64,000 bases of DNA from Eubacterium limosum. Lineage in GTDB: Bacteria; Bacillota; Clostridia; Eubacteriales; Eubacteriaceae. The notes under the pieces are model-generated. The model saw nothing but the letters and a program-made list of their open reading frames with translations, did not search any database and was not told where the DNA came from. The translations under genes and the position numbers were made by a program. This document shows, in pieces, positions 1 to 64,000 of the stretch (positions are counted from its first letter, which is position 1; every line of letters starts with the position of its first letter). Where the stretch lies: positions 2,542,001-2,606,000 of the forward strand of contig NZ_CP019962.1 in assembly GCF_000807675.2 (NCBI RefSeq), read 5' to 3'.

Positions 1-300
1 TCCAATAAGGGCATCTGTACCCGTGACTTCATTCAGATTCTTATCGATGAAATTGACCTGCCTGTCATTGTGGATGCGGGTATCGGCAAACCTTCACAGG
101 CCTGTGAAGCCATGGAAATGGGCGCGGCCGCGGTCATGGCCAACACAGCCATCGCCACTGCGGGCGATATTCCAGTTATGGCAGAGGCCTTTAAAAAGGC
201 TATCGAAGCCGGCCGAGCTGCTTACCTCTCTGGCATTGGGCGGGTATTGGAAACCGGCAGCGCGGCCTCATCCCCCCTGACCGGGTTTTTGCAGGAATAG
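1..300 (+). CDS. thiG: Thiazole synthase ThiG, C-terminal part
   Basis: The reading frame is open from the first base of the window, so the N-terminus lies outside it. ThiG builds the thiazole ring of thiamine from deoxyxylulose phosphate, dehydroglycine and the ThiS thiocarboxylate. The visible stretch has the family's C-terminal TIM-barrel motifs: [10 protein letters not shown] (phosphate-binding turn), then [14 protein letters not shown] and [10 protein letters not shown]. The gene ends 9 bases before thiH, with which it forms an operon. The catalytic lysine lies upstream and cannot be seen. Identification is secure because thiH and thiE follow. Confidence 0.95.
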
Positions 301-309
301 GAGGGCGAG

Positions 310-1461
310 ATGAAAGAACGAATCGACCATATGACCTACCTCCCCGGCATGGAGGACATTGGGTCTGAGCTCATGGATCAGGTGCTGTCCGCGGCGGAAG
401 CCTTTGATTATGAAGCCTTTACCGAGGCAGATGTACGCCGGGCACTGGATAAGGCTGCGCTGAAGCCCGAGGATTTTGCGGCCCTGCTGTCACCGGCGGC
501 CATGCCTTATTTGGAGGAGATGGCAAAGCGCGCGCAGCTTGAGACCCGCAGGCATTTCGGCAATTCCATCAACCTGTTTACACCGCTGTATATTGCGAAC
601 TATTGCGAGAATTACTGCATTTACTGCGGCTTTAACTGCCGCAATAAAATCCACCGCGCGCGGCTGAACGCCAAGGAAATTGAGCGGGAAATGCAGACCA
701 TTGCAGCCACCGGCCTGGAGGAAATCCTGCTGCTGACCGGTGAGAGCCCGAAGATGTCCAATGTGGAGTACATTGGTGAGGCCTGCAAAATCGCCCGGAA
801 GTATTTTAAGGTGGTGGGCCTGGAGGTCTATCCGATGAATACCGCGGATTACACCTATCTGCACGACTGCGGGGCGGATTTTGTCACCGTCTTTCAGGAA
901 ACCTATAACAGCGATAAATACGAGACCCTGCACCTGGCAGGCCACAAGCGAATTTTCCCATACCGGTTCAACACTCAGGAGCGGGCCATCCGCGGCGGTA
1001 TCCGCGGCGTGGGCTTTGCCGCGCTTCTGGGCCTTGACGACTTCCGCAGAGACGCTTTTGCCACTGGTATGCACGCCTACCTGCTTCAGCGCAAATATCC
1101 CCATGCGGAGATTGCCTTTTCTTGCCCGCGGCTGCGTCCCATCATCAACAATGATAAGATCAACCCAAAGGATGTGCATGAGCCCCAGCTTCTGCAGATC
1201 ATTACCGCTTACCGTTTGTTCATGCCCTTTGCCAGCATCACCATTTCCAGCCGGGAATGCGCGCGGTTCCGGGATAACATTATCAAAATTGCTGCGACCA
1301 AGATCTCGGCAGGGGTGGATGTGGGCATCGGCGGCCATTCTGGAGATGCCCAGGGCGACGAGCAGTTTGAGATCGACGACGCCCGCACTGTGGACGAGAT
1401 TTACAGCATGATCCTGTCTGAGAACCTTCAGCCGGTCATGAGCGAGTATATCTATGTTTGA
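310..1461 (+). CDS. thiH: 2-iminoacetate synthase ThiH (radical SAM)
   Basis: This 383-residue protein has the full family length. It cleaves tyrosine by radical SAM chemistry to give dehydroglycine for ThiG and p-cresol. The [4Fe-4S] motif C-x3-C-x2-C is at residues 99, 103 and 106 (CENYCIYC), followed by GFNCRNKIHR. The biotin/thiamine-synthesis-associated domain follows, ending in GGHSGDAQGDEQFEIDD. The start has GGAGGG upstream. The anaerobic ThiH route, rather than the oxygen-dependent ThiO route, fits an anaerobe. The end overlaps the next gene by 8 bases, which suggests translational coupling. Confidence 0.96.
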   Translation: MKERIDHMTYLPGMEDIGSELMDQVLSAAEAFDYEAFTEADVRRALDKAALKPEDFAALLSPAAMPYLEEMAKRAQLETRRHFGNSINLFTPLYIANYCENYCIYCGFNCRNKIHRARLNAKEIEREMQTIAATGLEEILLLTGESPKMSNVEYIGEACKIARKYFKVVGLEVYPMNTADYTYLHDCGADFVTVFQETYNSDKYETLHLAGHKRIFPYRFNTQERAIRGGIRGVGFAALLGLDDFRRDAFATGMHAYLLQRKYPHAEIAFSCPRLRPIINNDKINPKDVHEPQLLQIITAYRLFMPFASITISSRECARFRDNIIKIAATKISAGVDVGIGGHSGDAQGDEQFEIDDARTVDEIYSMILSENLQPVMSEYIYV

Positions 1462-2059
1462 GATCATCGCGGTGACTAACCGGGGCTGCTGCCCGGCCGG
1501 TCATGAGTTTGCCGCTCAGGCGGCGCGGATCGCGGCGTCGGGCGCGGGCAAGGTCATACTGAGAGAAAAGGATCTGACGACCGAAGCCTACAAAGGCCTG
1601 GCCGGGGAATTTTTGAGGAACTGCGGTGGCTGCGGCGCTGAGCTTCTGCTCCACCGCTTCGCGGCAGTGGCTAAGGAGCTGAACCACCCGAAAATTCATC
1701 TTCCCCTGCCGGTTCTGGAGGCACAGCCCGGGCTCCGGCGGGATTTTGAAACCATCGGCGTGTCGGTTCACTCCCTGGAGCAGGCCAGAAGCGCGCTGCG
1801 CCTGGGCGCGGATTACCTGAGCGCCGGGCATGTGTTTGCCACAGACTGTAAAAAGGGGCTGGCGCCCAGAGGCCTTGGCTTTTTATCCGAAATCTGCGGC
1901 GAGATGCCCATTCCGGTTTATGCCATCGGCGGCATTTCGGCGGAAAATATCCGAAGTGTGCAGGAGGCAGGCGCTGCCGGAGCCTGTGTGATGTCCAGCA
2001 TTATGAGGAGTGATGTGCCGGAAGAATATGTGAAAACACTGATTCAAAAGATAAAATAA
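1454..2059 (+). CDS. thiE: Thiamine phosphate synthase family protein (ThiE/TenI)
   Basis: This 201-residue TIM-barrel protein of the ThiE/TenI superfamily is expected to join HMP-PP and thiazole phosphate into thiamine phosphate. The phosphate-binding region GADYLSAGHVFATDCKKG and the late motif PVYAIGGISAENI are clear. The N-terminus (MFEIIAVTNRGCCP) is shorter and more divergent than typical ThiE, and the diphosphate-binding arginine/lysine region is only loosely conserved, so a TenI-like role is possible. It is the last gene of the thi operon, overlaps thiH and is followed by a terminator. Confidence 0.8.
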   Translation: MFEIIAVTNRGCCPAGHEFAAQAARIAASGAGKVILREKDLTTEAYKGLAGEFLRNCGGCGAELLLHRFAAVAKELNHPKIHLPLPVLEAQPGLRRDFETIGVSVHSLEQARSALRLGADYLSAGHVFATDCKKGLAPRGLGFLSEICGEMPIPVYAIGGISAENIRSVQEAGAAGACVMSSIMRSDVPEEYVKTLIQKIK

Positions 2060-2066
2060 AACACTC

Positions 2067-2100
2067 AAGCCTGTCGTTTGTAAAAGCGGCAGGCTTTTTA
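2067..2100 (+). terminator. Intrinsic terminator of thi operon
   Basis: The stem AAGCCTGTCG / CGGCAGGCTT has one wobble pair and a short loop, and it is followed by TTTTTA. It begins 8 bases after the thiE stop codon. Confidence 0.85.
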
Positions 2101-2123
2101 TCAGGACAAATCCTTCTGGAAAA

Positions 2124-2132
2124 TGGTATAAT
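2124..2132 (+). promoter_or_regulatory. Extended -10 promoter of MATE gene
   Basis: TGGTATAAT is an extended -10 element. An AGGACA hexamer 18 bases upstream is a weak -35. It lies between the thi terminator and the MATE gene. Confidence 0.6.
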
Positions 2133-2162
2133 AAGAGCAGATAAAAACAGGAGATGAAAAAT

Positions 2163-3536
2163 ATGGAAGAGGATAACGCACAGCAGCGGAAATTTAAAAA
2201 AATGACGGAGACACCTGTGGAGCCGCTGATCTGCCGGATGGCGGTTCCCACCATTATCAGCATGCTGATCACGTCGATTTACAATATGGGCGATACCTTT
2301 TTTGTGGGGCGCATTGGCACCAGCGCCACAGCGGCAGTGGGCATCGTGTTTTCACTGATGGCCATTATCCAGGCCATTGGTTTTTTCTTTGGACAGGGTT
2401 CTGGCAATTATATTTCCAGAAAACTGGGCGCCCGGGAGGTGGAGGAGGCCTCACGCATGGCGGCGACAGGGTTTTTCAGCGCGCTTTTGACCGGGGCGGC
2501 AGTCATGGTTCTGGGCTTCTGCTTTTCGGAGTCCTTCTGCAGGCTGCTGGGAGCCACAGAAACCATCATGCCCTACGCCCAGGACTACATGCGCCTGATC
2601 CTGATCGGAGCGCCCTATATGACCGCGGCGCTGGTGCTCAACAATCAGCTCAGGCTGCAGGGCAACGCCTTTTACGCCATGATCGGCCTGGTCAGCGGCG
2701 GGCTTTTGAACATTGCGCTGGACCCGCTGTTTATCTTTGGCTTCGGGCTTGGTATCAGCGGCGCTGCCCTGGCGACAATTCTCAGCCAGCTCGTGAGCTT
2801 TTCGCTCCTGCTCTTGGGGTGTAACCGCACAGCGGGCAATCTGCCCATCCGCTTCCGGCATTTTTCACCAAGCGTTGCCCGGTACCGCGCCATCGTAAAC
2901 GGGGGCCTGCCGAGCCTCTGCCGGCAGGGACTCGCCAGTGTAGCGACCATCTGCCTGAACACCGCAGCCGGCCCCTTTGGCGACGCGGCCATTGCGGCCA
3001 TGTCCATCGTCACGCGGCTGACCCAGTTTGCCGCCTCGGCGGTACTGGGCTTCGGCCAGGGCTTTCAACCCGTATGCGGCTTTAACTATGGGGCAGGACG
3101 CTACGACCGTGTGCGCCGGGGCTTCTGGTTCTGTGTGGTGGTGGCCTCGGTGGTGCTGGTGGTGCTCTCCAGCCTTGGCGAGATTTTTGCCCCCGGGCTT
3201 ATCGCCCTCTTCAGGGCGGACGACGCCCAGGTCATCGCCATCGGTGCAAAGGCTCTGCGCCTGCAGTGTATTACCTTTCCGCTGTTGGGATGGGTGACGC
3301 TGTGCAATATGCTGCTCCAGAATATCGGAAAGGTCACCCAGGCCAGCATCCTCTCAGTGGCGCGCCAGGGGTTGTTTTTCCTGCCGCTGATCCTGCTTCT
3401 GCCCATGACGTTCGGGTTGCTGGGGGTTCAAATCTGCCAGCCCATCGCCGATGTCCTGACCTTTGTCATCGCTATTCCGCTTGTCCTGCCGACACTGCGG
3501 TTCCTGCGCAGGGGAGAGGCAGCAGAGGCTGAATAA
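2163..3536 (+). CDS. MATE family multidrug/toxin exporter
   Basis: This inner-membrane transporter of about 457 residues has twelve predicted hydrophobic segments in two similar halves. The N-terminus TPVEPLICRMAVPTIISMLITSIYNMGDTFFVGRIGT is the MATE signature (TM1 with the conserved Asp after YN). The family exports cationic drugs or metabolites by Na+ or H+ antiport; the substrate here is unknown. An in-frame ATG three codons upstream directly abuts the AGGAG ribosome site, so this second ATG, about 9 bases from it, is the better start. The gene is monocistronic with its own promoter. Confidence 0.9.
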   Translation: MEEDNAQQRKFKKMTETPVEPLICRMAVPTIISMLITSIYNMGDTFFVGRIGTSATAAVGIVFSLMAIIQAIGFFFGQGSGNYISRKLGAREVEEASRMAATGFFSALLTGAAVMVLGFCFSESFCRLLGATETIMPYAQDYMRLILIGAPYMTAALVLNNQLRLQGNAFYAMIGLVSGGLLNIALDPLFIFGFGLGISGAALATILSQLVSFSLLLLGCNRTAGNLPIRFRHFSPSVARYRAIVNGGLPSLCRQGLASVATICLNTAAGPFGDAAIAAMSIVTRLTQFAASAVLGFGQGFQPVCGFNYGAGRYDRVRRGFWFCVVVASVVLVVLSSLGEIFAPGLIALFRADDAQVIAIGAKALRLQCITFPLLGWVTLCNMLLQNIGKVTQASILSVARQGLFFLPLILLLPMTFGLLGVQICQPIADVLTFVIAIPLVLPTLRFLRRGEAAEAE

Positions 3537-3621
3537 AAAAGTTAAGGATTTTTAATATTTTCGGGTATAACGGATTAAAATACGGTTTGTCAGAGATCAT
3601 TCACGAAAGGAAGTGAACCCC

Positions 3622-4251
3622 ATGCTCGAGAGGCTGAAAACATTGCTGCTGTCCACCGAGGACTTCAGGGAAATTGAGTTTGACAGCGAGGATTTCAGGG
3701 AACTGCTGGCCCTGCGGGGCGTTGCCCAGAACCCCAAATATCACCCCGAGGGAGATGCCTTTACCCATACCATTCTGGTGATGAACCAGGCGGCCAGGCT
3801 TCGGACCCAGGCACGCTGCCCCTTTGCCTTTATGCTGGCAGCCCTCTGCCATGACTACGGGAAGGCGGTATGCACAGCGGAGAAGGACGGAAAGATCGTG
3901 TCCTACGGACATGAGAAGAGAGGGCTGCCCCTGGCCCGGAGCTTCATGGATCGCTTTGGCCTGGACCGGGAGACGAGCCAGCTGGTGCTGAACCATGTGG
4001 AGTACCACATGCGCCCCAACGGCCTGTACCTGCAAAACTCATCGGAAAAAGCTACAAGGCGGCTGTTTAAGAAGTCGTTATGCCCGGAGGATTTGCTGCT
4101 GCTGGCAAAGGCGGATTCATCGGGGCGCGGACAGGGCGGCCCGACGCGGGATTACGGGGACAATGAACAGTGGCTGAGGGAGCGCCTGGAGGATTTTCGC
4201 TGCTGGCAGAGCGAAAATGAAATACAGAGAACCGACCAGCCCATATCGTGA
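3622..4251 (+). CDS. HD-domain metal-dependent phosphohydrolase-like protein
   Basis: About 209 residues. The HD metal site is visible as H49 (FTHTI), H77-D78 (ALCHDYGKAV) and later histidines (GHEKRG, LNHVEYH). This resembles the HD domain near CCA-adding enzymes and small nucleotide phosphohydrolases; no partner domain is present and the substrate is unknown. An upstream in-frame GTG lies too close to the AAAGGAAG site, so the ATG is preferred. The last codons and the TGA stop fall inside a copy of the dispersed GTATCG/CGATAC palindrome, so the C-terminus (about RTDQPIS) appears to be supplied or trimmed by that repeat. Confidence 0.8.
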   Translation: MLERLKTLLLSTEDFREIEFDSEDFRELLALRGVAQNPKYHPEGDAFTHTILVMNQAARLRTQARCPFAFMLAALCHDYGKAVCTAEKDGKIVSYGHEKRGLPLARSFMDRFGLDRETSQLVLNHVEYHMRPNGLYLQNSSEKATRRLFKKSLCPEDLLLLAKADSSGRGQGGPTRDYGDNEQWLRERLEDFRCWQSENEIQRTDQPIS

Positions 4252-4260
4252 CGATACGGG
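4241..4260. repeat. Dispersed palindrome copy 1 (degenerate left arm)
   Basis: CATATCG-TGA-CGATACGGG: the right arm is intact and the left arm is partly lost. It contains the stop codon of the HD-domain gene and starts the 245-bp tandem array. Confidence 0.8.
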
Positions 4261-4483
4261 ATCTTTGGTGGATGGAGGCCAGCGCGCCAAAGCCGTTCAT
4301 CCAGACGTGGAAAAGAGACCAGACGATGGGGCAACGGCCAGGAATGGCAGAGGATCGACAAAAGGAGCCGGACACTGGAAAGAGCGGTGGCTGGCTTTGG
4401 AAAAGGGAGAGCTGCCTGTCAGAAAAGCACCGCGGGCCGTCTTTTTCCCGCTTAGGTGAAAGGCAGTGGCTTAAGGGGGATTC

Positions 4484-4508
4484 AACCCGTATCGTGACGA
4501 TACGGGTT
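4484..4508. repeat. Dispersed palindrome copy 2
   Basis: AACCCGTATCG-TGA-CGATACGGGTT is a perfect 11-bp inverted repeat followed by CTTTTT. It ends unit 1 of the tandem array. Confidence 0.9.
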
Positions 4509-4729
4509 CTTTTTGGATGGAGGCCAGCGCGCCAAAGCCGTTCATCCAGACGTGGAAAAGAGGCCAGGCGATGGGGCAACGGCCAGGAATGGCAGAGGAT
4601 CGACAAAAAGAGCCGGACACTGGAAAGAGCAGTGGCTGGCTTTGGAAAAGGGGGAGCTGCCTGTCAGGAAAGCCCCGCAGGCCATCTTTTCCCCGCTTAG
4701 GTGAAAGGGCATTGGCTTAAGGGGGATTC

Positions 4730-4754
4730 AAGCCGTATCGCGACGATACGGCTT
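4730..4754. repeat. Dispersed palindrome copy 3 (compensated variant)
   Basis: AAGCCGTATCG-CGA-CGATACGGCTT. Both arms carry a matched C/G swap relative to the consensus, so pairing is kept. It is followed by GATTTT. Confidence 0.9.
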
Positions 4755-4974
4755 GATTTTGGATGGAGGCCAGCGCGCCAAAGCCGTTCATCCAGACGTG
4801 GAAAAGAGGCCAGGCGATGGGGCAACGGCCAGGAATGGCAGAGGATCGACAAAAAGAGCCGGACACTGGAAAGAGCAGTGGCTGGCTTTTGAAAAGGGAG
4901 AGCTGCCTGTCAGAAAAGCACCGCAGGCCGTCTTTTTCCCGCTTAGGTGAAAGGCAGTGGCTTAAGGGGGATTC

Positions 4975-4999
4975 AACCCGTATCGTGACGATACGGGTT
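4975..4999. repeat. Dispersed palindrome copy 4
   Basis: AACCCGTATCG-TGA-CGATACGGGTT is a perfect inverted repeat ending unit 3 of the tandem array. Confidence 0.9.
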
Positions 5000-5131
5000 G
5001 ATTACTGGTGGAAGCCGGCGCGCCAGAGATTTTTTGAGCAAAAGGGAAAAATTCAGGAAAAAATGTTGAGGAAAAAACAGCGTAAAATCAAGCGTTTTCA
5101 GTGAATGGCAAAATTTTGGAATAAAAAAAGA

Positions 5132-5160
5132 TTGACAACCGTAAAAAACGGGTCTATACT
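5132..5160 (+). promoter_or_regulatory. Sigma-A promoter of kinase/Etf operon
   Basis: TTGACA, a 17-base spacer, then TATACT: a near-consensus promoter. The 5' leader of about 170 bases before the kinase gene contains two operator-like repeats and a hairpin. Confidence 0.85.
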
Positions 5161-5174
5161 TAAAACCATCAAGA

Positions 5175-5190
5175 GTACAAAAAAATATAC
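5175..5190 (+). promoter_or_regulatory. Operator-like site 1 (GTACAAAAAAATATAC)
   Basis: A 16-base pseudo-palindrome just downstream of the -10 element. It matches the second copy at 14 of 16 bases (consensus RTACAAAAAAATRTAC). Its position would let a bound protein block transcription. The YhfZ-like GntR-family regulator at the end of the operon is the natural candidate. Confidence 0.5.
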
Positions 5191-5194
5191 ATTA

Positions 5195-5240
5195 ACTCCG
5201 CTGGACTGGCATAAGGGGTATGGCGCAAAAACTGCGGAGT
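5195..5240 (+). other. Leader hairpin ACTCCGC/GCGGAGT
   Basis: A 7-bp perfect stem (ACTCCGC with GCGGAGT) encloses a 32-base loop, lying between the two operator-like repeats in the kinase-operon leader. No known riboswitch fold is recognised. Confidence 0.4.
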
Positions 5241-5260
5241 AGGGGGAGGGTTCATCAAAT

Positions 5261-5276
5261 ATACAAAAAAATGTAC
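5261..5276 (+). promoter_or_regulatory. Operator-like site 2 (ATACAAAAAAATGTAC)
   Basis: Second copy of the RTACAAAAAAATRTAC motif, 86 bases downstream of the first and in the same orientation. Two spaced copies would suit DNA looping or cooperative binding. Confidence 0.5.
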
Positions 5277-5341
5277 AATTAAATATCGTTGATTTATGGA
5301 GATTTGGAGAGAAAATGAACGAAATGAACTTGGGGGAAAAT

Positions 5342-6826
5342 ATGAAAAATTATATTTTGGTAATTGATGAGGGGACAACTGGGGTTCGCGCGCTGATTTA
5401 TGACCGCGATATGCGTATGCTGGATTTTATCTATGAAGCCCTGGAGCTGATCTATCCCGGACCGGACGAGGCTGAGGTGGACGCCAATGAGATTTACGAT
5501 AAGACCGTGAAGGCCTGCCGGGCAGTGGTGGAAAAATGCGGCGTTGCGGCTGAGGACATTGCCGGTGTGGGCATTACGACCCAGCGTGCTTCCTGGACCA
5601 TGTGGAACAAAGAGACAGGGGAGCCGCTGCACAACGCGGTGCTGTGGTTTGATAACCGGGGACGGCACCAGAAGCAGAAATATATGGACGACCCGGTTTT
5701 CAGCGGAAGCTTCCCCGGGCTGGCTGAGGCACTGCCGGGCTTTTATGTGCCGCTGGTTCTGGATAAAATCTGTGACGACTCGCCGGAATTTGCTGAGGAG
5801 ATGAAAAAGGAGACGACCCTGTTCGGCAACATGGACACCTGGCTCATCTGGAAGCTCACAAACGGGGCGGTTCATGCCACCACGGCCAGCATGACCAGCG
5901 CCGGCATGATCTACGACAATGAACACTGCTGCTACAATCTGCCCTTTGTCGGCTATTTTGGGTTCCGTGAGGAGATGCTGCCAGAGGTATGCGAGGAAAC
6001 CGGCTTCTTTGGCAATATGAGCGCAGATATCCTGGGGGTGGAGATCCCCATCTGCGGGGCCTTTGCCGACCAGCAGTCTGCCATGTTCAGCCAGGGGTGC
6101 CTGAGTCCTAACACCATCAAGTGCACCATGGGTACCGGAACCTTTGTGGACATCAACGTGGGCAGCGAGATCAAGACTGTGCCGGGGCTGAACAGCATGA
6201 TCAGCTGGAATATGGGCGGCGAGCGGCTTTATCTGCTGGAGGGGCAGTCCTCCACAGCGGGAACCTGCCTGGAATGGGCAAAGAACAAGCTGAAATTCTT
6301 CGATGATTTTTCAGAGATGGACGCTCTGGCCGAGTCGGTGGAGGACAGTAACGGTGTCTATTTCATTCCCGCCCTGGCCGGTATGGCCTTTGCGCCCTAC
6401 AATGACGAGACCGCCAAGGGCGCCTTTATGGGCATCGGGCCCGGCGCTGACAGGCAGCACTTTGTGCGGGCCATGCTGGAGGGCATCGCCTTTGCGGGTG
6501 TGCTGTTTATGGAGGAGGCTGCCAAAATGGGCGTGGGCATTGATGAGATCAAGGTGTCCGGCGGCGTGACCAAGAGCTGCTCTGTGCTCCAGACCATGGC
6601 GGATGTTACCGGGGCCAGAGTTGTAAGGCCCAAATCGGTGGAAGCCACCGCCCTGGGAGCAGCGGAAGCCGCAGCCATCCAGCTGGGGTGGATGAAGCCA
6701 GCCGACGTGGAAAAATATTTGGAAATTGAACAGGTCGTTGTACCTGGTGAAAACAGTGAAAAGCTGAAAGAGACCTATCAGAACTGGAAAAAGGTTGTGA
6801 AGCGGACCTTGAACTGGGACTGCTGA
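5342..6826 (+). CDS. FGGY-family carbohydrate kinase (glycerol kinase-like)
   Basis: About 494 residues with both actin-like FGGY domains. The N-terminal phosphate loop is VIDEGTTGVRALIYD, the catalytic-Asp region is GAFADQQSAMF, and GTGTF and GGVTKS mark the nucleotide site. Overall it is closest to glycerol kinase, but the substrate motif GITNQRET of GlpK reads GITTQRASW (81-84), so the glutamate that binds glycerol hydroxyls is replaced by alanine. The substrate may therefore be another polyol or hydroxy acid. This start has GGGGGAAAAT before it and gives the family-typical N-terminus; an ATG nine codons upstream also has a GGAG site. First gene of a long redox operon. Confidence 0.85.
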   Translation: MKNYILVIDEGTTGVRALIYDRDMRMLDFIYEALELIYPGPDEAEVDANEIYDKTVKACRAVVEKCGVAAEDIAGVGITTQRASWTMWNKETGEPLHNAVLWFDNRGRHQKQKYMDDPVFSGSFPGLAEALPGFYVPLVLDKICDDSPEFAEEMKKETTLFGNMDTWLIWKLTNGAVHATTASMTSAGMIYDNEHCCYNLPFVGYFGFREEMLPEVCEETGFFGNMSADILGVEIPICGAFADQQSAMFSQGCLSPNTIKCTMGTGTFVDINVGSEIKTVPGLNSMISWNMGGERLYLLEGQSSTAGTCLEWAKNKLKFFDDFSEMDALAESVEDSNGVYFIPALAGMAFAPYNDETAKGAFMGIGPGADRQHFVRAMLEGIAFAGVLFMEEAAKMGVGIDEIKVSGGVTKSCSVLQTMADVTGARVVRPKSVEATALGAAEAAAIQLGWMKPADVEKYLEIEQVVVPGENSEKLKETYQNWKKVVKRTLNWDC

Positions 6827-6852
6827 CCGGTCGCAGCTGAAAGGAAGACAAA

Positions 6853-8616
6853 ATGCAGGAGACAATCGAACAAGAAGTGAAAAAAGCCTTTCCGGACATC
6901 CCTGTGTCCCTGTCGGTGGACGCGCGTAAAATCGTCACCGTCACCGGCGAGTGTGACACCTGGGATCAGGTGGTGGACATCGGGCATCTGATCGCAAAGC
7001 AGGAGGGTGTTCGGAATGTGGTCAACGAGCTGAGCGTTAAGGGCATGAATATCCCTAAAAAGGACTATACCGCCTATTGCGAGCAGGGAGAAGCCATCGG
7101 CGTTATTGACGACGTGGATGTGCTGATCATCGGCGCGGGCATCAGCGGCTGCGGCATTGCCAGGGAGCTTTCCAAATATCAGCTGAGTATACTGGTGGCC
7201 GAAATGTCTGACGATGTGGCCACAGGCGCGACCAAGGCCAACAACGGCAATATCCATCCCGGGCACGCGGCTAAGCCGGGCACCTTGAAGGCCAGGCTGA
7301 ACGTGAAGGGGAACCGGATGTATACGAGGTGGGCAGAGGAGCTGGGCTTTGAGCTCCAGCGCTGCGGCTCCATGGGGGTCATCACCGAGGAAGCCCTGAG
7401 GCCGGCGTTGAAGGCCGCTTACGATGTGGCAGTGCTCAATGGCGTGGACGGCGTGGAGCTGGTAGACGGCGCCCGTGCTCTCGAAATAGAGCCCAAGCTG
7501 GCGGACGCCGGTGTGACCGAGCCCCTTGAGGCGCTCTGGCTGCCGAGCATGGGGCTGGTGGAGCCCTATGAGGTGGCGGTCGCCCTGGCCGAGAACGCTG
7601 CGGACAACGGCGTGCGGTTCCTCTTTAACTGTACCGTGGCCGATATTCTCACCGAAAACGGCGAGGCTAAAGGGGTGGTGAGCTCCAGGGGCATTATCCG
7701 CGCGCGGTACGTGATCAACTGTGCCGGAGTCTACGCGGACGAGATGTCTGCCATGGCCGGGGATAAATCCTACACCATCCACCCCAGAAAGGGCACCATC
7801 GCCATTCTGGATAAAAACAAAGCGCCCGAGTTTGACGTGATTACAGAGATCACGACTTTGGAGCGCATCCACCGCGAGAAGAACGCGGAATCCAAAGGCG
7901 GCGGCATGTGCCGGACGCCGGAGTGGAATATCCTGCTGGGGCCCTCGGCCACCGAGACTCCGGACAAGGAGGACAACGCCACCACCGAAGCGGACCTGCG
8001 CTACGCCATGGGCATCAACCAGAACGAGCGCACTGGCTACGGTGATATTATCCGGATTTTCGCGGGCACCCGTCCGGCGGATTATAAGGAAGATTTCGTC
8101 ATTGAAATGTCCGACGTGACCCACGGATTTATCAACGTGGGGGCCATCCAGTCACCGGGGCTGGCCTCGGCTCCGGCCATTGCGGAGCTGGTGGAAAATA
8201 TCCTCCTTGAGGATATGGCCGCCTGCAAAAGCCCGGTGCAGAAAAACCAAAGCTATAATCCCATTCATAAAAAGCGCCGGAACTTCCGCCATCTGAGCCG
8301 TGAGGAACAGGACGCCCTGATCGAGCAGGACCCGCGCTATGGCCGGATTATCTGCCGCTGCGAATCCATTACCGAGGGCGAGATTCTGGACGCCATCCAC
8401 TCGCCGGTCATTCCCCAGTCCATTGACGCTATCAAGCGCAGGACCCGGGCGGGAATGGGCCGCTGCCAGGGTGGCTTCTGCCAGCCAAGGGTACTGGAAA
8501 TTTTAGCCAGAGAGCTGGGCCGCGAGTGGACTGAGATCAATCTGAGAAACGAGGGGACCAATATTCTCGTTGACACAAGCCGTCCCGCCGCGCAGAAAGA
8601 GGGTGAAGCATTATGA
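6853..8616 (+). CDS. GlpA-like FAD oxidoreductase with N-terminal BON and C-terminal BFD domains
   Basis: 587 residues. Residues about 1-65 resemble a BON domain (VTVTGECDTWDQ...GVRNVVNELSV). A DAO-type FAD fold follows with GAGISG at 94-99 and resembles anaerobic glycerol-3-phosphate dehydrogenase subunit A. The C-terminus (about 500-545) is a BFD-like [2Fe-2S] domain with CRCESITEGEI and GRCQGGFC. It likely oxidises the phosphorylated product of the preceding kinase and passes electrons to the GlpB-like partner. The BON fusion is unusual for GlpA. The last codons overlap the next gene by 4 bases. Confidence 0.85.
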   Translation: MQETIEQEVKKAFPDIPVSLSVDARKIVTVTGECDTWDQVVDIGHLIAKQEGVRNVVNELSVKGMNIPKKDYTAYCEQGEAIGVIDDVDVLIIGAGISGCGIARELSKYQLSILVAEMSDDVATGATKANNGNIHPGHAAKPGTLKARLNVKGNRMYTRWAEELGFELQRCGSMGVITEEALRPALKAAYDVAVLNGVDGVELVDGARALEIEPKLADAGVTEPLEALWLPSMGLVEPYEVAVALAENAADNGVRFLFNCTVADILTENGEAKGVVSSRGIIRARYVINCAGVYADEMSAMAGDKSYTIHPRKGTIAILDKNKAPEFDVITEITTLERIHREKNAESKGGGMCRTPEWNILLGPSATETPDKEDNATTEADLRYAMGINQNERTGYGDIIRIFAGTRPADYKEDFVIEMSDVTHGFINVGAIQSPGLASAPAIAELVENILLEDMAACKSPVQKNQSYNPIHKKRRNFRHLSREEQDALIEQDPRYGRIICRCESITEGEILDAIHSPVIPQSIDAIKRRTRAGMGRCQGGFCQPRVLEILARELGREWTEINLRNEGTNILVDTSRPAAQKEGEAL

Positions 8617-9860
8617 AAGAGATGAAAACAGATATTGCCGTGATCGGCGGCGGCCCCGCCGGTATGGCGGCAGCACTGGAGGCCAGGCGTCAGGGGGCCG
8701 GAAAGGTCATGATCATCGAGCGGGATATTGAGCCGGGGGGCATCCTCCAGCAGTGTATCCACGATGGCTTTGGCCTGCACCGGTTTAAGAAACGCCTGTC
8801 CGGAACGGATTACGCCCAGCGCTTTATCGACGAGGTGGAGGCCAGCGATATTGAAGTACTTCTGGATACCATGGTGCTGGAGATCACAAGGGACAAGGTG
8901 GTTTACGCCTGTAACAACCGGGACGGCATGATGAAAATCCGCTGCGGTGCTGTGATCCTGGCCATGGGATGCCGGGAACGGACCGCCAGCCAGGTGCTGC
9001 TTTACGGCTACCGGCCGGCCGGGGTCATGACCGCCGGTTCGGTTCAGCGCTACATTAACATGGAGGGCTACCTGCCGGGCAAAGAAGCCGTTATCCTGGG
9101 CTCCGGCGACATCGGCCTGATTATGGCCAGGCGCATGACCCTTGAGCATATTAAGGTCAAGGGCGTTTACGAGGTCATGCAGGACCCGGGCGGGCTGACC
9201 CGGAACATCGTCCAGTGTCTGGACGACTATGACATCCCGCTGCACCTTGCCACAACAGTCACCTGGATTCATGGCAAGGACCGCCTTGAGGGTGTGACCG
9301 TGGCAAAAGTGGACGAGAACCGGAAGGTGATTCCCGGGACAGAGGAATTTATTTCCTGTGACCTGCTGGTGCTGGCCGTTGGCCTGATTCCGGAAAACGA
9401 GCTGTCCGTTAAAGCCGGCATCGAGATGGACCCCAGGACGCGGGGCCCGGTGCTGGACAACCACTTTATGACCAGTGTCCCCGGCATTTTCGCGGCGGGC
9501 AACGTGGCGGTGGTCTTTGATCTGGTGGATTATGTGTCCGAATCCGGAGAGATCGCTGCGCGGGGAGCGGCCGCTTACCTGAACGGCACTCTGGACACTG
9601 AGGCTGAGGCGGTGGAAACCGTTCCGGGAGAGAATGTGAATTTCATTGTGCCCCAGCGCATGCGTGTGGGCAGCCGCGATGAAACCACCCTGTTTATGCG
9701 GGTGAAAAAGCCGGAAAAAAGCGTGCGGCTCACCTGCGAAAACGGCGGTAAGACACTGGTATCCAAAAAACTGAAAACCGTAGCGCCGCCGGAGATGGTG
9801 GCCTGCTCAGTGACGCCAAAACACGACGCGCCGCTGGTGGTTGATGTGAAGGAGGCGTGA
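8613..9860 (+). CDS. NAD(P)/FAD-dependent oxidoreductase (GlpB-like partner)
   Basis: 415 residues with a pyridine-nucleotide-disulfide-oxidoreductase fold. The N-terminal FAD loop is IAVIGGGPAGMAA (residues about 9-20), followed by a second dinucleotide loop VILGSGDIGLI and the late FAD motif GIFAAGNVA. In clostridial operons such proteins follow GlpA-like subunits and are followed by DUF1667 proteins, as here. It has no redox-active CxxC in the active-site helix, so it is not a thioredoxin reductase. Translation is coupled to both neighbours by 4-base ATGA-type overlaps. Confidence 0.85.
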   Translation: MKEMKTDIAVIGGGPAGMAAALEARRQGAGKVMIIERDIEPGGILQQCIHDGFGLHRFKKRLSGTDYAQRFIDEVEASDIEVLLDTMVLEITRDKVVYACNNRDGMMKIRCGAVILAMGCRERTASQVLLYGYRPAGVMTAGSVQRYINMEGYLPGKEAVILGSGDIGLIMARRMTLEHIKVKGVYEVMQDPGGLTRNIVQCLDDYDIPLHLATTVTWIHGKDRLEGVTVAKVDENRKVIPGTEEFISCDLLVLAVGLIPENELSVKAGIEMDPRTRGPVLDNHFMTSVPGIFAAGNVAVVFDLVDYVSESGEIAARGAAAYLNGTLDTEAEAVETVPGENVNFIVPQRMRVGSRDETTLFMRVKKPEKSVRLTCENGGKTLVSKKLKTVAPPEMVACSVTPKHDAPLVVDVKEA

Positions 9861-10228
9861 GCATGGTTAAAAAAGAATACATCTGCATTGTTTGCCCGAA
9901 CAGCTGCCGTCTGGAGGTCACCGATGATCATGGAAGACTGACTGTGGAGGGCGCGGGCTGTAAGCTGGGCGTTGCCCACGGTGAAAAGGAATATAAAAGT
10001 CCAGAGCGGATGCTGACCACAACAGTGAACATCGAAGGCGGCACGCACAGGCGGCTGCCGGTCATCAGTGACCGCGAGCTGCCAAGGGATAAAATGGAGG
10101 ACTGCCTGAAGGTGCTTTACAGCCGGACGCTTAAAGCGCCGGTGGCCTGCGGGCAGGTGATCGAACAGAATATTTGCGGGACAGGGGTCGATATCGTCGC
10201 CTCCCGATCAATGAAGGAGAGAGGTTAA
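9857..10228 (+). CDS. DUF1667 domain-containing protein
   Basis: 123 residues. Four N-terminal cysteines (CIVCPNSC, then GAGCKLG) are likely Fe-S or zinc ligands; later residues include PVACG and NICGTGVDI. The family almost always accompanies GlpA/GlpB-like oxidoreductases and is thought to stand in for the iron-sulfur subunit of the complex, although its biochemistry is not established. The start overlaps the previous stop by 4 bases and the next gene begins 3 bases after its stop, placing it firmly in the operon. Confidence 0.85.
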   Translation: MSMVKKEYICIVCPNSCRLEVTDDHGRLTVEGAGCKLGVAHGEKEYKSPERMLTTTVNIEGGTHRRLPVISDRELPRDKMEDCLKVLYSRTLKAPVACGQVIEQNICGTGVDIVASRSMKERG

Positions 10229-10231
10229 ATT

Positions 10232-11662
10232 ATGAATAAAGAAGCACTTGTACAGGAACTGGGAAAAATTGTGGGAGCGGACAGAGTCTCAGACAGCGAG
10301 CAGGCTGTTCTGGACGCCGCCAAGGATTATATCGGCTACCGCCGCTATGAACGCGACGATAAAAAATACTGGGTGCCCCGCGCGGCCTGCGTGGTCCGCC
10401 CCCAGAGCACCGAACAGGTCTCCGAGGTGCTGAAGTACCTGAACGATGAAAAAATCGACGTGGTGCCGAGAACTGGCGGCTCCAGCGTTACCCGCGGCAT
10501 CGAGCCTCAGCAGGACGGCGTGATCCTGGACGGCTCAGACATGAATGAGATCATCGAGGTCAATGAGAAAGACATGTACGTGACGGCCAAATGCGGCACG
10601 CCTCTGGAGTACCTTGAGGGCTACCTGAATAAGATGGGCTACACCACCGGGCATTTCCCGCAGTCTCTGCCTCTGGCACAGGTGGGCGGCCTGCTGGCAA
10701 CGCGCAGCATCGGCCAGTTTTCCACACTTTACGGCGGCATTGAGGATCTGGTTGTGGGCCTGGAGGCTGTGCTGGCCGACGGCAGTGTGGTCCGGATTAA
10801 AAATGTGCCGAGACGTTCAGTCGGGCCGGATCTGCGCCATCTGTTCATCGGCAGCGAGGGGCTCCTGGGCTTTATCACCGAGGCTTCTGTGAAAATCTTC
10901 AAATATATGCCTGAAAACCGCTGGATGAAGGCTTATGGCATAAAGGGCATGAAAAACGGCCTGGCTCTTATCCGCGATATTATGGTGGCTGGCTACAAGC
11001 CTGCAGTTGTCAGGCTGCACGACCCATTAGAGGTCGCCGACCAGATGGGCGGCGTTGCGCCTGAGGGACACTGTATGCTGCTCCTGCTGGCTGAGGGGCC
11101 GGCAGGCATCACCAGGGCTACCGGTGAAGGCATTGAGGAGCTGGCATCCAAATACGATCCTGTGGATATGGGCGCCAAGCCTGTGGAAAACTGGCTCGTA
11201 CACCGCAATGATGTCTGTGACGATATGGATAAGCCAAAATTCTACGACATGGGCGTTGTGGCCGATACCTGTGAAATTTCCGGCAACTGGTCAGAGATTG
11301 GCAACATCTACGACGCAGTGCTTGAACGCCTGCCGCGGGAAATGGAAAACGTGGTTTTCCTGGGCGGCCATTCCTCCCACAGCTACATGCAGGGTACCAA
11401 TATCTACTTCCAGTTCGCCTTTACCGTGACAGAGGGAGCCCAAAGCGTGGAAGGCGACTATATGAAGCTGATTGGCATCATTCTGGACGAAACCCTGAAG
11501 CGCGGCGGCAGCATTGCCCACCATCATGGCTCCGGCAAGTACCGCACCCAGTTTATGCCTCGGGAGCACGGCTCATCTTATCAACTCATGTACCGGCTCA
11601 AGGAAGCCATGGACCCCAACCATATTTTAAATAAAGGCGTGCTTTTAATAGAGGAAAACTGA
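10232..11662 (+). CDS. FAD-binding oxidase, alkyldihydroxyacetonephosphate synthase/GlcD-like (module 1)
   Basis: 476 residues of the VAO/PCMH flavoprotein superfamily. The FAD-binding PP-loop is VVPRTGGSSVTRG, followed by LPLAQVGGLLATRSIGQFSTLYG, and the domain ends in FIGSEGLLGFITEA. The C-terminal GGSIAHHHGSGKYR motif resembles alkylglycerone-phosphate synthases and related lactate/glycolate dehydrogenases. With EtfB and EtfA encoded next, it probably works as a dehydrogenase that hands electrons to an electron-transfer flavoprotein, like the lactate dehydrogenase/Etf complex of Acetobacterium. The substrate is unknown. The ribosome site is GAGAGG. Confidence 0.85.
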   Translation: MNKEALVQELGKIVGADRVSDSEQAVLDAAKDYIGYRRYERDDKKYWVPRAACVVRPQSTEQVSEVLKYLNDEKIDVVPRTGGSSVTRGIEPQQDGVILDGSDMNEIIEVNEKDMYVTAKCGTPLEYLEGYLNKMGYTTGHFPQSLPLAQVGGLLATRSIGQFSTLYGGIEDLVVGLEAVLADGSVVRIKNVPRRSVGPDLRHLFIGSEGLLGFITEASVKIFKYMPENRWMKAYGIKGMKNGLALIRDIMVAGYKPAVVRLHDPLEVADQMGGVAPEGHCMLLLLAEGPAGITRATGEGIEELASKYDPVDMGAKPVENWLVHRNDVCDDMDKPKFYDMGVVADTCEISGNWSEIGNIYDAVLERLPREMENVVFLGGHSSHSYMQGTNIYFQFAFTVTEGAQSVEGDYMKLIGIILDETLKRGGSIAHHHGSGKYRTQFMPREHGSSYQLMYRLKEAMDPNHILNKGVLLIEEN

Positions 11663-11674
11663 GCCGGAATTTGT

Positions 11675-11748
11675 TATAATTAAATAGAATGCATTCAGAA
11701 CTGCACCCTCCTCCAACAGACGGCCAGAAAGACCCGGAGAGAGGGTGC
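11675..11748 (+). promoter_or_regulatory. Possible internal promoter and hairpin before etfB1
   Basis: A TATAAT hexamer lies 12 bases after the preceding stop; its -35 region is poor. It is followed by an 8-bp inverted repeat GCACCCTC/GAGGGTGC with a 30-base loop. This could be an internal promoter with a structured leader, or an RNA processing or stability element inside the operon. Confidence 0.35.
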
Positions 11749-11813
11749 GGTTTGATCTGGTTTTAGGGCAGGAGCCTGAAAGCAGGAATAATGACAACAC
11801 CAAAGGGGACAAA

Positions 11814-12578
11814 ATGAAAATTTGCGTATGCTTTAAAATTGTACCAGACCTCGATCAGGTTCTGGAATCGGACTGGAGGGATCTTTCCCAGGGACTGGAC
11901 ACCAGCTATGTAAAAAAAATGATCAATTGCTTTGATGAGACAGCGCTGGAGATGGCCCTGCGGCTTAAGGAAACAGCAGCAGACACCGGGGCGGCGTGCA
12001 CTGCCGTAACGGTTGGCGGCGGCCTGGCGAGCCTGATGAAGGGGCTGTACGCTGTGGGCTATGACCGGGTGGTCAATATTCCGCTTGAGCACAGAGAGTT
12101 CTGCCCGGAGACTGTGGCGGCGCTGCTGGCCGATTTTATAAAAAGCGGGGATTTTGATCTGGTGCTTTTCGGAAAACAGGCCGGCATGGCCGACAGCGGC
12201 ATGGTGCCGCCGCTGTCGGCTGAGCTGCTGGGGCTTCCCTTTGTCGGAGACACCGTAGCGGCATCGCTTGAAGGCGGACAGCTTGTGCTCGAGCATGAGA
12301 CTCCGGAAGGGCTGGAAGTCCTCAAGCTTAAAGGTCCGGTAGCGGCCTCGGTGGGTGACGCGGAGTACGCCTACCTGAGAGTGGCGACGCTGCGGGAGAA
12401 AATGGCCGCGTCCAAACGGGATATTGAGGAGTGGTCCGCTCTGCCCGCGGAGGATACGGTTCTGCCAGCTTTCAGCCGGGAGAGCAGCGCGAAGGAGTGT
12501 GTCATGATCGAGGGAGAGAGCGGCGCGGTGAAGGCCGGCGTGGTGTATGAAAAATGGATTGAGGGGATGATATCATGA
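11814..12578 (+). CDS. etfB: Electron transfer flavoprotein subunit beta (module 1)
   Basis: 254 residues starting MKICVCFKIVPD, the typical EtfB N-terminus; an upstream in-frame extension lacks homology. The nucleotide-binding region is FDLVLFGKQAGMADSGMVPP followed by SAELLGLPFVGDTV, matching the GxQxxxxDxxxVPxxLAExLGxP pattern of the family with some changes. It pairs with the downstream EtfA (4-base overlap) and probably accepts electrons from the adjacent FAD oxidase. Whether the complex bifurcates electrons to ferredoxin cannot be settled by eye. Confidence 0.9.
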   Translation: MKICVCFKIVPDLDQVLESDWRDLSQGLDTSYVKKMINCFDETALEMALRLKETAADTGAACTAVTVGGGLASLMKGLYAVGYDRVVNIPLEHREFCPETVAALLADFIKSGDFDLVLFGKQAGMADSGMVPPLSAELLGLPFVGDTVAASLEGGQLVLEHETPEGLEVLKLKGPVAASVGDAEYAYLRVATLREKMAASKRDIEEWSALPAEDTVLPAFSRESSAKECVMIEGESGAVKAGVVYEKWIEGMIS

Positions 12579-13540
12579 GGACAGCCTGTGTTTTTACAAG
12601 AGAAGACGATATCCTGAAAACGGCCGGGCGCATTAACGCCTTTACCGGCGCCCTTGTGGCAGAGAGCGCGCCGCTGGAGGCCTGGTATCTTGGCGATGAA
12701 AAAGAGGGCGTTGCGGAGACAGCCCGCTGTGTGGCCGGCATTGGTACGGCGGTGCGCTGCCCGGTGGGCAGCGGGGCCCTGCCTGAAAATTGGCTGGACA
12801 ATCTGGAAGCCCTGTACCGGGAGCGGCAGCCAGAGCTGCTGATTTTTACAGCCGGGTCCGGAGCGCTGGCAGCGCGGCTGGCCGCAAGGATCGGCGGGAC
12901 CTGCCTGACAGGCTGCCGGACACTGGGCAGGGATGCGGACGGCCTCTGGGTAAGGCGCCCGGTTTACAATTCACATGCCGATGCGGTCTGCCGGCCCCAG
13001 GGACGGCCGCTTGTATTGTCGGTTTCCAAAGCCGGGCCGGTATCGGAGAGCTCTGTTGGAGAGTCTGAACAGGCTGCCATAACAGAGGTGAGCCCTGTGC
13101 TTAAGCATTACGGCTACTGCCTGGACCGAAAGCTCAAGGCCAGCAGGGAAAAGAACCCGCTGGAGGAGGCGAAGCTGGTGCTGGTAGGCGGCAGGGGCCT
13201 TGGCTCCAGGGAAAACTACGAGCGGCTGAAGCGGCTGGCAAGGGCCTGGGGCGGCGCCTGCGGCTGCACACGGGCAGCCGCCATCAATGGATGGGCCGAC
13301 GTGGCGGATATTATCGGACAGTCCGGCCATGTGATCAGGGCTGAGCTGTGCATTACACTGGGCGTGTCGGGCGCGGCGCCTTTCATGGCTGGGCTTGAGA
13401 GCGTCAAAAATCTGGTGGCGGTCAACAGTGACTCTGACGCACCGGTTTTTAAAGGCGCGGACTATGGACTGGCGGGCGACGCCCTGGAGGTTTTAGAGGC
13501 TTGGGAAAAGCAGGCAGAGGAGCAGAGACATGAAAATTGA
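12575..13540 (+). CDS. etfA: Electron transfer flavoprotein subunit alpha (module 1)
   Basis: 321 residues. The C-terminal FAD domain is well conserved: LVLVGGRGLGSRENYERLKRLA, then GGACGCTRAAAINGW, IGQSGHVIRAELCITLGVSGAAPFMAG and VAVNSDSDAPVF. The N-terminal domain is more diverged. Together with EtfB it would carry FAD and AMP or a second FAD. It overlaps EtfB by 4 bases and the next oxidase by 11, so the module is translated as a unit. Confidence 0.92.
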   Translation: MRTACVFTREDDILKTAGRINAFTGALVAESAPLEAWYLGDEKEGVAETARCVAGIGTAVRCPVGSGALPENWLDNLEALYRERQPELLIFTAGSGALAARLAARIGGTCLTGCRTLGRDADGLWVRRPVYNSHADAVCRPQGRPLVLSVSKAGPVSESSVGESEQAAITEVSPVLKHYGYCLDRKLKASREKNPLEEAKLVLVGGRGLGSRENYERLKRLARAWGGACGCTRAAAINGWADVADIIGQSGHVIRAELCITLGVSGAAPFMAGLESVKNLVAVNSDSDAPVFKGADYGLAGDALEVLEAWEKQAEEQRHEN

Positions 13541-14966
13541 GGCGATGACGGATAAATATGAGCGGTGGCTCGGGGACGAATCCCGAATCCGCGGCAGGGC
13601 AGACGCAGTCTGCTTTCCCGGAAGCTTTGAGGAGGCCCGGGAGGCGGTCAGCCATGCCCGCAGGGCCGGGCTGCGTATTACGCCCCAGGGCGCCCGTACC
13701 GGGCTGACCGGGGGAGCAGTGCCGGAGGGCGGCCTGGTTGTGGACTGCCAGGGACTGAAGGGCCTGGAGCTGAGGGAAGGGCCGGTTCTTTACGCCGGGG
13801 CAGGCGTTACGCTGGAGGAACTCCACGCCTTTTTAAGGAAGGAACCCTGGGTATTCCCGCCGAACCCAACCGAGGAGAGCGCAACCCTCGGCGGACTGTT
13901 CGGCTGCAACGCCATGGGGATCGACGGGCAGAGGACAGCGCCCTGGGTCCGAAAGCTCTGGTGGCTCACAGCCACAGGTGAGGTCTGGGAAATCGGCCGG
14001 GGCAGCTATGCCTTTGATGACAGCGGCTGTGCGCTGCCGGACGGCGGCCGCCTGAGCTGTGAGACCTTTGACAGTCCCGGTGTGCTGGGCGGACTGGTGG
14101 CTGTCAAACAGATGGATCTGATCGACTTTCTGGCAGGGACCGAGGGTCAGCTGGGCATGGCTCTGGCCTTTGAGCTGGAGCTTGCGAAGAAGCCGGACTG
14201 TGCCTGGGGCGTGCTGTATTTTCTGCCCACAGACCCGGCGGCTATGGCGCTCTGCCGGGCAGTGGCTCAGGCTGAGAACAGCGGCAGTGTGACGGTGATG
14301 GAATACTATGACAGGGCAGCCCTCGCCCTGCTCTCCGAGGGGCGGCACAGCACTGCGGCGCTGCAGGAGCTTCCGGAATTCCCCCAGGGCGCCTGTGCCG
14401 CGGTCTATGTCGAGCTGGCCGGGGACGATCCCGATGCCCTGGAGGGCGCGCTGTTTGAGCAGCTGGATATTTTTGAAGGGCTGGGCGGCAGTGAGGAACA
14501 GACCTGGGCAGCCAGCGAGCGCTATGAGATCGATCGCTTCAGAAAGCTGCGGCATGTGGTGCCAGAGCTGGCCAACGCAAAGACCGATTCCCTCAGCCAG
14601 GCTGTGCCCGGGCTTACCCGCCTGTCCTCAGACCTGAAGGGGCCGGCGGAAAAGGCAGAGGACTATCTGGAAATGTACCGCGGGGGCATTGCCCAGAGTG
14701 GCGTACACGCTGTGATATACGGCACGGCGGCACAGAACCGTTTCCATGTTAATTTTCTGCCGGAGACACCGGAGGAAAGAGCAGAATGCGAGGCCCTGAT
14801 GGCAGAATGGGCAGCCCGGGCAGCCGCGGACGGTGGCCAGATTATCACCGAAAACGGCGCGGGCCTGCTGAAGCGGGAGCTGGCCCTGCGCTTTGCACCG
14901 GAGGCGGTGAAGCGCCAGATAAAAGCAGCGAAGGAAGCATTTGACCCGGAGGGCGTTTTTAAATGA
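13530..14966 (+). CDS. FAD-binding oxidase, D-lactate dehydrogenase/GlcD-like (module 2)
   Basis: 478 residues of the VAO/PCMH superfamily. The FAD loop is ITPQGARTGLTGGAVPEGG, followed by FPPNPTEESATLGG and GTEGQLGMALAFELEL. The C-terminus ENGAGLLKRELALRFAPEAV resembles D-lactate and glycolate dehydrogenases. It is only distantly similar to the oxidase of module 1, so the operon holds two different 2-hydroxyacid-type dehydrogenases, each with its own Etf pair. It overlaps EtfA1 and EtfB2 by a few bases. Substrate unknown. Confidence 0.85.
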   Translation: MKIEAMTDKYERWLGDESRIRGRADAVCFPGSFEEAREAVSHARRAGLRITPQGARTGLTGGAVPEGGLVVDCQGLKGLELREGPVLYAGAGVTLEELHAFLRKEPWVFPPNPTEESATLGGLFGCNAMGIDGQRTAPWVRKLWWLTATGEVWEIGRGSYAFDDSGCALPDGGRLSCETFDSPGVLGGLVAVKQMDLIDFLAGTEGQLGMALAFELELAKKPDCAWGVLYFLPTDPAAMALCRAVAQAENSGSVTVMEYYDRAALALLSEGRHSTAALQELPEFPQGACAAVYVELAGDDPDALEGALFEQLDIFEGLGGSEEQTWAASERYEIDRFRKLRHVVPELANAKTDSLSQAVPGLTRLSSDLKGPAEKAEDYLEMYRGGIAQSGVHAVIYGTAAQNRFHVNFLPETPEERAECEALMAEWAARAAADGGQIITENGAGLLKRELALRFAPEAVKRQIKAAKEAFDPEGVFK

Positions 14967-15754
14967 AAATAATCGTGTGTATCAAACAGGTTCCGGCGCT
15001 GTCAGAAGCCAGCATGGACAAAGAAAAGGGCGTGCTGGTGCGGACCGGCGAAAATAAGCTCAATCCCTATGACCTGCCGGCCATCGAGACGGCCCTCCGG
15101 CTGAGAGAGGCCCTGGGCGGAGCGGTAACAGCGCTGACCATGGGGCCGGAGTCGGCTGAACAGGCGCTGCGCACCGCTCTGGCCATGACTGCGGACCACG
15201 CCTGCCTCATGAGCGACCGGGCCTTTGCGGGGGCCGACGTGCTCATGACAGCCCGGACGCTGGCCCAGGGGATTAAGGCCCTGGGCGGGGCAGACCTGAT
15301 CATCTGCGGACAGCAGACCACCGACGGCGATACGGCCCAGGTGCCCTTTTCGCTGGCGGAGCAGCTGAATATTCCGGTCATTGGCTGGGTGCGTGAGATC
15401 GTGAGCGCTTCAGAGGATTGGCTGGAGGTCCGCCAGGAGCTGACCGGAAGGACCTGCCGGGTGTCCGGTGGGCTGCCCCTGGTGCTGGCTGTCAACCCGA
15501 CTATCTGTGAAGCGCGGGTGACAGGGCTGCGGGCTAAGCTGAAAGCAGGCAGGCAGGAAATACAAAGGCTGGTTCTGGGGGATTTGGAGCAGCAGGACAG
15601 TGAAACCTATGGGCTCTCAGGCTCACCCACCCGGGTGGTACGCCTGTTTCAGCCGGAGACAACGGCCAAAAATCCGGTTCTGGAGCTGACAGACAGCCAG
15701 GGTGCGGCGCTCTTGCTGGATGTGTGGAAAAGCGTGAAGGAGGCGGACGAGTGA
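14963..15754 (+). CDS. etfB: Electron transfer flavoprotein subunit beta (module 2)
   Basis: 263 residues, starting MKIIVCIKQVPALSEASMD. This copy follows the classical EtfB pattern: NPYDLPAIETALRLRE, then ADLIICGQQTTDGDTAQVP and FSLAEQLNIPVIGWV. It is clearly a different paralogue from the module 1 beta subunit. It is coupled by overlaps to the upstream FAD oxidase and the downstream EtfA. Confidence 0.92.
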   Translation: MKIIVCIKQVPALSEASMDKEKGVLVRTGENKLNPYDLPAIETALRLREALGGAVTALTMGPESAEQALRTALAMTADHACLMSDRAFAGADVLMTARTLAQGIKALGGADLIICGQQTTDGDTAQVPFSLAEQLNIPVIGWVREIVSASEDWLEVRQELTGRTCRVSGGLPLVLAVNPTICEARVTGLRAKLKAGRQEIQRLVLGDLEQQDSETYGLSGSPTRVVRLFQPETTAKNPVLELTDSQGAALLLDVWKSVKEADE

Positions 15755-16707
15755 GGACAGCGTTAATCTATTTACAGGAGAACCCCGGCGGACTGCACCC
15801 GGTATGTGCGGAGCTGGCGGCAAAGGCCGCAGAGCTGGCAGATGATACCGCTGGTGTGCTTATCTGCAGGGAACTGACCGGGGAGCTTATGGCGGCGCTG
15901 CAGAGTAGCGGCCTGAGCCGGGTTTACCTTTACACGCTTCCGGCCGTTTCCGTATTTCGGCAGGAGGCGCACAGGGCGGCTGTAACAGACTGTGTACGAA
16001 GGCTGAAGCCTGAAATCCTGCTCTTTGGAGCGACCCTTGAGGGGCGTTCCCTTGCCCCCATGATCGGGGCGGCCTTTAAGACAGGGGTGACGGCAGACTG
16101 TACAGAGCTTTCGCTAAACAGCGAGGGCCAGCTGATACAGACCCGTCCGGCCTTTGGCGGCCGCATCATGGCCAGTATTCTGACCAGAACCGCGCGCCCC
16201 CAGATCGCCACAGTGCGCCAGGGCGTGTTCAGGGCGCAGCCCCAAGCGGCCGGGGACTGCGAGATCATCCTCTGCCAGCTGCCCGGGGAGCTGCGGCCCC
16301 GGCTGCAGACCGGGGACGATGGCGCCGCGCCGGTTTTAGAACAGGGCAGACGCCCCGTGGTGGTGGCGGTGGGCGGCGGCCTGAAGGACAAGGCCGACCT
16401 TGCGCTGTTTGAACAGCTGGCCCAAAAGCTGGACGCGGACCTGATGTGCTCCCGAGTGCTGGTGGAGCGGGGCTTTCTGCCCCAGGGAAGACAGATCGGA
16501 CTCAGCGGCAGCGCCATCTCGGCAGAGCTGCTGCTGTGCTTTGGCATATCCGGCTCCGTCCAGTTTTTATCGGGTGTTAAGGGCGTTAAGCGCCTTTGCG
16601 CGGTCAATGAGGATCGGGAGGCTGAGATCATGAAAAACGCGGATTATCCGGTGCTGGGCGACCTGTACGGTGTGGCCCGGGCCATGCTTGCGGCAGCGGG
16701 CGATTGA
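15751..16707 (+). CDS. etfA: Electron transfer flavoprotein subunit alpha (module 2)
   Basis: 318 residues from a GTG start that overlaps the EtfB stop by 4 bases and has GGAGG upstream; an ATG nine codons earlier would lie deep inside EtfB. The FAD domain is marked by VVVAVGGGLKDKADLALFEQLA, then RVLVERGFLP, QIGLSGSAISAELLLCFGISGSVQF and VNEDREAEIMKNADY. The usual (S/T)R-A-x-V-D motif is replaced by SRVLVERG. The promoter of the following regulator overlaps its stop codon. Confidence 0.9.
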   Translation: MRTALIYLQENPGGLHPVCAELAAKAAELADDTAGVLICRELTGELMAALQSSGLSRVYLYTLPAVSVFRQEAHRAAVTDCVRRLKPEILLFGATLEGRSLAPMIGAAFKTGVTADCTELSLNSEGQLIQTRPAFGGRIMASILTRTARPQIATVRQGVFRAQPQAAGDCEIILCQLPGELRPRLQTGDDGAAPVLEQGRRPVVVAVGGGLKDKADLALFEQLAQKLDADLMCSRVLVERGFLPQGRQIGLSGSAISAELLLCFGISGSVQFLSGVKGVKRLCAVNEDREAEIMKNADYPVLGDLYGVARAMLAAAGD

Positions 16708-16732
16708 CAAAAGCGGGATGCCGTGCTATTGT
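16704..16732 (+). promoter_or_regulatory. Promoter of the YhfZ-like regulator
   Basis: TTGACA, a 17-base spacer, then TATTGT. The -35 hexamer contains the etfA stop codon TGA. The regulator can therefore be made independently of the operon. Confidence 0.75.
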
Positions 16733-16763
16733 AAAATGATATTGAAAGCATGAGGAAAAACCA

Positions 16764-17693
16764 ATGAAGCCAACCTTTTATAAAAAAACAGGACTCGCCA
16801 CCATTAACATCGCGCGGGATTTTTACACCATGCAGGCCGGCGACCGGGTGCCGACCATCGCGGAGTACACCCAGCGCTTTGAGGTGTCCCGCGGTATTGT
16901 CCAGAAAGCCATTGCCACTCTGGAAGAGGACGCGTGTATCCAAACGCAGAAGAACGGGGTCAAGGGCACCTTCGTGACCGGAATTGACTATGAAAAGCTC
17001 TACCCTTATACCAACTGGGGATCGCTGACCGGTACCATGCCTGTGCCCATGACCATCTCTTTTTCAAGCCTGACCACAGCCATCTGTGAGGAGATGGAGA
17101 AGAGCCCCTTTCCCTTCTCCTTTGCCTATGTCACAGGCTCCGAAAAGCGTCTGGCAGCCCTTAAGGAGATGATTTATGACTTTATCATTGTGTCCAAGAG
17201 CTCGGCAGAGCGCTACCTGAGCGAAAATGATTTTCTGGAAAGGGCCATCGAGCTGACCGGCTGTGTCTATTCCGAGCCCTATGTGCTGTACTTTCTGGAT
17301 GACCAGAAAACAGAGATTGAGGACGGCATGCGCATGGCGGTGGATTGTAACAGCATTGACCAGTACACCATTTCCCAGAAGCTGTGTGAGGGAAAGGATG
17401 TGGCGTTTGTCCAGACGCCTTATGCCAGCTTCAGCGAGCTGCTTGTCAAGAAAAATGTGGACTGCTTTATCTACCGGCGGGACGGCTGGTACAACAATTT
17501 TCAGCCTGACCTCAACCAGCGGGTTGTGGAGCTGCCCGGCTATCCCCTGGAGGAAGTGACCACCCCGGTGATTTTGGTCAACCGTGAAAATTACGGCTTT
17601 AAAAAGCTCCTCTGCCAGTACATCACAGTGGAGAAGACCCATGAAATTCAGGAAAAAGTGATCTCCGGCGAATGTGCTGTCAAGTTTTTTTAG
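16764..17693 (+). CDS. GntR-type transcriptional regulator, YhfZ family
   Basis: 309 residues. An N-terminal winged helix (about residues 10-75) includes MQAGDRVPTIAEYTQRFEVSRGIVQKAIATLEE. It is joined to a periplasmic-binding-protein-like effector domain of the YhfZ C-terminal type (GTMPVPMTISFSSL onward). It is the last gene of the kinase/Etf cluster with a promoter of its own, so it probably controls that operon, perhaps through the paired RTACAAAAAAATRTAC sites in the operon leader. That assignment is inference. It ends just before a palindrome-type terminator shared with the convergent hydrolase gene. Confidence 0.8.
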   Translation: MKPTFYKKTGLATINIARDFYTMQAGDRVPTIAEYTQRFEVSRGIVQKAIATLEEDACIQTQKNGVKGTFVTGIDYEKLYPYTNWGSLTGTMPVPMTISFSSLTTAICEEMEKSPFPFSFAYVTGSEKRLAALKEMIYDFIIVSKSSAERYLSENDFLERAIELTGCVYSEPYVLYFLDDQKTEIEDGMRMAVDCNSIDQYTISQKLCEGKDVAFVQTPYASFSELLVKKNVDCFIYRRDGWYNNFQPDLNQRVVELPGYPLEEVTTPVILVNRENYGFKKLLCQYITVEKTHEIQEKVISGECAVKFF

Positions 17694-17708
17694 AAGGACC
17701 GAAAAAAG

Positions 17709-17733
17709 AACCCGTATCGCGGCGATACGGGTT
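17709..17733. repeat. Dispersed palindrome copy 5, convergent terminator
   Basis: AACCCGTATCG-CGG-CGATACGGGTT followed by CTTTTT on the plus strand and preceded by an A-run. It lies between the convergent regulator and hydrolase genes, so it can terminate both. Confidence 0.9.
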
Positions 17734-17746
17734 CTTTTTGGTTGGC

Positions 17747-18814
17747 TTATAACACACGGCCCAGCGCTTTTAATACGGCCTCCGAAAATTCTTCGGGCCT
17801 GTCAGCAAATGGAATATGCCCTGTGTTCTCAATGGTGATCAATTCCTTAGCCGGCGCGGAGACTGCGTTGTAGTAATCGGCTGTCATACTGTACGGCGTC
17901 GTCCAGTCAAGGTTCCCCGCTACCATTATCACCGGGATCTTATATTTTAGTGTGCGGTCATACAATGAGACCTGCCCCTCAGACAGCAGTGCGCTGTAGA
18001 GCGCACTGTTTGTCTCGATAAGCCTTTTAAAGCTGACCATCCATTTTAAATCGCTAAAGGTCATATAGGGGGAAAACAAACGCAGTGAACCCATCCTGCC
18101 GCTGTACTGGGGCGGCAGATACTTTTCCTTAAGCTGCCGGAGCTTCAGGAAGACAGTAGCCTCTGGCAGACCGAATTTCTGACAGACTAGAATGTTCTCG
18201 AGCATCTCGTTTATTTTCTGCGCATCCTGGGCTCTGCCCGTAAAATCGGCCAGACGTATGGCCTCCTGAGCGGATACCTGCTCAGATTTCCTGAAATCCA
18301 GCATCTGGCTTACAGACAGGTAGGCGGCTGTTTTTTCCGGGTGCTCGCCTGAGTAGATCGCGCCGAGAAAGGTTCCCCAGGAATGTCCCATAAGAATGAT
18401 TTTTTCTTGGTTAAAGTCTGACCGGATATAGTCCACCAGCTCGTCCAGGTCTGAAAGCAATAAATCCAGAGTCGGCTTTTCGGCGGCCTGATTGCGGTAA
18501 TAGGTGTTCCCGCAGCCCCGCTGGTCCCAGTGGACGATTGTGTACGTCTGCTCCAGAGCGGCTTGCCAGCCATAGGAGTAATAGGCCATATTACTGCCCG
18601 GGCCGCCATGAAGTACAAGGATAACCGGATTGGCGCGATCCTGACCGCGTATTTGCAGATACTGCTCAATTCCGCCGATGGGTACAAAGGTGGATTTTTG
18701 CACACTTGTCTCCGAGCGGATTTTGTATTTTTGAGTATTGATAATTTTTCCGATTATGATTGTCAATGTGAGCAGAATGACCAGGGCAATAAATGTGAAC
18801 AGAATTATTTTCAT
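17747..18814 (-). CDS. Alpha/beta hydrolase, membrane-anchored
   Basis: 355 residues. An N-terminal hydrophobic helix (about 3-24) suggests a membrane anchor or uncleaved signal. The alpha/beta hydrolase core has the oxyanion region VLVLHGGPGSNMAYYSYGW, VHWDQRGCGNTYY and the nucleophile elbow GHSWGTFLG. A late Asp (NLDWTTPY) and His (NTGHIPFADRP) complete the triad. The HGGPG and DQRGxG motifs are shared with proline iminopeptidases, but the substrate cannot be told. GGAGG lies upstream of the start. Confidence 0.85.
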   Translation of the reverse strand: MKIILFTFIALVILLTLTIIIGKIINTQKYKIRSETSVQKSTFVPIGGIEQYLQIRGQDRANPVILVLHGGPGSNMAYYSYGWQAALEQTYTIVHWDQRGCGNTYYRNQAAEKPTLDLLLSDLDELVDYIRSDFNQEKIILMGHSWGTFLGAIYSGEHPEKTAAYLSVSQMLDFRKSEQVSAQEAIRLADFTGRAQDAQKINEMLENILVCQKFGLPEATVFLKLRQLKEKYLPPQYSGRMGSLRLFSPYMTFSDLKWMVSFKRLIETNSALYSALLSEGQVSLYDRTLKYKIPVIMVAGNLDWTTPYSMTADYYNAVSAPAKELITIENTGHIPFADRPEEFSEAVLKALGRVL

Positions 18815-18946
18815 TTTTTATTCCTCCACGTTGAGTATACAGGGATTAAAATCTTTTTGTCAAGCGTTTTAAAAAGCTTTTTCTGAATGTTAAGGGCTGC
18901 TGAACACAGAATAAAGATATGTAATAATAAAAATTAAATAATATAC

Positions 18947-18976
18947 TTTACAAAATGATATTATACGTTGTATAAT
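18947..18976 (+). promoter_or_regulatory. Promoter of padR operon
   Basis: TTTACA, an 18-base spacer, then TATAAT. The -10 hexamer lies inside the right arm of a perfect 13-bp inverted repeat, so the operator covers the promoter. Confidence 0.8.
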
Positions 18977-18982
18977 ATCATT
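18954..18982. promoter_or_regulatory. PadR operator, perfect 13-bp inverted repeat
   Basis: AATGATATTATAC, GTT, then the exact reverse complement GTATAATATCATT. It is centred between -35 and -10 of the promoter, which fits autorepression by the PadR protein encoded 27 bases downstream. Confidence 0.8.
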
Positions 18983-19009
18983 AACGATATAAAGAAAGGA
19001 GATGCGAGG

Positions 19010-19333
19010 ATGATTTTTCAATTAGGCTCCGCACTTCTGGACGCCTGTGTGCTGGCTGTGCTCTCAGAGGAGGACGCTTACGGCTACAGCCTGACACAGC
19101 GGGTTAAGAGTGTGCTGGATATTTCAGAATCCACCCTTTACCCGGTGCTCAGGCGTCTGCAAAAGGAAAAGCACCTGGCCACCTACGATAAGCCCTTTCA
19201 GGGGCGTAATCGCCGCTATTACGCCATTACGGAAAGCGGAAGGGCCAAGTTGGAAGAATACCGGGAAGAGTGGGATATTTACAAGGAAAAAATAGATTCG
19301 CTTCTGATAGGAGGTGGCGAGAATGAATCGTGA
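19010..19333 (+). CDS. PadR family transcriptional regulator
   Basis: 107 residues, a single PadR winged helix: LLDACVLAVLSEEDAYGYSLTQRV...ISESTLYPVLRRLQKEKHLATYD...GRNRRYYAITESGRAKLEEY. The start is set by AAGGAGATGCGAGG; an upstream in-frame ATG would place the start inside the operator and promoter. It heads a three-gene operon with DUF1700 and DUF4097 proteins, a common Firmicute arrangement linked to envelope stress. It overlaps the next gene by 11 bases and probably represses its own operon. Confidence 0.92.
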   Translation: MIFQLGSALLDACVLAVLSEEDAYGYSLTQRVKSVLDISESTLYPVLRRLQKEKHLATYDKPFQGRNRRYYAITESGRAKLEEYREEWDIYKEKIDSLLIGGGENES

Positions 19334-19895
19334 AGAGTATATGGCAGCGCTGGAAAAGCACTTGAGAAAGCTGCCAAGGGATGAAATGGAAAACGCCCTG
19401 GTGTATTATAATGAATATTTTGATGACGCCGGACCGGAAAATGAGGACAGGGTCATCGGAGAGCTGGGCTCGCCGGCCAAGCTGGCCGCGCAGCTGCGCA
19501 GCGAGTATGCCCTGAAGGGAAATGAGCAGGAGAAAAAGAAAATGCCTGTGGTGCTGGTTGTGATCTTATCCATCTTCGCGGCCCCCATTGCCCTGCCGCT
19601 GGTCATTGTGGCCGCGGCTTTGGTATTTGTGCTGATGGTCGTGGTTTTCAGTTTCCTGTTCGCCTTTGTGGTGACAGCGGCGGCTCTGGTTTTAGGCGGC
19701 TTTCTCTGGATGGTGATCGGGCTGGTTCTGATCTTCCAGAGCCCGGAAGCCACCGTGTTTTATGTGGGCAGCGGCGCCTTTGCCCTCGGGCTCGGCATTT
19801 TGCTGGGCGTGGGCATGTACCGGCTCATCCCCTGGGTCATCAATGGCTTTAAACGGATGGCGGAAGCTATTTTGGAATGGAGGAAAAACGCATGA
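19323..19895 (+). CDS. DUF1700 (HAAS domain) membrane protein
   Basis: 190 residues. The N-terminal HAAS domain (MNREEYMAALEKHLRKLPRDEMENALVYYNEYFDDAG...ELGSPAKLAAQL) covers about residues 1-60. Three or four hydrophobic segments fill the rest, so it is an inner-membrane protein. The family's role is not established; it is usually encoded between padR and a DUF4097 gene, as here. The ATG preceded by GGAGGTGG is chosen over an upstream GTG. It overlaps DUF4097 by 4 bases. Confidence 0.88.
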   Translation: MNREEYMAALEKHLRKLPRDEMENALVYYNEYFDDAGPENEDRVIGELGSPAKLAAQLRSEYALKGNEQEKKKMPVVLVVILSIFAAPIALPLVIVAAALVFVLMVVVFSFLFAFVVTAAALVLGGFLWMVIGLVLIFQSPEATVFYVGSGAFALGLGILLGVGMYRLIPWVINGFKRMAEAILEWRKNA

Positions 19896-20929
19896 AATTC
19901 GATTCGAAAAAGCTCTTGAAAATTGGCGGGATTCTGACAGCCGGCGGACTTTTGCTCGCTGGGGTCGGCATGCTCCTCGGCGGCATGACCTCCACCTATA
20001 TCGACGGCAAGGGAATCCATGTGATGAAATATGAGGAGAAAAAGCTGGAATACCAGAAGATCCCCGGTAAAATAGAGAACCTTGACATTGATTTTTCACT
20101 GGCAGACCTGGAAATAATCCTGGCCGATGAAAACGCCATTGAGGCCGTCTACTATGAGGACTCTGCAAAGCCTGAGATCCATCAGGACGGGAACACCACC
20201 ACCATCACCAGCAAGAGCCAGGAAGAAAACCGCGTGGTTTTTATGGGCGTCGGCAACCTTTACGGCAATTCAAAAATCAAGGTTTACCTGGACAAAAAGG
20301 AAACAGGCCAGTCTCTGGACGCCAAGGTGGATAATGGCAAGATCCAGTTTAACGGCCCCAGGGCCTTTAAGGCACTGTCGCTTCAGAACCATCTGGGCAG
20401 TGTGGACATGGCCTCTGTCAAAGCAGACAGCGTGTATATAAAGCTGGACAATGGTGATCTGGACGTGAGTGATGTTGAGTCCAAAAGCTTTACAGTAGAG
20501 AACCATCTCGGGAAAATAAAGGCGGCCAATATCCGCGCCGATGAGGGAAGCATTAAAAACGACAATGGAAAAATCACCCTGACAGACAGCACCTATACCA
20601 TGCTGACCGCGGAAGACCACCTTGGCGATATTATCGGCGAGGGGTTAAACATCAAGGGCGGCCAGTTTAAAAACGACAACGGCAAGATCAGCCTGAGCGG
20701 CGCCATTGAGGGAGCGATCAACGTGACGGCCCATCTGGGCGACGTGAACATCAAGACCAGTATCCCCCGGGAGACAGCCGGCTACCAGCTGAGCACCAGC
20801 CTGGGCAAGGTTGAGGTCGACGGCGCAAAATATGAAGAGGCAGTCCGGGATGAAAACCAGAGCGGTACCAGCCGCTTTGTCATCAACAATAACAACGGCG
20901 ATATTCGTCTGGATTTCGGACAGCAGTAA
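19892..20929 (+). CDS. DUF4097 family beta-strand repeat protein
   Basis: 345 residues. An N-terminal hydrophobic segment (about 10-32, ILTAGGLLLAGVGMLLGG) anchors the protein or acts as a signal. The rest is a right-handed beta-helix-like series of repeats with the recurring pattern NHLGxV/I..A...D...KNDNGKI, for example ENHLGKIKAANIRAD, EDHLGDIIGEGLNI and AHLGDVNIKTSI. Probably extracytoplasmic. It is the last gene of the padR operon, followed by a palindrome-type terminator. Confidence 0.88.
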   Translation: MKFDSKKLLKIGGILTAGGLLLAGVGMLLGGMTSTYIDGKGIHVMKYEEKKLEYQKIPGKIENLDIDFSLADLEIILADENAIEAVYYEDSAKPEIHQDGNTTTITSKSQEENRVVFMGVGNLYGNSKIKVYLDKKETGQSLDAKVDNGKIQFNGPRAFKALSLQNHLGSVDMASVKADSVYIKLDNGDLDVSDVESKSFTVENHLGKIKAANIRADEGSIKNDNGKITLTDSTYTMLTAEDHLGDIIGEGLNIKGGQFKNDNGKISLSGAIEGAINVTAHLGDVNIKTSIPRETAGYQLSTSLGKVEVDGAKYEEAVRDENQSGTSRFVINNNNGDIRLDFGQQ

Positions 20930-20944
20930 GCGGTTTTATCAATC

Positions 20945-20969
20945 AACCCGTATCGCGGCGATACGGGTT
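20945..20969. repeat. Dispersed palindrome copy 6
   Basis: AACCCGTATCG-CGG-CGATACGGGTT followed by GATTTTT, 16 bases after the DUF4097 stop. Likely the operon terminator. Confidence 0.9.
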
Positions 20970-21081
20970 GATTTTTGCGTTGCGGCCGAAATTCAGGGTA
21001 CATGCTATAGGGTATGGTTAAAAAATGTCAAAAATGATCCATGTTCTGACATATTTGATCATAGGAACCTTAGCCGTAAAA

Positions 21082-21090
21082 TGGTATAAT
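21082..21090 (+). promoter_or_regulatory. Extended -10 promoter of radical SAM gene
   Basis: TGGTATAAT lies 31 bases before the start codon. No good -35 is seen at 17 bases; the extended -10 may compensate. Confidence 0.6.
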
Positions 21091-21120
21091 TTTAACATCA
21101 AAGACAGGAGTGAAGCTTAC

Positions 21121-21738
21121 ATGGTCATTACCTATGAAACAGAGAGTACGGCCTATAAAGATAAAAATGCACTGTACGTGAACGCCACCAACCGCTGCAA
21201 TAACCGCTGCGTGTTCTGCCACCGGTTTAACCGGGAGGAGGAGGCCAGCCGTATGGACGAGCTGTGGCTTGAGCGGGAGCCGACAGTGGAGGAAATTCTA
21301 TCCGATATCCGCGCGCGGGATATGGCAAAGTATGACGAGGTCGTCTTTTGCGGCTACGGAGAGCCGACCTGCCGCCTGAAGGACATTCTTGCGATCGCGC
21401 GGGTGCTGAAGCAGGAATACGGCGTGGCAGTCCGGCTGAACACCAACGGCCTGGCCGACACCCTGTACGGTGAGGATGTCACCCCCTGGCTGGCCGGCCT
21501 GGTGGACGTGGTATCTGTGAGCCTGAATGCGCCAGACGCAGAGGAATACAACGCCCTGTGCCGCCCCCAGGCAGAGGACGCCTTTGAGCACATGCTCCGC
21601 TTCGCGAAAAACGCCGCGCGTTTTGCCAAGGTCTATATGACCATTATCGACACCATGAGCGAGGAGGGCCAGACCGCCTGCCTGCGGATCGCGGAGGAAT
21701 CCGGCGCATCGCTTAAGGTACGCCACTACCTGCGGTGA
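21121..21738 (+). CDS. TatD-associated radical SAM protein
   Basis: 205 residues. The radical SAM cysteines are in NALYVNATNRCNNRCVFCHR (C-x3-C-x2-C), followed by EVVFCGYGEPTCR and VRLNTNGLAD. This matches the small family often encoded beside TatD nucleases, although no tatD gene is present here. The reaction is unknown. The start is chosen at AGGAGTG with proper spacing; the upstream extension covers the promoter. A short terminator follows. Confidence 0.85.
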   Translation: MVITYETESTAYKDKNALYVNATNRCNNRCVFCHRFNREEEASRMDELWLEREPTVEEILSDIRARDMAKYDEVVFCGYGEPTCRLKDILAIARVLKQEYGVAVRLNTNGLADTLYGEDVTPWLAGLVDVVSVSLNAPDAEEYNALCRPQAEDAFEHMLRFAKNAARFAKVYMTIIDTMSEEGQTACLRIAEESGASLKVRHYLR

Positions 21739-21753
21739 GATGATGGAGCGGTA

Positions 21754-21783
21754 AAAAAGGGCTGCCTGCGGGCGGCTTTTTTT
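21754..21783 (+). terminator. Intrinsic terminator after radical SAM gene
   Basis: GCTGCC-TGCG-GGCGGC stem (one G-U pair) preceded by an A-run and followed by seven T. Confidence 0.8.
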
Positions 21784-21833
21784 GATTGGGCAAATTTGTT
21801 AAAGAAAAGGACAAAAATAAGGGAGAACAGATA

Positions 21834-21842
21834 TGATATAAT
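21834..21842 (+). promoter_or_regulatory. Extended -10 promoter of sensor kinase operon
   Basis: TGATATAAT is an extended -10 element located 22 bases before the sensor-kinase start codon. Confidence 0.5.
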
Positions 21843-21864
21843 CTTCAGCAAAGGAGGGATTGGT

Positions 21865-23385
21865 ATGGCGGTTCAGGTAATGGAGTGGGGTTATATAGAC
21901 TGGAAACATGTCAAGACAGAGAATAACCCAAGACAAAATATGAATATTGGCATTGTGGTGATCGAGCCCGGCAGACATCTGGCCGAGCATGTGCATTACG
22001 GGCAGGAGCAGCTGCTTTACGTGCTGCAGGGCAGGGGCATTTACTACATCAACGGTGAGCGCATCGAGCCTGAGCCCGGGCAGATCTTCTATATGGAGGC
22101 CGGAAGCTCCCATGAGGTTTACAACCCCACCGACGGGCAGATAAGGGAGCTGCTGGTCTCCAACCCCGTATACGGCGCAGAGGAGATCTCCATCGATACC
22201 CTGGTAAACCTGGGAGCGCCGTCAGACGATACCCTGTACGCGGCTGTGGAGGGCGTGCGCCAGCAGTCCATCGACCCGCTCAACCTGCCCCTGACCATCT
22301 ACGACACTGCGGGCAAGACGGTGCTGCAGACCAGCTGTTTTCCGGATTATTGCACAGAGCACTGCAACCCGCTGGCCAACAGTGGCTGTCCCTGCCGCGG
22401 CATGGGGCAGTCAAACCTGAGCGAGCCCTGGGAATACCGCCAGTTTGTCTGCCCCTACGGCCTGACCCTGTACCAGCAGCCCATCGTGCATGAAAACCGG
22501 TGCATCGGTGTGATTCAGGGCGGTTATATCCTGCTGTCCACCATGAAAAGCGAGGGCAAGACCAGCGACCGCACCGAGGAGCTGTACGATACGCCGGAGA
22601 GCACAGCCCTGAGCATCCGCATGCTGCTCAGGAGGATTGCCGAGCATATTGTGAGTTTCTGCGTGTTCAGTGATGCCCGCAGGGTGCTGGAGGCCAAGGA
22701 GCGGGATATTGACGACGCCCAGCAATACAGCAAACGCCTGGAGAAAAACCTCAAGGCCGCCCAGAATATCGTGACCGACCTGCGCATCAACCACCATTTC
22801 CTGTTCAACACCCTGAACTGCATGGCGGGCATGGCGCTGGATAAGGACGCCGAGGAGCTGTACGATGCCATCATCGACCTGTCCAAGATGTTCCGCTACA
22901 CCACCAAGACCAAGGAGCAGTTTGTGCCCTTCAGCCATGAGGCGGCCTACCTGAAAACCTACCTGAAGCTCCAGAAGCTGCGCTACGAGGACAGCCTTCA
23001 GGTTGACATCAAAATCAATGCCCAGCTCGACGACTGGCTGGTGCCCTTTAACTTTCTGCAGCCCATCGCCGAGAATGCCTTCACCCACGGCTTTGACACC
23101 AACAACCTGAAAAGACGGCTGTCCATCACCGCGCAGCCCAGCGGCAGCAAGGTGCTGATTTCCATTTATAACAACGGCGCGGTCATTGATTACGGCACCC
23201 TGAACCGTATAAACGACAGCCTGCCCTCGGGCAGCGAGCATGGCCTGTCGCTGATCTACGCCAAGCTGAAAATGCGCTTCGGCCCGGATTTTTCAATGAA
23301 TGTGTATTCCGATGAGCGCATTGGGACATGGATTATTCTGGAATTACCCTACTCATATCAGAAAGAAGTGGAGAACGATGATTAA
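21865..23385 (+). CDS. Cupin-PocR sensor histidine kinase (LytS/YesM type)
   Basis: 506 residues with no membrane segment, so cytosolic. Domain order: a cupin (about 27-95, HLAEHVHYGQEQLLYVLQGRG), a PocR ligand domain (about 130-285) with its cysteine cluster CFPDYCTEHCNPLANSGCPC, a coiled coil, then a His kinase domain with LRINHHFLFNTLN near residue 310 and an ATPase domain to the end. The QINPHFLFN motif reads INHHFLFN. PocR domains bind small polyols or hydrocarbon-like ligands. The start follows AAAGGAGGG. It overlaps the response regulator by 8 bases. The adjacent SHMT-like and symporter genes are plausible targets. Confidence 0.88.
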   Translation: MAVQVMEWGYIDWKHVKTENNPRQNMNIGIVVIEPGRHLAEHVHYGQEQLLYVLQGRGIYYINGERIEPEPGQIFYMEAGSSHEVYNPTDGQIRELLVSNPVYGAEEISIDTLVNLGAPSDDTLYAAVEGVRQQSIDPLNLPLTIYDTAGKTVLQTSCFPDYCTEHCNPLANSGCPCRGMGQSNLSEPWEYRQFVCPYGLTLYQQPIVHENRCIGVIQGGYILLSTMKSEGKTSDRTEELYDTPESTALSIRMLLRRIAEHIVSFCVFSDARRVLEAKERDIDDAQQYSKRLEKNLKAAQNIVTDLRINHHFLFNTLNCMAGMALDKDAEELYDAIIDLSKMFRYTTKTKEQFVPFSHEAAYLKTYLKLQKLRYEDSLQVDIKINAQLDDWLVPFNFLQPIAENAFTHGFDTNNLKRRLSITAQPSGSKVLISIYNNGAVIDYGTLNRINDSLPSGSEHGLSLIYAKLKMRFGPDFSMNVYSDERIGTWIILELPYSYQKEVENDD

Positions 23386-24067
23386 AGTGGTTATCGCGGA
23401 CGATGAAAAGGCCGTTTCAAAGATTATACAGCATTTTATTGAGCGGGAGAAGCTGCCGCTTCAGGTTGAGGGCATTGCCCTTGACGGAGAGAGCGCTCTG
23501 CAGATGATCCGCAAAAAGGAGCCGGATCTGGTTTTTCTGGACATCAAGATGCCCCTCATGGACGGCTTTGAGGTCATGGAAGCTCTGGAGGCCCTTCAGA
23601 TGGATGTAAAGATTGTGGTCATCACCGCTTACGAGTCCTTCGAGTATGCCCAGCGGGCCCTGCGCATGGGCGCCAGGGACATCATCCTCAAGCCCATCGA
23701 GTACGAGCAGTTTACCCAGGCCCTGCTCCGGTCTGTGGGATGGAATTTTACAGGCAATGATCTGGTCAATCAGGTGCTGGAGTACATCCACACCCATTTC
23801 AGCGATAAGATTGAGCTACAGCTGCTGTCGGAGCAGTTTCACGTAACGGCCAGCTACCTGTCCAAACAGTTTAAGCGCTATGTGGATACCAACCTCATCA
23901 GCTATGTGAATAAAATCCGGATTGAGCATGCGGTCGACCTGCTGAAGAACGGATCCTACAGTATACAGGAGGTGGCCAAACAGGCAGGCTATGAGAATGT
24001 AAATTATTTTTATAAAAAGTTCAAGGAGCAGACCGGGCACATGCCGTCAGATTATCTGAAAAAATAA
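23378..24067 (+). CDS. Response regulator with AraC-type DNA-binding domain (YesN-like)
   Basis: 229 residues. The receiver domain (about 1-120) has ADDEKAV, the phosphoacceptor in LVFLDIKMPLMDGFEV and VVITAYESFEYAQRALRMGARDIILKP. A two-helix AraC domain (about 128-229) reads LSEQFHVTASYLSKQFKRYV and IQEVAKQAGYENVNYFYKKFKEQTGHMPSDY. It is the partner of the overlapping cupin-PocR kinase. The ATG after GAGAACG is preferred; longer starts lie inside the kinase gene. Confidence 0.92.
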   Translation: MIKVVIADDEKAVSKIIQHFIEREKLPLQVEGIALDGESALQMIRKKEPDLVFLDIKMPLMDGFEVMEALEALQMDVKIVVITAYESFEYAQRALRMGARDIILKPIEYEQFTQALLRSVGWNFTGNDLVNQVLEYIHTHFSDKIELQLLSEQFHVTASYLSKQFKRYVDTNLISYVNKIRIEHAVDLLKNGSYSIQEVAKQAGYENVNYFYKKFKEQTGHMPSDYLKK

Positions 24068-24075
24068 AAAACATA

Positions 24076-24110
24076 AGCTGTCACAATATTATGGTGACAG
24101 CTATTTTTAT
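24076..24110 (+). terminator. Terminator of two-component operon
   Basis: Perfect 9-bp stem AGCTGTCAC/GTGACAGCT with a 9-base AT loop followed by ATTTTTAT. Confidence 0.85.
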
Positions 24111-24226
24111 ATCAACTGGATAAAAATGATCAGGAAACCGACAATTCTCTTCATAGATCGTACTTTGTAATCGTGTTAGAATGAGATCATCGAAAACAAA
24201 CACAGAGAACAAAGTGAGGTATTGAA

Positions 24227-25483
24227 ATGTTAAAAACAACAAGGGTACTGGACCCGGAAGTCTATTCCATCGTAGAGGCAGAGCTTGACCGTCAGGAGCA
24301 CAACATCGAAATGATCGCGTCTGAGAGCACCGCGCCCACGCCAGTTATGGAGCTGAGTGGCTGTGTCTTCACCAACAAGACTGAAGAAGGGCAGCCGGGA
24401 AACCGCTTCCAGGCTGGCTCCGAACAGGCGGACGCCATTGAAAGCCTGGCCTGCCGCCGCGCGCTGGAGCTTTACGGCGCCGAGTATGTTAATTTACAGC
24501 CCTACTCCGGATCAACCGCTAACTACTGCGTATTTAACGCAGTGCTGAACCCAGGCGATAAAATCTTGAGCATGCGCCTGGACCAGGGCGGCCATCTGAC
24601 CCATGGCTCCCCGGTAAATTTCCTGCGAAAGGTTTATGAATATGACTTTTACGGGGTTGATAAGGAGACCGAGATCATCGACTATGACGCTCTGGAGGAT
24701 CAGGCCATGGCCTATAAGCCAAAGCTTTTAATCACCGGCGCCAGCTCTTACCCGAGACTCATCGACTATGAGCGCATGGCCAAGATCGCCAAGAACTGCG
24801 GCGCGATTTTGATGAACGACATGGCTCACATCGCGGGCCTGGTCGGGGCCAAGGTTATCCCAAGCCCGATCCCGCACTGCGATTTTGTCTCCTCCTCCAC
24901 CACCAAAACCTTCTGCGGCCCGCGCGCCGGTATGGTCTTCTGCAAGAAGGAATACGAAAAGGCTCTGAACAAATCCGTATTCCCGGGGACTCTGGGCTCC
25001 ATCCATCTGAACACCATTGCCGCCAAGGCCTATTCCTTCAAATATATCGGCACACCAGCGTTCAGGGAAATCATGGAACGTGTTGTCCGCAACGCCAAAA
25101 CCCTGGCTGAGGAGCTTCAGAGCTACGGCTTCCGCATCATCAGCGGCGGCACTGACAACCATATCGTCATGGTTGATTTAAGACCAAAAAGCCTGACAGG
25201 AAAGAGTTTTGAGCAGGCGCTGGAATACGTGGGCATTACGGTGAATAAGAACATGATTCCCTTTGACGAGGAAAGCCCCTTTGTGTGCAGCGGCGTAAGA
25301 ATCGGGCTGACCTCCACCGCCCAGCGCGGCCTGGAGGAGGACGCCATCAAAGAAATTGCTGAGATTATGGACAAGGTCGCAAAGGACCCTGAAAACAGGG
25401 CGAATCTGGACGCCTGTAAGGCACAGGCCCGGGCATTGATTTCCAGATACCCGCTGTACCCGGCCGGCTATTTTGAGGATTAA
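24227..25483 (+). CDS. Divergent serine hydroxymethyltransferase-like PLP enzyme
   Basis: 418 residues, SHMT fold type I. The family skeleton is clear: MIASES, NLQPYSGSTANYCVFNAVLNPGDKIL, GGHLTHGSPVNF and MNDMAHIAGLVGAKV. Key motifs differ from GlyA: the PLP-lysine motif TTTHKTLRGPRGG reads SSTTKTFCGPRAG (Lys about 227), QPHSGSQAN reads QPYSGSTAN, and the folate/tyrosine motif YPGKRYYGG reads QPGNRFQAG. It may act on another amino acid (an alpha-methylserine or beta-hydroxy amino acid aldolase-like reaction) rather than supply C1 units. It lies upstream of an amino-acid symporter and downstream of a PocR two-component system. Confidence 0.75.
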   Translation: MLKTTRVLDPEVYSIVEAELDRQEHNIEMIASESTAPTPVMELSGCVFTNKTEEGQPGNRFQAGSEQADAIESLACRRALELYGAEYVNLQPYSGSTANYCVFNAVLNPGDKILSMRLDQGGHLTHGSPVNFLRKVYEYDFYGVDKETEIIDYDALEDQAMAYKPKLLITGASSYPRLIDYERMAKIAKNCGAILMNDMAHIAGLVGAKVIPSPIPHCDFVSSSTTKTFCGPRAGMVFCKKEYEKALNKSVFPGTLGSIHLNTIAAKAYSFKYIGTPAFREIMERVVRNAKTLAEELQSYGFRIISGGTDNHIVMVDLRPKSLTGKSFEQALEYVGITVNKNMIPFDEESPFVCSGVRIGLTSTAQRGLEEDAIKEIAEIMDKVAKDPENRANLDACKAQARALISRYPLYPAGYFED

Positions 25484-25556
25484 TCAGTAGAGAAGAGCTG
25501 ACAGCCGCTGTATGGAAAAATGACAGCGGCTTTGCCAGTAAACGAGAGGGAAAATT

Positions 25557-27068
25557 ATGTTAGAGAGTATTGTAACAAGTGTCAACGATGTGGTCTGGAG
25601 TATTCCGCTGATTATCCTGATTCTGGGCGCCGGCATCTATTTTTCGGTGCGGATGAAATTTCCTCAGCTGCGGCTCATCAAGGAGATGTTCCGGCTGCTG
25701 GGTGACAACAAGGGCAAGGGCACCGATGAGGGGGTCTCCGGTCTCCGCGCCTTTATCATGACCGCCGCTGGCCGTGTGGGCGTGGGCAACATCGCTGGCA
25801 TGGCCACCGCCATTGCCCTGGGCGGCCCCGGCGCCATTTTCTGGCTCTGGGTAGTGGCGCTGTTTGGAACGGCCATCGCCCTCATCGAGTCTACCCTGGC
25901 CCAGGCTTATAAGATTACGGTCAATGGCGAGTTCAGAGGCGGCCCGGCCTACTATATCGAAAAGGGAATCGGTAAAAAATGGTACGCCAAGGCCTTTGCC
26001 CTGGTCACCATTCTGGCGCCAGGCATCCTGATGCCGGGCGTCCAGTCCTACAACATTACCTCAAGCCTGAACCAGGCCTTTGGCTGGAATACCCTTATCA
26101 TTGCCATTGTGCTGGCGGTGGTGGTCGGAATTTGTATCTTCGGCGGTGTGAAACGCATCTCGGCTGTCGCGGAAAAGGTTTCGCCCTTTATGGCCTGTGC
26201 CTATCTGCTGGTCTCCTTTATCATCATCGGGGCGAACATCAGCAAGGTGCCTGGCGTGTTTATGATGATTGTCCAGTCTGCCTTCAGTGTCCAGCCGGTT
26301 TTTGGCGCGCTGGCCGGCGTGGCCCTTTCCAAGGGGGTCATGCGCGGCGTATTTGCCAACGAGGCGGGGCAGGGAACCTCGGCCATCATGGCAGGCTCTG
26401 CCGATGTATCACACCCGGTAAAACAGGGGCTGGCCTCCTGCCTGAGCGTTTACGCGGGCACCATCCTGGTCTGCACCACCTCGGCTTTTATGATCCTGCT
26501 GACGGGCTGTTACAATGTGGTCGGCCCGGCCGGCGGCTTCCTGTTTGAGGGCATGCCCGGCAAGGAATACGGCGTCGCTTATGTGCATGGGGCCATTGAC
26601 ACCATCTTTCCAGGCTTCGGAGCACCTTTTATCGCTGTCTCCATCCTGCTTTTTGCTTTCATTGCCCTCCTGGCCTATTACTATTATGCCGAAAGCAACC
26701 TGGTGTACGTTTTTCATGAAACCAAAGCCTGGATGAAGAGCAACAAGCCCTTCCTGTATGTGTTCCGGGGGATCTTTATCCTGGCGGCGTTTCAGGGCTG
26801 TCTGCAGGCTGTGTCTGTAGTGTGGACCATGGGGGACATCGGCTGTGGACTCATGACCTGGCTTAATGTGATTGCAGTGCTGATTTTAAGTAATCAGGGT
26901 CTGGCAATCTTCAAGGATTACGAGCGCCAGAAAAAACTGGGGCTGGAACCTGTCTTTGATCCGGATCTCCTGGGTATCCAGAACGCCGGCAGTGTCTGGC
27001 GGGACCGCCTGGCTGAGTACAAGGTGGCCCAGAAGGCTGATGCAGAAGAAAAAGGCATTGCCGCATAA
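25557..27068 (+). CDS. Sodium:alanine/glycine symporter, AGCS family
   Basis: 503 residues with about ten membrane helices. AGCS signatures are clear: VSGLRAFIMTAAGRVGVGNIAGMATAIALGGPGAIFWLWVVALFG, EFRGGPAYYIEKG and GVMRGVFANEAGQGTSAIMAGSADVSHPVKQG. It imports small neutral amino acids with sodium. It sits 73 bases behind the SHMT-like gene with no terminator between, so import and breakdown of one amino acid by this pair is plausible. A palindrome-type terminator follows. Confidence 0.92.
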   Translation: MLESIVTSVNDVVWSIPLIILILGAGIYFSVRMKFPQLRLIKEMFRLLGDNKGKGTDEGVSGLRAFIMTAAGRVGVGNIAGMATAIALGGPGAIFWLWVVALFGTAIALIESTLAQAYKITVNGEFRGGPAYYIEKGIGKKWYAKAFALVTILAPGILMPGVQSYNITSSLNQAFGWNTLIIAIVLAVVVGICIFGGVKRISAVAEKVSPFMACAYLLVSFIIIGANISKVPGVFMMIVQSAFSVQPVFGALAGVALSKGVMRGVFANEAGQGTSAIMAGSADVSHPVKQGLASCLSVYAGTILVCTTSAFMILLTGCYNVVGPAGGFLFEGMPGKEYGVAYVHGAIDTIFPGFGAPFIAVSILLFAFIALLAYYYYAESNLVYVFHETKAWMKSNKPFLYVFRGIFILAAFQGCLQAVSVVWTMGDIGCGLMTWLNVIAVLILSNQGLAIFKDYERQKKLGLEPVFDPDLLGIQNAGSVWRDRLAEYKVAQKADAEEKGIAA

Positions 27069-27077
27069 TTATAGGAC

Positions 27078-27102
27078 AACCCGTATCGCCGCGATACGGG
27101 TT
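27078..27102. repeat. Dispersed palindrome copy 7
   Basis: AACCCGTATCG-CCG-CGATACGGGTT followed by GTTTTTA, 9 bases after the symporter stop. Confidence 0.9.
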
Positions 27103-27161
27103 GTTTTTATGTAATTTACTAAAAGAAGAAAAGATAAATATTATTTTTATAAAAAAACTTG

Positions 27162-27190
27162 TTGACAATTCTTCCTGTATACGATATACT
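27162..27190 (+). promoter_or_regulatory. Strong promoter of leader RNA
   Basis: TTGACA, 17 bases, then TATACT. It fires into a ~160-base untranslated segment that ends in a terminator just before the next ORF. Confidence 0.85.
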
Positions 27191-27196
27191 TAAGAA

Positions 27197-27354
27197 AATT
27201 TAGTAAAAATAAAATATTTTATATTTTATAAGGGGGAAACAAGTTCCATATAAACCCCAAAATAGAAAAAATCTAAAATTTAATAGACGTGCTGTCGAAT
27301 GGGGAATTGCTGTCACCCACTGGAACAGAAGGCTTAAATGCTTTCTGTTTTTTT
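27197..27354 (+). ncRNA. Candidate leader/attenuator RNA or small RNA
   Basis: The segment between the promoter and a perfect-looking terminator has no convincing ORF. It contains a GGGG...CCCC pairing (27231-27258), repeated GCTGTC blocks and the sequence ATGGGGAATTGCTGTCACCCA, and ends in the hairpin ACAGAAGGC/GCTTTCTGT followed by seven T. The downstream gene starts 28 bases past the T-run, so this may be an attenuator controlling it, or an independent small RNA. I do not recognise a known riboswitch class. Confidence 0.5.
27325..27354 (+). terminator. Terminator ending the leader RNA
   Basis: Nine-pair stem ACAGAAGGC/GCTTTCTGT (one G-U), loop TTAAAT, followed by seven T. Confidence 0.85.
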
Positions 27355-27381
27355 ATTATCAAAATTTAAGGGAGAAAAATC

Positions 27382-27903
27382 ATGAAGAGGACAAGTGAAG
27401 CTGCTGGCAAAGCTTTGAGAAGTAAGAACATACTTTTTATAGAAGCGGTTTATGATGATTATGGCAATAACAGCCGTATCCACTATCTGGATGAAGGGCG
27501 CGCAATCAGCTGTCTGGCCGACGGGGTCGGCCCCCGGGATTACATTAAGAGAATGATGCGGACACGGTGTCTGAGCGAAACCATGTACCGCCAGTATATG
27601 GCAGAGTGGCTGAGTATGGAGAAGGACTACCCTTATCTGGCAGGTGCAGGCGCATTGATGGTGCCGGTAAAAACACGCGTGAGCGTCAAGTTTACAAACA
27701 ACCGACGAAATTATGACGACGCCTACAGTTTTTATAATTTCCATTTTTTTGATGAAGATATGGACCTGCAGACTGGCAAAGGCAGTATTTATCTCGCAGG
27801 TGATTTTGTGATTAAAACCTACCAGAGCGGCAGCCAGAATGAGCTGAACTACGAGCGGGCCAAAAGGGTGCTGTCGGGGCTGCGTGAGATTTGGGAGATG
27901 TAA
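27382..27903 (+). CDS. Uncharacterised protein, possibly ComK-related
   Basis: 173 residues, cytosolic, rich in Tyr and Arg, with AGGGAG before the start. I do not recognise it firmly. The order of elements (an N-terminal strand region, a basic RTRCLSETMYRQYMAEWLSM segment, YPYLAGAGALMVPVKTR, then a YNFHFF...NELNYERAKRV tail) recalls the competence regulator ComK, where a basic helix precedes a FPT/VPVKTR-like strand and a late WI/YN block. The similarity is weak. It lies behind a leader with a strong promoter and internal terminator, so its expression is probably controlled by attenuation. Confidence 0.6.
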   Translation: MKRTSEAAGKALRSKNILFIEAVYDDYGNNSRIHYLDEGRAISCLADGVGPRDYIKRMMRTRCLSETMYRQYMAEWLSMEKDYPYLAGAGALMVPVKTRVSVKFTNNRRNYDDAYSFYNFHFFDEDMDLQTGKGSIYLAGDFVIKTYQSGSQNELNYERAKRVLSGLREIWEM

Positions 27904-27972
27904 AATAATTTACCATCCCGATCTTTTTTCGAGTACAATATGAGATAGAAACTGAAAGATGAGGGATATTAA

Positions 27973-28836
27973 ATGAAATTAATACAGGATATTACACCAC
28001 TTTGTTTATCCGCCGGTATTCTTCGGGAATTTGAAGAGTATCTTCGGCAGGAAGAACGAAGCATTAACACCATCGAAAAATATGCGCGCGATCTGCGAGC
28101 ATTCTTTTACTTTGTGGGTGACAGAGCGGTTACGAAAGAGCGGGTGTTGGCTTGGAAGGAAAGTTTGGTGGTAGGGTATGCTGCTTCCAGTGTCAATTCT
28201 ATGTTAGCCGCTGCAAACAGCTTTTTAAACTGGGCAGGTTACCCGGAATATAAAGTGAGATTCTTGAAAATCCAGCGCGGTGTTTTTTCAAAGCCTGAGA
28301 AAGAGTTGACACAGAGTGAATATGCTAAATTGGTGAAAGAAGCGAGTAAGAAGGGAAACGAGCGTCTGTCACTCTTGCTCCAAACGATTTGCGCGACGGG
28401 GATACGTGTATCAGAGCTTCAGTATATTACGGTAGAGGCTGTTTATACAGGTTGGGCAGAGGTAAACTGTAAAGGAAAGCGGCGTATGGTTTTTATAACA
28501 GACAAGCTGTGCCGTCTCCTGAAAAAGTATATCCGAAAACAGAAAATAAGGACGGGGTCTGTTTTTATTACTAAAAATGGAAGAGCGCTGAACCGTTCTA
28601 ATATTTGGAGGGACATGAAAGCCTTGTGTAAAAGAGCAGGCGTTAAACCTGGAAAGGTTTTCCCGCATAATCTGCGCCATTTATTTGCCAGAAGATACTA
28701 TTCGATGGAAAAGGACCTGTCCCGTCTTGCGGATATTTTGGGGCATACAAATGTTAATACAACTCGAATATATACGGTAGAAAGCGGTGAAACGCATGCA
28801 AAACAAATCGGGCGACTTGAGTTGATTATTACATAA
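27973..28836 (+). CDS. Tyrosine recombinase, candidate DNA invertase
   Basis: 287 residues. An N-terminal SAM-like core-binding domain (about 15-95, EFEEYLRQEERSINTIEKYARDLRAFFYF) precedes the catalytic domain. Active-site residues are present: Arg about 145 (ATGIRVSEL), Lys in CKGKRRMV, HNLRH (about 231-235), GHTNVNTTRIYT with His about 258 and the nucleophilic Tyr about 267. The last two codons overlap the left arm of a perfect 21-bp inverted repeat that bounds the following 245 bp. Its size and position fit a phase-variation recombinase acting on that segment. No phage genes adjoin it. Confidence 0.88.
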   Translation: MKLIQDITPLCLSAGILREFEEYLRQEERSINTIEKYARDLRAFFYFVGDRAVTKERVLAWKESLVVGYAASSVNSMLAAANSFLNWAGYPEYKVRFLKIQRGVFSKPEKELTQSEYAKLVKEASKKGNERLSLLLQTICATGIRVSELQYITVEAVYTGWAEVNCKGKRRMVFITDKLCRLLKKYIRKQKIRTGSVFITKNGRALNRSNIWRDMKALCKRAGVKPGKVFPHNLRHLFARRYYSMEKDLSRLADILGHTNVNTTRIYTVESGETHAKQIGRLELIIT

Positions 28837-28851
28837 TTTTTCTTATGTAGT
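28831..28851. repeat. Left inverted repeat of candidate invertible element
   Basis: 21 bp beginning ACATAATTTTTC and ending TTATGTAGT, exactly the reverse complement of the copy at 29055-29075. Each arm is itself a small palindrome ACATAA/TTATGT, as expected for recombinase core sites. It contains the recombinase stop codon; inversion would leave that codon unchanged. Confidence 0.85.
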
Positions 28852-28991
28852 CATTAAAATTACAGGAAAAAATTTAAAGAAAGCAAAATAGATTAAGCGA
28901 AAATAATTATAGTAAAAAGGGTGAAATTGATTCTGCTTGTACCTTTAACCTATTAAAAAATAAAAGTTTTAGTATTTGAATACTGATATAC

Positions 28992-29020
28992 TTGCACGTT
29001 TGGATAAAAACATGTATAAT
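28992..29020 (+). promoter_or_regulatory. Promoter inside the candidate invertible segment
   Basis: TTGCAC, 17-base spacer, TATAAT, facing the downstream chemotaxis receptor gene about 345 bases away. The -10 is perfect; the -35 matches three of six bases. Confidence 0.65.
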
Positions 29021-29054
29021 TAAAAAATATATTTCCAGAAATTTTTTTAAAAAT

Positions 29055-29075
29055 ACTACATAAGAAAAATTATGT
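29055..29075. repeat. Right inverted repeat of candidate invertible element
   Basis: Exact reverse complement of the left arm. It is followed at once by two direct copies of TATGTGGTCAA (29071-29092), the first overlapping the arm; these could be accessory binding sites. Confidence 0.85.
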
Positions 29076-29365
29076 GGTCAATATGTGGTCAATACTAATG
29101 GGTCATTGAATTTAAAACCATTATTTAAGTTCCTTTTAAAATAATCTGAAACGATAGTCTGTTCTGAAACGATGATTTTTTAGAAATGTAGCATAATGTA
29201 AAAAGGTTTGTTATCAGGCTGCCTCAGAGACTCAAAACAGGCAGAGGATATTTCCATGTCTATATATTAGCGTTATGGTATAGGTATGAGTTGTGATCTC
29301 GGCGGTTACAATCCTGCGTTGAGCGAAACAATTAAAACCATACAATAAGAAACAGGGGGGAAGAT
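29076..29365 (+). promoter_or_regulatory. Long untranslated leader of MCP gene
   Basis: No gene is seen here. It holds two 11-base direct repeats TCTGAAACGAT (29145-29155 and 29163-29173), possible regulator sites, and a hairpin CTGCCT/AGGCAG (29219-29244). I looked for a cyclic-di-GMP riboswitch and did not find its conserved core. Confidence 0.5.
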
Positions 29366-31036
29366 ATGTTTAGGAATATAAAAATCAGGGCGAGAATGTT
29401 AATTTCATATGGCATAATCATCATTCTTTTGTTAATTGCCAGCGTTATTGCTCTGTTTATGCTGCAAAAGGTGGGGACGAATCTCACGAATTTCTATCAC
29501 AACAACTATACTGTGACCGTCGAGGCGTGGAAGGCCCGCCGGTCAATGCAGGCAGCCCGGGCAGACATTATGCAGTCGATTCTGGAGACAGACCAGGCGG
29601 CGACCGAACAGCTGATTGAGCAGGCCGAGCAGGAACTCGCGTTAATGCGAGGTACTTTTCCAATCATCCGGGAAAGATTCCGCGGAGATATTGAGCTGGT
29701 AAGCCAGGTTGAAAATGTATTGGAAGAGGCAATTCCTTATCGTGACCAGATATTTGAACTCACAAGGGAAAATAAAAAGACCGAAGCCGCAAAGCTCGTA
29801 AATGAAAAATATGTGCCACTGCTTGATAAAATGGGGGATCTTTTATCACAAATATCAGAGACAGCAGGAAAGAATGCAAAAACGATGGTGGAGCAGGGAA
29901 ATACCTTTGTGTTTACAGCCATTGCTGTAGTGTGTGTGGTCGCGGGGGTCAGTATTGTTTTGGCGGTTGCTCTGGGAGTTTATATTGCTGATGGTATCTG
30001 TAAGCCTGTAACTGAGCTTGAGAAAGCAGCTGCGGACATCTCGGCTGGCAAGCTGGATACGGACATATCTTATCAGTCAGGCGATGAGCTGGGCCGCCTT
30101 GCAGACAGTATGCGCGCAACCATCAATGATCTGAGATTTTATATTCAGGACTTTGGGTATGTTATGGCAGAGTTGTCTAAGGGGAACCTGACAGTCAATA
30201 CAAAGGCTGAATATCAGGGGAATTTTGCGGATTTGCAGCACAGCATTATGACATTGACAGAAGCGCTCAATGATACATTGAGGCGGCTCAATGAAAGTGC
30301 TGAGCAGGTTGCGTCAGGCTCTGAGCAGGTTTCCTTCGGAGCGCAGGAGCTGTCCCGGGGCGCGTCGGAGCAGGCGGCTTCCATCGAGGAAGTGGGGGAT
30401 GCAATTGCCATGGTTTCCTGCCAGGTAAAAAATAATGAGGATAACGCCATGCAGGCAAGGCTGGAAGCAAGGCGTGTTGAGGAAGAAATGACAGCGAGCA
30501 ATCAGAAAATGCTGGATATGATCAGTGCGATGAAGGATATAAATGAAACATCCGGCGCGATCAGAAAAATCATTAAAACAATTGAGAATATTGCCTTTCA
30601 AACCAATATTCTTTCCTTGAATGCCGCCGTTGAAGCGGCGCGTGCCGGGGAAGCCGGAAAAGGATTTGGTGCAGTTGCCGATGAAGTTCGAAATCTTGCC
30701 GCTAAGTCTGCGGAAGCGTCAAAGAGCACAGCGCAGTTAATTCAGAATGCGGTGGCGGCAGTGGAAAAAGGAACCCTGATTGCCGATGAAACGGCCAAAG
30801 CCCTTGTGATATCAGTAGAGAATGTTAATAATGTCGCTTGCAGGGTCAATGAGATTTCAGAGGCGTCTACAATGCAGACAGAATCAATTATCCAGATAAA
30901 TGAGAGCATCGCCCAAATCTCAGAAGTGGTGCAGTCAAACTCTGCCACAGCGGAAGAAAGTGCTGCCGCCAGTGAAGAATTATCAGCGCAGTCACAGCTG
31001 CTCAGAGGGCTTGCCGGCCGGTTTAAGCTGAGATAA
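29366..31036 (+). CDS. Methyl-accepting chemotaxis protein
   Basis: 556 residues. TM1 (about 11-33) and TM2 (about 183-207) bracket a four-helix-bundle sensor domain of about 150 residues. A HAMP domain (about 208-262, PVTELEKAAADISAGKLDTDI) and the signalling coiled coil follow, with the highly conserved hairpin AFQTNILSLNAAVEAARAGEAGKGFGAVADEVRNLA. It would signal to CheA/CheW; the ligand is unknown. AGGGGGGAAG precedes the start. Its transcription may come from the invertible promoter upstream, which would make this receptor phase-variable. Confidence 0.93.
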   Translation: MFRNIKIRARMLISYGIIIILLLIASVIALFMLQKVGTNLTNFYHNNYTVTVEAWKARRSMQAARADIMQSILETDQAATEQLIEQAEQELALMRGTFPIIRERFRGDIELVSQVENVLEEAIPYRDQIFELTRENKKTEAAKLVNEKYVPLLDKMGDLLSQISETAGKNAKTMVEQGNTFVFTAIAVVCVVAGVSIVLAVALGVYIADGICKPVTELEKAAADISAGKLDTDISYQSGDELGRLADSMRATINDLRFYIQDFGYVMAELSKGNLTVNTKAEYQGNFADLQHSIMTLTEALNDTLRRLNESAEQVASGSEQVSFGAQELSRGASEQAASIEEVGDAIAMVSCQVKNNEDNAMQARLEARRVEEEMTASNQKMLDMISAMKDINETSGAIRKIIKTIENIAFQTNILSLNAAVEAARAGEAGKGFGAVADEVRNLAAKSAEASKSTAQLIQNAVAAVEKGTLIADETAKALVISVENVNNVACRVNEISEASTMQTESIIQINESIAQISEVVQSNSATAEESAAASEELSAQSQLLRGLAGRFKLR

Positions 31037-31108
31037 CAGACCATTCAGGCATTTTGGACGTAAAGGCTGGGCGGCTCAGAAATGGTAAAATATTTAACAT
31101 AAAAAAAC

Positions 31109-31133
31109 AACCCGTATCGTGGCGATACGGGTT
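31109..31133. repeat. Dispersed palindrome copy 8
   Basis: AACCCGTATCG-TGG-CGATACGGGTT followed by GTTTTTA, 73 bases after the MCP stop and immediately left of the IS200-like remnant. Confidence 0.9.
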
Positions 31134-31140
31134 GTTTTTA

Positions 31141-31880
31141 TTGTAAAGAAAACCACTTGCTATGCAAGTGGTCCGGAAAAGCTTAAAGCGAGGGTTCAAA
31201 AAACCTCCTATGAAGGGGAAAATAAGGTAAGGTTTGGCAGCCATACTTAAAATCCAAATAGGAGGTAAGTCTTTATGAAAGACAAAAATAGTTTATCACA
31301 TACAGTATATCATTGCAAATATCACATCATTATGATCCCCAAATATAAGAGAATGATAATCTACAACAAATTAAAAAGAGTTATTGGGCAAATATTGAGA
31401 ACTTTAATCGAAAGAAAGCCAGGGATCGAAATCATTGAAGCCGAAGCATGTCCGGATCATATCCATATGTTAGTAGAAATTCCACCGAAATACAGCGTAT
31501 CGAACTTTATGGGATATTTAAAAAGCAAATGAACCTTAATGATATTTGATCGACATGCGCATTTGAAATACAAATACGGAAATCGCAAGTTTTGGGCGAG
31601 AGGATATTCTGTGGACACTGTTGGAAAAAATGAGAAAAGAATCAAAGAGTACATACAGCAACAATTATCGGAAGATAAATTAAGCGACCAAATAAGCATG
31701 AAGGAATATACTGACCCGTTTACGGGTGAATCGGTGAAATAGGCAAATAGAAAAAAGCCCCTTTGAGGGGCCGCCTGTAAAAGCGCTATGGTTGTCAAAT
31801 CTTCAGAGCCCGGAAGGGCACCACAGCAAAATCCCCTTTCAGGGCCGGTTCATACCACCGGATTTTCCGGTGGTTAATGA
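31141..31880 (+). mobile_element. IS200/IS605-type insertion sequence remnant (approximate ends)
   Basis: A single Y1 transposase gene with an internal stop is flanked by hairpins typical of IS200-type ends: ACCACTTGC/GCAAGTGGT on the left (31152-31172), and GCCCC/GGGGC (31757-31771) and ACCACCGGA/TCCGGTGGT (31854-31874) on the right. No terminal inverted repeats or target duplication are expected for this family. Exact ends cannot be fixed by eye. Copies of the dispersed palindrome lie on both sides. Confidence 0.65.
31275..31742 (+). pseudogene. tnpA: IS200-type Y1 transposase TnpA, in-frame stop
   Basis: Together the two parts encode a full-length TnpA of about 155 residues. The HUH metal motif (CPDHIHMLVEIPP) is in the first part, and the nucleophilic Tyr helix (NEKRIKEYIQQQL) and DPFTGE tail are in the second. 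A TGA at 31530-31532 interrupts the frame between FMGYLKSK and TLMIFDRHAHLKYKYGNRKFWARGY; both parts are in the same frame, so one substitution (for example TCA to TGA) explains it. As read, the transposase is inactive unless the stop is read through. Confidence 0.85.
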
Positions 31881-31896
31881 TATGGGGTGGGGTTTC

Positions 31897-31921
31897 AACC
31901 CGTATCGCCGCGATACCCTTT
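31897..31921. repeat. Dispersed palindrome copy 9, hybrid arms
   Basis: Left arm AACCCGTATCG, right arm CGATACCCTTT. The outer parts do not pair. The right arm belongs to the variant seen complete at 55567-55593, so this copy mixes two subtypes. Confidence 0.8.
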
Positions 31922-31938
31922 GAATTGTAAGGCTTTTA

Positions 31939-31967
31939 TTGCGAATCTTGATCACGTCTGATATAAT
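31939..31967 (+). promoter_or_regulatory. Promoter of GGDEF-EAL gene
   Basis: TTGCGA, 17 bases, then TATAAT with an extended TG element. The transcript would carry a structured leader of about 115 bases. Confidence 0.65.
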
Positions 31968-32089
31968 AGATTAAATGAGATTTAGAAAAGTCAGGTGGGC
32001 TGGGGAAAGTCCTGTGAGCGTTATATGGGAACGCCCGACAGGCTTGGAAAAATAGTTGCAGAAGCAGTACATTTTTTAGAGGGGATCAA

Positions 32090-33781
32090 ATGATTATGGC
32101 ACAGTCAGACAATTTTTTTGAAACATTTACGGTTGATCCTGCCCTTTTTTACAGCGCGATCATCCGAAGTACGGATGATTACGTCTATATTGTGGACATG
32201 AATACCGACATGGCCCTGGTTTCTCCGAACATGGAAAGGGACTTTGAACTGCCCGGCCGGCAGTTTAAGGGACTGGTGCCCTTGTGGGGAGAGCTGGTCC
32301 ATGAAAAGGACCGTCCCCGCTACAACGAGAGCATTGATGAAATGCTGAGGGGCGATACAGACATTCACCATGTGGAATACCAGGTGCGCAACCGCAAAGG
32401 CGAGTATATATGGGTGCTCTGCCGGGGCGTTCTGCAGAAGGACGATAAAAACCAGCCGGCCATGTTTGCGGGGGTGGTGACAGACCTTGGGAAAATGGGT
32501 AAAATTGACTACACCACCGGCCTTTTTACCTACAGGGAATGTGAGAAGGAGATCAGCGAACTGCTGGACAAGGAAACAGAAAAGCCCGGCGGCCTGATGC
32601 TGCTGGGGCTGGATGATTTTATGCGGATTAACGACCTTAACAGCCATCTTTTCGGTGACGGAGTGTTGCGGCAGTTTGCTCAGACAGTCCAGCAGCTGTT
32701 GCCACCGGGCGCCAGCATGTACCGGTTTGACGGGGACGAGTTTGCCGTGGTCTGCCCCGGTGCAGGTGAGGAGGAGCTGGAGGCTGTTTATAAACGGCTG
32801 CACGCCTACAGCAACCGGGTACACACTCTGGATGGCCGGGAATATTTTTGCACGGTGTCTGCGGGCATGACCCTGCTGGGGCGGGACAGCCAGAACTACC
32901 CGGATCTGATCAAGTGCGCGTCCAGTGCCCTTGAAGCCTCCAAGACCAAGGGGAAAAATATCATGACGGCTTACACGCCGGCGCTGATGCGCTCAAAGCT
33001 GCGGGCAATGGAGCTGACCAGCCGGCTGCAGCTGAGTGTGGTGAACGGCATGGAGGGTTTTCGCCTGGTTTACCAGCCCTTTGCCCACTCAAAGGATCTG
33101 GGCCTGGCGGGCGCCGAGGCGCTGCTGCGGTGGTCCGGCGAGCCCTTTGGCGAGGTGACGCCGGATGAGTTCATCCCGCTTTTAGAATCCAGCGGGCTCA
33201 TTGTGCCTGTGGGCAAATGGGTGCTGGAGCAGGCAGTCAAAACCTGTAAAAAGTGGTCGGCCCGAGAGCCGGATTTTATCATGAACGTCAATATTTCCTA
33301 CCTCCAGATGCTGGACGAATCCTTTGCCGGGCACGTGGAAAGGACCCTGAAAGAAAACGGGCTGGATTCCCGGCATGTTGTGCTTGAGCTTACGGAGAGC
33401 TGCTTTGTAACGGATATGGGCGGCCTCAAGGAAATCTTCAGGCATCTGCGCGGCATGCGCATCCAGATCGCCATGGACGACTTTGGCACAGGCTACTCCT
33501 CGCTGGGGATGCTGTCCCAGTCACCAGCGGATATTGTCAAGATTGACCGGCTGTTTATCGAGGCCATCGACAGGGATGAGAATGTGTTTAATCGTTCCTT
33601 TATCGCATCGGTTATCAAGCTGTGCCACAGTGTGGGCATTACCGTATGTGTGGAGGGCGTTGAGGAGCAGGACGAGCTGAGGGCTGTCTGCGCCTTAAAC
33701 GCAGACAGCATCCAGGGCTATTATATCTCAAGGCCCATCTCACCGGAGGCCTTTGAAGAAAAATACTGGGGACCGGTCTGA
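32090..33781 (+). CDS. PAS-GGDEF-EAL cyclic-di-GMP phosphodiesterase
   Basis: 563 residues, no membrane helix. A PAS domain (about 18-125) is followed by a GGDEF domain whose active-site motif reads RFDGDEF near residue 214 (first Gly replaced by Asp). The EAL domain has AEALLRW near 345, NVNISYLQM, LELTESCF, DDFGTGYSSLGML, KIDRLFI and CVEGVEEQ, all the catalytic metal ligands. It therefore most likely degrades cyclic-di-GMP, with the GGDEF part regulatory or weak. The start follows AGAGGGGATCAA. It lies one gene from a phase-variable-looking MCP and upstream of a secreted protease. Confidence 0.9.
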   Translation: MIMAQSDNFFETFTVDPALFYSAIIRSTDDYVYIVDMNTDMALVSPNMERDFELPGRQFKGLVPLWGELVHEKDRPRYNESIDEMLRGDTDIHHVEYQVRNRKGEYIWVLCRGVLQKDDKNQPAMFAGVVTDLGKMGKIDYTTGLFTYRECEKEISELLDKETEKPGGLMLLGLDDFMRINDLNSHLFGDGVLRQFAQTVQQLLPPGASMYRFDGDEFAVVCPGAGEEELEAVYKRLHAYSNRVHTLDGREYFCTVSAGMTLLGRDSQNYPDLIKCASSALEASKTKGKNIMTAYTPALMRSKLRAMELTSRLQLSVVNGMEGFRLVYQPFAHSKDLGLAGAEALLRWSGEPFGEVTPDEFIPLLESSGLIVPVGKWVLEQAVKTCKKWSAREPDFIMNVNISYLQMLDESFAGHVERTLKENGLDSRHVVLELTESCFVTDMGGLKEIFRHLRGMRIQIAMDDFGTGYSSLGMLSQSPADIVKIDRLFIEAIDRDENVFNRSFIASVIKLCHSVGITVCVEGVEEQDELRAVCALNADSIQGYYISRPISPEAFEEKYWGPV

Positions 33782-33793
33782 GAGGCTTGTCCG

Positions 33794-33817
33794 AACCGTA
33801 TCGCGGCGATACGCTTT
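33794..33817. repeat. Dispersed palindrome copy 10, hybrid arms
   Basis: AACCGTATCG-CGG-CGATACGCTTT: the core GTATCG/CGATAC pairs but the outer arms belong to different subtypes. It lies 13 bases after the EAL gene stop. Confidence 0.8.
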
Positions 33818-33840
33818 GAATGGCATTGTGAACGTGAATG

Positions 33841-33872
33841 AAGGATACTGGTGATACAGTATCCTTTTTTTA
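33841..33872 (+). terminator. Intrinsic terminator after EAL gene
   Basis: Perfect 10-bp stem AAGGATACTG/CAGTATCCTT with a 6-base loop and a T-run. It backs up the decayed palindrome copy just upstream. Confidence 0.9.
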
Positions 33873-33979
33873 TAGGACCGTTCAATTTTTATTCCCGATG
33901 ATTTAAACGGTCGTGTTTCAGGCGGCGAGATCGGTTATAATAATATATAGCGACTTAATAAATATTAATGGAGGAAAAA

Positions 33980-36148
33980 ATGAAAAAGAAATGGATAAGT
34001 ATGCTGTTGTCCCTGCTGTTGGTTTTTGGCACTACGGCGCCGGCTTTGGCGGCAGACAGCACCAGAGCAGACCGGGAAGCTCCTTACACGGGCAATGTGG
34101 TCATGGCGACCAACATGAACCGGACCATCAGCGATAACAGTGAGCTTGGAATCAAGCAGGCCACCGGCCTGCCCGCAGCCCCTGTGCTGGCGGCGGCAGA
34201 GAATGGGATCATGCCTTTTTCTGAGAACGGCGCGTTGTCGGAAACACCGACAGAGGTGCGCCTGTATGAGGACGCTAACCAGGCCGATCTGGCGGCGGCT
34301 GAGGCAGCAACTTCACAGAATGAGAAAAAAGAATATCGGGTAGGGGATACTCAGAAAATCATTGCGATGACAGGGATAGATCCTGAAACCGGAGAACAGA
34401 TGGTGGAGGAAATTACGATCAAAGCCCTGCACATTGGCAGTACCTGCACGGTCTGGGGTGTTGTTGGGGAAGAAACAGAAAATATTACGCCCAAAACAGC
34501 TGAAGCCATTGCATTGCGCTTTGATACCGGAGACAGCGGTTACCCCAGTATTCACGATAAGATACTGGAGGCTTTTGGAAGCTGGGAAAACATTGACGTG
34601 GACAATGACGGTAAGACAGCCATTGTCTGCCAGGACATCTCCGGCGGTGTCGCGGGATATTTTACACAGAGTGACCTGAACGGCGAAACAGCGGACATGG
34701 ATATGGTTCACATTAACAATGGTGGAGATGATGAGGAGCTCTGGAACAGTATTTACGGCACTTTGGCCCATGAGCTCCAGCACGCCATCAACTTTGCCCA
34801 GACTGGCGGCAACAGCGAGACCTGGCTCAATGAGACTTTTTCCCAGAGCGCTAAAGCCATCGCTGGTTATGGAACCAAAACGATTGGGCAGGTTTACACG
34901 TCTTTAATGTATGTGACGGGGGCAGATGAGTATGGCATTTCTGCACATGGATATACGGTTCCCTTTATCTACGCTGGTGACTTTGTCCCCAATGGTCTGG
35001 CCGAAGAGACAAGCTCTGTCTACGGCCAGTGGTACCTTTTCGGCCGATACCTGTCCTTCCAGACCCAGGGGCTTGAAGGCGGCGGCGACGCTGTGTTCAA
35101 GACCATTTTAAGCTCTGGAGACGGAGAACAGAAGGAATGCACCTGGGAATCACTGGAGCGGGGTCTGGAAAAGATTGGTTATCTTGGCGCTGGAAAAGCG
35201 GTGCCGGATATGAACGCCCTGATACAGAATTATAACATGGCCCTGTACCTTCAGGAGTCCGATGGGCTATACAGCCTGGGGAATGACGGACAGATCATCC
35301 TGGATTCACTAGCAAAATACTATGGAATCAGTCTAAAGAACAGCTCGGCCATCACCACAGCCCGGGAGCTGCCCGGCGGCGGCGCGGCTGTATGGGCCAA
35401 GACAGAGGACAATGCCATCACACCGGAGAACCCGGGGGCTGATATGGTATTTACAGGATTCAGCGCGGCAGACAGCCCCAAGGCCAGTACCGGAACCGGC
35501 AGGGTCCGGCCCGGAACGGCCATCACCCTGAGCGCGGCAGAGGGGCTGGATATTTATTACAGCCTGACACCGGGTGCCCGGGCTGAATATGAAAAGTACA
35601 CACAGCCCATCATTATCAGCAAAAATACCACCCTGTCCTTCTATACACAGGCTGGCGAAGACGAAGAAACAAAATCTGAAGAGGAAACACGCACCTACAC
35701 CGTAGCGCCAGACCCAGTTACCGCCAGCGTTGAATCTGGCGCGGTGGCGGCTGGCACCAAAGTCAGCCTGAGCTGTGCTACCGGGGACGCGCGGATTTAC
35801 TATACGACTGACGGCAGCGAACCCACCCGGGAAAGCCCCCTTTATGAAAGCCCCATTGCCATAAATGAAGCCATGACACTGAAGGCTGCGGCATTTTTGG
35901 GGGATAGTGACCAGGACTATGCCCCGGGCGATACGCTGACCCTTCAGTATACCATTAAAGCTGCGGGCGGTTCTGAAGACCAGAAGAGTGACGGCCCACA
36001 GCTGGCGGCAGGAGAAAAGGCAGCCGATAAGACTGGTAAAAACGCCAGCACCGGTATCCTTGAAGCTTCACCGGGACCAGCCGCGGCAGTGGTATTGACG
36101 CTGGCCGCCCTTGCGGGTCTGGCTGTCTGGAGAAAGCAGCGCGGCTGA
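33980..36148 (+). CDS. Secreted zinc metalloprotease-like protein with cell-surface anchor
   Basis: About 722 residues. A signal peptide (KKKWISMLLSLLLVFG...APALAA) covers residues 1-26. The HExxH zinc site is HELQH at 264-268, followed by WLNETFSQ with the likely third ligand Glu near 286; this resembles the M30/immune-inhibitor-like metalloproteases. Two chitobiase-C-terminal-like beta modules follow (for example DARIYYTTDGSEPTRESPLY). The C-terminus has NASTG, a hydrophobic helix and a basic tail (WRKQRG), like a variant sortase signal. It probably acts on the cell surface. GGAGG fixes the start. Confidence 0.8.
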   Translation: MKKKWISMLLSLLLVFGTTAPALAADSTRADREAPYTGNVVMATNMNRTISDNSELGIKQATGLPAAPVLAAAENGIMPFSENGALSETPTEVRLYEDANQADLAAAEAATSQNEKKEYRVGDTQKIIAMTGIDPETGEQMVEEITIKALHIGSTCTVWGVVGEETENITPKTAEAIALRFDTGDSGYPSIHDKILEAFGSWENIDVDNDGKTAIVCQDISGGVAGYFTQSDLNGETADMDMVHINNGGDDEELWNSIYGTLAHELQHAINFAQTGGNSETWLNETFSQSAKAIAGYGTKTIGQVYTSLMYVTGADEYGISAHGYTVPFIYAGDFVPNGLAEETSSVYGQWYLFGRYLSFQTQGLEGGGDAVFKTILSSGDGEQKECTWESLERGLEKIGYLGAGKAVPDMNALIQNYNMALYLQESDGLYSLGNDGQIILDSLAKYYGISLKNSSAITTARELPGGGAAVWAKTEDNAITPENPGADMVFTGFSAADSPKASTGTGRVRPGTAITLSAAEGLDIYYSLTPGARAEYEKYTQPIIISKNTTLSFYTQAGEDEETKSEEETRTYTVAPDPVTASVESGAVAAGTKVSLSCATGDARIYYTTDGSEPTRESPLYESPIAINEAMTLKAAAFLGDSDQDYAPGDTLTLQYTIKAAGGSEDQKSDGPQLAAGEKAADKTGKNASTGILEASPGPAAAVVLTLAALAGLAVWRKQRG

Positions 36149-36164
36149 GCCTGCTGAGAAAAAC

Positions 36165-36189
36165 AACCCGTATCGCCACGATACGGGTT
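36165..36189. repeat. Dispersed palindrome copy 11
   Basis: AACCCGTATCG-CCA-CGATACGGGTT followed by GTTTT, 16 bases after the protease stop. Confidence 0.9.
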
Positions 36190-36264
36190 GTTTTAAAAAA
36201 TCCCTGCAAAACTAAAGCCGCTTATGCTAAAATAGGGTAAGAAACTGCAAAAGGGGAAAAATCT

Positions 36265-36927
36265 GTGGCGAATTATAAAACAGGCTTAGAGACAAAAGAA
36301 AAAATATACGCGACCGCCAAAAAGCTTTTTTATGAAAAAGGTTTTGTAAAAACTACGCTGGCGGAGATCGCCAGGGAATCCGGCGCCAATAAGGCCATGG
36401 TTTCCTACTATTTTGGCAACAAGAACAACCTGGCCCTTGAGGTCTATAATGAGTACATGGTGGCCATGAAAGTGAAGACCCAGAACATCATTGCCAGCCA
36501 GTTCCCGGACAGCGATCTGTTTTTGCGCACGGCCATCGAATATCGGCTCCAGAACCGGAACTGCAACCGCAATAAGGGGCTTAACCGTTTTTATCACGAG
36601 CTGTGCGATTCCAATATTTTTATGAAAACAGAGAGCGCCTCTGTGGGCTTTATCGAAAATATCAACAAAGCCCACAAGCTTGGCCTGAGCAGGGTGGATG
36701 TCAAGGCGCTGGCTCTGGCAAATCTGTCAGCTGTGCACGGCCTGCATGTGGCCAGAAACGAGGGCTTTTTGGACTGCTCATCCGAGTATCTGGCGGAAAC
36801 AGAAATCCGGCTGCTGCTTCAGAGCCTGAAGATCGGCAATGATGTGATCGAGGGCTATATCGAGCGGTCACGGGAGATTGTGGATAGGATCGAAATCTCG
36901 GTCGGGAAAAATTTTAAGGTACTGTAA
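36265..36927 (+). CDS. TetR family transcriptional regulator
   Basis: 220 residues from a GTG start with AGGGG upstream. The N-terminal TetR helix-turn-helix is clear: TKEKIYATAKKLFYEKGFVKTTLAEIARESGANKAMVSYYFGNKNNLALEV. The C-terminal ligand domain is unique. It is convergent with the UroD-family genes and probably controls them and the divergent transporters through the AAC-GCG-GTT-centred sites in their shared promoter region; that link is inference. Confidence 0.88.
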   Translation: MANYKTGLETKEKIYATAKKLFYEKGFVKTTLAEIARESGANKAMVSYYFGNKNNLALEVYNEYMVAMKVKTQNIIASQFPDSDLFLRTAIEYRLQNRNCNRNKGLNRFYHELCDSNIFMKTESASVGFIENINKAHKLGLSRVDVKALALANLSAVHGLHVARNEGFLDCSSEYLAETEIRLLLQSLKIGNDVIEGYIERSREIVDRIEISVGKNFKVL

Positions 36928-36930
36928 ACA

Positions 36931-36967
36931 AAAAAGCAGAGCGGCTGGAGCCGTCTCTGCTTTTTTT
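36931..36967. terminator. Bidirectional terminator between tetR and UroD genes
   Basis: GCAGAG/CTCTGC stem extended by CGG/CCG, with an A-run on the left and a T-run on the right. It can serve both convergent genes. Confidence 0.85.
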
Positions 36968-36968
36968 A

Positions 36969-38342
36969 TCAGCACATCATCATAAGCATGTGGAAGAGCA
37001 TGTCTTCGTACTGCTGCATTTTCTGGCCCACCACATCGTCCAGGTCGGCCCTGGGGGCGGGGTGGTCCTCCTTAAAGGTGTCATAGGGGGTGTAGTACTT
37101 GCTCCTGAACTCAGGTATGTCTGCCAGCACGTGGTCGATGGTGTCTTCTTTGGGTTTATCCCAGACCCGCTGCCCGGCGTTTTCGTAGGTGCCGTTATCG
37201 CGGACGTATTCCAGTACGGCTTTGTAGTTTTCCGGGTTGATGGTGTTCAGGGAGTAGGGGCTTTTGTCAAAATTGAAGAAGTAGTTGCCGCCTGGCGCCA
37301 GAATGTCGATGAGCTCTTTGGCCTTGTCGATGCACTGCTCCTTGGTGGCTGTCTTAAGGTAAGTAATGGGGTAGAAGCCCGAGATAATGTGTTTTTTGCC
37401 GAGCTTTTCCTTGACGAGCTTGGGATCGCCGTACTCAAAGTAGAAACGTGTGCCCTGGGGCAGCTCATAGAGGTAATCCAGGTAGCGCATCCAGTTGTCC
37501 TCGCAGAAGATGAGGCAGGTCTGTCCCTTTTCGGCCAGGCCGTGGACCAGCTTGTAAAAGGTGGGCCAGTAATATTTTTCAAAATCCTTGGTACGCAGGT
37601 AGGTAGCCATGTGCAGGGCGATGAAGTTGGCGCCCAGCGGGGACGGCCTGGCCGGCGTGCCTTTTTTAATGGACAGGGGCAGAATGGCGTCGCAGGCGGC
37701 CTGGATTTTTTCGGGACAGCGTTTGATGTCCATGGTAATGCCTTTAAAGCCTCTGAGAATGTCGGACAGAAGGTCAAAGGGCGTGGTGCCGCCGCTGCCG
37801 GAGCCGGCAGGCGGTGCAAAAAAGCCGTATTTGTCAATGAGCTGTGCGTCCAGACCGGCGTAAAAATCGGCGTATTCAAAGTAGGCCTTTGTGGCTTTGG
37901 CCAGGGCCAGTGAACGGCTGACCGGGTCGGTATCCAGCACAGGGTAAATGCGCGGGAAGATTTTTTCCATCAGACAGTCGTAGGGGTTGGCGATAAAATC
38001 ATCATAATCCTCGGGCTGCATGGCTGAGACTTCGGGGTGCTGGATAATGCCCTTGGAGCCCATCATAAAGGATCTGGAACCCAGCAGGTGGTGGTGGGCC
38101 GGGTAGGTGGCAAAGCTGGAGGGGTAGGCGTCGCTGGCGGTCAGCTCAAAGGATTTTTCATAGATGTCGAGCATGTCCTCCCGGGTCCATTGGGTGCGTC
38201 CCAGATCCTTGCCAGCATACTCGATCCGCAGCTCGAGGGGCAGGGCGGCGCTGATGGGAATCCTTTTGGGGATAGTGCCTGTGTATAAATCCGTAAACAG
38301 CTGGGTGCGTTCTTCCTGTAGTTTTTTCATTGCTTCACTCAT
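36969..38342 (-). CDS. UroD-family protein, probable corrinoid-linked methyltransferase (1)
   Basis: About 457 residues of the uroporphyrinogen-decarboxylase superfamily, longer than true HemE (about 350). Conserved landmarks shared with its neighbour include LQEERT, DLYTGTIPKRIPI, HMATYLRTKDFEKYYWPTF, WMRYLDYL and KEQCIDKAKELIDILAPGG. In acetogens such proteins move methyl groups between corrinoid proteins and other carriers. The HxCx(n)C zinc motif of MtaA/MtbA-type enzymes is not seen, so the reaction is open. The ATG two codons into the longest frame is better spaced from AAGGAG. It is last in a minus-strand operon. Confidence 0.75.
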   Translation of the reverse strand: MSEAMKKLQEERTQLFTDLYTGTIPKRIPISAALPLELRIEYAGKDLGRTQWTREDMLDIYEKSFELTASDAYPSSFATYPAHHHLLGSRSFMMGSKGIIQHPEVSAMQPEDYDDFIANPYDCLMEKIFPRIYPVLDTDPVSRSLALAKATKAYFEYADFYAGLDAQLIDKYGFFAPPAGSGSGGTTPFDLLSDILRGFKGITMDIKRCPEKIQAACDAILPLSIKKGTPARPSPLGANFIALHMATYLRTKDFEKYYWPTFYKLVHGLAEKGQTCLIFCEDNWMRYLDYLYELPQGTRFYFEYGDPKLVKEKLGKKHIISGFYPITYLKTATKEQCIDKAKELIDILAPGGNYFFNFDKSPYSLNTINPENYKAVLEYVRDNGTYENAGQRVWDKPKEDTIDHVLADIPEFRSKYYTPYDTFKEDHPAPRADLDDVVGQKMQQYEDMLFHMLMMMC

Positions 38343-38359
38343 ATTCATTTCTCCTTTTC

Positions 38360-38500
38360 TTAAATCAACAGGCCGATGATAAACTTATACAGGCCCTCCT
38401 CGTAGGCCTGCATGATATCGGCGTGGTAGTTTTCGTTGGCGACTTCGGGATGTTCCCTGACGTAGTCCTCCCAGGTGGTGTAGTAAGCTTGTGATTCCAT
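38360..38500 (-). CDS. Small 46-aa protein, split-off UroD C-terminal tail
   Basis: MESQAYYTTWEDYVREHPEV... ends in YEEGLYKFIIGLLI. AGGAGG lies 5-6 bases before the ATG. It aligns with the last ~42 residues of the UroD-family protein encoded downstream (YYTPYDTFKEDHP...QQYEDMLFHMLMMM), with the same order of aromatic, acidic and hydrophobic positions. The upstream paralogue lacks this tail and stops 16 bases before this ORF. It therefore looks like the C-terminal segment of that paralogue made as a separate, translationally coupled peptide. Confidence 0.7.
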   Translation of the reverse strand: MESQAYYTTWEDYVREHPEVANENYHADIMQAYEEGLYKFIIGLLI

Positions 38501-38516
38501 AATTTCCTCCTGATTT

Positions 38517-39677
38517 TTAGTAGGCGCCATGCTCACGGACGTACTCCTGCACGGCGATGAGGTTGTCGATGTTGGCGCTGCTCATGGACAGGATATCCTT
38601 GTCCAGGTCAAAGATAAAACCGCCGCCGGGCGCGCAGATGTCCAGCAGCTCCTTGGCCTTATCAATACATTTTTCTTTGCTTTCGGTCTTTAAAAGGCCG
38701 ATGGGGTAGAGGCCGGCGATGATGTGCCGGTCTCCGAGCTTTTCCTTAATTTGTTTGGGATCGCCGAATTCAAAGCGCATGACAATGCGCCCGGGCAGTT
38801 CTCTCAGGAAGTCCAGATAGCGCGTCCAGTCCTGCTCGACGAAGAGGTCTATGCCCATGCCGGCATCGGTGAGGGCTTCGATTGTTTTCTTAAAGGTAGG
38901 CCAGTAGAATTTTTCAAACTGCTTCATATTCAGAAACGGCGCCATGTGCAGGGGCAGGAAGCAGCGGGCGTCAACGGTGCGCACTGGCCCCAGCCCCTGG
39001 TTGATCATAATGGGGGTAACGGCCTCGCAGGCGGCCAGGAGCTCTCTTGGGTGCCTGCGGATATCCTTGGAGGTGCCGCTGAAGGATCGGATAAAATCTG
39101 CCATAAAATCATAGGGCGCTTCGGTAAAGCCGCCGGGAGGGGCAATGGCAAAGCCAAATTCCTCGTTGACCTGGGCGGCCTGGGCAATCCCCTGGGCCGC
39201 CTGGTCGCTGTGCATCTTGTAGGCCTTGGCAAGGTTCAGCGCATTCTGCACCGGGGACTGGTTCAGGCCGTCGTACAGCCTGGGCAGGATGGTTTCCAGC
39301 ATACATTTGTAAGGGTCCTCGATAAACTGGGGGTATTCCCCGGGCTCAAGACCGTAGATTTCGGGGTGCTGCGCATAGCCCTCCTCGTTCATGACAATGG
39401 TCTTGCCGCCCAGCAGCTGGTATTTGTAGGGATTGCGCAGGGTATGGGGCCGTACCGGCGCCACATCGGTAGGGATCCGCTCGGCGGCGTAGCGCATCAC
39501 GTCGATCATTTTTTCGGAGTGCCACTGGGCTTCCTTGATATCCATGCCCGCATACTCGATGGCGGCTTCGGTGGTCAGCCCGCCCCGGATGGGGACGCGT
39601 CTGGGGGTTTTTCCCCGGTACAGGTCTGAAAACAGTCCGGTACGTTCTTCCTGTAATCTCTTAATGGCTTCAGTCAT
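38517..39677 (-). CDS. UroD-family protein, probable corrinoid-linked methyltransferase (2)
   Basis: 386 residues, clearly paralogous to the downstream UroD-family protein (MTEAIKRLQEERTGLFSDLYRGKTPRRVPIRGG; HMAPFLNMKQFEKFYWPTFKK; WTRYLDFL; KEKCIDKAKELLDICAPGGGFIF). It ends at VREHGAY, about 70 residues short of the paralogue; the missing end is partly supplied by the following small ORF. It is the first gene of the minus-strand operon, divergent from transporters. The start after GAGGAAAATT matches the paralogue's N-terminus better than one six codons upstream. The substrate is unknown. Confidence 0.75.
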   Translation of the reverse strand: MTEAIKRLQEERTGLFSDLYRGKTPRRVPIRGGLTTEAAIEYAGMDIKEAQWHSEKMIDVMRYAAERIPTDVAPVRPHTLRNPYKYQLLGGKTIVMNEEGYAQHPEIYGLEPGEYPQFIEDPYKCMLETILPRLYDGLNQSPVQNALNLAKAYKMHSDQAAQGIAQAAQVNEEFGFAIAPPGGFTEAPYDFMADFIRSFSGTSKDIRRHPRELLAACEAVTPIMINQGLGPVRTVDARCFLPLHMAPFLNMKQFEKFYWPTFKKTIEALTDAGMGIDLFVEQDWTRYLDFLRELPGRIVMRFEFGDPKQIKEKLGDRHIIAGLYPIGLLKTESKEKCIDKAKELLDICAPGGGFIFDLDKDILSMSSANIDNLIAVQEYVREHGAY

Positions 39678-39698
39678 AATTTTCCTCACTTTCAAAAA

Positions 39699-39710
39699 TT
39701 AAACGCGGTT
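39699..39710. promoter_or_regulatory. Operator-like repeat TTAAACGCGGTT (UroD side)
   Basis: Twelve bases identical to the copy at 39904-39915. It lies about 12 bases beyond the -10 of the leftward promoter, so a bound repressor would block elongation or initiation. Confidence 0.65.
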
Positions 39711-39722
39711 GATTTATTGAGA

Positions 39723-39751
39723 AGTATAATCGCTTTCAGGAAATTTGTCAA
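39723..39751 (-). promoter_or_regulatory. Promoter of UroD operon
   Basis: On the minus strand: TTGACA, 17 bases, TATACT. The operator-like repeat follows immediately. Confidence 0.85.
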
Positions 39752-39864
39752 CGGTTTTCAGAAAAATATTTTTTGATTTACGAAATAAAAGTTTTTAAAA
39801 TGGCTAAAAATGGCGAATTTAAATAAAATTATAAAAAATTTACTAAAGAAAGAGAAAATAAAAG

Positions 39865-39893
39865 TTGACAGATTTACGAAAACAATATATTAT
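39865..39893 (+). promoter_or_regulatory. Promoter of MFS/SSS transporter operon
   Basis: TTGACA, 17 bases, TATTAT. It diverges from the UroD promoter; the matching operator-like repeat lies 10 bases beyond the -10. The stretch between the two promoters is very AT-rich and carries nothing else I can name. Confidence 0.85.
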
Positions 39894-39903
39894 TAAAATA
39901 AAT

Positions 39904-39915
39904 TTAAACGCGGTT
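39904..39915. promoter_or_regulatory. Operator-like repeat TTAAACGCGGTT (transporter side)
   Basis: Second exact copy of the 12-base motif, centred on the short palindrome AAC-GCG-GTT. The symmetric placement on two divergent promoters points to one shared repressor. Confidence 0.65.
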
Positions 39916-39981
39916 ATTATTAAACATGGATAATTCAAGCTTATCCGGAAATTAAAAAGAAATGAATTGAGGAGACTTAAA

Positions 39982-41181
39982 ATGAGTGAAAAAAAATATG
40001 GTGCCGGCGTGCAAATAGCCGCCCTGTCTGTCGCCCTGCTGATGTATACCACCAGCATGACCACCCCGGCCCTGGCCGAGATTGCCAAAGCTTTTCCGTC
40101 TGCTGCGCCGGAAACAGTCAAGCTGCTGTCCACCATACCGTCCTTAATGATGGTAATCTTTGCCCTGGTAGCCGGTAAGCTGACCCAGGTCATGAGTATT
40201 AAGAAGGTCATTACCATTTCCATGGTTCTGATTTTTGTGGGCGGGATTCCCTCTGCCTTTGTGGGCGATCTGAATTTTATGATTGCCATGCGTGTGGTCT
40301 TTGGCGCAGGCTACGGAATGGTATTTCCCATGGCCTCTGCGGTTATCACCGATTTGTTTACGGGTACGCAGGCCAACAAGCTCATGGGCTTTAAGAGCGC
40401 TGTCGGCGCTGCTGCCGGAGTGGTATTTCAGTCCCTCGGCGGGTTTTTGGCGGCCTACAACTGGCGCTTTTCCTTTTTCGGTTTTTTCCTGGTTATCCCC
40501 ATCGCGGTTTTAATCTGGTTTAAACTGCCGGATACCGGTGTTAAGAAAGCGGAGAAAGCTGCTGACGGCTCAACGGTCCAGGAGAAGAAGCTGACCACCA
40601 TGACCTATGTGCTGGCACTGCTCTGTGCGCTGCTGAACATTATGCAGTTCAGCTTTATGACCAATGTGGCCATGGTCATGAGCGCGGACAAGCTCGGTGA
40701 CGCCGGGCAGGCCTCCTTTGTGCTCAGCACCTTTACAGCGGGCTCCTTTGTCATTGGAATGCTTTATGGCTCCATGTCCAAATTCCTGAAGCAGTATGCC
40801 GCATCCTTTGGCGCACTGTGTGTGGGCGTCGCCTTTGTGATTCTGATCATGGCGCCCAGCTACCCGGTGATGCTGGTGGCCGCGGTGATCTTCGGCATTG
40901 GCTTCGGAACCTTTAACCCGGCCATTACCATGGCGGTTGCCGGGTCGGCAGCCAGTCCCAAATACGCCGCCCTGGCCATCTCGGTTTACACCTGCGGCAC
41001 AGGCATCGGCCAGTTCCTGTCACCCTATATCCTGAAGTTTATCCGCGGTCTTTTCGGAATGACCTCGGCCCGGGCCGACTGGCAGATTGCGGCTGTCTGC
41101 CTGATTGCCGGCAGCGTTATCTCAGCCATTGTTATTTTTGCCGCCAGCAAGAAAAAATCCGACGCGCCGCAGCTTCAATAG
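39982..41181 (+). CDS. MFS transporter
   Basis: 399 residues with about twelve membrane helices. The first helices carry MYTTSMTTPALAEIAKAFP and the loop-2/3 region is VAGKLTQVMSIKKV. This is a major-facilitator protein; several loops (GVKKAEKAADGSTVQEKK) are short and charged. It is encoded with an SSS symporter and divergent from the UroD genes, so it may import the methylated substrate or export its demethylated product. GAGGAGAC sets the start; the longer in-frame start has no ribosome site. Confidence 0.88.
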   Translation: MSEKKYGAGVQIAALSVALLMYTTSMTTPALAEIAKAFPSAAPETVKLLSTIPSLMMVIFALVAGKLTQVMSIKKVITISMVLIFVGGIPSAFVGDLNFMIAMRVVFGAGYGMVFPMASAVITDLFTGTQANKLMGFKSAVGAAAGVVFQSLGGFLAAYNWRFSFFGFFLVIPIAVLIWFKLPDTGVKKAEKAADGSTVQEKKLTTMTYVLALLCALLNIMQFSFMTNVAMVMSADKLGDAGQASFVLSTFTAGSFVIGMLYGSMSKFLKQYAASFGALCVGVAFVILIMAPSYPVMLVAAVIFGIGFGTFNPAITMAVAGSAASPKYAALAISVYTCGTGIGQFLSPYILKFIRGLFGMTSARADWQIAAVCLIAGSVISAIVIFAASKKKSDAPQLQ

Positions 41182-41217
41182 AAGTGCTGCATACAGCTCA
41201 TATGCATAGAGGAAGGC

Positions 41218-42690
41218 ATGATGAATATTTCCTTTGCGATCATTATCGTTTATATGGCCCTGCTGATTGGGATTTCCCTGCTGTCCGGCAGATTGTCGTC
41301 GGCCAAGGGCGGTTCCAGCAGCTTTCTGCTGGCAGGCAATCGTCTGCCCACCCTTTTGGTAGCTGCCATGGTGGCAGGTACCGCCATCGGCGGCACTGGT
41401 ACCATTGGCATCGCCGAAAGTGCTTACACCAATGGCCTTTCAGCCGTCTGGTACAATATTGCCTGGACCATTGGAATTCTGGCTTTTGCCTTTCTCATGT
41501 GTAAAAAGCTGCGCCGCACTGGCGTCAGCACCACCAGCCAGATATTCATCCGCCTGTTTAACCGCTTTGACGGCATTGTGTCCAGCGTCATTCAGGTGGT
41601 GGTAGCCTTTGGTATCAACGCCCTGCAGGCCATTGCAGGCGGCGCGATTCTGACGGCGCTGCTGCCCCAGTACTTTAACATGACAAACGGGGTCATTATC
41701 TCGGCCCTGGTGTTTACAGCCATTGCCCTCTTTGGGGGCTATATGGGCGCAACGCTGACCAATGTCATCAATGTAGTCATGATTTATCTGGGAGTGATCG
41801 CAGGCTTTATCGCGGCACTGAACAGCGGTGGCGGCTGGGAGCACATTACCCTGAGCCTTCCCCAGGGCAGCCAGTGGTTCAGCCTGTTTGAGGGTGTGGG
41901 CCCGGTGATCATCGTGGGATGGGTGGTCTCGATGGTCATCCAGTCCCCGCCCAACCAGGGCCTGATCCAGGCCACGGCGGCAGGCAGAAGTGAGAAGGCC
42001 GCCAGGTATGGAACCATCATCGCTGCTGTCCTGATCGTCCCCATTGGTTTCCTGTGCGCCTTTATCGGGATCATGGCTGCGGCCACGCTCCCGGAGCTGG
42101 AAAGCGCAAGCCTTGCCTTTCCCATGCTCATGTCTAACCTGAACCCCTGGGTCGCGGGATTTACCCTTGCCGGCCTCTGGGCAGCTGATGTCTCCACAGC
42201 CACCTCCTGCATGATGGGGCTGGCGACCGTGGCGACCAAGGATATTATCGTGCGCCAGATCAGGCCGGATATGGACGACCGCACCCAGCTGCTGATGTCC
42301 AAGGCCATCATTGTGATTTTTGGCGTGCTGGGGGCCTTTGCGGCGCTGAATATCCGCTCCATTCTGGGCTTTATGATGCAGCTTATTGTGGTCTACACGC
42401 CTTACTGCTTTATTCTCCTGTCGGCCATCTACTGTCCCAGGCTGCTGAGAAAGAGCACCTGCACCGCCACTGTGGTAGTGAATCTGCTCATTATGGTGCT
42501 GTGGCTGCTGTTCCCGGCAGTGCACATTGTGCCGGATATGATTTACCTGTGCCTGCCCGCCACCCTGGCCACCATGGGCCTGTGCACAGCCGTTGACAAG
42601 CGTGCCGTGGATGTGGATAAGCTGTTCCGCCCCGAGAAACTGCCTGAAGCCCGGAAAGCGGTTCCTGTCCCTGCACCAGAGGAAGTATAG
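41218..42690 (+). CDS. Sodium:solute symporter (SSS family)
   Basis: 490 residues with about thirteen hydrophobic segments. SSS hallmarks are LLAGNRLPTLLVAAMVAGTAIGGTGTIGIAESAY near the N-terminus, and the later VSMVIQSPPNQGLIQATAAGRSEKAARYGTIIAA and LAGLWAADVSTATSCMMGLATVATKD. It probably imports an organic solute such as a betaine or carboxylate with sodium. AGGAAGGC precedes the start. It follows the MFS gene by 36 bases and ends before a palindrome-type terminator. Confidence 0.9.
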   Translation: MMNISFAIIIVYMALLIGISLLSGRLSSAKGGSSSFLLAGNRLPTLLVAAMVAGTAIGGTGTIGIAESAYTNGLSAVWYNIAWTIGILAFAFLMCKKLRRTGVSTTSQIFIRLFNRFDGIVSSVIQVVVAFGINALQAIAGGAILTALLPQYFNMTNGVIISALVFTAIALFGGYMGATLTNVINVVMIYLGVIAGFIAALNSGGGWEHITLSLPQGSQWFSLFEGVGPVIIVGWVVSMVIQSPPNQGLIQATAAGRSEKAARYGTIIAAVLIVPIGFLCAFIGIMAAATLPELESASLAFPMLMSNLNPWVAGFTLAGLWAADVSTATSCMMGLATVATKDIIVRQIRPDMDDRTQLLMSKAIIVIFGVLGAFAALNIRSILGFMMQLIVVYTPYCFILLSAIYCPRLLRKSTCTATVVVNLLIMVLWLLFPAVHIVPDMIYLCLPATLATMGLCTAVDKRAVDVDKLFRPEKLPEARKAVPVPAPEEV

Positions 42691-42710
42691 AGAAGAAGCT
42701 ATAAAAATCC

Positions 42711-42735
42711 AACCCGTATCGTGGCGATACGGGTT
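42711..42735. repeat. Dispersed palindrome copy 12
   Basis: AACCCGTATCG-TGG-CGATACGGGTT, 20 bases after the symporter stop. It is followed by GGGTGCTG rather than a T-run. Confidence 0.9.
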
Positions 42736-43116
42736 GGGTGCTGTTCGTTTCTTCTCAATAGGTTAATTAGATTTGACCGCTAGTGTTCGTGGAATGAAGA
42801 GCACCCCATTCCCGGGCCAAGATTGGCCGTGCCAGTGCCACAAGGTTGGTATCCCTGTTCGGTCAGTACATCATCATTCATACTCAGAAGCAATGACGCC
42901 CCAGAGGCGTTTTTTTGATGCTTCAAATCACTGATGCGTTTGCCCGCGATTCTGAAAAGATTAAATTAAGCACAAAATTTTCCTTTCAGGGGCTTTTTTA
43001 GCTTTTTGGAAGTTTATTTTACTTAAAAGAGCCTGTTTTTGGCATTGGATGGCAGTTTTGCAAAAAGCAGGATTATTTTGGATGCGGTATCATAAGGTCA
43101 AGCTTAAAAAACAAAC
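42736..43116 (+). other. Gene-free stretch with possible small RNA
   Basis: No ORF with a ribosome site is seen. The first part is rich in short inverted repeats (for example GGGCCAAGATTGGCC near 42815) and ends in a terminator-like ACGCC/GGCGT hairpin with a T-run (42896-42917), so a small RNA is possible. The rest, up to the antirepressor gene, is AT-rich and featureless. Confidence 0.4.
42896..42917 (+). terminator. Terminator-like hairpin
   Basis: ACGCC-CCAGA-GGCGT followed by seven T. No gene ends just upstream, so it would end either read-through from the symporter operon or a small RNA. Confidence 0.6.
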
Positions 43117-43130
43117 GAACACCGGTGTTC
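43117..43130. promoter_or_regulatory. Perfect 14-bp palindrome before antirepressor gene
   Basis: GAACACCGGTGTTC lies 16 bases before the antirepressor start codon, abutting its AAAGGAAC ribosome site. It resembles a LexA half-site pair (GAAC...GTTC) but with six rather than four bases between, so a dedicated phage-type repressor is more likely. Confidence 0.5.
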
Positions 43131-43146
43131 CGAAAGGAACTTTACA

Positions 43147-44007
43147 ATGCAGAATACAAACAGAACCCAAACCGCCGAAAGCCGCCTGATTCAGAAGGTT
43201 TTTGAGAGTGAGGAATTTGCGCGCGTGCGCACCCTGGTGAGCCCGGGCGAAGATCAGGAACTTTCGCCGACGGTCTATTTTGTGGCCAAGGACGTCTGCG
43301 ACGCCATGGACTACCAGAACCACCGACAGGCCGTCAAGCGCCATGTGGAGCCCGAGGACGTGCTGAGCCGCGGGGTTACTGACAAATACGGCCGCCGACG
43401 CAGGACGCTGGTGATCAACGAGAGCGGCCTCTTTGCCCTCATTCTGGCCAGCCGACAGGACAAGGCCCGCCGTTTCCGCCACTATGTGACCAGCGTGATC
43501 CTGCCCGCCATCCTCCACTACGGCGCCTATATTGACCCCGGGCAGCTGGAAGCCCTGAAAAAGGATCCCCGGGGCATCGAGATTCTGGCCCAAAACCTTG
43601 AGCGCATGTTCCGCCGCTGTGACGTCATGGAATACCAGATGAAAAAAGCCCAGACCGATTACCAGAGAATTCTGCCCGACGCCCTGTTCGGCCAGACCAT
43701 ACAGGTGTCTGAGGACTGTATCAGCGTGGGGGCCATGGCCAAGCTCATTTTTCGGGGGCACAAGAAGAGCATGGGGCAGAACCGTCTGTACGCCTGGCTG
43801 AGGGAGCAGGGCTACCTGTGCCGCCACTCCTGTTTCTGGAACCAGCCCACCCAGAAAGCAATGGAGCTGGGCGTGCTCGTCCTGCGGGAAAACAGCATCC
43901 GGGACAGGCATGGGCGCTGGCATCTTTACCAGAAGCCCATGGTGACCCCGAAGGGACAGCGCTATTTCGCGGAGCAGCTGTGTTCGGCAGACAGGGAGAA
44001 TGAATGA
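43147..44007 (+). CDS. Phage antirepressor-like protein (BRO-N and ANT domains)
   Basis: 286 residues. The N-terminal BRO domain (about 20-125) includes TVYFVAKDVCDAMDYQNHRQAVKRHVEPEDV and LVINESGLFALILASRQDKARRFRHYVTSVILPAI. The C-terminal antirepressor DNA-binding domain (about 190-280) includes SVGAMAKLIF...MGQNRLYAWLREQGYLCRH and VTPKGQRYFAEQL. Such proteins occur in temperate phages. It heads a four-gene cassette and overlaps the next gene by 4 bases. Confidence 0.88.
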   Translation: MQNTNRTQTAESRLIQKVFESEEFARVRTLVSPGEDQELSPTVYFVAKDVCDAMDYQNHRQAVKRHVEPEDVLSRGVTDKYGRRRRTLVINESGLFALILASRQDKARRFRHYVTSVILPAILHYGAYIDPGQLEALKKDPRGIEILAQNLERMFRRCDVMEYQMKKAQTDYQRILPDALFGQTIQVSEDCISVGAMAKLIFRGHKKSMGQNRLYAWLREQGYLCRHSCFWNQPTQKAMELGVLVLRENSIRDRHGRWHLYQKPMVTPKGQRYFAEQLCSADRENE

Positions 44008-44618
44008 TGAACTACCTGACCGAGCTTCTGGCCTTTTACCGGTGGATGGGGGAGCACCGGCTCACCCCGCTCCTCCAGGCCTACTGGCATCTGCTCATGT
44101 ATTACAACAACAAGGCCGCCATTCTGGCAGAGGACGGACACTGGTACTGGCCTGTGACCTTCCGGGTGGCCAACTCGGTGGTGGGCCAGGCCCTGGGCCT
44201 TAAAGACCGGTTCAAAATCAATCACCAGCGCAAGCACCTGGTTAAGCACAGCCGCATCGACTATACCCCGCACACGGGGCAGGAGGCTGGTGATTACCGC
44301 CTGATCCCCTTTGATCCGGGCCTTGCCCAGATCTGGGTGAGGGCGGAAAAGAGTGGCGTCCGCACCATGGTGTGGACGCAGACCCGCACCGGGGGCGCAC
44401 CAGAGGCTGCACCATTCATAAATACTGTAAATCATAAACCGTCTTCTCTATATGGTTCTACTCAGGGGGGCGGCAGCGATAACATCATGGGCTTCAATCT
44501 CCTGCCCCCGCTGACCGATGAGGAGAAGGCAGCTGTCCGGGCAGAATATCCCGATAACGACGTGGCCCGCTTTAACGCTGAGTGGGCCTTGAGAGAAAAG
44601 AAAGGAGGGCTGGTATGA
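44004..44618 (+). CDS. Phage-type replication-like protein (hypothetical)
   Basis: 204 residues, cytosolic. The N-terminal half (LLAFYRWMGEHRLTPLLQAYWHLLMYYNNKAA...FRVANSVVGQALGLKDRFKINHQRKHLVKHSRIDY) reads like the winged-helix N-terminus of phage replisome organisers and DnaD-like replication proteins. The C-terminal half is low-complexity and linker-like. The function is inferred from fold-like pattern and context only. It overlaps both neighbours by 4 bases. Confidence 0.65.
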   Translation: MMNYLTELLAFYRWMGEHRLTPLLQAYWHLLMYYNNKAAILAEDGHWYWPVTFRVANSVVGQALGLKDRFKINHQRKHLVKHSRIDYTPHTGQEAGDYRLIPFDPGLAQIWVRAEKSGVRTMVWTQTRTGGAPEAAPFINTVNHKPSSLYGSTQGGGSDNIMGFNLLPPLTDEEKAAVRAEYPDNDVARFNAEWALREKKGGLV

Positions 44619-44812
44619 ACCGTTTAGGCAGCGGCAGGGCAATCCTGCGAAGAAAGCGCCCCTATACTGTCCAGGCAGACGGTACGCTGGAGCTGGAGCT
44701 CTGGGCAAGAGACGACGAGGAGGCAGAGGACGCGTTTAACGAATACTGCGAGGCAGTCCAGTACCATCACCCCGAGCTGGTGCTCACCCTGCGCAGTATC
44801 CGTGAGGACTGA
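44615..44812 (+). CDS. Small hypothetical protein of phage-like cassette
   Basis: 65 residues, MNRLGSGRAILRRKRPY..., with a basic N-terminus and an acidic helical C-terminus (DDEEAEDAFNEYCEAVQ). AAAGGAGGG precedes the ATG, which overlaps the previous stop. I do not recognise a family. A longer frame starts inside the previous gene without a ribosome site. Confidence 0.65.
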   Translation: MNRLGSGRAILRRKRPYTVQADGTLELELWARDDEEAEDAFNEYCEAVQYHHPELVLTLRSIRED

Positions 44813-44826
44813 GAAAGGAGCTGTGA

Positions 44827-45423
44827 TTGGAGGGCCAAAATTACGAGTTGATCAACACCTGGGCCGCAGAGGCCAAAAGGGGGGACAAGCGTGCTGCGGA
44901 GCTGCTGCTCCAGAGCTTCCGGCCCCTTATCCTGAAGATGGCTGGCAGCTGTTCTGAGGACGGCGGATTTGAGGACGCTTACCAGGACGGCACAGCCGCC
45001 TTTCTGGAGGCCGTGCGGCGCTACGATCCGGAGAAGAACCACCTGTTTCCGGGCTATATCCGGAGCTGTCTGGATTTTTATTTCAGGAAACGGCGGGAGG
45101 GCCGCTTTGACCGGTCGGTGAGCGCGGTGGTATCGCTGGACGCCCCGGCGGACGAGAATGGCAGCCCTCTGGGGCAGCTGGTGCCCGACCCCAACCAGCC
45201 CGTCCAGGCCTACCACGAGGAGAACGACCGGAAAAGGCGGCTTGAAAAACTGGACTGGGCGCTTAAACAGCTGCCCGGCGACCAGCGCAGGGCCATCACG
45301 GCCTATTACCTGAAAGGCCAGAGCCAGAAGGCCATCGCGGCAGACTGCCAGCTCAGCGCCTCGGCGGTTAAAATGCGGATACACCGTGGCCTGCGGCGTC
45401 TCAGGGCGCTGATGGAGGATTAG
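44827..45423 (+). CDS. Sigma-70 family RNA polymerase sigma factor (phage-like)
   Basis: 198 residues from a TTG start placed 6 bases after AAAGGAG. Region 2 (about 20-95) reads LINTWAAEAKRGDKRAAELLLQSFRPLILKMAG...FEDAYQDGTAAFLEAVRRYDPEKNHLFPGYIRSCLDFYFRKRR. Region 4 (about 140-195) reads LDWALKQLPGDQRRAITAYYLKGQSQKAIAADCQLSASAVKMRIHRGLRRLRA. Close to ECF/phage late sigma factors in size. As the last gene of the antirepressor cassette it may direct expression of genes elsewhere. A strong terminator follows. Confidence 0.85.
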   Translation: MEGQNYELINTWAAEAKRGDKRAAELLLQSFRPLILKMAGSCSEDGGFEDAYQDGTAAFLEAVRRYDPEKNHLFPGYIRSCLDFYFRKRREGRFDRSVSAVVSLDAPADENGSPLGQLVPDPNQPVQAYHEENDRKRRLEKLDWALKQLPGDQRRAITAYYLKGQSQKAIAADCQLSASAVKMRIHRGLRRLRALMED

Positions 45424-45424
45424 A

Positions 45425-45456
45425 AAAGGGAGAACTGCCTGTGCAGTTCTCCCTTT
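45425..45456. terminator. Convergent terminator, perfect 13-bp stem
   Basis: AAAGGGAGAACTG/CAGTTCTCCCTTT with a 6-base loop. It lies between the sigma factor gene and the convergent sigma-54 activator gene, whose stop codon it touches. Confidence 0.85.
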
Positions 45457-46861
45457 AGTCGTCCGGGGTGTCCTCCCCGCGGATATATTTCTGGATCAGC
45501 CGGTTGGCGGTGGACTGGCTGACGCCGATGACCTCGGCCAGCTTGCGGCTGGATTTGTACTTGGTGTAGACCTCGTTCACAAGATCGCGCTTGATCTCCT
45601 CGAGGTTGTAGGTCTTTTTTTGCGCAGGGCCGGCCGGCACCTCGCCCTCCTCGCGCAGGTATTCCCAGAACAGCTCCTCCTCCAGGATCATGTGCTCGGA
45701 GTAGACCACCAGGCGCTCAATGGCGTTTTTGAGCTGGCGGATATTGCCCGGCCAGTCATAGTCGCTGATGAGGTACATCATCTTTTTGTCAAAGAGCTTG
45801 CTGGTGCCGTATTTCTGGTTGTTCTTTTTCAGAAAATAGTTGGCCAGCAGGATAATATCCTCCTTGCGCTCCCGCAGGGGCGGAATGGTTACCTTGATGA
45901 TATTCAGGCGCCAGTAGAGGTCGGAGCGGAACTTCTTCTGTTTGATGAGCTCGATGAGGTTCTGGTTGGTGGCGGCAGTGATGCGTACATCCACATGCTG
46001 GAAAGCGTTGCCCCCCACAGGGATATAACGCTTATTCTCCAGCACATCCAAAATTTTGGCCTGGAGCGGCAGAGACAGCTCGCCGATCTCGTCCAGGAAG
46101 AGGGTGCCGCCGTCGGCGTTCTTGATGAGCCCGGTCCGCCCTTTGGGGTCGGCGCCGGTAAAGGCCCCCGGGACATAGCCGAAAAGCTCGCTTTCCAGCA
46201 GGTTTTCGGGGATCGCGGCGCAGTTGATGGCAAAAAAGGGCTTGTCCCGGCGCAGGCTGTGCCTGTGGAGGGTCTCGGCCAGGAAGCTTTTGCCCGTACC
46301 CGATTCGCCCAGGATCAGCACGTTCAGATCCACGTTCACAGCTTTCTCCAGCTTTTTCAGGCAGGCCTTAAAGGCCTCGCCTCTGCCGATAACCTCGTCG
46401 GAGAAATCCGAGTCTGAGGAGACAATGGACTTTTCACTGGTGCGGTAGGAGAGGTCTGTGCGGGTTACATAGTCCATGGCCGTGGAGATAACCAGCTCGA
46501 TCTCACCGTCTGCGTCAAACACCGGGATATTGACGGACATCAGGCTCTTGTGGGTGATGTAGTACATGTTCTCCGTGACAATGGGGCACTTCTTTTCCAT
46601 GACTTCGGCAAAACTGTGGGGCTCCCAGATACCGCGCTTGATCTCGCCGCTGGCCTTGCCCACCAGTTCCTCGGGCTGGAGGCCGTGGTAGCGCATGGAG
46701 GAGGGATTCACATAGACCACCCGTCCGTCCTTGTCATTCACAAAGATTTCCGCAAAGGCGTTCTCCACAATTTTGAGGAGCAGCTCCTGGGGCAGCTGGC
46801 GCAAATAAGCTTCGTATTCTGGGGTATGTTCGATTTTATCAATGGTAATCAAGTTTCTCAT
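45455..46861 (-). CDS. Sigma-54-dependent transcriptional activator with PAS domain
   Basis: 468 residues. A PAS domain (about 28-132), AAA+ domain (about 157-390) and Fis-type helix-turn-helix (about 425-462) are present. Walker A is GESGTGKS at 185-192, the sigma-54 contact loop GAFTGA is intact at 232-237, and Walker B is GGTLFLDEIGEL. It should activate RpoN promoters on a small-molecule or redox cue sensed by the PAS domain. The best target is the sigma-54 promoter at 49859-49873, ahead of the MFS-mttB pair encoded just upstream of this gene on the same strand. Confidence 0.92.
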   Translation of the reverse strand: MRNLITIDKIEHTPEYEAYLRQLPQELLLKIVENAFAEIFVNDKDGRVVYVNPSSMRYHGLQPEELVGKASGEIKRGIWEPHSFAEVMEKKCPIVTENMYYITHKSLMSVNIPVFDADGEIELVISTAMDYVTRTDLSYRTSEKSIVSSDSDFSDEVIGRGEAFKACLKKLEKAVNVDLNVLILGESGTGKSFLAETLHRHSLRRDKPFFAINCAAIPENLLESELFGYVPGAFTGADPKGRTGLIKNADGGTLFLDEIGELSLPLQAKILDVLENKRYIPVGGNAFQHVDVRITAATNQNLIELIKQKKFRSDLYWRLNIIKVTIPPLRERKEDIILLANYFLKKNNQKYGTSKLFDKKMMYLISDYDWPGNIRQLKNAIERLVVYSEHMILEEELFWEYLREEGEVPAGPAQKKTYNLEEIKRDLVNEVYTKYKSSRKLAEVIGVSQSTANRLIQKYIRGEDTPDD

Positions 46862-46920
46862 TCCGTTTCGTCTTTTCTTTCATTGTATAATAAAATGGGT
46901 AAAAAGGAAACCGTTAATTC

Positions 46921-46945
46921 AACCCGTATCGCCGCGATACGGGTT
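46921..46945. repeat. Dispersed palindrome copy 13
   Basis: AACCCGTATCG-CCG-CGATACGGGTT between the mttB terminator and the sigma-54 activator gene. Confidence 0.9.
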
Positions 46946-46954
46946 GAAAAACGG

Positions 46955-46990
46955 AAACGGCGCCACCTCATGCGAGGGAGCGCCGTTTTT
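46955..46990 (-). terminator. Terminator of MFS-mttB operon
   Basis: AAACGGCGC/GCGCCGTTT stem with an inner CCTC/GAGG stem; on the minus strand it is followed by TTTCCGTTTTT. It lies 32 bases past the mttB stop. Confidence 0.8.
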
Positions 46991-47021
46991 ACTTCATGGG
47001 GGGATAGTGGTTTACAGCCGG

Positions 47022-48479
47022 TTAAATATCATAGTCCAGGTTTACGAGCACCTCGTTCAGAATAGCGTCCTGGGCCTTGGTGGTTTCGGGGAGCTTGTAT
47101 TCTTCCAGACGGCGTTCGACCTCGGCGGCGGCGCGGCTTCTCAGGGTGCCCACCTGCTCGCGCATGGTAATGCCGGAGCCCTTGCGGTGGAACAGCTTGG
47201 AGAGGTAGTGCTCCTCGCGGTAAGCCTTGGGGGTTCTGCGCTGGATGTAGGAGCCTCTTGGCCCGACTTCCTTCATGAGGTCAAAGCATTCCCGGCCCTC
47301 GGAGAAGTTGATGCCCTGCTGGACACGCTTCAGGTAGAGCAGAACCTCCTCATCCAGGACGAATTTTTCAAAGCTGCCGTAGTTAAAGGAGCCCATGGTC
47401 CCAATGGCGTGGGTCAGCTGGTCCGAGCGGCCCAGAATGGGCGCCATGCCCGTCAGCATGGATTCGGCTCCGGCCTGGTAATCCACGTCGATGGCGTCTG
47501 AGTAGGCGCCGATGGTGCGGGCCGGCATGTTGTAGAAGCGGGCCATGCCGAGGGTTGCCATGGACAGCAGGAAGGATTCGCTGGCTCCGATGCTGAGCTG
47601 GACGCTGCGCATATCTGACGGCGCGCTCAGCGAGTTGTAGATAATGGGGTTGCCCGGGTTCAGCAGCTGAATGAGCACGGTCATGGCCAGAATGGACGCG
47701 TTGTCCTGGATAATGGTGCCGAGCAGGGTCGGCGGGGAGGTCACATTGGTCATGGAGCAGGTGCAGATGGTGATGGGCTGGTTGCCTGCGGCCGCGCCGA
47801 GGACATTTTCAAGACACTCGTAGTTGTTGGAGAGCGGTGAGAGGGGGCAGACTACCTCCAGCACCACGTATTTATCCCAGATGTCATAATAGCGTTTCAC
47901 GAGCTCGTAGCTTGCCAGAACCCCATCCCGAATTCGTCCAGTGCCCACATTGTGCGGGTTAGTCCGCAGAGCAGAGGCGATGGGCTTGTCCGAATATTTC
48001 AGCTGGATGGCATACTGCTTGAGAATCTTGTTCTCCTTGTCATTTCCCAGTCCTGGGTAGTCGATGCTGGAAGCCTTGGACATCTGCAGCACCTCGCTGG
48101 TCTGGGTCAGCTTGTGATATTTGATGGCGTCGTACACGTTAGCCTTGTGCACCGTATCGTCTGTCTCAATATAGGTGACCAGGCCCGCCGAGTTGGCCAT
48201 GACCGGGAAGGGATCCTCGCGGTCCGGCCCGATAAAGACAGAGCTGTTCCGGCCGTAGACCTCAAAGTTGCGGGGGACAGTTCCCAAAGCTTCGTTTACC
48301 ATGGCCTCTGACAGAAAGACCTTGTCGCCGTCAACCCGGGCGCCGTTTTTGCGGAAGACCTCCAGCACCTCCTCGTGCTCAAAGGCCACGCCGATTTCAT
48401 CCAGCACCCGCAAAGACATGGCGTGAATGTGTTCAACCTCTTTTTCCGAAATGAAACAATCCTGAATATCTCTTAACAT
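47022..48479 (-). CDS. MttB-family (non-pyrrolysine) methyltransferase
   Basis: 485 residues of the trimethylamine methyltransferase superfamily. No in-frame TAG interrupts it, so it is a non-pyrrolysine member like the glycine betaine, proline betaine or carnitine demethylases of acetogens. Landmarks include MSLRVLDEIGVAFEHEEVLEVFRKNGARVDGDKVFL, YIETDDTVHKANVYD and YNSLSAPSDMRSVQLSIGASESFLLS. It would transfer a methyl group from a quaternary amine to a corrinoid protein; none is encoded in this window. It is encoded behind an MFS transporter whose reading frame is broken. Confidence 0.88.
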   Translation of the reverse strand: MLRDIQDCFISEKEVEHIHAMSLRVLDEIGVAFEHEEVLEVFRKNGARVDGDKVFLSEAMVNEALGTVPRNFEVYGRNSSVFIGPDREDPFPVMANSAGLVTYIETDDTVHKANVYDAIKYHKLTQTSEVLQMSKASSIDYPGLGNDKENKILKQYAIQLKYSDKPIASALRTNPHNVGTGRIRDGVLASYELVKRYYDIWDKYVVLEVVCPLSPLSNNYECLENVLGAAAGNQPITICTCSMTNVTSPPTLLGTIIQDNASILAMTVLIQLLNPGNPIIYNSLSAPSDMRSVQLSIGASESFLLSMATLGMARFYNMPARTIGAYSDAIDVDYQAGAESMLTGMAPILGRSDQLTHAIGTMGSFNYGSFEKFVLDEEVLLYLKRVQQGINFSEGRECFDLMKEVGPRGSYIQRRTPKAYREEHYLSKLFHRKGSGITMREQVGTLRSRAAAEVERRLEEYKLPETTKAQDAILNEVLVNLDYDI

Positions 48480-48506
48480 TTTTTCTCCTCCTGAATGTTT
48501 TTTGTT

Positions 48507-49812
48507 TTACTCAATGCTTTCCAAAGTTTTGGGATCAAGCATCCCATCCTTACTGCCGATAACGTTGTTCTTTTCGCCCAGCTTCAGCTTGGCGGTCACC
48601 AGGGATACAATGAGCCCGATGACACTCCAGACGATGATCCAGATAAAAATACTGTTGTAGCCCGATACCTTGTCCGCGTCCAGCCAGCTTCCCATCATGG
48701 TGTACATGAAAGACTCCGGCGCGTAGGCAAAGACCGAGATAATGCCCATGGCCACGCCTGTCATGGAGACCGGAATGCCCGCCTCGCCCATGACCGCGTA
48801 GGAAATCCCGCGGGTGGCGCAGAAGAAGGCTGTGGCCAGACAGGTGGTGACAATGCCAAAGGCCAGCGTGGTGGGGGTGATCATAATGGAGATGGTGGCC
48901 GCAATGCCCAGGACAAAGTAGACTGCCAGCACCTTGGCCCGGGAGGCGAATTTATCAGCCACCAGCCCGCCGATAATGGTCGCCACCGCGGCGATCACGT
49001 AGTTCCTTGTAATGGCAAGCAAGCCCTGACGCCACCGCGTCCGACACGCCGATAATATCCGCGCAGTAGGGGCCAAAGTAGGCCACCGCTGCCGCAAAGG
49101 CCATATAAGCCGAAGCCACGATCAGGGTGGTGAGCCAGGTGCCCGGCACCTTCAGCACCTCGACGAACCGGCGCAGGTTCACCGGTTCGTCGGTGGCGGT
49201 GTTGGCCCCCGGGAAGGTGAACAGAATGAGCAGCGCAAAGGCAATATACAGCCCTGCGATAAAGAACAGCAGTACCCGGATGCCCGCGACGCCGTCCACA
49301 AAGGCGCCGATAATGGCCAGGCCGGCAAAGCCCACCAGCGCGTTGGCGCCCCACTTAATGCCCTCGCTGAGACCGAACATCTTGCCCTGTTCTTCCTCGC
49401 TGCCCAGCAGCCGCACATACTTAAGCATGGCGGACCAGAAAGTAAAGATGGAAAAGATGCCGTAGCCAAAGAAAATAATGAGCAGGCAAATGTAGGATGG
49501 GAAAAAGCCGAACCAGATGGTCAGGCCCCCCAGCCCTAAAAACGAAATGACCAGCAGGGTCTTGGTGTTTACCTTATCCGCAATAAAGCCGGAGGGCAGG
49601 TAAAAAATCAGGTTGGCAATGCCGTTGACGGACCCCAGCATGCCGTACTCGGCGTTGGTCAGCCCCAGCGCCGCAATCAATTGGTTGTAATACAGGTTTC
49701 TCACGCCGATACAGGCAAAGAACACAATCCCCGACGCAATGCTGATCATCAGCAGAGCGTACATGCGTTTCCCCTTGGATAGGTTCAATCGGCCGTTTAC
49801 TAAATCTGCCAT
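48507..49812 (-). pseudogene. MFS transporter, frameshifted by a 4-bp duplication
   Basis: The N-terminal ~265 residues (MADLVNGRLNLSKGKRMYALLMI... to ...IIGVSDAVASG) and the C-terminal ~175 residues (AITRNYVIAAVATIIGGLVADKF... to ...KTLESIE) lie in different frames. The break coincides with a duplicated tetranucleotide, GCAA GCAA on the plus strand at 49015-49022. Removing one copy restores SGLAITRNY and an intact twelve-helix MFS protein of about 433 residues. It may be a true pseudogene, a reversible slipped-strand event, or a sequencing error. AGAGGAG precedes the start. It is the first gene of the sigma-54 operon. Confidence 0.85.
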
Positions 49813-49858
49813 CGTGTAGTCTCCTCTCTCTTCTCGATGTTTGATGCTTTTTATTAAC

Positions 49859-49873
49859 GCAAGGACCGTGCCA
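49859..49873 (-). promoter_or_regulatory. Sigma-54 (-24/-12) promoter
   Basis: On the minus strand TGGCACG-GTCC-TTGC, a perfect match to the RpoN consensus core with the right spacing. It faces the MFS-mttB genes; the start codon is about 47 bases away. Confidence 0.88.
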
Positions 49874-49934
49874 AAATGAAATGACGCAGTCAGGCGGTTT
49901 CGGCGGCGGGTACCGTCAAAAAGTGATTCATTAT

Positions 49935-49958
49935 GATTCGGAAAAGTCATTTTGAATC
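49935..49958. promoter_or_regulatory. Candidate enhancer for sigma-54 activator
   Basis: Imperfect inverted repeat GATTC-N14-GAATC with AAAA/TTTT inner pairing, about 65-85 bases upstream of the -24 element, a typical distance for an enhancer-binding protein site. Confidence 0.4.
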
Positions 49959-50031
49959 GCGTGTGACCCCGGGCGTTTTTTCCGGATATATAAGCGTACC
50001 CCAAAAGCGGGACAGAAAGCGAGGTTCGAAA

Positions 50032-50256
50032 ATGGCAGTTGTAAAGTACACAAAGGCAGTGGCCCTGAAGGTGGTCTCCAATTACGGAGAACAAAAAGGA
50101 AAGATTGTGAAAAAGACGAAAACCTATGGCGACGTCAAGCCTGCCGCCACCGATGAGGCGCTCTACGCGACCTATAAGCACATCAAGGGGCTCCAGGAGC
50201 CCATCGGGGAAGGCTGTATGCGGGTCACCACTGATGATCTGGTAGAAAACGCGTAA
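50032..50256 (+). CDS. DUF1659-like small protein
   Basis: 74 residues, MAVVKYTKAVALKVVSNYGEQKGKIVKKTKTYGDVKPAATDEALYATYKHIKGLQ.... Its size, its pairing with a DUF2922 protein 32 bases downstream and the strand-rich basic N-terminus fit the DUF1659 family of short Firmicute proteins. Function unknown. The in-frame upstream extension has no ribosome site and would overlap the sigma-54 enhancer region. Confidence 0.7.
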   Translation: MAVVKYTKAVALKVVSNYGEQKGKIVKKTKTYGDVKPAATDEALYATYKHIKGLQEPIGEGCMRVTTDDLVENA

Positions 50257-50288
50257 GCATTTAATTCAGGAAAGAGAGGAGAAAACAA

Positions 50289-50525
50289 ATGGAAGCAGAG
50301 ACAAGTAAGGATTTGGTATTGTATTTTGAACGCAGTGATGGCAAGAGCTACAGCGTGAGCATTCCGGATTACCTGGAGGGCATCACCGACGAACAGATCA
50401 AGGCAGGGGCCCAGGGCATTTTGGCCGAGGGCGTTTTTGAGCCCGATGGCTTTGCGCTGGTCAAGGCCACAAACGCCGTCAGAATCGACACCACAAAAAC
50501 CGAAGTGCCCCTGGAGACCGAATAG
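50289..50525 (+). CDS. DUF2922 domain-containing protein
   Basis: 78 residues, with LVLYFERSDGKSYSVSIPDYLEGITDEQIKAGAQGILAEGVF, the DUF2922 pattern. Function unknown. AGAGAGGAG lies before the start. It forms a two-gene unit with the DUF1659-like gene and is followed by a strong terminator. Confidence 0.8.
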   Translation: MEAETSKDLVLYFERSDGKSYSVSIPDYLEGITDEQIKAGAQGILAEGVFEPDGFALVKATNAVRIDTTKTEVPLETE

Positions 50526-50548
50526 GCAAAGGGCATCCCAGGTGTTTT

Positions 50549-50579
50549 AACAGGCAGGCAGAAAACAGCCTGCCTGTTT
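50549..50579 (+). terminator. Terminator after DUF2922 gene
   Basis: Perfect 11-bp stem AACAGGCAGGC/GCCTGCCTGTT with an 8-base loop followed by T residues. Confidence 0.88.
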
Positions 50580-50604
50580 GCGTGTCAGAAAACTGGCACA
50601 GTCC

Positions 50605-50795
50605 GAGACTCCGCCTTTTATCCAGATAAGAAAAAAGGTCCAGGCGCTGCGGGTGACGGCCGGGAATCGTGACGTACGTTCTGCACAGCCGGACATTGGC
50701 TAGATAAAGTGTTCCACTTTAGTGAAGAAAATATTAATGTGAATGCAGTGCCCGCAGGACGCTTTTTTCTTCCTTAGGTAAAAGGCTTCATCTCT
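50605..50795 (+). repeat. Divergent single copy of the 245-bp repeat
   Basis: This otherwise gene-free stretch aligns along its length with the tandem units at 4271-5001. Matching blocks, in order, are ATCCAGA, CCAGGCG, ACGGCC-GGAAT, AGCCGGACA-TGG, CCCGCAGG, CTTTTTTC and CTTAGGTAAAAGGC. Block order is conserved and spacing nearly so; the palindrome at the unit end is missing. Substitutions exceed those within the tandem array, so this is an older or differently evolving copy. The rest up to the next gene (50796-50911) shows nothing I can name. Confidence 0.75.
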
Positions 50796-50911
50796 TGGTT
50801 TTCTGACCGCTTGCCCGTTTTTATTGTAGGGAACCACGCCCTATGGTCAAGCTGAGCGGGTATGGTTCCGAGTCATTGGATGTACCTTAGAGTAGATTAA
50901 AAGGAGAGCAT

Positions 50912-51460
50912 ATGAAATATAAAAAGACAGCCCTGTGGATTTTTCTGGCGGCCGGGAGCGCCGGCCTGGTATTCATCTTTGGCGCAGTGCCGGGGGAGAG
51001 CGCTGTACCGCCGCAGACAGAGATCGCCCAGCCAGCGCCGGAGCAGACTGGGCCGGAGCCTGAACTCCCACAGCCGGAGCCTGAGAGCGCTGAACCCGAA
51101 TCCGGGCCAGCGGCGATTGCGCCAGAAATGGCCAGCGCTCATTTCGAGATGGCAGAATACCGGTGTGATTGTGCCGGCCTTTGTGACGGCTGGCCGGCCC
51201 GGATGAACCCAGTGCTGCTCGACAGAATCGAGGCCCTGCGTGAGTACTATGGGCTTCCGGTTGTTATCACCTCCGGCGTGCGGTGCGAGGACCGCAACAC
51301 CGAGGTGGGCGGCGTGGCCTGGTCCTTCCACAAGCGCGGCGACGCCGCGGACCTGTACTGCCCGGGTGTGGCCGTGGGGGATCTGGCCCAGACTGCCAAA
51401 GATCTGGGCATGAACGTTCTACCCTATTACGCGAGCGGCTATATTCATGTAGAGGTGTAA
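50912..51460 (+). CDS. Secreted M15-type D-Ala-D-Ala carboxypeptidase-like protein
   Basis: 182 residues. An N-terminal hydrophobic signal/anchor (about 6-28) is followed by a Pro/Glu/Gln-rich linker (about 30-65, repeated PEPE units). The peptidase domain of the M15 type (about 68-182) reads HFEMAEYRCDCAGLCDG...LREYYGLPVVITSGVRCEDRNTEVGG, with zinc motif FHKRGDAAD and terminal YIHVEV. It probably trims peptidoglycan peptides outside the membrane. AGGAG precedes the start. Confidence 0.85.
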   Translation: MKYKKTALWIFLAAGSAGLVFIFGAVPGESAVPPQTEIAQPAPEQTGPEPELPQPEPESAEPESGPAAIAPEMASAHFEMAEYRCDCAGLCDGWPARMNPVLLDRIEALREYYGLPVVITSGVRCEDRNTEVGGVAWSFHKRGDAADLYCPGVAVGDLAQTAKDLGMNVLPYYASGYIHVEV

Positions 51461-51517
51461 AAAGGCAGCATAAAGGAAATTGTGATAAAATATTCGACAA
51501 AGATCGAGGTGCAAAAA

Positions 51518-52042
51518 ATGAAAAATAAGATTTCAATCCGAGGGCTTACGGCTGCCGCCGCCGTTGCTGCTGTTCTGTTTTTGTTCGCCGGCTGCCAGGC
51601 AGAAGCGCCGGCGCAGCAGACGGAAGCGACAGCCGAGCAGCAGACAGAAGCCGCAGTGCCCAGCGCCAGGCGAATCACCCCTGGTGAAGTGCTGAGCCAG
51701 ATTTATCACGCGGAATTTGAGGGCCAGGAGGGCATGAGCCGTGACTGGATTAGCGACGCCAAGGGAAATGAACATCTCCTCCTCAGGGAATCCACCGATG
51801 ACGAAGGACGCCTGGTGCGCCTGATGCTGGTCTATGACCGGAAGTCTCAGAACGACGCCTGCGACCTGGCGGTTCTTGAGCAGGTTACCTACGAGCAGAG
51901 AGGGGAGGAGTGCCACGCGGTGGACACATCCATCCTTGACATGTACGCAGTGGTCCAAGATACCGGGGAGGTCATCGCCTCGGGCAAGACAGACTGGGGC
52001 GATATTGGAAGCAAGGCCTATCAGGCCGCGACGGGAGAGTAG
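51518..52042 (+). CDS. Lipoprotein, hypothetical
   Basis: 174 residues. The lipobox LFAGC puts the lipidated Cys at residue 26, after a basic N-region (MKNKISIRG) and hydrophobic core. A Gln/Glu/Ala-rich linker follows (AEAPAQQTEATAEQQTEAAV), then a soluble domain of unknown function containing WISDAKGNEHLLLRESTDDEGRLVRLMLVYD. GAGGTG precedes the start; an ATG twelve codons upstream is less likely because it would displace the signal. It ends at a convergent palindrome. Confidence 0.8.
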   Translation: MKNKISIRGLTAAAAVAAVLFLFAGCQAEAPAQQTEATAEQQTEAAVPSARRITPGEVLSQIYHAEFEGQEGMSRDWISDAKGNEHLLLRESTDDEGRLVRLMLVYDRKSQNDACDLAVLEQVTYEQRGEECHAVDTSILDMYAVVQDTGEVIASGKTDWGDIGSKAYQAATGE

Positions 52043-52077
52043 GCGCCCGATAAATAACGAATCATTCATAAAAAACC

Positions 52078-52102
52078 AACCCGTATCGCTGTGATACGGG
52101 TT
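52078..52102. repeat. Dispersed palindrome copy 14, convergent
   Basis: AACCCGTATCG-CTG-TGATACGGGTT followed by GGTTTTTT, between convergent lipoprotein and Tim44-like genes. One core base differs (TGATAC). Confidence 0.88.
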
Positions 52103-52108
52103 GGTTTT

Positions 52109-52885
52109 TTATTGGCCTTCATATTCGTCCTTTTGATAGATTCTGTCGAGAATCCACCGGGTATTGTCCGCGTTTCGGATAAAACACCAGTATTCGACAA
52201 AGGGGCGGGAGAAGTAGCTGCCTGAGATAAAACGGCCGGTGGTGCTGTCGGCGGTGTAATCCTCCATTTTACCGTGTATATGGCAGCACAGGCAGGCTGT
52301 TTTCCGGTCTCCGGGAATTTTGTACCCGGCCGATACCGGTGTGGCGTAGAGGAGGCGGATATTGCGCAGGACATTGCGCTCGTTTCTCTGGGCCATCCAG
52401 TTCAGCTTTGTCTGAAAGGTGTTGTAAAGGGAATCGCTGAGGTAATATCGGGCGTCCTCCAGGCGGTTGTCGGTCCAGGCCTGCTGGATCGCCAGGTAGG
52501 CCTCACGAATCTGGTCCTTCATCTCAGCGCTGTCCCAGAGGCTGTCATTTTGGGCCGCGGCCCTAAGCCATTTTTTTGTCTCTTTCTTCTGAGCGCCGGG
52601 CGGGCTGTATCTGAAGGATCTGGCAGTGGCAATGGTGGCAAAAACCATGACCAGGCTGCCTGCTCCCGCTACGGTGCCGGCTGGCGAGCCGCTGTGGTAG
52701 GGCCTGTAAAAGCGGCGCGGACCCGGGGTACTGCCAGAGCTGTGACTGCCGCTGCTGTGACCGCCGCTCCCGCCACCCCCGCCTCCACCACCGCCACCGC
52801 CGCCACCAGCCCGGGCAAAGGCGGCGGGAGACAGAACAGCCAGCAGAAACAGGAGGGTGAGTAATGAAATGAGGACTCTTTTCAT
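52109..52885 (-). CDS. Tim44-like domain protein, glycine-rich, exported
   Basis: 258 residues. A signal peptide (RVLISLLTLLFLLAVLSPAAFA) is followed by a poly-glycine run of thirteen residues, Ser/His repeats, and a possible second hydrophobic segment (AGTVAGAGSLVMVFATIATA). The C-terminal half (about 105-250) is a Tim44-like domain: KKWLRAAAQNDSLWDSAEMKDQIREAYLAIQQAWTDNRLEDARYYLSDSLYNTFQTKLNWM. Related membrane-associated proteins exist in many Firmicutes with unclear function. CCHIH may bind metal. The coding strand is GGT/GGC-rich in the glycine tract. Confidence 0.82.
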   Translation of the reverse strand: MKRVLISLLTLLFLLAVLSPAAFARAGGGGGGGGGGGGGSGGHSSGSHSSGSTPGPRRFYRPYHSGSPAGTVAGAGSLVMVFATIATARSFRYSPPGAQKKETKKWLRAAAQNDSLWDSAEMKDQIREAYLAIQQAWTDNRLEDARYYLSDSLYNTFQTKLNWMAQRNERNVLRNIRLLYATPVSAGYKIPGDRKTACLCCHIHGKMEDYTADSTTGRFISGSYFSRPFVEYWCFIRNADNTRWILDRIYQKDEYEGQ

Positions 52886-52960
52886 AACAATCTCCTTGAA
52901 AATAAAATATACTTACTTATAATATAACGCATATTATAACAAAAATGTGCTTCAATAAAA

Positions 52961-52991
52961 AGCAGCCCGTATCGCCGCGATACGGGCTGCT
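52961..52991. repeat. Dispersed palindrome copy 15, long-arm variant
   Basis: AGCAGCCCGTATCG-CCG-CGATACGGGCTGCT: arms of 14 bp with compensated changes, and TTTTT on the right and poly-A on the left. It lies at the 3' end of the minus-strand kinase-like genes. Confidence 0.9.
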
Positions 52992-52994
52992 TTT

Positions 52995-54230
52995 TTATTG
53001 TTGTCCGATGCCTGCGCAGCAGCGCAGGAACGCGTTAAACTCGTCGATATTGTGGAAGGTGTCGGTCATGAGCAGGGTGTACTCTGCAATCTCAAGGGAG
53101 CGCTTCTGGATAAAGCCGAGCTCGCGCTTTTCAATACGCTTGAGGTCGCAGGTCAGGGCCATGTCGGAGGAGATGCGGGTAATCAGGCTGATCACCGCGT
53201 ACTGCAGGGCGTCCTGGAAGATGCTGTCACAGACGTCCTGACAGCTCAGCACCTTCAGGCGGTAGCTGACCCTTTGGTTTTCTGCCCAGAGCTTTTCCAT
53301 GGTGCATTCAAAGCTGTGGTACATGTCCGCCATAAAATCCAGGTCATAGGACTGCATGGCCAGACGCTTGTCCTCAGGCAAAGCCGTATAGCCCAGCCAG
53401 GACACATAGTTGATGATCATGCTGCCGGTCAGGCGGCCGATGTCAATGGCCTTTGGCCCGTAGCCGGAAAACTCAGTGTCGATGATCTTAACCTTACCTG
53501 GCCCCACCATGATGTTGGAGCTGTGGAGGTCGTTGTGGATCAGGCACTCGTCATTATTCAGGTATTTATAGCCCAGGGCGTGGACGCGCGCCCTGATTTT
53601 TTCATTCGACAGGATACGCTGCCGGGTTTCTTCGGCCTCGGGCTCCAGTGGTTTTTCGGCACAGAGCAGAACATTGTTCACAAAGAGGAGGTCGTAAAGC
53701 CGCTTGGATTCGTCGTTGTAGAAAAAGTGCTTCACGCCCTCAAGCTTGCGCCCGGTCATCAGAAGGTCCGAGGTGTGGAAGAACAGCAGGGCCAGAAAAA
53801 TCCCCATTTTTTTGCCCACATCAGGGTAAGTGACGCCCGCGGTCAGCTCGAAGCGCAGCAGCTCCAGATCCATGAGGTCCTCCATGACAATGACGCCCGC
53901 GGCCTCGTCAAAAAGGTAGATGTCCGGGGCGATATCCTCGTAGAGGGTTCCCATAAAGGTGAGTACTGCAATCTCGGTGCGCAGGCGCTCCATAAGCACC
54001 GGGTGGTCGCCGCCGTCGGCCTCCTTAAAGGCGCGGATGTAAGGCAGCAGCTGCTTGACCACAACGGAGCAGTTGGTGTTCAGGTCTCTGACCGCAAAGA
54101 TCAGGTTGACATAGCCCTCGATGTTCTGGATCTCCTCGTGGAGGTCGATGACGTTGAGGAGGGCGTTTTCGGGGAAGATTTTCTTCTGGATCAGATAGTC
54201 TTTAATGGTGTCTCGGTTCAGAGGTTCCAT
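52995..54230 (-). CDS. Aminoglycoside phosphotransferase-fold small-molecule kinase (2)
   Basis: 411 residues with the APH/choline-kinase fold. The catalytic loop is CLIHNDLHSSNIMV and the metal-binding DxD-equivalent is KVKIIDTEFSGYGPKAIDIGRL, most like methylthioribose kinase (HxDLHxxNI; IDxEFxxYGPxxxDIG). The N-terminal lobe has FAVRDLNTNCSVVVKQLLPYIRA (Lys for ATP) and VIVMEDLMDLELLR (hinge). It starts 2 bases after the preceding paralogue's stop. Substrate unknown; neighbouring EutP and EutS suggest an aldehyde- or amino-alcohol-related pathway. Confidence 0.82.
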   Translation of the reverse strand: MEPLNRDTIKDYLIQKKIFPENALLNVIDLHEEIQNIEGYVNLIFAVRDLNTNCSVVVKQLLPYIRAFKEADGGDHPVLMERLRTEIAVLTFMGTLYEDIAPDIYLFDEAAGVIVMEDLMDLELLRFELTAGVTYPDVGKKMGIFLALLFFHTSDLLMTGRKLEGVKHFFYNDESKRLYDLLFVNNVLLCAEKPLEPEAEETRQRILSNEKIRARVHALGYKYLNNDECLIHNDLHSSNIMVGPGKVKIIDTEFSGYGPKAIDIGRLTGSMIINYVSWLGYTALPEDKRLAMQSYDLDFMADMYHSFECTMEKLWAENQRVSYRLKVLSCQDVCDSIFQDALQYAVISLITRISSDMALTCDLKRIEKRELGFIQKRSLEIAEYTLLMTDTFHNIDEFNAFLRCCAGIGQQ

Positions 54231-54232
54231 GG

Positions 54233-55534
54233 TTATGCCTCCTTAAAGGCTTCGGCCGGGTGCTTTCCAGCCATTTTCCGCAGGTAGTCGGTCAGGTCGG
54301 TGATTTTTCTGTAAGCGCCGCGGTTTAAAAACAGCTCGATGGTCATGAGCAGCACCAGCTGCTCGGGATAGATGCGGTCCGGTGTTTTCAGCCGCTCGAG
54401 GTCGTAGCAGATGCCGCGGTCACCGATGCGGGAGGCGGCATTCAGGGCTGTGTACAGCAGTGTATCCTGGAAATGGGTCAACAGGTAGGCGTCCACATCC
54501 AGGCTGCGGAGGCGGTAGCTGTCACTCCGGTTTTTGTCGCACAGCGCCCGGAATTCTTCCTCAAAGCACTGGTACATGGTGTTGATGGAATCCAGCAGAT
54601 AGGCTCTGAAAACAGCCTTCTCGCCCTCGGTGTGCTCATGGTCGCCGTACCAGGAGAAAAAGTTGAGGCAGAAGCTGGCAATGAGCCGTCCCCAGTCCTG
54701 GGCAATGGGCCCAAAGCCTGCGAACTCGGTGTCGATGATCTTCATGCTGTGGTCATTGACCATGATGTTGGAGGCGTGCAGATCGGTGTGGATCAGGCAC
54801 TCCTTGTCGGTCAGGAACTGGTGGCGCATCTGGCGGATCATGCTCTGAATTTTTTCGTTTTCGATGATGGCTCTGCGCAGGGGCCAGGTGGCCTCAGGCA
54901 TGTACCGGTTGTCGGATACGATGGTGCAGTCGGCAAACAAAAAGAAATCCAGGGCGGTGTATTCCGGATTCTCAAAGAACTTTTCGAGCTCCTGTTTTTT
55001 ATAGCGGGTCAGGTGCAGATCTGAGGAGTAGAAAAGGTTCCGGGCCATAAAGCGGCCGATCTTTTCGGGAAATTCAGGGTGCTCCTTCATACGGCAGTGC
55101 TCGTAGCGAAGCAGGCTGTGGTCGGTCAGGTCCTCCATGACAATGATGCCGCGGGGCTCGTCAAAAAGATAGATCTTGGGGCAGATGCCCGGGTACACCG
55201 AATCCCAGAAAATCAGGACTGAGATTTCTGAGCGGAGCCGTCCGATATCCAGGCTCCAGTCGTGCATGTACTTGCTGTTCTTGCTGCCGGCGGCTTCGTC
55301 CAGCTTGCTTCTGGGCTCGCCCACAATCTGTTTGAGCACCATGGATTTGCCGTTTTGGTCGTAAATGTGGTATATAAGGTTTACATATCCGTCAATGCTT
55401 TCCTTGATGGCGTGGAGGTCTTCCACCACGAGCTCGGCATCCTGCGGATAAAGGTCTTTATCTTTCAGATAGGCGGCCACCTGATCCTCGGTCAGATAGT
55501 CGTCGGACCAGTAAGGGATTGCTTCCTGGGACAT
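54233..55534 (-). CDS. Aminoglycoside phosphotransferase-fold small-molecule kinase (1)
   Basis: About 433 residues, paralogous to the downstream kinase. Matching motifs are ECLIHTDLHASNIMV, MKIIDTEFAGFGPIAQDWGRL, GIIVMEDLTDHSLLRYE and KSMVLKQIVGEPRSK. The two genes probably form a heteromeric pair or act on related substrates. AGGAAGTGAT precedes the chosen ATG; a longer frame runs through the palindrome upstream and is not credible. It is separated from eutP by palindrome copy 16, so transcription may be partly independent. Confidence 0.82.
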   Translation of the reverse strand: MSQEAIPYWSDDYLTEDQVAAYLKDKDLYPQDAELVVEDLHAIKESIDGYVNLIYHIYDQNGKSMVLKQIVGEPRSKLDEAAGSKNSKYMHDWSLDIGRLRSEISVLIFWDSVYPGICPKIYLFDEPRGIIVMEDLTDHSLLRYEHCRMKEHPEFPEKIGRFMARNLFYSSDLHLTRYKKQELEKFFENPEYTALDFFLFADCTIVSDNRYMPEATWPLRRAIIENEKIQSMIRQMRHQFLTDKECLIHTDLHASNIMVNDHSMKIIDTEFAGFGPIAQDWGRLIASFCLNFFSWYGDHEHTEGEKAVFRAYLLDSINTMYQCFEEEFRALCDKNRSDSYRLRSLDVDAYLLTHFQDTLLYTALNAASRIGDRGICYDLERLKTPDRIYPEQLVLLMTIELFLNRGAYRKITDLTDYLRKMAGKHPAEAFKEA

Positions 55535-55565
55535 ATCATCACTTCCTTTTATAGCGGTAATCGAA

Positions 55566-55594
55566 TCAAAGGGTATCGTGGCGATACCCTTTGA
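55566..55594. repeat. Dispersed palindrome copy 16, CAAAGGG subtype
   Basis: TCAAAGGGTATCG-TGG-CGATACCCTTTGA: the same GTATCG/CGATAC core with different outer arms, all compensated. It lies at the 3' end of eutP. Confidence 0.88.
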
Positions 55595-55610
55595 AAAACG
55601 TTGGTCTGTT

Positions 55611-56081
55611 TTATTTTTTGTTCCGGTGCTTGTCCATATAGCTGTGGATGGCTTCCTCAAGCGCCTCGATGCCCTCGCCGGTAATGGCGCTGACCTCGTA
55701 GATTTTCTTCTTGTTCACACCGGCAAAGTTCATAAAGCGGTAGCTCCTCTTCATATCAGCGTCCTCGCGGTCAATCTTGGTAATGACGCCGATGGCCGGA
55801 ATGTTAAAGGTAAAGACAAAATTGGGCGGAATGGTATTCTGGGTGTCGACGCTGGAGATCACCACAATGACCAGCCCGGCGTCGCAGGACACGTTGATGG
55901 CCTGTCTGCAAAAGAAGGGCATCTCAATAAATTCACCGGGTGTATCAATAAAATCTTCGGTGTAGGTGACCTGCTGGGTTTTGGCGTAGTGGATTTCCTG
56001 CTGGGTAAGGCGCTGCATCAGAGTTGTTTTGCCGCAGCCGATCTTGCCGACGAGCGCCACACGGTTTCGGTTACTCGCCAT
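55611..56081 (-). CDS. eutP: EutP/PduV family microcompartment-associated GTPase
   Basis: 156 residues, a small P-loop GTPase with Walker A GKIGCGKTT (12-20), a switch region TYTEDFIDTPGEFIEMPFF, and the base-recognition TKID motif (GVITKIDREDAD). EutP/PduV proteins accompany bacterial microcompartment operons; PduV locates compartments in the cell. The gene starts 3 bases after eutS. No signature enzyme or main shell protein is encoded here, so this is a satellite of a microcompartment locus elsewhere. Confidence 0.9.
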   Translation of the reverse strand: MASNRNRVALVGKIGCGKTTLMQRLTQQEIHYAKTQQVTYTEDFIDTPGEFIEMPFFCRQAINVSCDAGLVIVVISSVDTQNTIPPNFVFTFNIPAIGVITKIDREDADMKRSYRFMNFAGVNKKKIYEVSAITGEGIEALEEAIHSYMDKHRNKK

Positions 56082-56084
56082 CTT

Positions 56085-56438
56085 TTAGGAATAGGTAATT
56101 TTGGGAATATCGAAGCCCAAAACGGAATGCAGGGTGTTTAAGATTTCCTGTACAGCGGCTTTGACATCACTGACACGCCCTGTGATGACAAGGGAACCGC
56201 TGAAACGGTCGAGAAAGCCGATTTCTACCGGGGCGGCTTTGGTGCCCGCGTCGGCGGAGATAATGGCAGCCTCGCTGGGGGTGATGGTTAAAATGCCGAT
56301 GGCGTCGCAGTTTTCGTCATCGAGCCCTAATTTAATATAGACATCGCTTTTGGGTTTGGCGATAATATGCGCTAAGGTGACCTGTTTACCAGGAACGTAT
56401 TCCTGTATGGACCTTGGTGTTTTTTTCTCTTCTGACAT
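56085..56438 (-). CDS. eutS: Microcompartment shell protein, EutS/PduU type
   Basis: 117 residues, a circularly permuted BMC domain. The N-terminal extension [21 protein letters not shown] typical of EutS/PduU forms the beta-barrel cap, followed by [50 protein letters not shown]. It forms hexamers with a closed pore in the shell. It is first in a two-gene unit with eutP; an extended -10 TGCTATAAT lies upstream on the minus strand (56478-56486). Confidence 0.93.
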
Positions 56439-56477
56439 GGTCGATCTCTCCTTCTGTTGGGTATAAATAGTAACCTT

Positions 56478-56486
56478 ATTATAGCA
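56478..56486 (-). promoter_or_regulatory. Extended -10 promoter of eutS
   Basis: TGCTATAAT on the minus strand, about 40 bases before the eutS start. The -35 is weak. Confidence 0.55.
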
Positions 56487-56664
56487 TTAATCTGAATACC
56501 GTTACAGGTTGAAACGATATTTTACTTACAACGGCCAAAATAGTGCGGGTTTTATTGGGAAGTGGAGACAGCCCTCTGCGCCATATTCTTAAATTTTCAC
56601 TTCCATTCTAAAGGAAATTCGGTTAAAATAAAATCTTATGGTAGATTCTTTGGAGGAAGCATAT

Positions 56665-56670
56665 TATAAT
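56665..56670 (+). promoter_or_regulatory. -10 element of prmA operon
   Basis: TATAAT 36 bases before prmA; the -35 region is not consensus. The remaining stretch from 56487 shows nothing recognisable. Confidence 0.5.
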
Positions 56671-56705
56671 AATTCTTAGATAAATAAGGACTTGGGAGGT
56701 AATAC

Positions 56706-57650
56706 ATGATTTGGTTAGAAGTTCAAATCACGACGACGCTGGAAGCAGAAGAGGCAATCGTCAATCTGTTTTATGAGGTCGGCGCCAAGGGCGTTGTCAT
56801 CGAATCCGGCGAAAACCTGATGATGATTCAGGAGGACCCTACCATCAACTATATTGATGAGAGCATCCTGAACATGGACCCGGATGTCTCAGTCATCCGC
56901 GGGTATTTCAATGAAAAGCTGGACTGTGACGAATGTATCCATCAACTGCTGACCGGCATTAAAAAACTGCCTGCCTGCGGCCTGAACCCCGGTGAGTGTG
57001 AGCTGTCCATCACCGAGGTGGAGGAGGACGACTGGGCCAACTCATGGAAAAAATACTACAAGCCCACCCGGGTTGGCAAGAGCATTATCATCAAGCCCAC
57101 CTGGGAGGACTATACCCCTGAGGCGGACGAGATCGTCGTCAACATGGACCCCGGCATGGCCTTCGGCACCGGCACCCACGAGACCACCCAGCTCTGTGTG
57201 ACCAAGCTTGAGGAGTATATCCGGCCTGACGATATGGTGCTCGACATTGGCTGCGGTACGGGTATTCTCTCCATCATCGCCGGGGAGCTGGGCTGCAGGC
57301 ACGTCATCGGCGTGGACTTTGACCCGGTGGCGGTCAAGGTGGCCAGAGAAAACATCGCGCTCAATAATATGGAAGATAAAATTGAAATCCGCGAGGGCAA
57401 CCTTCTGGACGTCATCGCAGCGGATGAAAAGGCAGAGATCATCGTGGCCAACATCCTGGCAGAGGCCATCATCGAGCTGGCTCGGATCATCAAGCCCTAT
57501 TTGAAGGAAGCGGGGGTGTTCATCTCATCCGGCATTATCAATGACCGTCTGGAAGCGGTTTTAAAGACCCTGAACGACGAGGGCTTCGAGATTTTGAACA
57601 TTGAGCAGATGGGCGAGTGGAACAGCGTTGCCGCCCGGATTAAGGCATAA
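56706..57650 (+). CDS. prmA: Ribosomal protein L11 methyltransferase PrmA
   Basis: 314 residues, the usual length. The N-terminal substrate-recognition domain (1-100) includes EVEEDDWANSWKKYYKP. The methyltransferase domain has NMDPGMAFGTGTHETTQLC and the SAM-binding loop VLDIGCGTGILSIIAGELG near residue 180, then VANILAEAIIELA. It trimethylates L11. It is followed after 14 bases by rsmE, a common pairing. Confidence 0.95.
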   Translation: MIWLEVQITTTLEAEEAIVNLFYEVGAKGVVIESGENLMMIQEDPTINYIDESILNMDPDVSVIRGYFNEKLDCDECIHQLLTGIKKLPACGLNPGECELSITEVEEDDWANSWKKYYKPTRVGKSIIIKPTWEDYTPEADEIVVNMDPGMAFGTGTHETTQLCVTKLEEYIRPDDMVLDIGCGTGILSIIAGELGCRHVIGVDFDPVAVKVARENIALNNMEDKIEIREGNLLDVIAADEKAEIIVANILAEAIIELARIIKPYLKEAGVFISSGIINDRLEAVLKTLNDEGFEILNIEQMGEWNSVAARIKA

Positions 57651-57664
57651 AGGAGTTCTTTTGT

Positions 57665-58402
57665 ATGCATCGTTTTTTTGTATCCCCCGGACAGATTGAG
57701 GATGGACAGGTCACCATTGAAGGGGAGGATTTTAAGCATATTACCAAGGTGCTGCGCCTGAGAGACGATGAGGCCATTGAGGTCTGTGACGGCCGCGGCA
57801 CGGACCATATCGTGACGGTGGAGACTGTGGGAAAGGACAGCCTGAAGGGGCGTATCCTGGAAAGCCACCCGTCCCGCGGAGAGACGGACGGCCTGCGGGT
57901 TACCCTGTTCCAGGGCGTACCCAAGGGGCAGAAGATGGAGTCCGTCATTCAGAAATGCGTGGAGGCCGGCGCGGCCTCCATTGTGCCCTTCACCTCGGAG
58001 CGCACAGTGGTAAAGCTGGGCGATAAGGAAGAGAAAAAGACCCGGCGCTGGCAGCGCGTTGCCTACGAGGCCGCCAAGCAGTCCAAGCGCGGCATCATCC
58101 CCCATGTGGCAGAGGTGACCACCCTGTCCGCGGTGGCAGACACCTTGGATAACTATGACCTGGTGCTCATTGCCTATGAAGACGAGGAAGAAAGCAGCCT
58201 GAAAAGCGTAATTTCCTCCCTGGAGTTTGATCCGGAGAAAATCGCGGTCATCATCGGCCCCGAGGGCGGTTTTGCCCCCGCAGAGGCTGCCATGATCGAG
58301 GAGGCCGGCGGCTACTCTGTGAGCCTTGGACGCCGGATTCTGCGCACCGAGACCGCGGGCGTGGTGCTGCTGGCGCAGCTGAACTTTTTTTACGAAGACT
58401 GA
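57665..58402 (+). CDS. rsmE: 16S rRNA m3U1498 methyltransferase RsmE
   Basis: 245 residues. The N-terminal PUA-like domain (MHRFFVSPGQIEDGQVTIEGEDFKHITKVLRLRDDEAIEV) is followed by a SPOUT domain with the trefoil-knot motifs VIIGPEGGFAPAEAAMIEEAG and SLGRRILRTETAGV. It methylates U1498 of 16S rRNA. It lies in the housekeeping RNA-modification cluster between prmA and mtaB. Confidence 0.95.
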   Translation: MHRFFVSPGQIEDGQVTIEGEDFKHITKVLRLRDDEAIEVCDGRGTDHIVTVETVGKDSLKGRILESHPSRGETDGLRVTLFQGVPKGQKMESVIQKCVEAGAASIVPFTSERTVVKLGDKEEKKTRRWQRVAYEAAKQSKRGIIPHVAEVTTLSAVADTLDNYDLVLIAYEDEEESSLKSVISSLEFDPEKIAVIIGPEGGFAPAEAAMIEEAGGYSVSLGRRILRTETAGVVLLAQLNFFYED

Positions 58403-58441
58403 AAATCACAAGTTAGAATAACGACTGGAGCTTTAACACAG

Positions 58442-59749
58442 ATGAACAACAAGACTGTCGCTTTCCATACTCTTGGCTGTAAGGTGAATTCCTACGACAC
58501 CGAGGCCATGATGGAAATTTTTGAAAAGGCGGGCTACCGCATCGTCGGGTTCGCCGAATACGCCGACGTGTATGTGGTCAACACCTGCACCGTCACCCAT
58601 CTGGGCGACCGGAAATCCCGCAATATGATGCGCAAGGCAAGGCGCGCGAACCCGGACGCGGTCATCGTGGCGGTGGGCTGCTATGTGCAGGTAGCCCCCG
58701 ACGAGGTCCAGGCCATCGAGGAGGTGGATCTGATTATCGGTACCAAAAACCGGGCCGATATCGTAGCCGACATCGAGGCCTACCAAAAGGATAAGACCCA
58801 GAACAATTTTGTTTCCGATATTATGCGGGAGCACCACTATGAGGATTTAAACATCACTGAAACCAAGGGCAAGACCCGGGCCTTTTTAAAAATCCAGGAG
58901 GGCTGTAACCAGTTCTGTACCTACTGCATTGTCCCCTTTGCCAGGGGGCCGGTCCGCAGCCGCCCGGTGGACGCTGTCCTGAGCGAGGTAAAGCGGGTAG
59001 CGGCCCATGGCTACGCAGAGGTGGTGCTCACCGGTATCCACATTGCCTCCTACGGCGTGGACCTGGGGCACGGTGTGGACCTGCTGAGCCTGATCCGGGC
59101 AGTGGACAAGGTTGAGGGCGTGAAACGTATCCGCCTCGGCTCCCTCGAACCCCTGCTGCTCACCGAAGAATTTGTGCAGGGGCTGTCGGAGATCAAGACC
59201 TTCTGTCCCCACTTCCACCTGTCGCTGCAGAGCGGCTGTGATACGGTTTTAAGCCGTATGGGCCGCAAATACACCACCGCCCAGTACGCGGAGATTGTAA
59301 AGCGGGTGCGCCGCGCCTTTGATTATCCAGCCATCACGACGGATATTATGGTTGGTTTCCCCGGTGAAACGGAGGAGGAATTTGAGACGACTCTGGCCTT
59401 TGTGGAGCAGATTCATTTTTACCAGGTGCATGTCTTTAAATACTCCAGACGCAAGGGCACAAAGGCCGATGCTTTCCAGGGCCAGGTGCCCGAGGATATC
59501 AAGACCGAAAGAAGCCACCGCCTGACCCAGAGGGCCAGGGCCTGTGAGCAGGATTTCCTCAAGGCCAACGCGGGCAGAAAAGTGCCTGTGCTCTATGAGC
59601 GCGCCAAAGAGGAGGGGACCTATGAGGGACACACCGACAACTATATTCCAGTGGTTCTTAAGACCATTGAAAAAATTAATGGCAAAATTATTGAAACTGA
59701 GTTATTATATAAGGAGTCAGAGTTCCATATGACGGGGCTCCTGAATTAG
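58442..59749 (+). CDS. mtaB: tRNA threonylcarbamoyladenosine methylthiotransferase MtaB
   Basis: 435 residues. The N-terminal methylthiotransferase domain carries three cluster cysteines (TLGC13, NTC49TV, VAVGCY). The radical SAM motif is EGCNQFCTYCIVPFARGPVRSRP near residue 155, and a C-terminal TRAM-like domain follows. MtaB adds a methylthio group to t6A37 in tRNAs reading ANN codons. The order prmA-rsmE-mtaB-hit is widespread in Firmicutes, often near dnaJ. Confidence 0.95.
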   Translation: MNNKTVAFHTLGCKVNSYDTEAMMEIFEKAGYRIVGFAEYADVYVVNTCTVTHLGDRKSRNMMRKARRANPDAVIVAVGCYVQVAPDEVQAIEEVDLIIGTKNRADIVADIEAYQKDKTQNNFVSDIMREHHYEDLNITETKGKTRAFLKIQEGCNQFCTYCIVPFARGPVRSRPVDAVLSEVKRVAAHGYAEVVLTGIHIASYGVDLGHGVDLLSLIRAVDKVEGVKRIRLGSLEPLLLTEEFVQGLSEIKTFCPHFHLSLQSGCDTVLSRMGRKYTTAQYAEIVKRVRRAFDYPAITTDIMVGFPGETEEEFETTLAFVEQIHFYQVHVFKYSRRKGTKADAFQGQVPEDIKTERSHRLTQRARACEQDFLKANAGRKVPVLYERAKEEGTYEGHTDNYIPVVLKTIEKINGKIIETELLYKESEFHMTGLLN

Positions 59750-59763
59750 AAGGGAGAAAGATT

Positions 59764-60108
59764 ATGTCTGAAGATTGTATCTTTTGTAAAATCGTAAACG
59801 GCGAAATCCCATCGACGGTTGTGTATGAAGATGATCATGTCCTTGCCTTTAACGACATCGACCCACAGGCGCCAGTGCATGTGGTCATCATTCCAAAGGA
59901 ACACTACGAATCCATTTTATCTGTTCCGGCGGGGGATGACATTATCAGCCACATCCATACCGTCGCCAACCGTTTGGTACTTAAACTGGGAATCGCGGAC
60001 AGCGGTTTCAGACTGGTGAATAACTGCGGCGCAGACGGCGGACAGACCGTACCGCATCTGCACTACCACCTGCTGGGCGGCAGAAGCATGCAGTGGCCGC
60101 CAGGTTAA
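59764..60108 (+). CDS. HIT family nucleotide hydrolase (HinT-like)
   Basis: 114 residues. CIFCKIVNGEIPS is the family N-terminus with its CxxC, HVVIIPKEHYESI follows and the catalytic histidine triad is HLHYHLLGGRSM. HinT-like enzymes hydrolyse adenosine phosphoramidates and acyl-adenylates. GGGAGAAAGATT precedes the start. It follows mtaB by 14 bases and is the last gene of the cluster. Confidence 0.94.
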   Translation: MSEDCIFCKIVNGEIPSTVVYEDDHVLAFNDIDPQAPVHVVIIPKEHYESILSVPAGDDIISHIHTVANRLVLKLGIADSGFRLVNNCGADGGQTVPHLHYHLLGGRSMQWPPG

Positions 60109-60268
60109 TACGGCCGTCGGCAAAGCCCGGATTGCTGCGTTGCAGTCCTGCGCGGAGCGGTTACTTATCTGCAATGAGTTCCCTCACCGGCTCGGCCTGC
60201 GCCTTGCACTGCGGTCTTTCTTTCAGGCCGCCACAGAGGGTGAGTATGAATAACAGAAATCACTTAAC

Positions 60269-60298
60269 AGAGCTTGTTTTTGGACAGGCTCTTTTTTT
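60269..60298 (+). terminator. Terminator of prmA-rsmE-mtaB-hit operon
   Basis: AGAGCTTGT/ACAGGCTCT stem (one wobble) with a 6-base loop and T-run, 160 bases past the hit gene. The stretch between is GC-rich, with no convincing ORF. Confidence 0.8.
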
Positions 60299-60362
60299 AT
60301 GCCCGCATTTGGGTATATAGACAATAAATCAGAAATATTCAGATAAAAAGGAGTGATTTTTT

Positions 60363-60911
60363 ATGAAAAATATATATGACTTTCGTGTTGAAAAAATGGA
60401 CGGCGGAAAGCAGACGCTCAAGGATTATGAGGGAAAGGTGCTGTTAGTGGTCAATACCGCCAGCAAGTGCGGCTTTACCCCGCAGTTTGACGGCCTCGAA
60501 GCCCTTTATGAAAAGTATAAGGACCAGGGCCTCATGATTCTGGGCTTCCCCTGCACCCAGTTTGGCAACCAGGACCCGGGCAGCAATGAAGAAATCGAAA
60601 ACTTCTGCCGCCTTACCTACGGCGTATCCTTCCCGATGATGGCAAAGATCGAGGTGAACGGCGACAACGCCGAGCCGCTTTTTGTTTTTCTTAAGGAACA
60701 GCAGGCATTCAGAGGGTTTGATTTAAACACCGACAAGGGCAAAGCCTTTGACGAGCGTCTGTCCAAGGACGACCCGGATTACGCGCAGAAAAGTGATATT
60801 AAATGGAACTTTACCAAGTTTCTTGTCGACCGCGACGGCAATGTGGTTGCCCGCTATGAGTCGATGGTAGAGCCTGCGGCGCTGGAAAAGGATATCGAAA
60901 GGCTTTTATAA
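60363..60911 (+). CDS. Glutathione peroxidase family thiol peroxidase
   Basis: 182 residues. The peroxidatic Cys36 lies in [12 protein letters not shown]; the Gln and Trp of the catalytic tetrad are in [11 protein letters not shown] and [15 protein letters not shown]. It is a cysteine, not selenocysteine, version (TGC codon), and such bacterial enzymes usually use thioredoxin. Family members have about 160-180 residues. It gives an anaerobe protection from peroxides. AAAAGGAGTG lies before the ATG. Confidence 0.93.
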
Positions 60912-60995
60912 AAGCTTTTTAACGCCCTAAGGCCAGCTGGTTTTTTCTTATGAAAAAATAGATACAAAAAACCCCGATGAATCCCCACTTTTGGA

Positions 60996-61024
60996 TTGAC
61001 AATTAAAAAGTTTTTAAATATAAT
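60996..61024 (+). promoter_or_regulatory. Promoter of rpsU operon
   Basis: TTGACA, 17 bases, TATAAT: perfect consensus, as expected for a ribosomal protein gene. Confidence 0.9.
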
Positions 61025-61094
61025 ATAAGTTAGCTCATACCATGTCAAAAAAAGTTCCGTAAATAAAGTTATGGATTAGAGGGGGGGGTTAAGA

Positions 61095-61277
61095 ATGTCT
61101 GAAGTAAAAATCAAAGAAAATGAAACACTTGAAAGCGCATTACGCAGATTCAAAAGAAAAACTGCAATGGCAGGTGTTATGTCTGAGATTCGCAAAAGAG
61201 AACACTATGAAAAACCAAGTGTAAAAAGAAAAAGAAAATCAGAAGCTGCTAGAAAAAGAAAAATGAAAAAAAGATAG
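61095..61277 (+). CDS. rpsU: 30S ribosomal protein S21
   Basis: 60 residues, [60 protein letters not shown]-like, the full S21 pattern with a basic C-terminus. S21 sits near the anti-Shine-Dalgarno end of 16S rRNA. It is followed after 13 bases by a yqeY-type gene, a standard Firmicute pairing. Confidence 0.97.
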
Positions 61278-61290
61278 GATGTGGCATTAG

Positions 61291-61734
61291 TTGGCATTAA
61301 AGGAACAACTGCTAGCTGACTTAAAGGCTTCCATGAAGGCTAAGGATACGGTTAAGAAATCAACGGTAACGATGATTCGCGCCGCGATTCTGCAGGTCGA
61401 AAAAGACAATAAAGTTGAGCTGGGCGATGCTGAGATTCAGGAAATCATCGCCAAGCAAATGAAACAGCGTCGGGATGCCTTAGATGAATTTAAAAAAGCC
61501 GAACGAGATGATTTAATCGCGCAAACAGAAGCAGAGATGCGAGTTATCGAAGCTTACCTTCCTAAACAATTAACTCAAGAAGAAATTGAAGCGATTGTTG
61601 ACGAAACCATCAAAGAAACCGGAGCTGAAAGTGCAAAGGACATGGGCAAAATTATGGGCGCGTTAATGCCGAAGGTCAAAGGACTGGCCGACGGAAAATT
61701 GGTTAATCAGATCGTCCGGGAAAAACTACAATAA
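61291..61734 (+). CDS. GatB/YqeY domain-containing protein
   Basis: 147 residues from a TTG start (MALKEQLLADLKASMKAKDTVKKSTVTMIRAAILQVEKD), which matches the family N-terminus exactly in position. The fold is that of the GatB C-terminal tail domain (YLPKQLTQEEIEAIVDETIKETGAESAKDMGKIMGALMPKVKGLADGKLVNQIV). Function is unclear, possibly tRNA-related. Second gene of the rpsU operon, ended by a terminator. Confidence 0.93.
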   Translation: MALKEQLLADLKASMKAKDTVKKSTVTMIRAAILQVEKDNKVELGDAEIQEIIAKQMKQRRDALDEFKKAERDDLIAQTEAEMRVIEAYLPKQLTQEEIEAIVDETIKETGAESAKDMGKIMGALMPKVKGLADGKLVNQIVREKLQ

Positions 61735-61740
61735 TAAAAT

Positions 61741-61777
61741 ACCGTTGACCCTGCAAGTCAGGCTCAGCGGTTTTTTA
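61741..61777 (+). terminator. Terminator of rpsU-yqeY operon
   Basis: ACCGTTGA...CCTG / CAGG...TCAGCGGT stem with wobble pairs followed by six T. Confidence 0.85.
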
Positions 61778-61860
61778 TTTGCCCTGACGTTCGATAAACT
61801 GACTTTCTTTTAAGAAAAAGGTGTTACTATTAACCTAATACAAAACAAGAGAGGTTCGCA

Positions 61861-64000
61861 ATGGAAATGAACGCCTTTAACCCATCGTCAGCTACCGGTC
61901 TCACCGAACAGCAGGTAGCTGAGCTTCGAGAAAAGGGTCTCAATAATCAGCAGCCTGAATCCCAGACAAAAACTGTGGGCCAGATCGTAAAAGACAATAC
62001 GCTGACCCTTTTTAATTTACTCAATATTGTGCTGGCGGTTCTTGTAATTGCGGTTGGGTCCTATAAAAATGCGCTGTTTATCAATATTGTGATCATCAAT
62101 ACCGTCATCGGAATTATCCAGGAGGTCAAGGCTAAGCGCACAATTGACAAGCTCTCGCTCATTTCCCAGCCCCATGTCCGGGTGCTGCGGGAGGGGAAGG
62201 AGAAAGAGATCACAGTGGAGGAAATTGTCCTCGGTGATCTTCTTATCCTGAGCTCCGGAAAACAGATTCCATCGGATTCAACAGTGCTGAGCGGTGAAAT
62301 TGAGGTCAATGAATCCCTGCTGACAGGCGAATCCGACGCCATTGTCAAAAAGGTGGGCGATACCCTGCTGTCCGGCAGTTTTGTGGTGGCCGGGCAGGCC
62401 TATGTACAGGTGGATAAGGTGGGCGAGGACAATTACGCCACCAAAATCGCCGCCCAGGCCAAGCAGATGCGCAAGCCCAATTCTGAAATCATGCGGGCGC
62501 TGAACCTGATCATGAAAATTATCGGTATCACCATTGTGCCCATTGGCGTGCTGCTCCTGCTGCGGCAGGTTTTCGGCCTGAACCTGGGGATCAACCATGC
62601 CATTGTCACCACGGTGGCCGCCCTGATCGGTATGATCCCAGAGGGGCTTGTGCTTCTGACAAGTGTGGCCCTGGCAGTGGGTGTTATCCGCCTCGGGCAT
62701 TACAAGACCCTGGTTCAGGAGCTGTACTGCATCGAGACGCTGGCCCGTGTCGATGTGCTCTGTCTGGATAAAACCGGCACCATCACCGAGGGGAGCATGG
62801 AGGTCAAATCCATCGACCTGGTCAATAACGCCAAGGACCCGGCCAAGGCCCTGCGCGCCATGGTGGGTACCCTGACCGACGATAACTCCACCTTCCAGGC
62901 CCTGAAGGACAGCTTTAACGGAGAGGCCCCCAAATGGCGGGCAGTGAAGACCGTCCCCTTTTCCTCGGCCCGCAAGTGGAGCGGCGTCAGCTTTGAGGAA
63001 CAGGGAACCTATGTTATCGGCGCCCCGGAATTTGTGCTGAAAGACGGCTACAATACCTACCGGGAAAAGGTTGAGGGCTACGCCGCGGAGGGAAACCGCG
63101 TGCTGGTGCTCGTTCATTCCGACAGCCCTTTCACAGGAGACAGCGGCCTGCCCGGTGATGTGCAGGTCATTGCGTTCCTGCTGCTCGGGGACAAAATCCG
63201 GAAGGAAGCCAAAAAAACTCTGGAATATTTTGCGGGACAGGGTGTCGCCATCAAGGTAATCTCAGGGGATAATCCCCTCACCGTGTCTGAGGTAGCCTGC
63301 CGGGCCGGCCTGATGGACGCCAAGAACTGCGTGGATGCCACCACCCTCGAGACGGATGAGGCAGTGGCGGAGGCCGCCCTCAAATATACGGTTTTCGGGC
63401 GCGTTACCCCAGGGCAGAAGCGTGTGCTTGTCAATGCGTTAAAGGACGCGGGGCATACGGTGGCCATGACCGGTGACGGCGTCAACGATGTGCTGGCTCT
63501 GCGCGACGCGGATTGCAGCATTGCCATGGCCGCGGGGAGCGACGCTGCACGCCAGGTCTCACAGCTGGTTCTGCTGGATTCCAATTTCTCCAGCCTGACC
63601 AAGGTGCTCATGGAAGGCCGGCGCGTCATCAATAACATCAGCCGCGCGGCATCGCTGTTCCTGGTCAAGACCATCTACTCCTTTCTGTTAGCCGTCATTG
63701 TGATTGTGGCCAGCGAGGCGTACCCCTTTATTCCGATTCAGCTCACGCTTATCAGCACAGTAACCATAGGGGTTCCATCCTTCTTTCTGGCTCTTGAGCC
63801 TAACAAAAACAGGCTCTCCGGCAATTTCCTGGAGACAGTGCTCAGAAAGGCCCTGCCGGGCGCGCTGACCATTGTCGTGAATATTGTCGTGGTTATGATT
63901 ATTGGGAATATACTGGATTTCAGCGTCAGTGAGCTGTCTACCATGGCCTGCCTGCTGACCGGCGTCACCGGGCTCATTATCCTTTACGGTGTCTGCCAGC
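61861..64000 (+). CDS. P-type cation-transporting ATPase (HAD-IC), 3' end outside window
   Basis: The frame is open to the last base; 713 codons are visible. An actuator domain carries LLTGESDAI near residue 155. The helix-4 motif IGMIPEGLVLLTSVALAVGV is followed by the phosphorylation motif CLDKTGT (Asp303). The ATP-binding domain and the hinge TGDGVND (near 540) follow, with membrane helices before the cut. The compact form and PEGL motif fit the CtpE-like group that moves Ca2+ or related ions. AGAGAGG precedes the start. The type of ion is not certain. Confidence 0.92.
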   Translation, partial: MEMNAFNPSSATGLTEQQVAELREKGLNNQQPESQTKTVGQIVKDNTLTLFNLLNIVLAVLVIAVGSYKNALFINIVIINTVIGIIQEVKAKRTIDKLSLISQPHVRVLREGKEKEITVEEIVLGDLLILSSGKQIPSDSTVLSGEIEVNESLLTGESDAIVKKVGDTLLSGSFVVAGQAYVQVDKVGEDNYATKIAAQAKQMRKPNSEIMRALNLIMKIIGITIVPIGVLLLLRQVFGLNLGINHAIVTTVAALIGMIPEGLVLLTSVALAVGVIRLGHYKTLVQELYCIETLARVDVLCLDKTGTITEGSMEVKSIDLVNNAKDPAKALRAMVGTLTDDNSTFQALKDSFNGEAPKWRAVKTVPFSSARKWSGVSFEEQGTYVIGAPEFVLKDGYNTYREKVEGYAAEGNRVLVLVHSDSPFTGDSGLPGDVQVIAFLLLGDKIRKEAKKTLEYFAGQGVAIKVISGDNPLTVSEVACRAGLMDAKNCVDATTLETDEAVAEAALKYTVFGRVTPGQKRVLVNALKDAGHTVAMTGDGVNDVLALRDADCSIAMAAGSDAARQVSQLVLLDSNFSSLTKVLMEGRRVINNISRAASLFLVKTIYSFLLAVIVIVASEAYPFIPIQLTLISTVTIGVPSFFLALEPNKNRLSGNFLETVLRKALPGALTIVVNIVVVMIIGNILDFSVSELSTMACLLTGVTGLIILYGVCQ

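Follow-up and report, generated by a model that had tools for sequence, protein, structure and literature searches.

Does the short A+T-rich region between a tyrosine recombinase gene and a chemoreceptor gene of Eubacterium limosum work as an invertible promoter, and is the neighbouring recombinase the enzyme that would turn it? The window, meaning the whole stretch of 64,000 nucleotides that was analysed, provides the coordinates used throughout. An initial annotation had proposed a phase-variable promoter of the kind known from fim switches and the Cdi switches of clostridia. The features that bear on the question are as follows.

27973..28836, + strand: tyrosine recombinase, 287 aa, presumed invertase of the switch (Pfam Phage_integrase, 100.4 bits, and a SAM-like N-terminal domain)
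28831..28851, no strand: left 21-bp inverted repeat (repeat search)
28831..28848, + strand: left core recombination site by the family-wide pattern, ACATAA (28831-28836), middle TTTTTC (28837-28842) and TTATGT (28843-28848), overlapping the recombinase stop codon
28852..29054, no strand: 203-bp putative invertible segment bounded by the repeats (G+C of the whole switch 20%)
28992..29020, + strand: promoter-like TTGCAC-N17-TATAAT (TTGCAC 28992-28997, TATAAT 29015-29020), directed toward the receptor, the presumed ON orientation in the assembly
29055..29075, no strand: right 21-bp inverted repeat (repeat search)
29058..29075, - strand: right core recombination site by the same pattern, ACATAA-GAAAAA-TTATGT, its middle reverse-complementary to the left one
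29071..29092, + strand: tandem 11-bp repeat TATGTGGTCAA, two copies
29366..31036, + strand: methyl-accepting chemotaxis protein, 556 aa, presumed target (4HB sensor PF12729, HAMP PF00672 and MCPsignal PF00015 above cut-off)
31131-31881: IS200-type transposase region with ORF 31275-31532 (Y1_Tnp), right end of a variable block

With a probability of about 0.88, site-specific recombination through the adjacent upstream recombinase inverts the promoter-bearing 245-bp element 28831-29075, and this inversion would switch the receptor.

Repeats, core sites and recombinase in the window

The perfect 21-bp inverted repeats of the initial annotation were recovered, with arms of 21 nt at 28831-28851 and 29055-29075 that are 100% complementary and leave 203 nt between them. 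Shuffling the 1250 bp around them 1000 times with a first-order Markov model gave a longest inverted repeat of 15 nt (copies at most 400 bp apart), and shuffling the whole window (n = 40) one of 14 nt; the window repeats exceed chance. The segment had also been called gene-free, and it holds no ORF of at least 80 aa; likewise, the recombinase stop codon (TAA, 28834-28836) falls inside the left repeat as described. Each repeat carries one core site ACATAA-N6-TTATGT, in opposite orientations. As the left middle reads TTTTTC and the right one GAAAAA, the asymmetric sites face each other, which is the arrangement giving inversion. Outside the right core site, the tandem TATGTGGTCAA repeat possibly provides an extra half-site.

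Exact matches to the core site in the whole genome (a single contig of 4,422,837 bases) were confined to the window pair, on which ground the idea of a master invertase, one recombinase serving many genomic sites, was rejected. Relaxed matches (173 and 199) were not commoner than matches to a reversed control pattern (299 and 294). Among the congeners, ACATAA-N6-TTATGT occurred once in G001 and in none of the other three examined. The switch DNA itself found only short matches in 60 related genomes.

The gene directly upstream of the segment encodes a tyrosine recombinase, as previously noted, and its end overlaps the left repeat. Residues R145, K167, K169, H232, R235, H258 and Y267, which we take to be the catalytic residues (K167/K169 standing for the lysine), were invariant in 18 aligned relatives. 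The best solved relative was the archaeal XerC-like protein 4a8e (83 bits), and no paralogue above 38% identity was found in the same genome, where that match was partial. A former switch, since frozen in a single orientation, would leave a similar picture, and the window copy does appear in one orientation in the single assembly. Against this stand the repeats, still perfect over 21 bp, and a recombinase that is apparently intact, with an open frame and all presumed catalytic residues kept; a frozen switch thus seems improbable.

In an active switch, the recombinase would bind both core sites through the ACATAA arms and the 6-bp asymmetric middle, the short A+T-rich segment would loop and bring the sites together, and strand exchange, presumably cutting within the middles, would reverse the segment. 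In the sequenced orientation (ON) the promoter would face the chemoreceptor gene; in the other (OFF) it would face the 3' end of the recombinase gene, possibly in antisense. The recombinase stop codon would stay in place after a crossover in the middle, since it lies in the outer arm. The window copy would continue to flip and the receptor to be switched with it.

Site pairs and segment orientation among relatives

A scan of one genome per species, which reaches close relatives only, found relatives of the recombinase at 66 loci, with 44 to 65% identity across most of the protein bar a few short or broken matches; C. difficile was absent from this set of close relatives. IMG/VR added four related recombinases (52-58%) and two remote ones. 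Family matches of E 1e-70 or better were present in 55 of 391 sampled genomes of the class, the window genome included, with up to six per genome.

Site pairs lying no more than 900 nt past the recombinase end were present in 63 of 79 loci, and a later set had a pair in 40 of its 44 loci; both counts required middles matching within one base. Among the 16 loci lacking a pair in the first set, 11 end within 150 nt past the gene and five do not (L023, L033, L038, L081 and L083). In the later set three loci were too short and one lacked a pair (1 of 41 usable). Exact sites were counted separately in 60 deduplicated loci, with exact arms and no requirement on the middle, leaving out the near-identical L051-L055, L082 and L065 (also L096 and L099), which were excluded from the 56-locus promoter counts as well. 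Within 700 nt downstream of the recombinase 68 exact sites were present, against none in 720 nt upstream. Wherever a locus held at least two, the middles were reverse-complementary (27/27), with 23 different middles and not one palindromic; the exact pairs of the later set behaved alike (33/33). Arms that are kept while middles drift yet match within a locus would be expected from strand exchange in the middle.

Copies within one genome differ in the same part of the site. In eight of nine genomes with at least two readable copies all middles differ; in the ninth (G167), two of six copies share a middle and two of the six pairs match poorly. Because middles differ between copies, most copies in a genome should not cross-recombine.

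Related genomes, for which the initial annotation had predicted the inverted form, do show it, in five pairs of related loci. Comparison of segments between loci, aligned over at least 60%, gave six pairs in opposite and 60 in the same orientation, the latter including many near-identical copies. The segment was reversed with both flanks colinear in L042/L047, L043/L093, L059/L067 and L139/L148; in L028/L167 the left flank was colinear and the right one not alignable. The inversion breakpoints lay at the core sites in these five pairs; the sixth (L136/L167) was excluded as its inverted part is missing from the full-locus alignment. L043 and L093 belong to Anaerotruncus colihominis strains DSM 17241 (complete chromosome) and JM4-15.

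Two further arrangements were seen at the segment ends and flanks. In the near-identical three-site loci L064 and L065 (4841-5118), a 41-bp piece between duplicated sites stands at opposite ends and inverted, which suggests alternative use of the third site, or partner choice. Extra sites also occur in L035, L036, L039, L040, L059, L063, L071 and L093. The segments of L059 (4847-5126) and L067 (4846-5125) are 99% identical (inverted) and the flanking recombinase region only 83%; exchange or homogenisation seems to have affected the segment independently of its flanks.

Promoter position and segment length

The TTGCAC-N17-TATAAT promoter reported earlier is present and faces the receptor. Its -35 matches the consensus in three of six positions, it was missing from the output of a consensus scan, and an equally good promoter arose in 27 of 500 shuffles of the segment; it appears weak by consensus alone, and its conserved position in the family supports it. 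From the end of the window -10 to the right core site there are 37 bp. This is within the commonest distance class of the family, 35-39 bp between the best promoter and the site that it faces, to which 31 of 56 loci belong; a further nine loci have 46-49 bp. Both bins, chosen after seeing the data, together hold 40/56 loci, where shuffles gave 2.7 on average and 7 at most. The same bins held 23 of 40 later loci (mean 1.8 and maximum 6 in 100 shuffles), a set that is not fully independent, L141 resembling L077 with the same promoter and length. With a free 5-nt bin, 47 of 92 promoter-to-site distances fell in one bin, and at most nine in 40 shuffles.

Promoter orientation was clear in 43 of the 56 loci, with 35 promoters toward the recombinase and eight away, and in 39 of the 40 later ones, with 25 toward and 14 away. 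The recombinase-facing orientation, OFF in the proposed scheme, is hence the commoner one among the clear calls (35/43 and 25/39), and an antisense effect on the recombinase is compatible with these data.

The same orientation counts bear on the reading that the switch is intact and its main output is not the receptor, which would have its own promoter while the flipping promoter produced recombinase antisense or had little effect. The assemblies of most relatives, with the promoter toward the recombinase, point that way, as does the long leader of the receptor (~340 nt). A second weak promoter-like match at 29319-29346, just upstream of the receptor and of a quality found at chance frequency, could permit receptor expression in both orientations. 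No terminator-like site, however, was found between the segment promoter and the receptor, and in most relatives the target is co-oriented and close downstream, several beginning 20-40 nt past the site. We therefore consider an output other than the receptor to be unlikely.

The leader was also considered for a terminator or an RNA structure as the explanation of the region, which was rejected: its folding is no stronger than that of shuffles (z -0.99), and the six Rfam matches, all sub-threshold, include none within 28831-29365.

Segment length follows a regular step across the family. The site-to-site distances of 86 loci showed a period of 10.5 bp, the best among periods of 5 to 20 (R 0.568), and none of 2000 jittered controls was as strong. 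After thinning to below 75% recombinase identity (58 loci), R was 0.52 at 10.6 bp, with none of 1000 controls as strong. Thinning at 65% (22 loci) gave a best period of 10.7 that was not significant, equalled by 183/1000 jittered controls, and at 60% (12 loci) a best period of 9.35 that was not distinguishable from them (287/1000). L067 and L093 were further excluded from the period analysis (redundancy filter) and the free-bin analysis, and L141 (by eye) and L154 (Ns) from the period, thinning and free-bin analyses. Promoter distances clustered near 27, 37 and 47 (50 loci), with an R of 0.73 at 10.5 bp that stands without a shuffled control. The window distance of 227 lies about two bases off the peak of the phase distribution. 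On the simplest reading of the phasing, the sites would need matching helix faces in order to pair over a short loop.

Targets, surroundings and known switches

The gene downstream of the segment, 29366-31036, proved to be a 4HB-type methyl-accepting chemotaxis protein, in agreement with the chemotaxis receptor first annotated there. Targets were scanned in 40 loci, the window and 39 of 62 further loci having a site pair. Domains of chemotaxis, c-di-GMP or phosphorelay signalling occurred in the targets of 12 loci: chemoreceptors in five (the window, L034, L037, L041 and L045), CheW in L031 and L041, GGDEF in L035, L048, L050 and L064, Hpt in L042 and a hybrid kinase in L063. The receptor of L034 starts 1405 nt past the site and that of L041 follows CheW, so both are less direct targets. 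The remaining targets carry surface-protein domains (LRR_5, SpaA, Listeria-Bacteroides repeats) or no domain. None of the three signalling classes was met in 20 later targets scanned (32 found for 40 loci), which include LRR_5, SLH, SPFH, TetR, a TIR-domain protein and a helicase; the signalling enrichment is thus confined to the nearer relatives. The gene behind one switch of the family (L161, 271-1812) encodes a cupin domain and a TIR domain of CAP12/Pycsar type, and is possibly a phase-variable defence gene.

The window receptor shares only 34-41% identity with receptors of other loci in the family and with its best matches among congener proteins. With identity this low there is no evidence of joint long-range transfer, and the idea that the receptor travels together with the recombinase was not supported.

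The genes lie in a block that varies among congeners. In G003 and G001 the flanking genes are adjacent: the alignment ends at window position 27896 or 27898 and picks up again at 31896, and these congeners have 18 and 66 bases in place of the block. G002 holds about 4.1 kb of other ORFs at this position, and the matches of the incomplete G004 do not cover it. No match to the recombinase was found elsewhere in G001-G003 (E 1e-20), G004 having a 44% relative, and no close receptor either, the best being 40% identical, in G001. The absence of the block from two congeners, with no copies elsewhere, indicates that recombinase, switch and receptor come and go together. The IS200-type region at the right end has 91-95% identical copies at other places in two congeners.

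Such a block would also suit a mobile-element integrase, the repeats being remnants of attachment sites or a transcription terminator and not a switch: 27897-31895 is missing from the same place in two congeners, which implies gain or loss as a unit, and the IS200-type transposase adjoins it. Yet the exact site pairs of relatives are inverted, not direct, with a promoter between them at a set distance; a loop of 203 nt far exceeds what a terminator would have, and relatives carry the segment itself in inverted form. This explanation is therefore very improbable, the least likely of those considered.

Two other elements of the surroundings may be recorded. A 173-aa protein without Pfam or NCBIfam match (27382-27903) adjoins the same site in a congener. 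The 25-bp palindrome AACCCGTATCGNNGCGATACGGGTT occurs at 13 places in the 64 kb with at most three mismatches (4484, 4730, 4975, 17709, 20945, 27078, 31109, 31897, 36165, 42711, 46921, 52078 and 52964) and at none in shuffles. The copy at 31109 lies just 3' of the receptor gene, in a terminator-like position, and similar pieces are numerous elsewhere in the genome and in congeners; AACCCGTATCGNNGCGATACGGGTT is a dispersed terminator-like repeat.

In the fim switch of E. coli, the tyrosine recombinases FimB and FimE lie beside a short invertible promoter. The window differs in having one recombinase and a chemoreceptor target, and its protein scored far below the curated Fim-type DNA invertase (FimB/FimE) models (28.5 and 25.9 bits against cut-offs of 222 and 221). 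It shares the fold family of XerA, XerC and XerD, but is placed in a local cassette and stays below the equivalog cut-offs for XerA (148.5 against 220 bits), XerD (122.7 against 329.6) and XerC (118.7 against 335.15). The fim/Cdi-like working that had been proposed is well supported by the relatives, with their inverted site pairs and promoters 3' of the recombinase gene and the five pairs in opposite orientations; membership of the recombinase in the Fim families was not supported at the curated cut-offs. Judged by its sequence, the window switch is a member of this known kind of inverton, ordinary-looking and of a family widespread in Clostridia. The family's rules for spacer and phasing are of greater interest than this one copy.

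Published work on Clostridia describes inversion sites close to genes of signalling and chemotaxis, the functions most prevalent nearby, and in Anaerotignum propionicum one such site adjoins a methyl-accepting chemotaxis protein (Sekulovic et al. 2018, PMC5903667). In C. difficile, according to the same study, the sites largely depend on the remote RecV and only Cdi7 adjoins a recombinase. The window switch resembles those described in being a short intergenic invertible segment in Clostridia, and its recombinase family, core site and phasing are not named in the portions of that paper covered here. In the hCom2 gut community, 32 of the 33 members of inverton group 139 came from Clostridia, nearly all near a tyrosine recombinase of invertase group 35 (PMC11892184). 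These two groups probably represent the family of the window switch, a likeness drawn from their published description; the portions of that source covered contain no site rule, spacer rule or helical phasing. Literature searches, reaching titles and abstract openings of mostly open-access papers, gave no description of a spacer rule or phasing for the family.

The family may represent a portable, self-contained module of Clostridia, a proposal to which we would give even odds. It would consist of one recombinase and a pair of sites whose arms are conserved and whose middle, specific to the locus, prevents cross-recombination between most copies in a genome. Promoter distance and segment length would change by whole turns of the DNA helix, since pairing across a short loop would require both sites to lie on one face. 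Attached to unrelated genes, and repeatedly to chemotaxis and c-di-GMP signalling, the module would let cells diversify sensing as well as display. If the window switch works as proposed, the cells of one culture would differ in making a given chemoreceptor and hence in what they sense. The family offers many natural experiments on the tolerance of a recombinase for different 6-bp middles and on the control of inversion by loop length and helical phase, and could be a source of tools in the form of recombinase-site pairs that work independently of one another. With the site rule, such switches can be found from sequence without read data.
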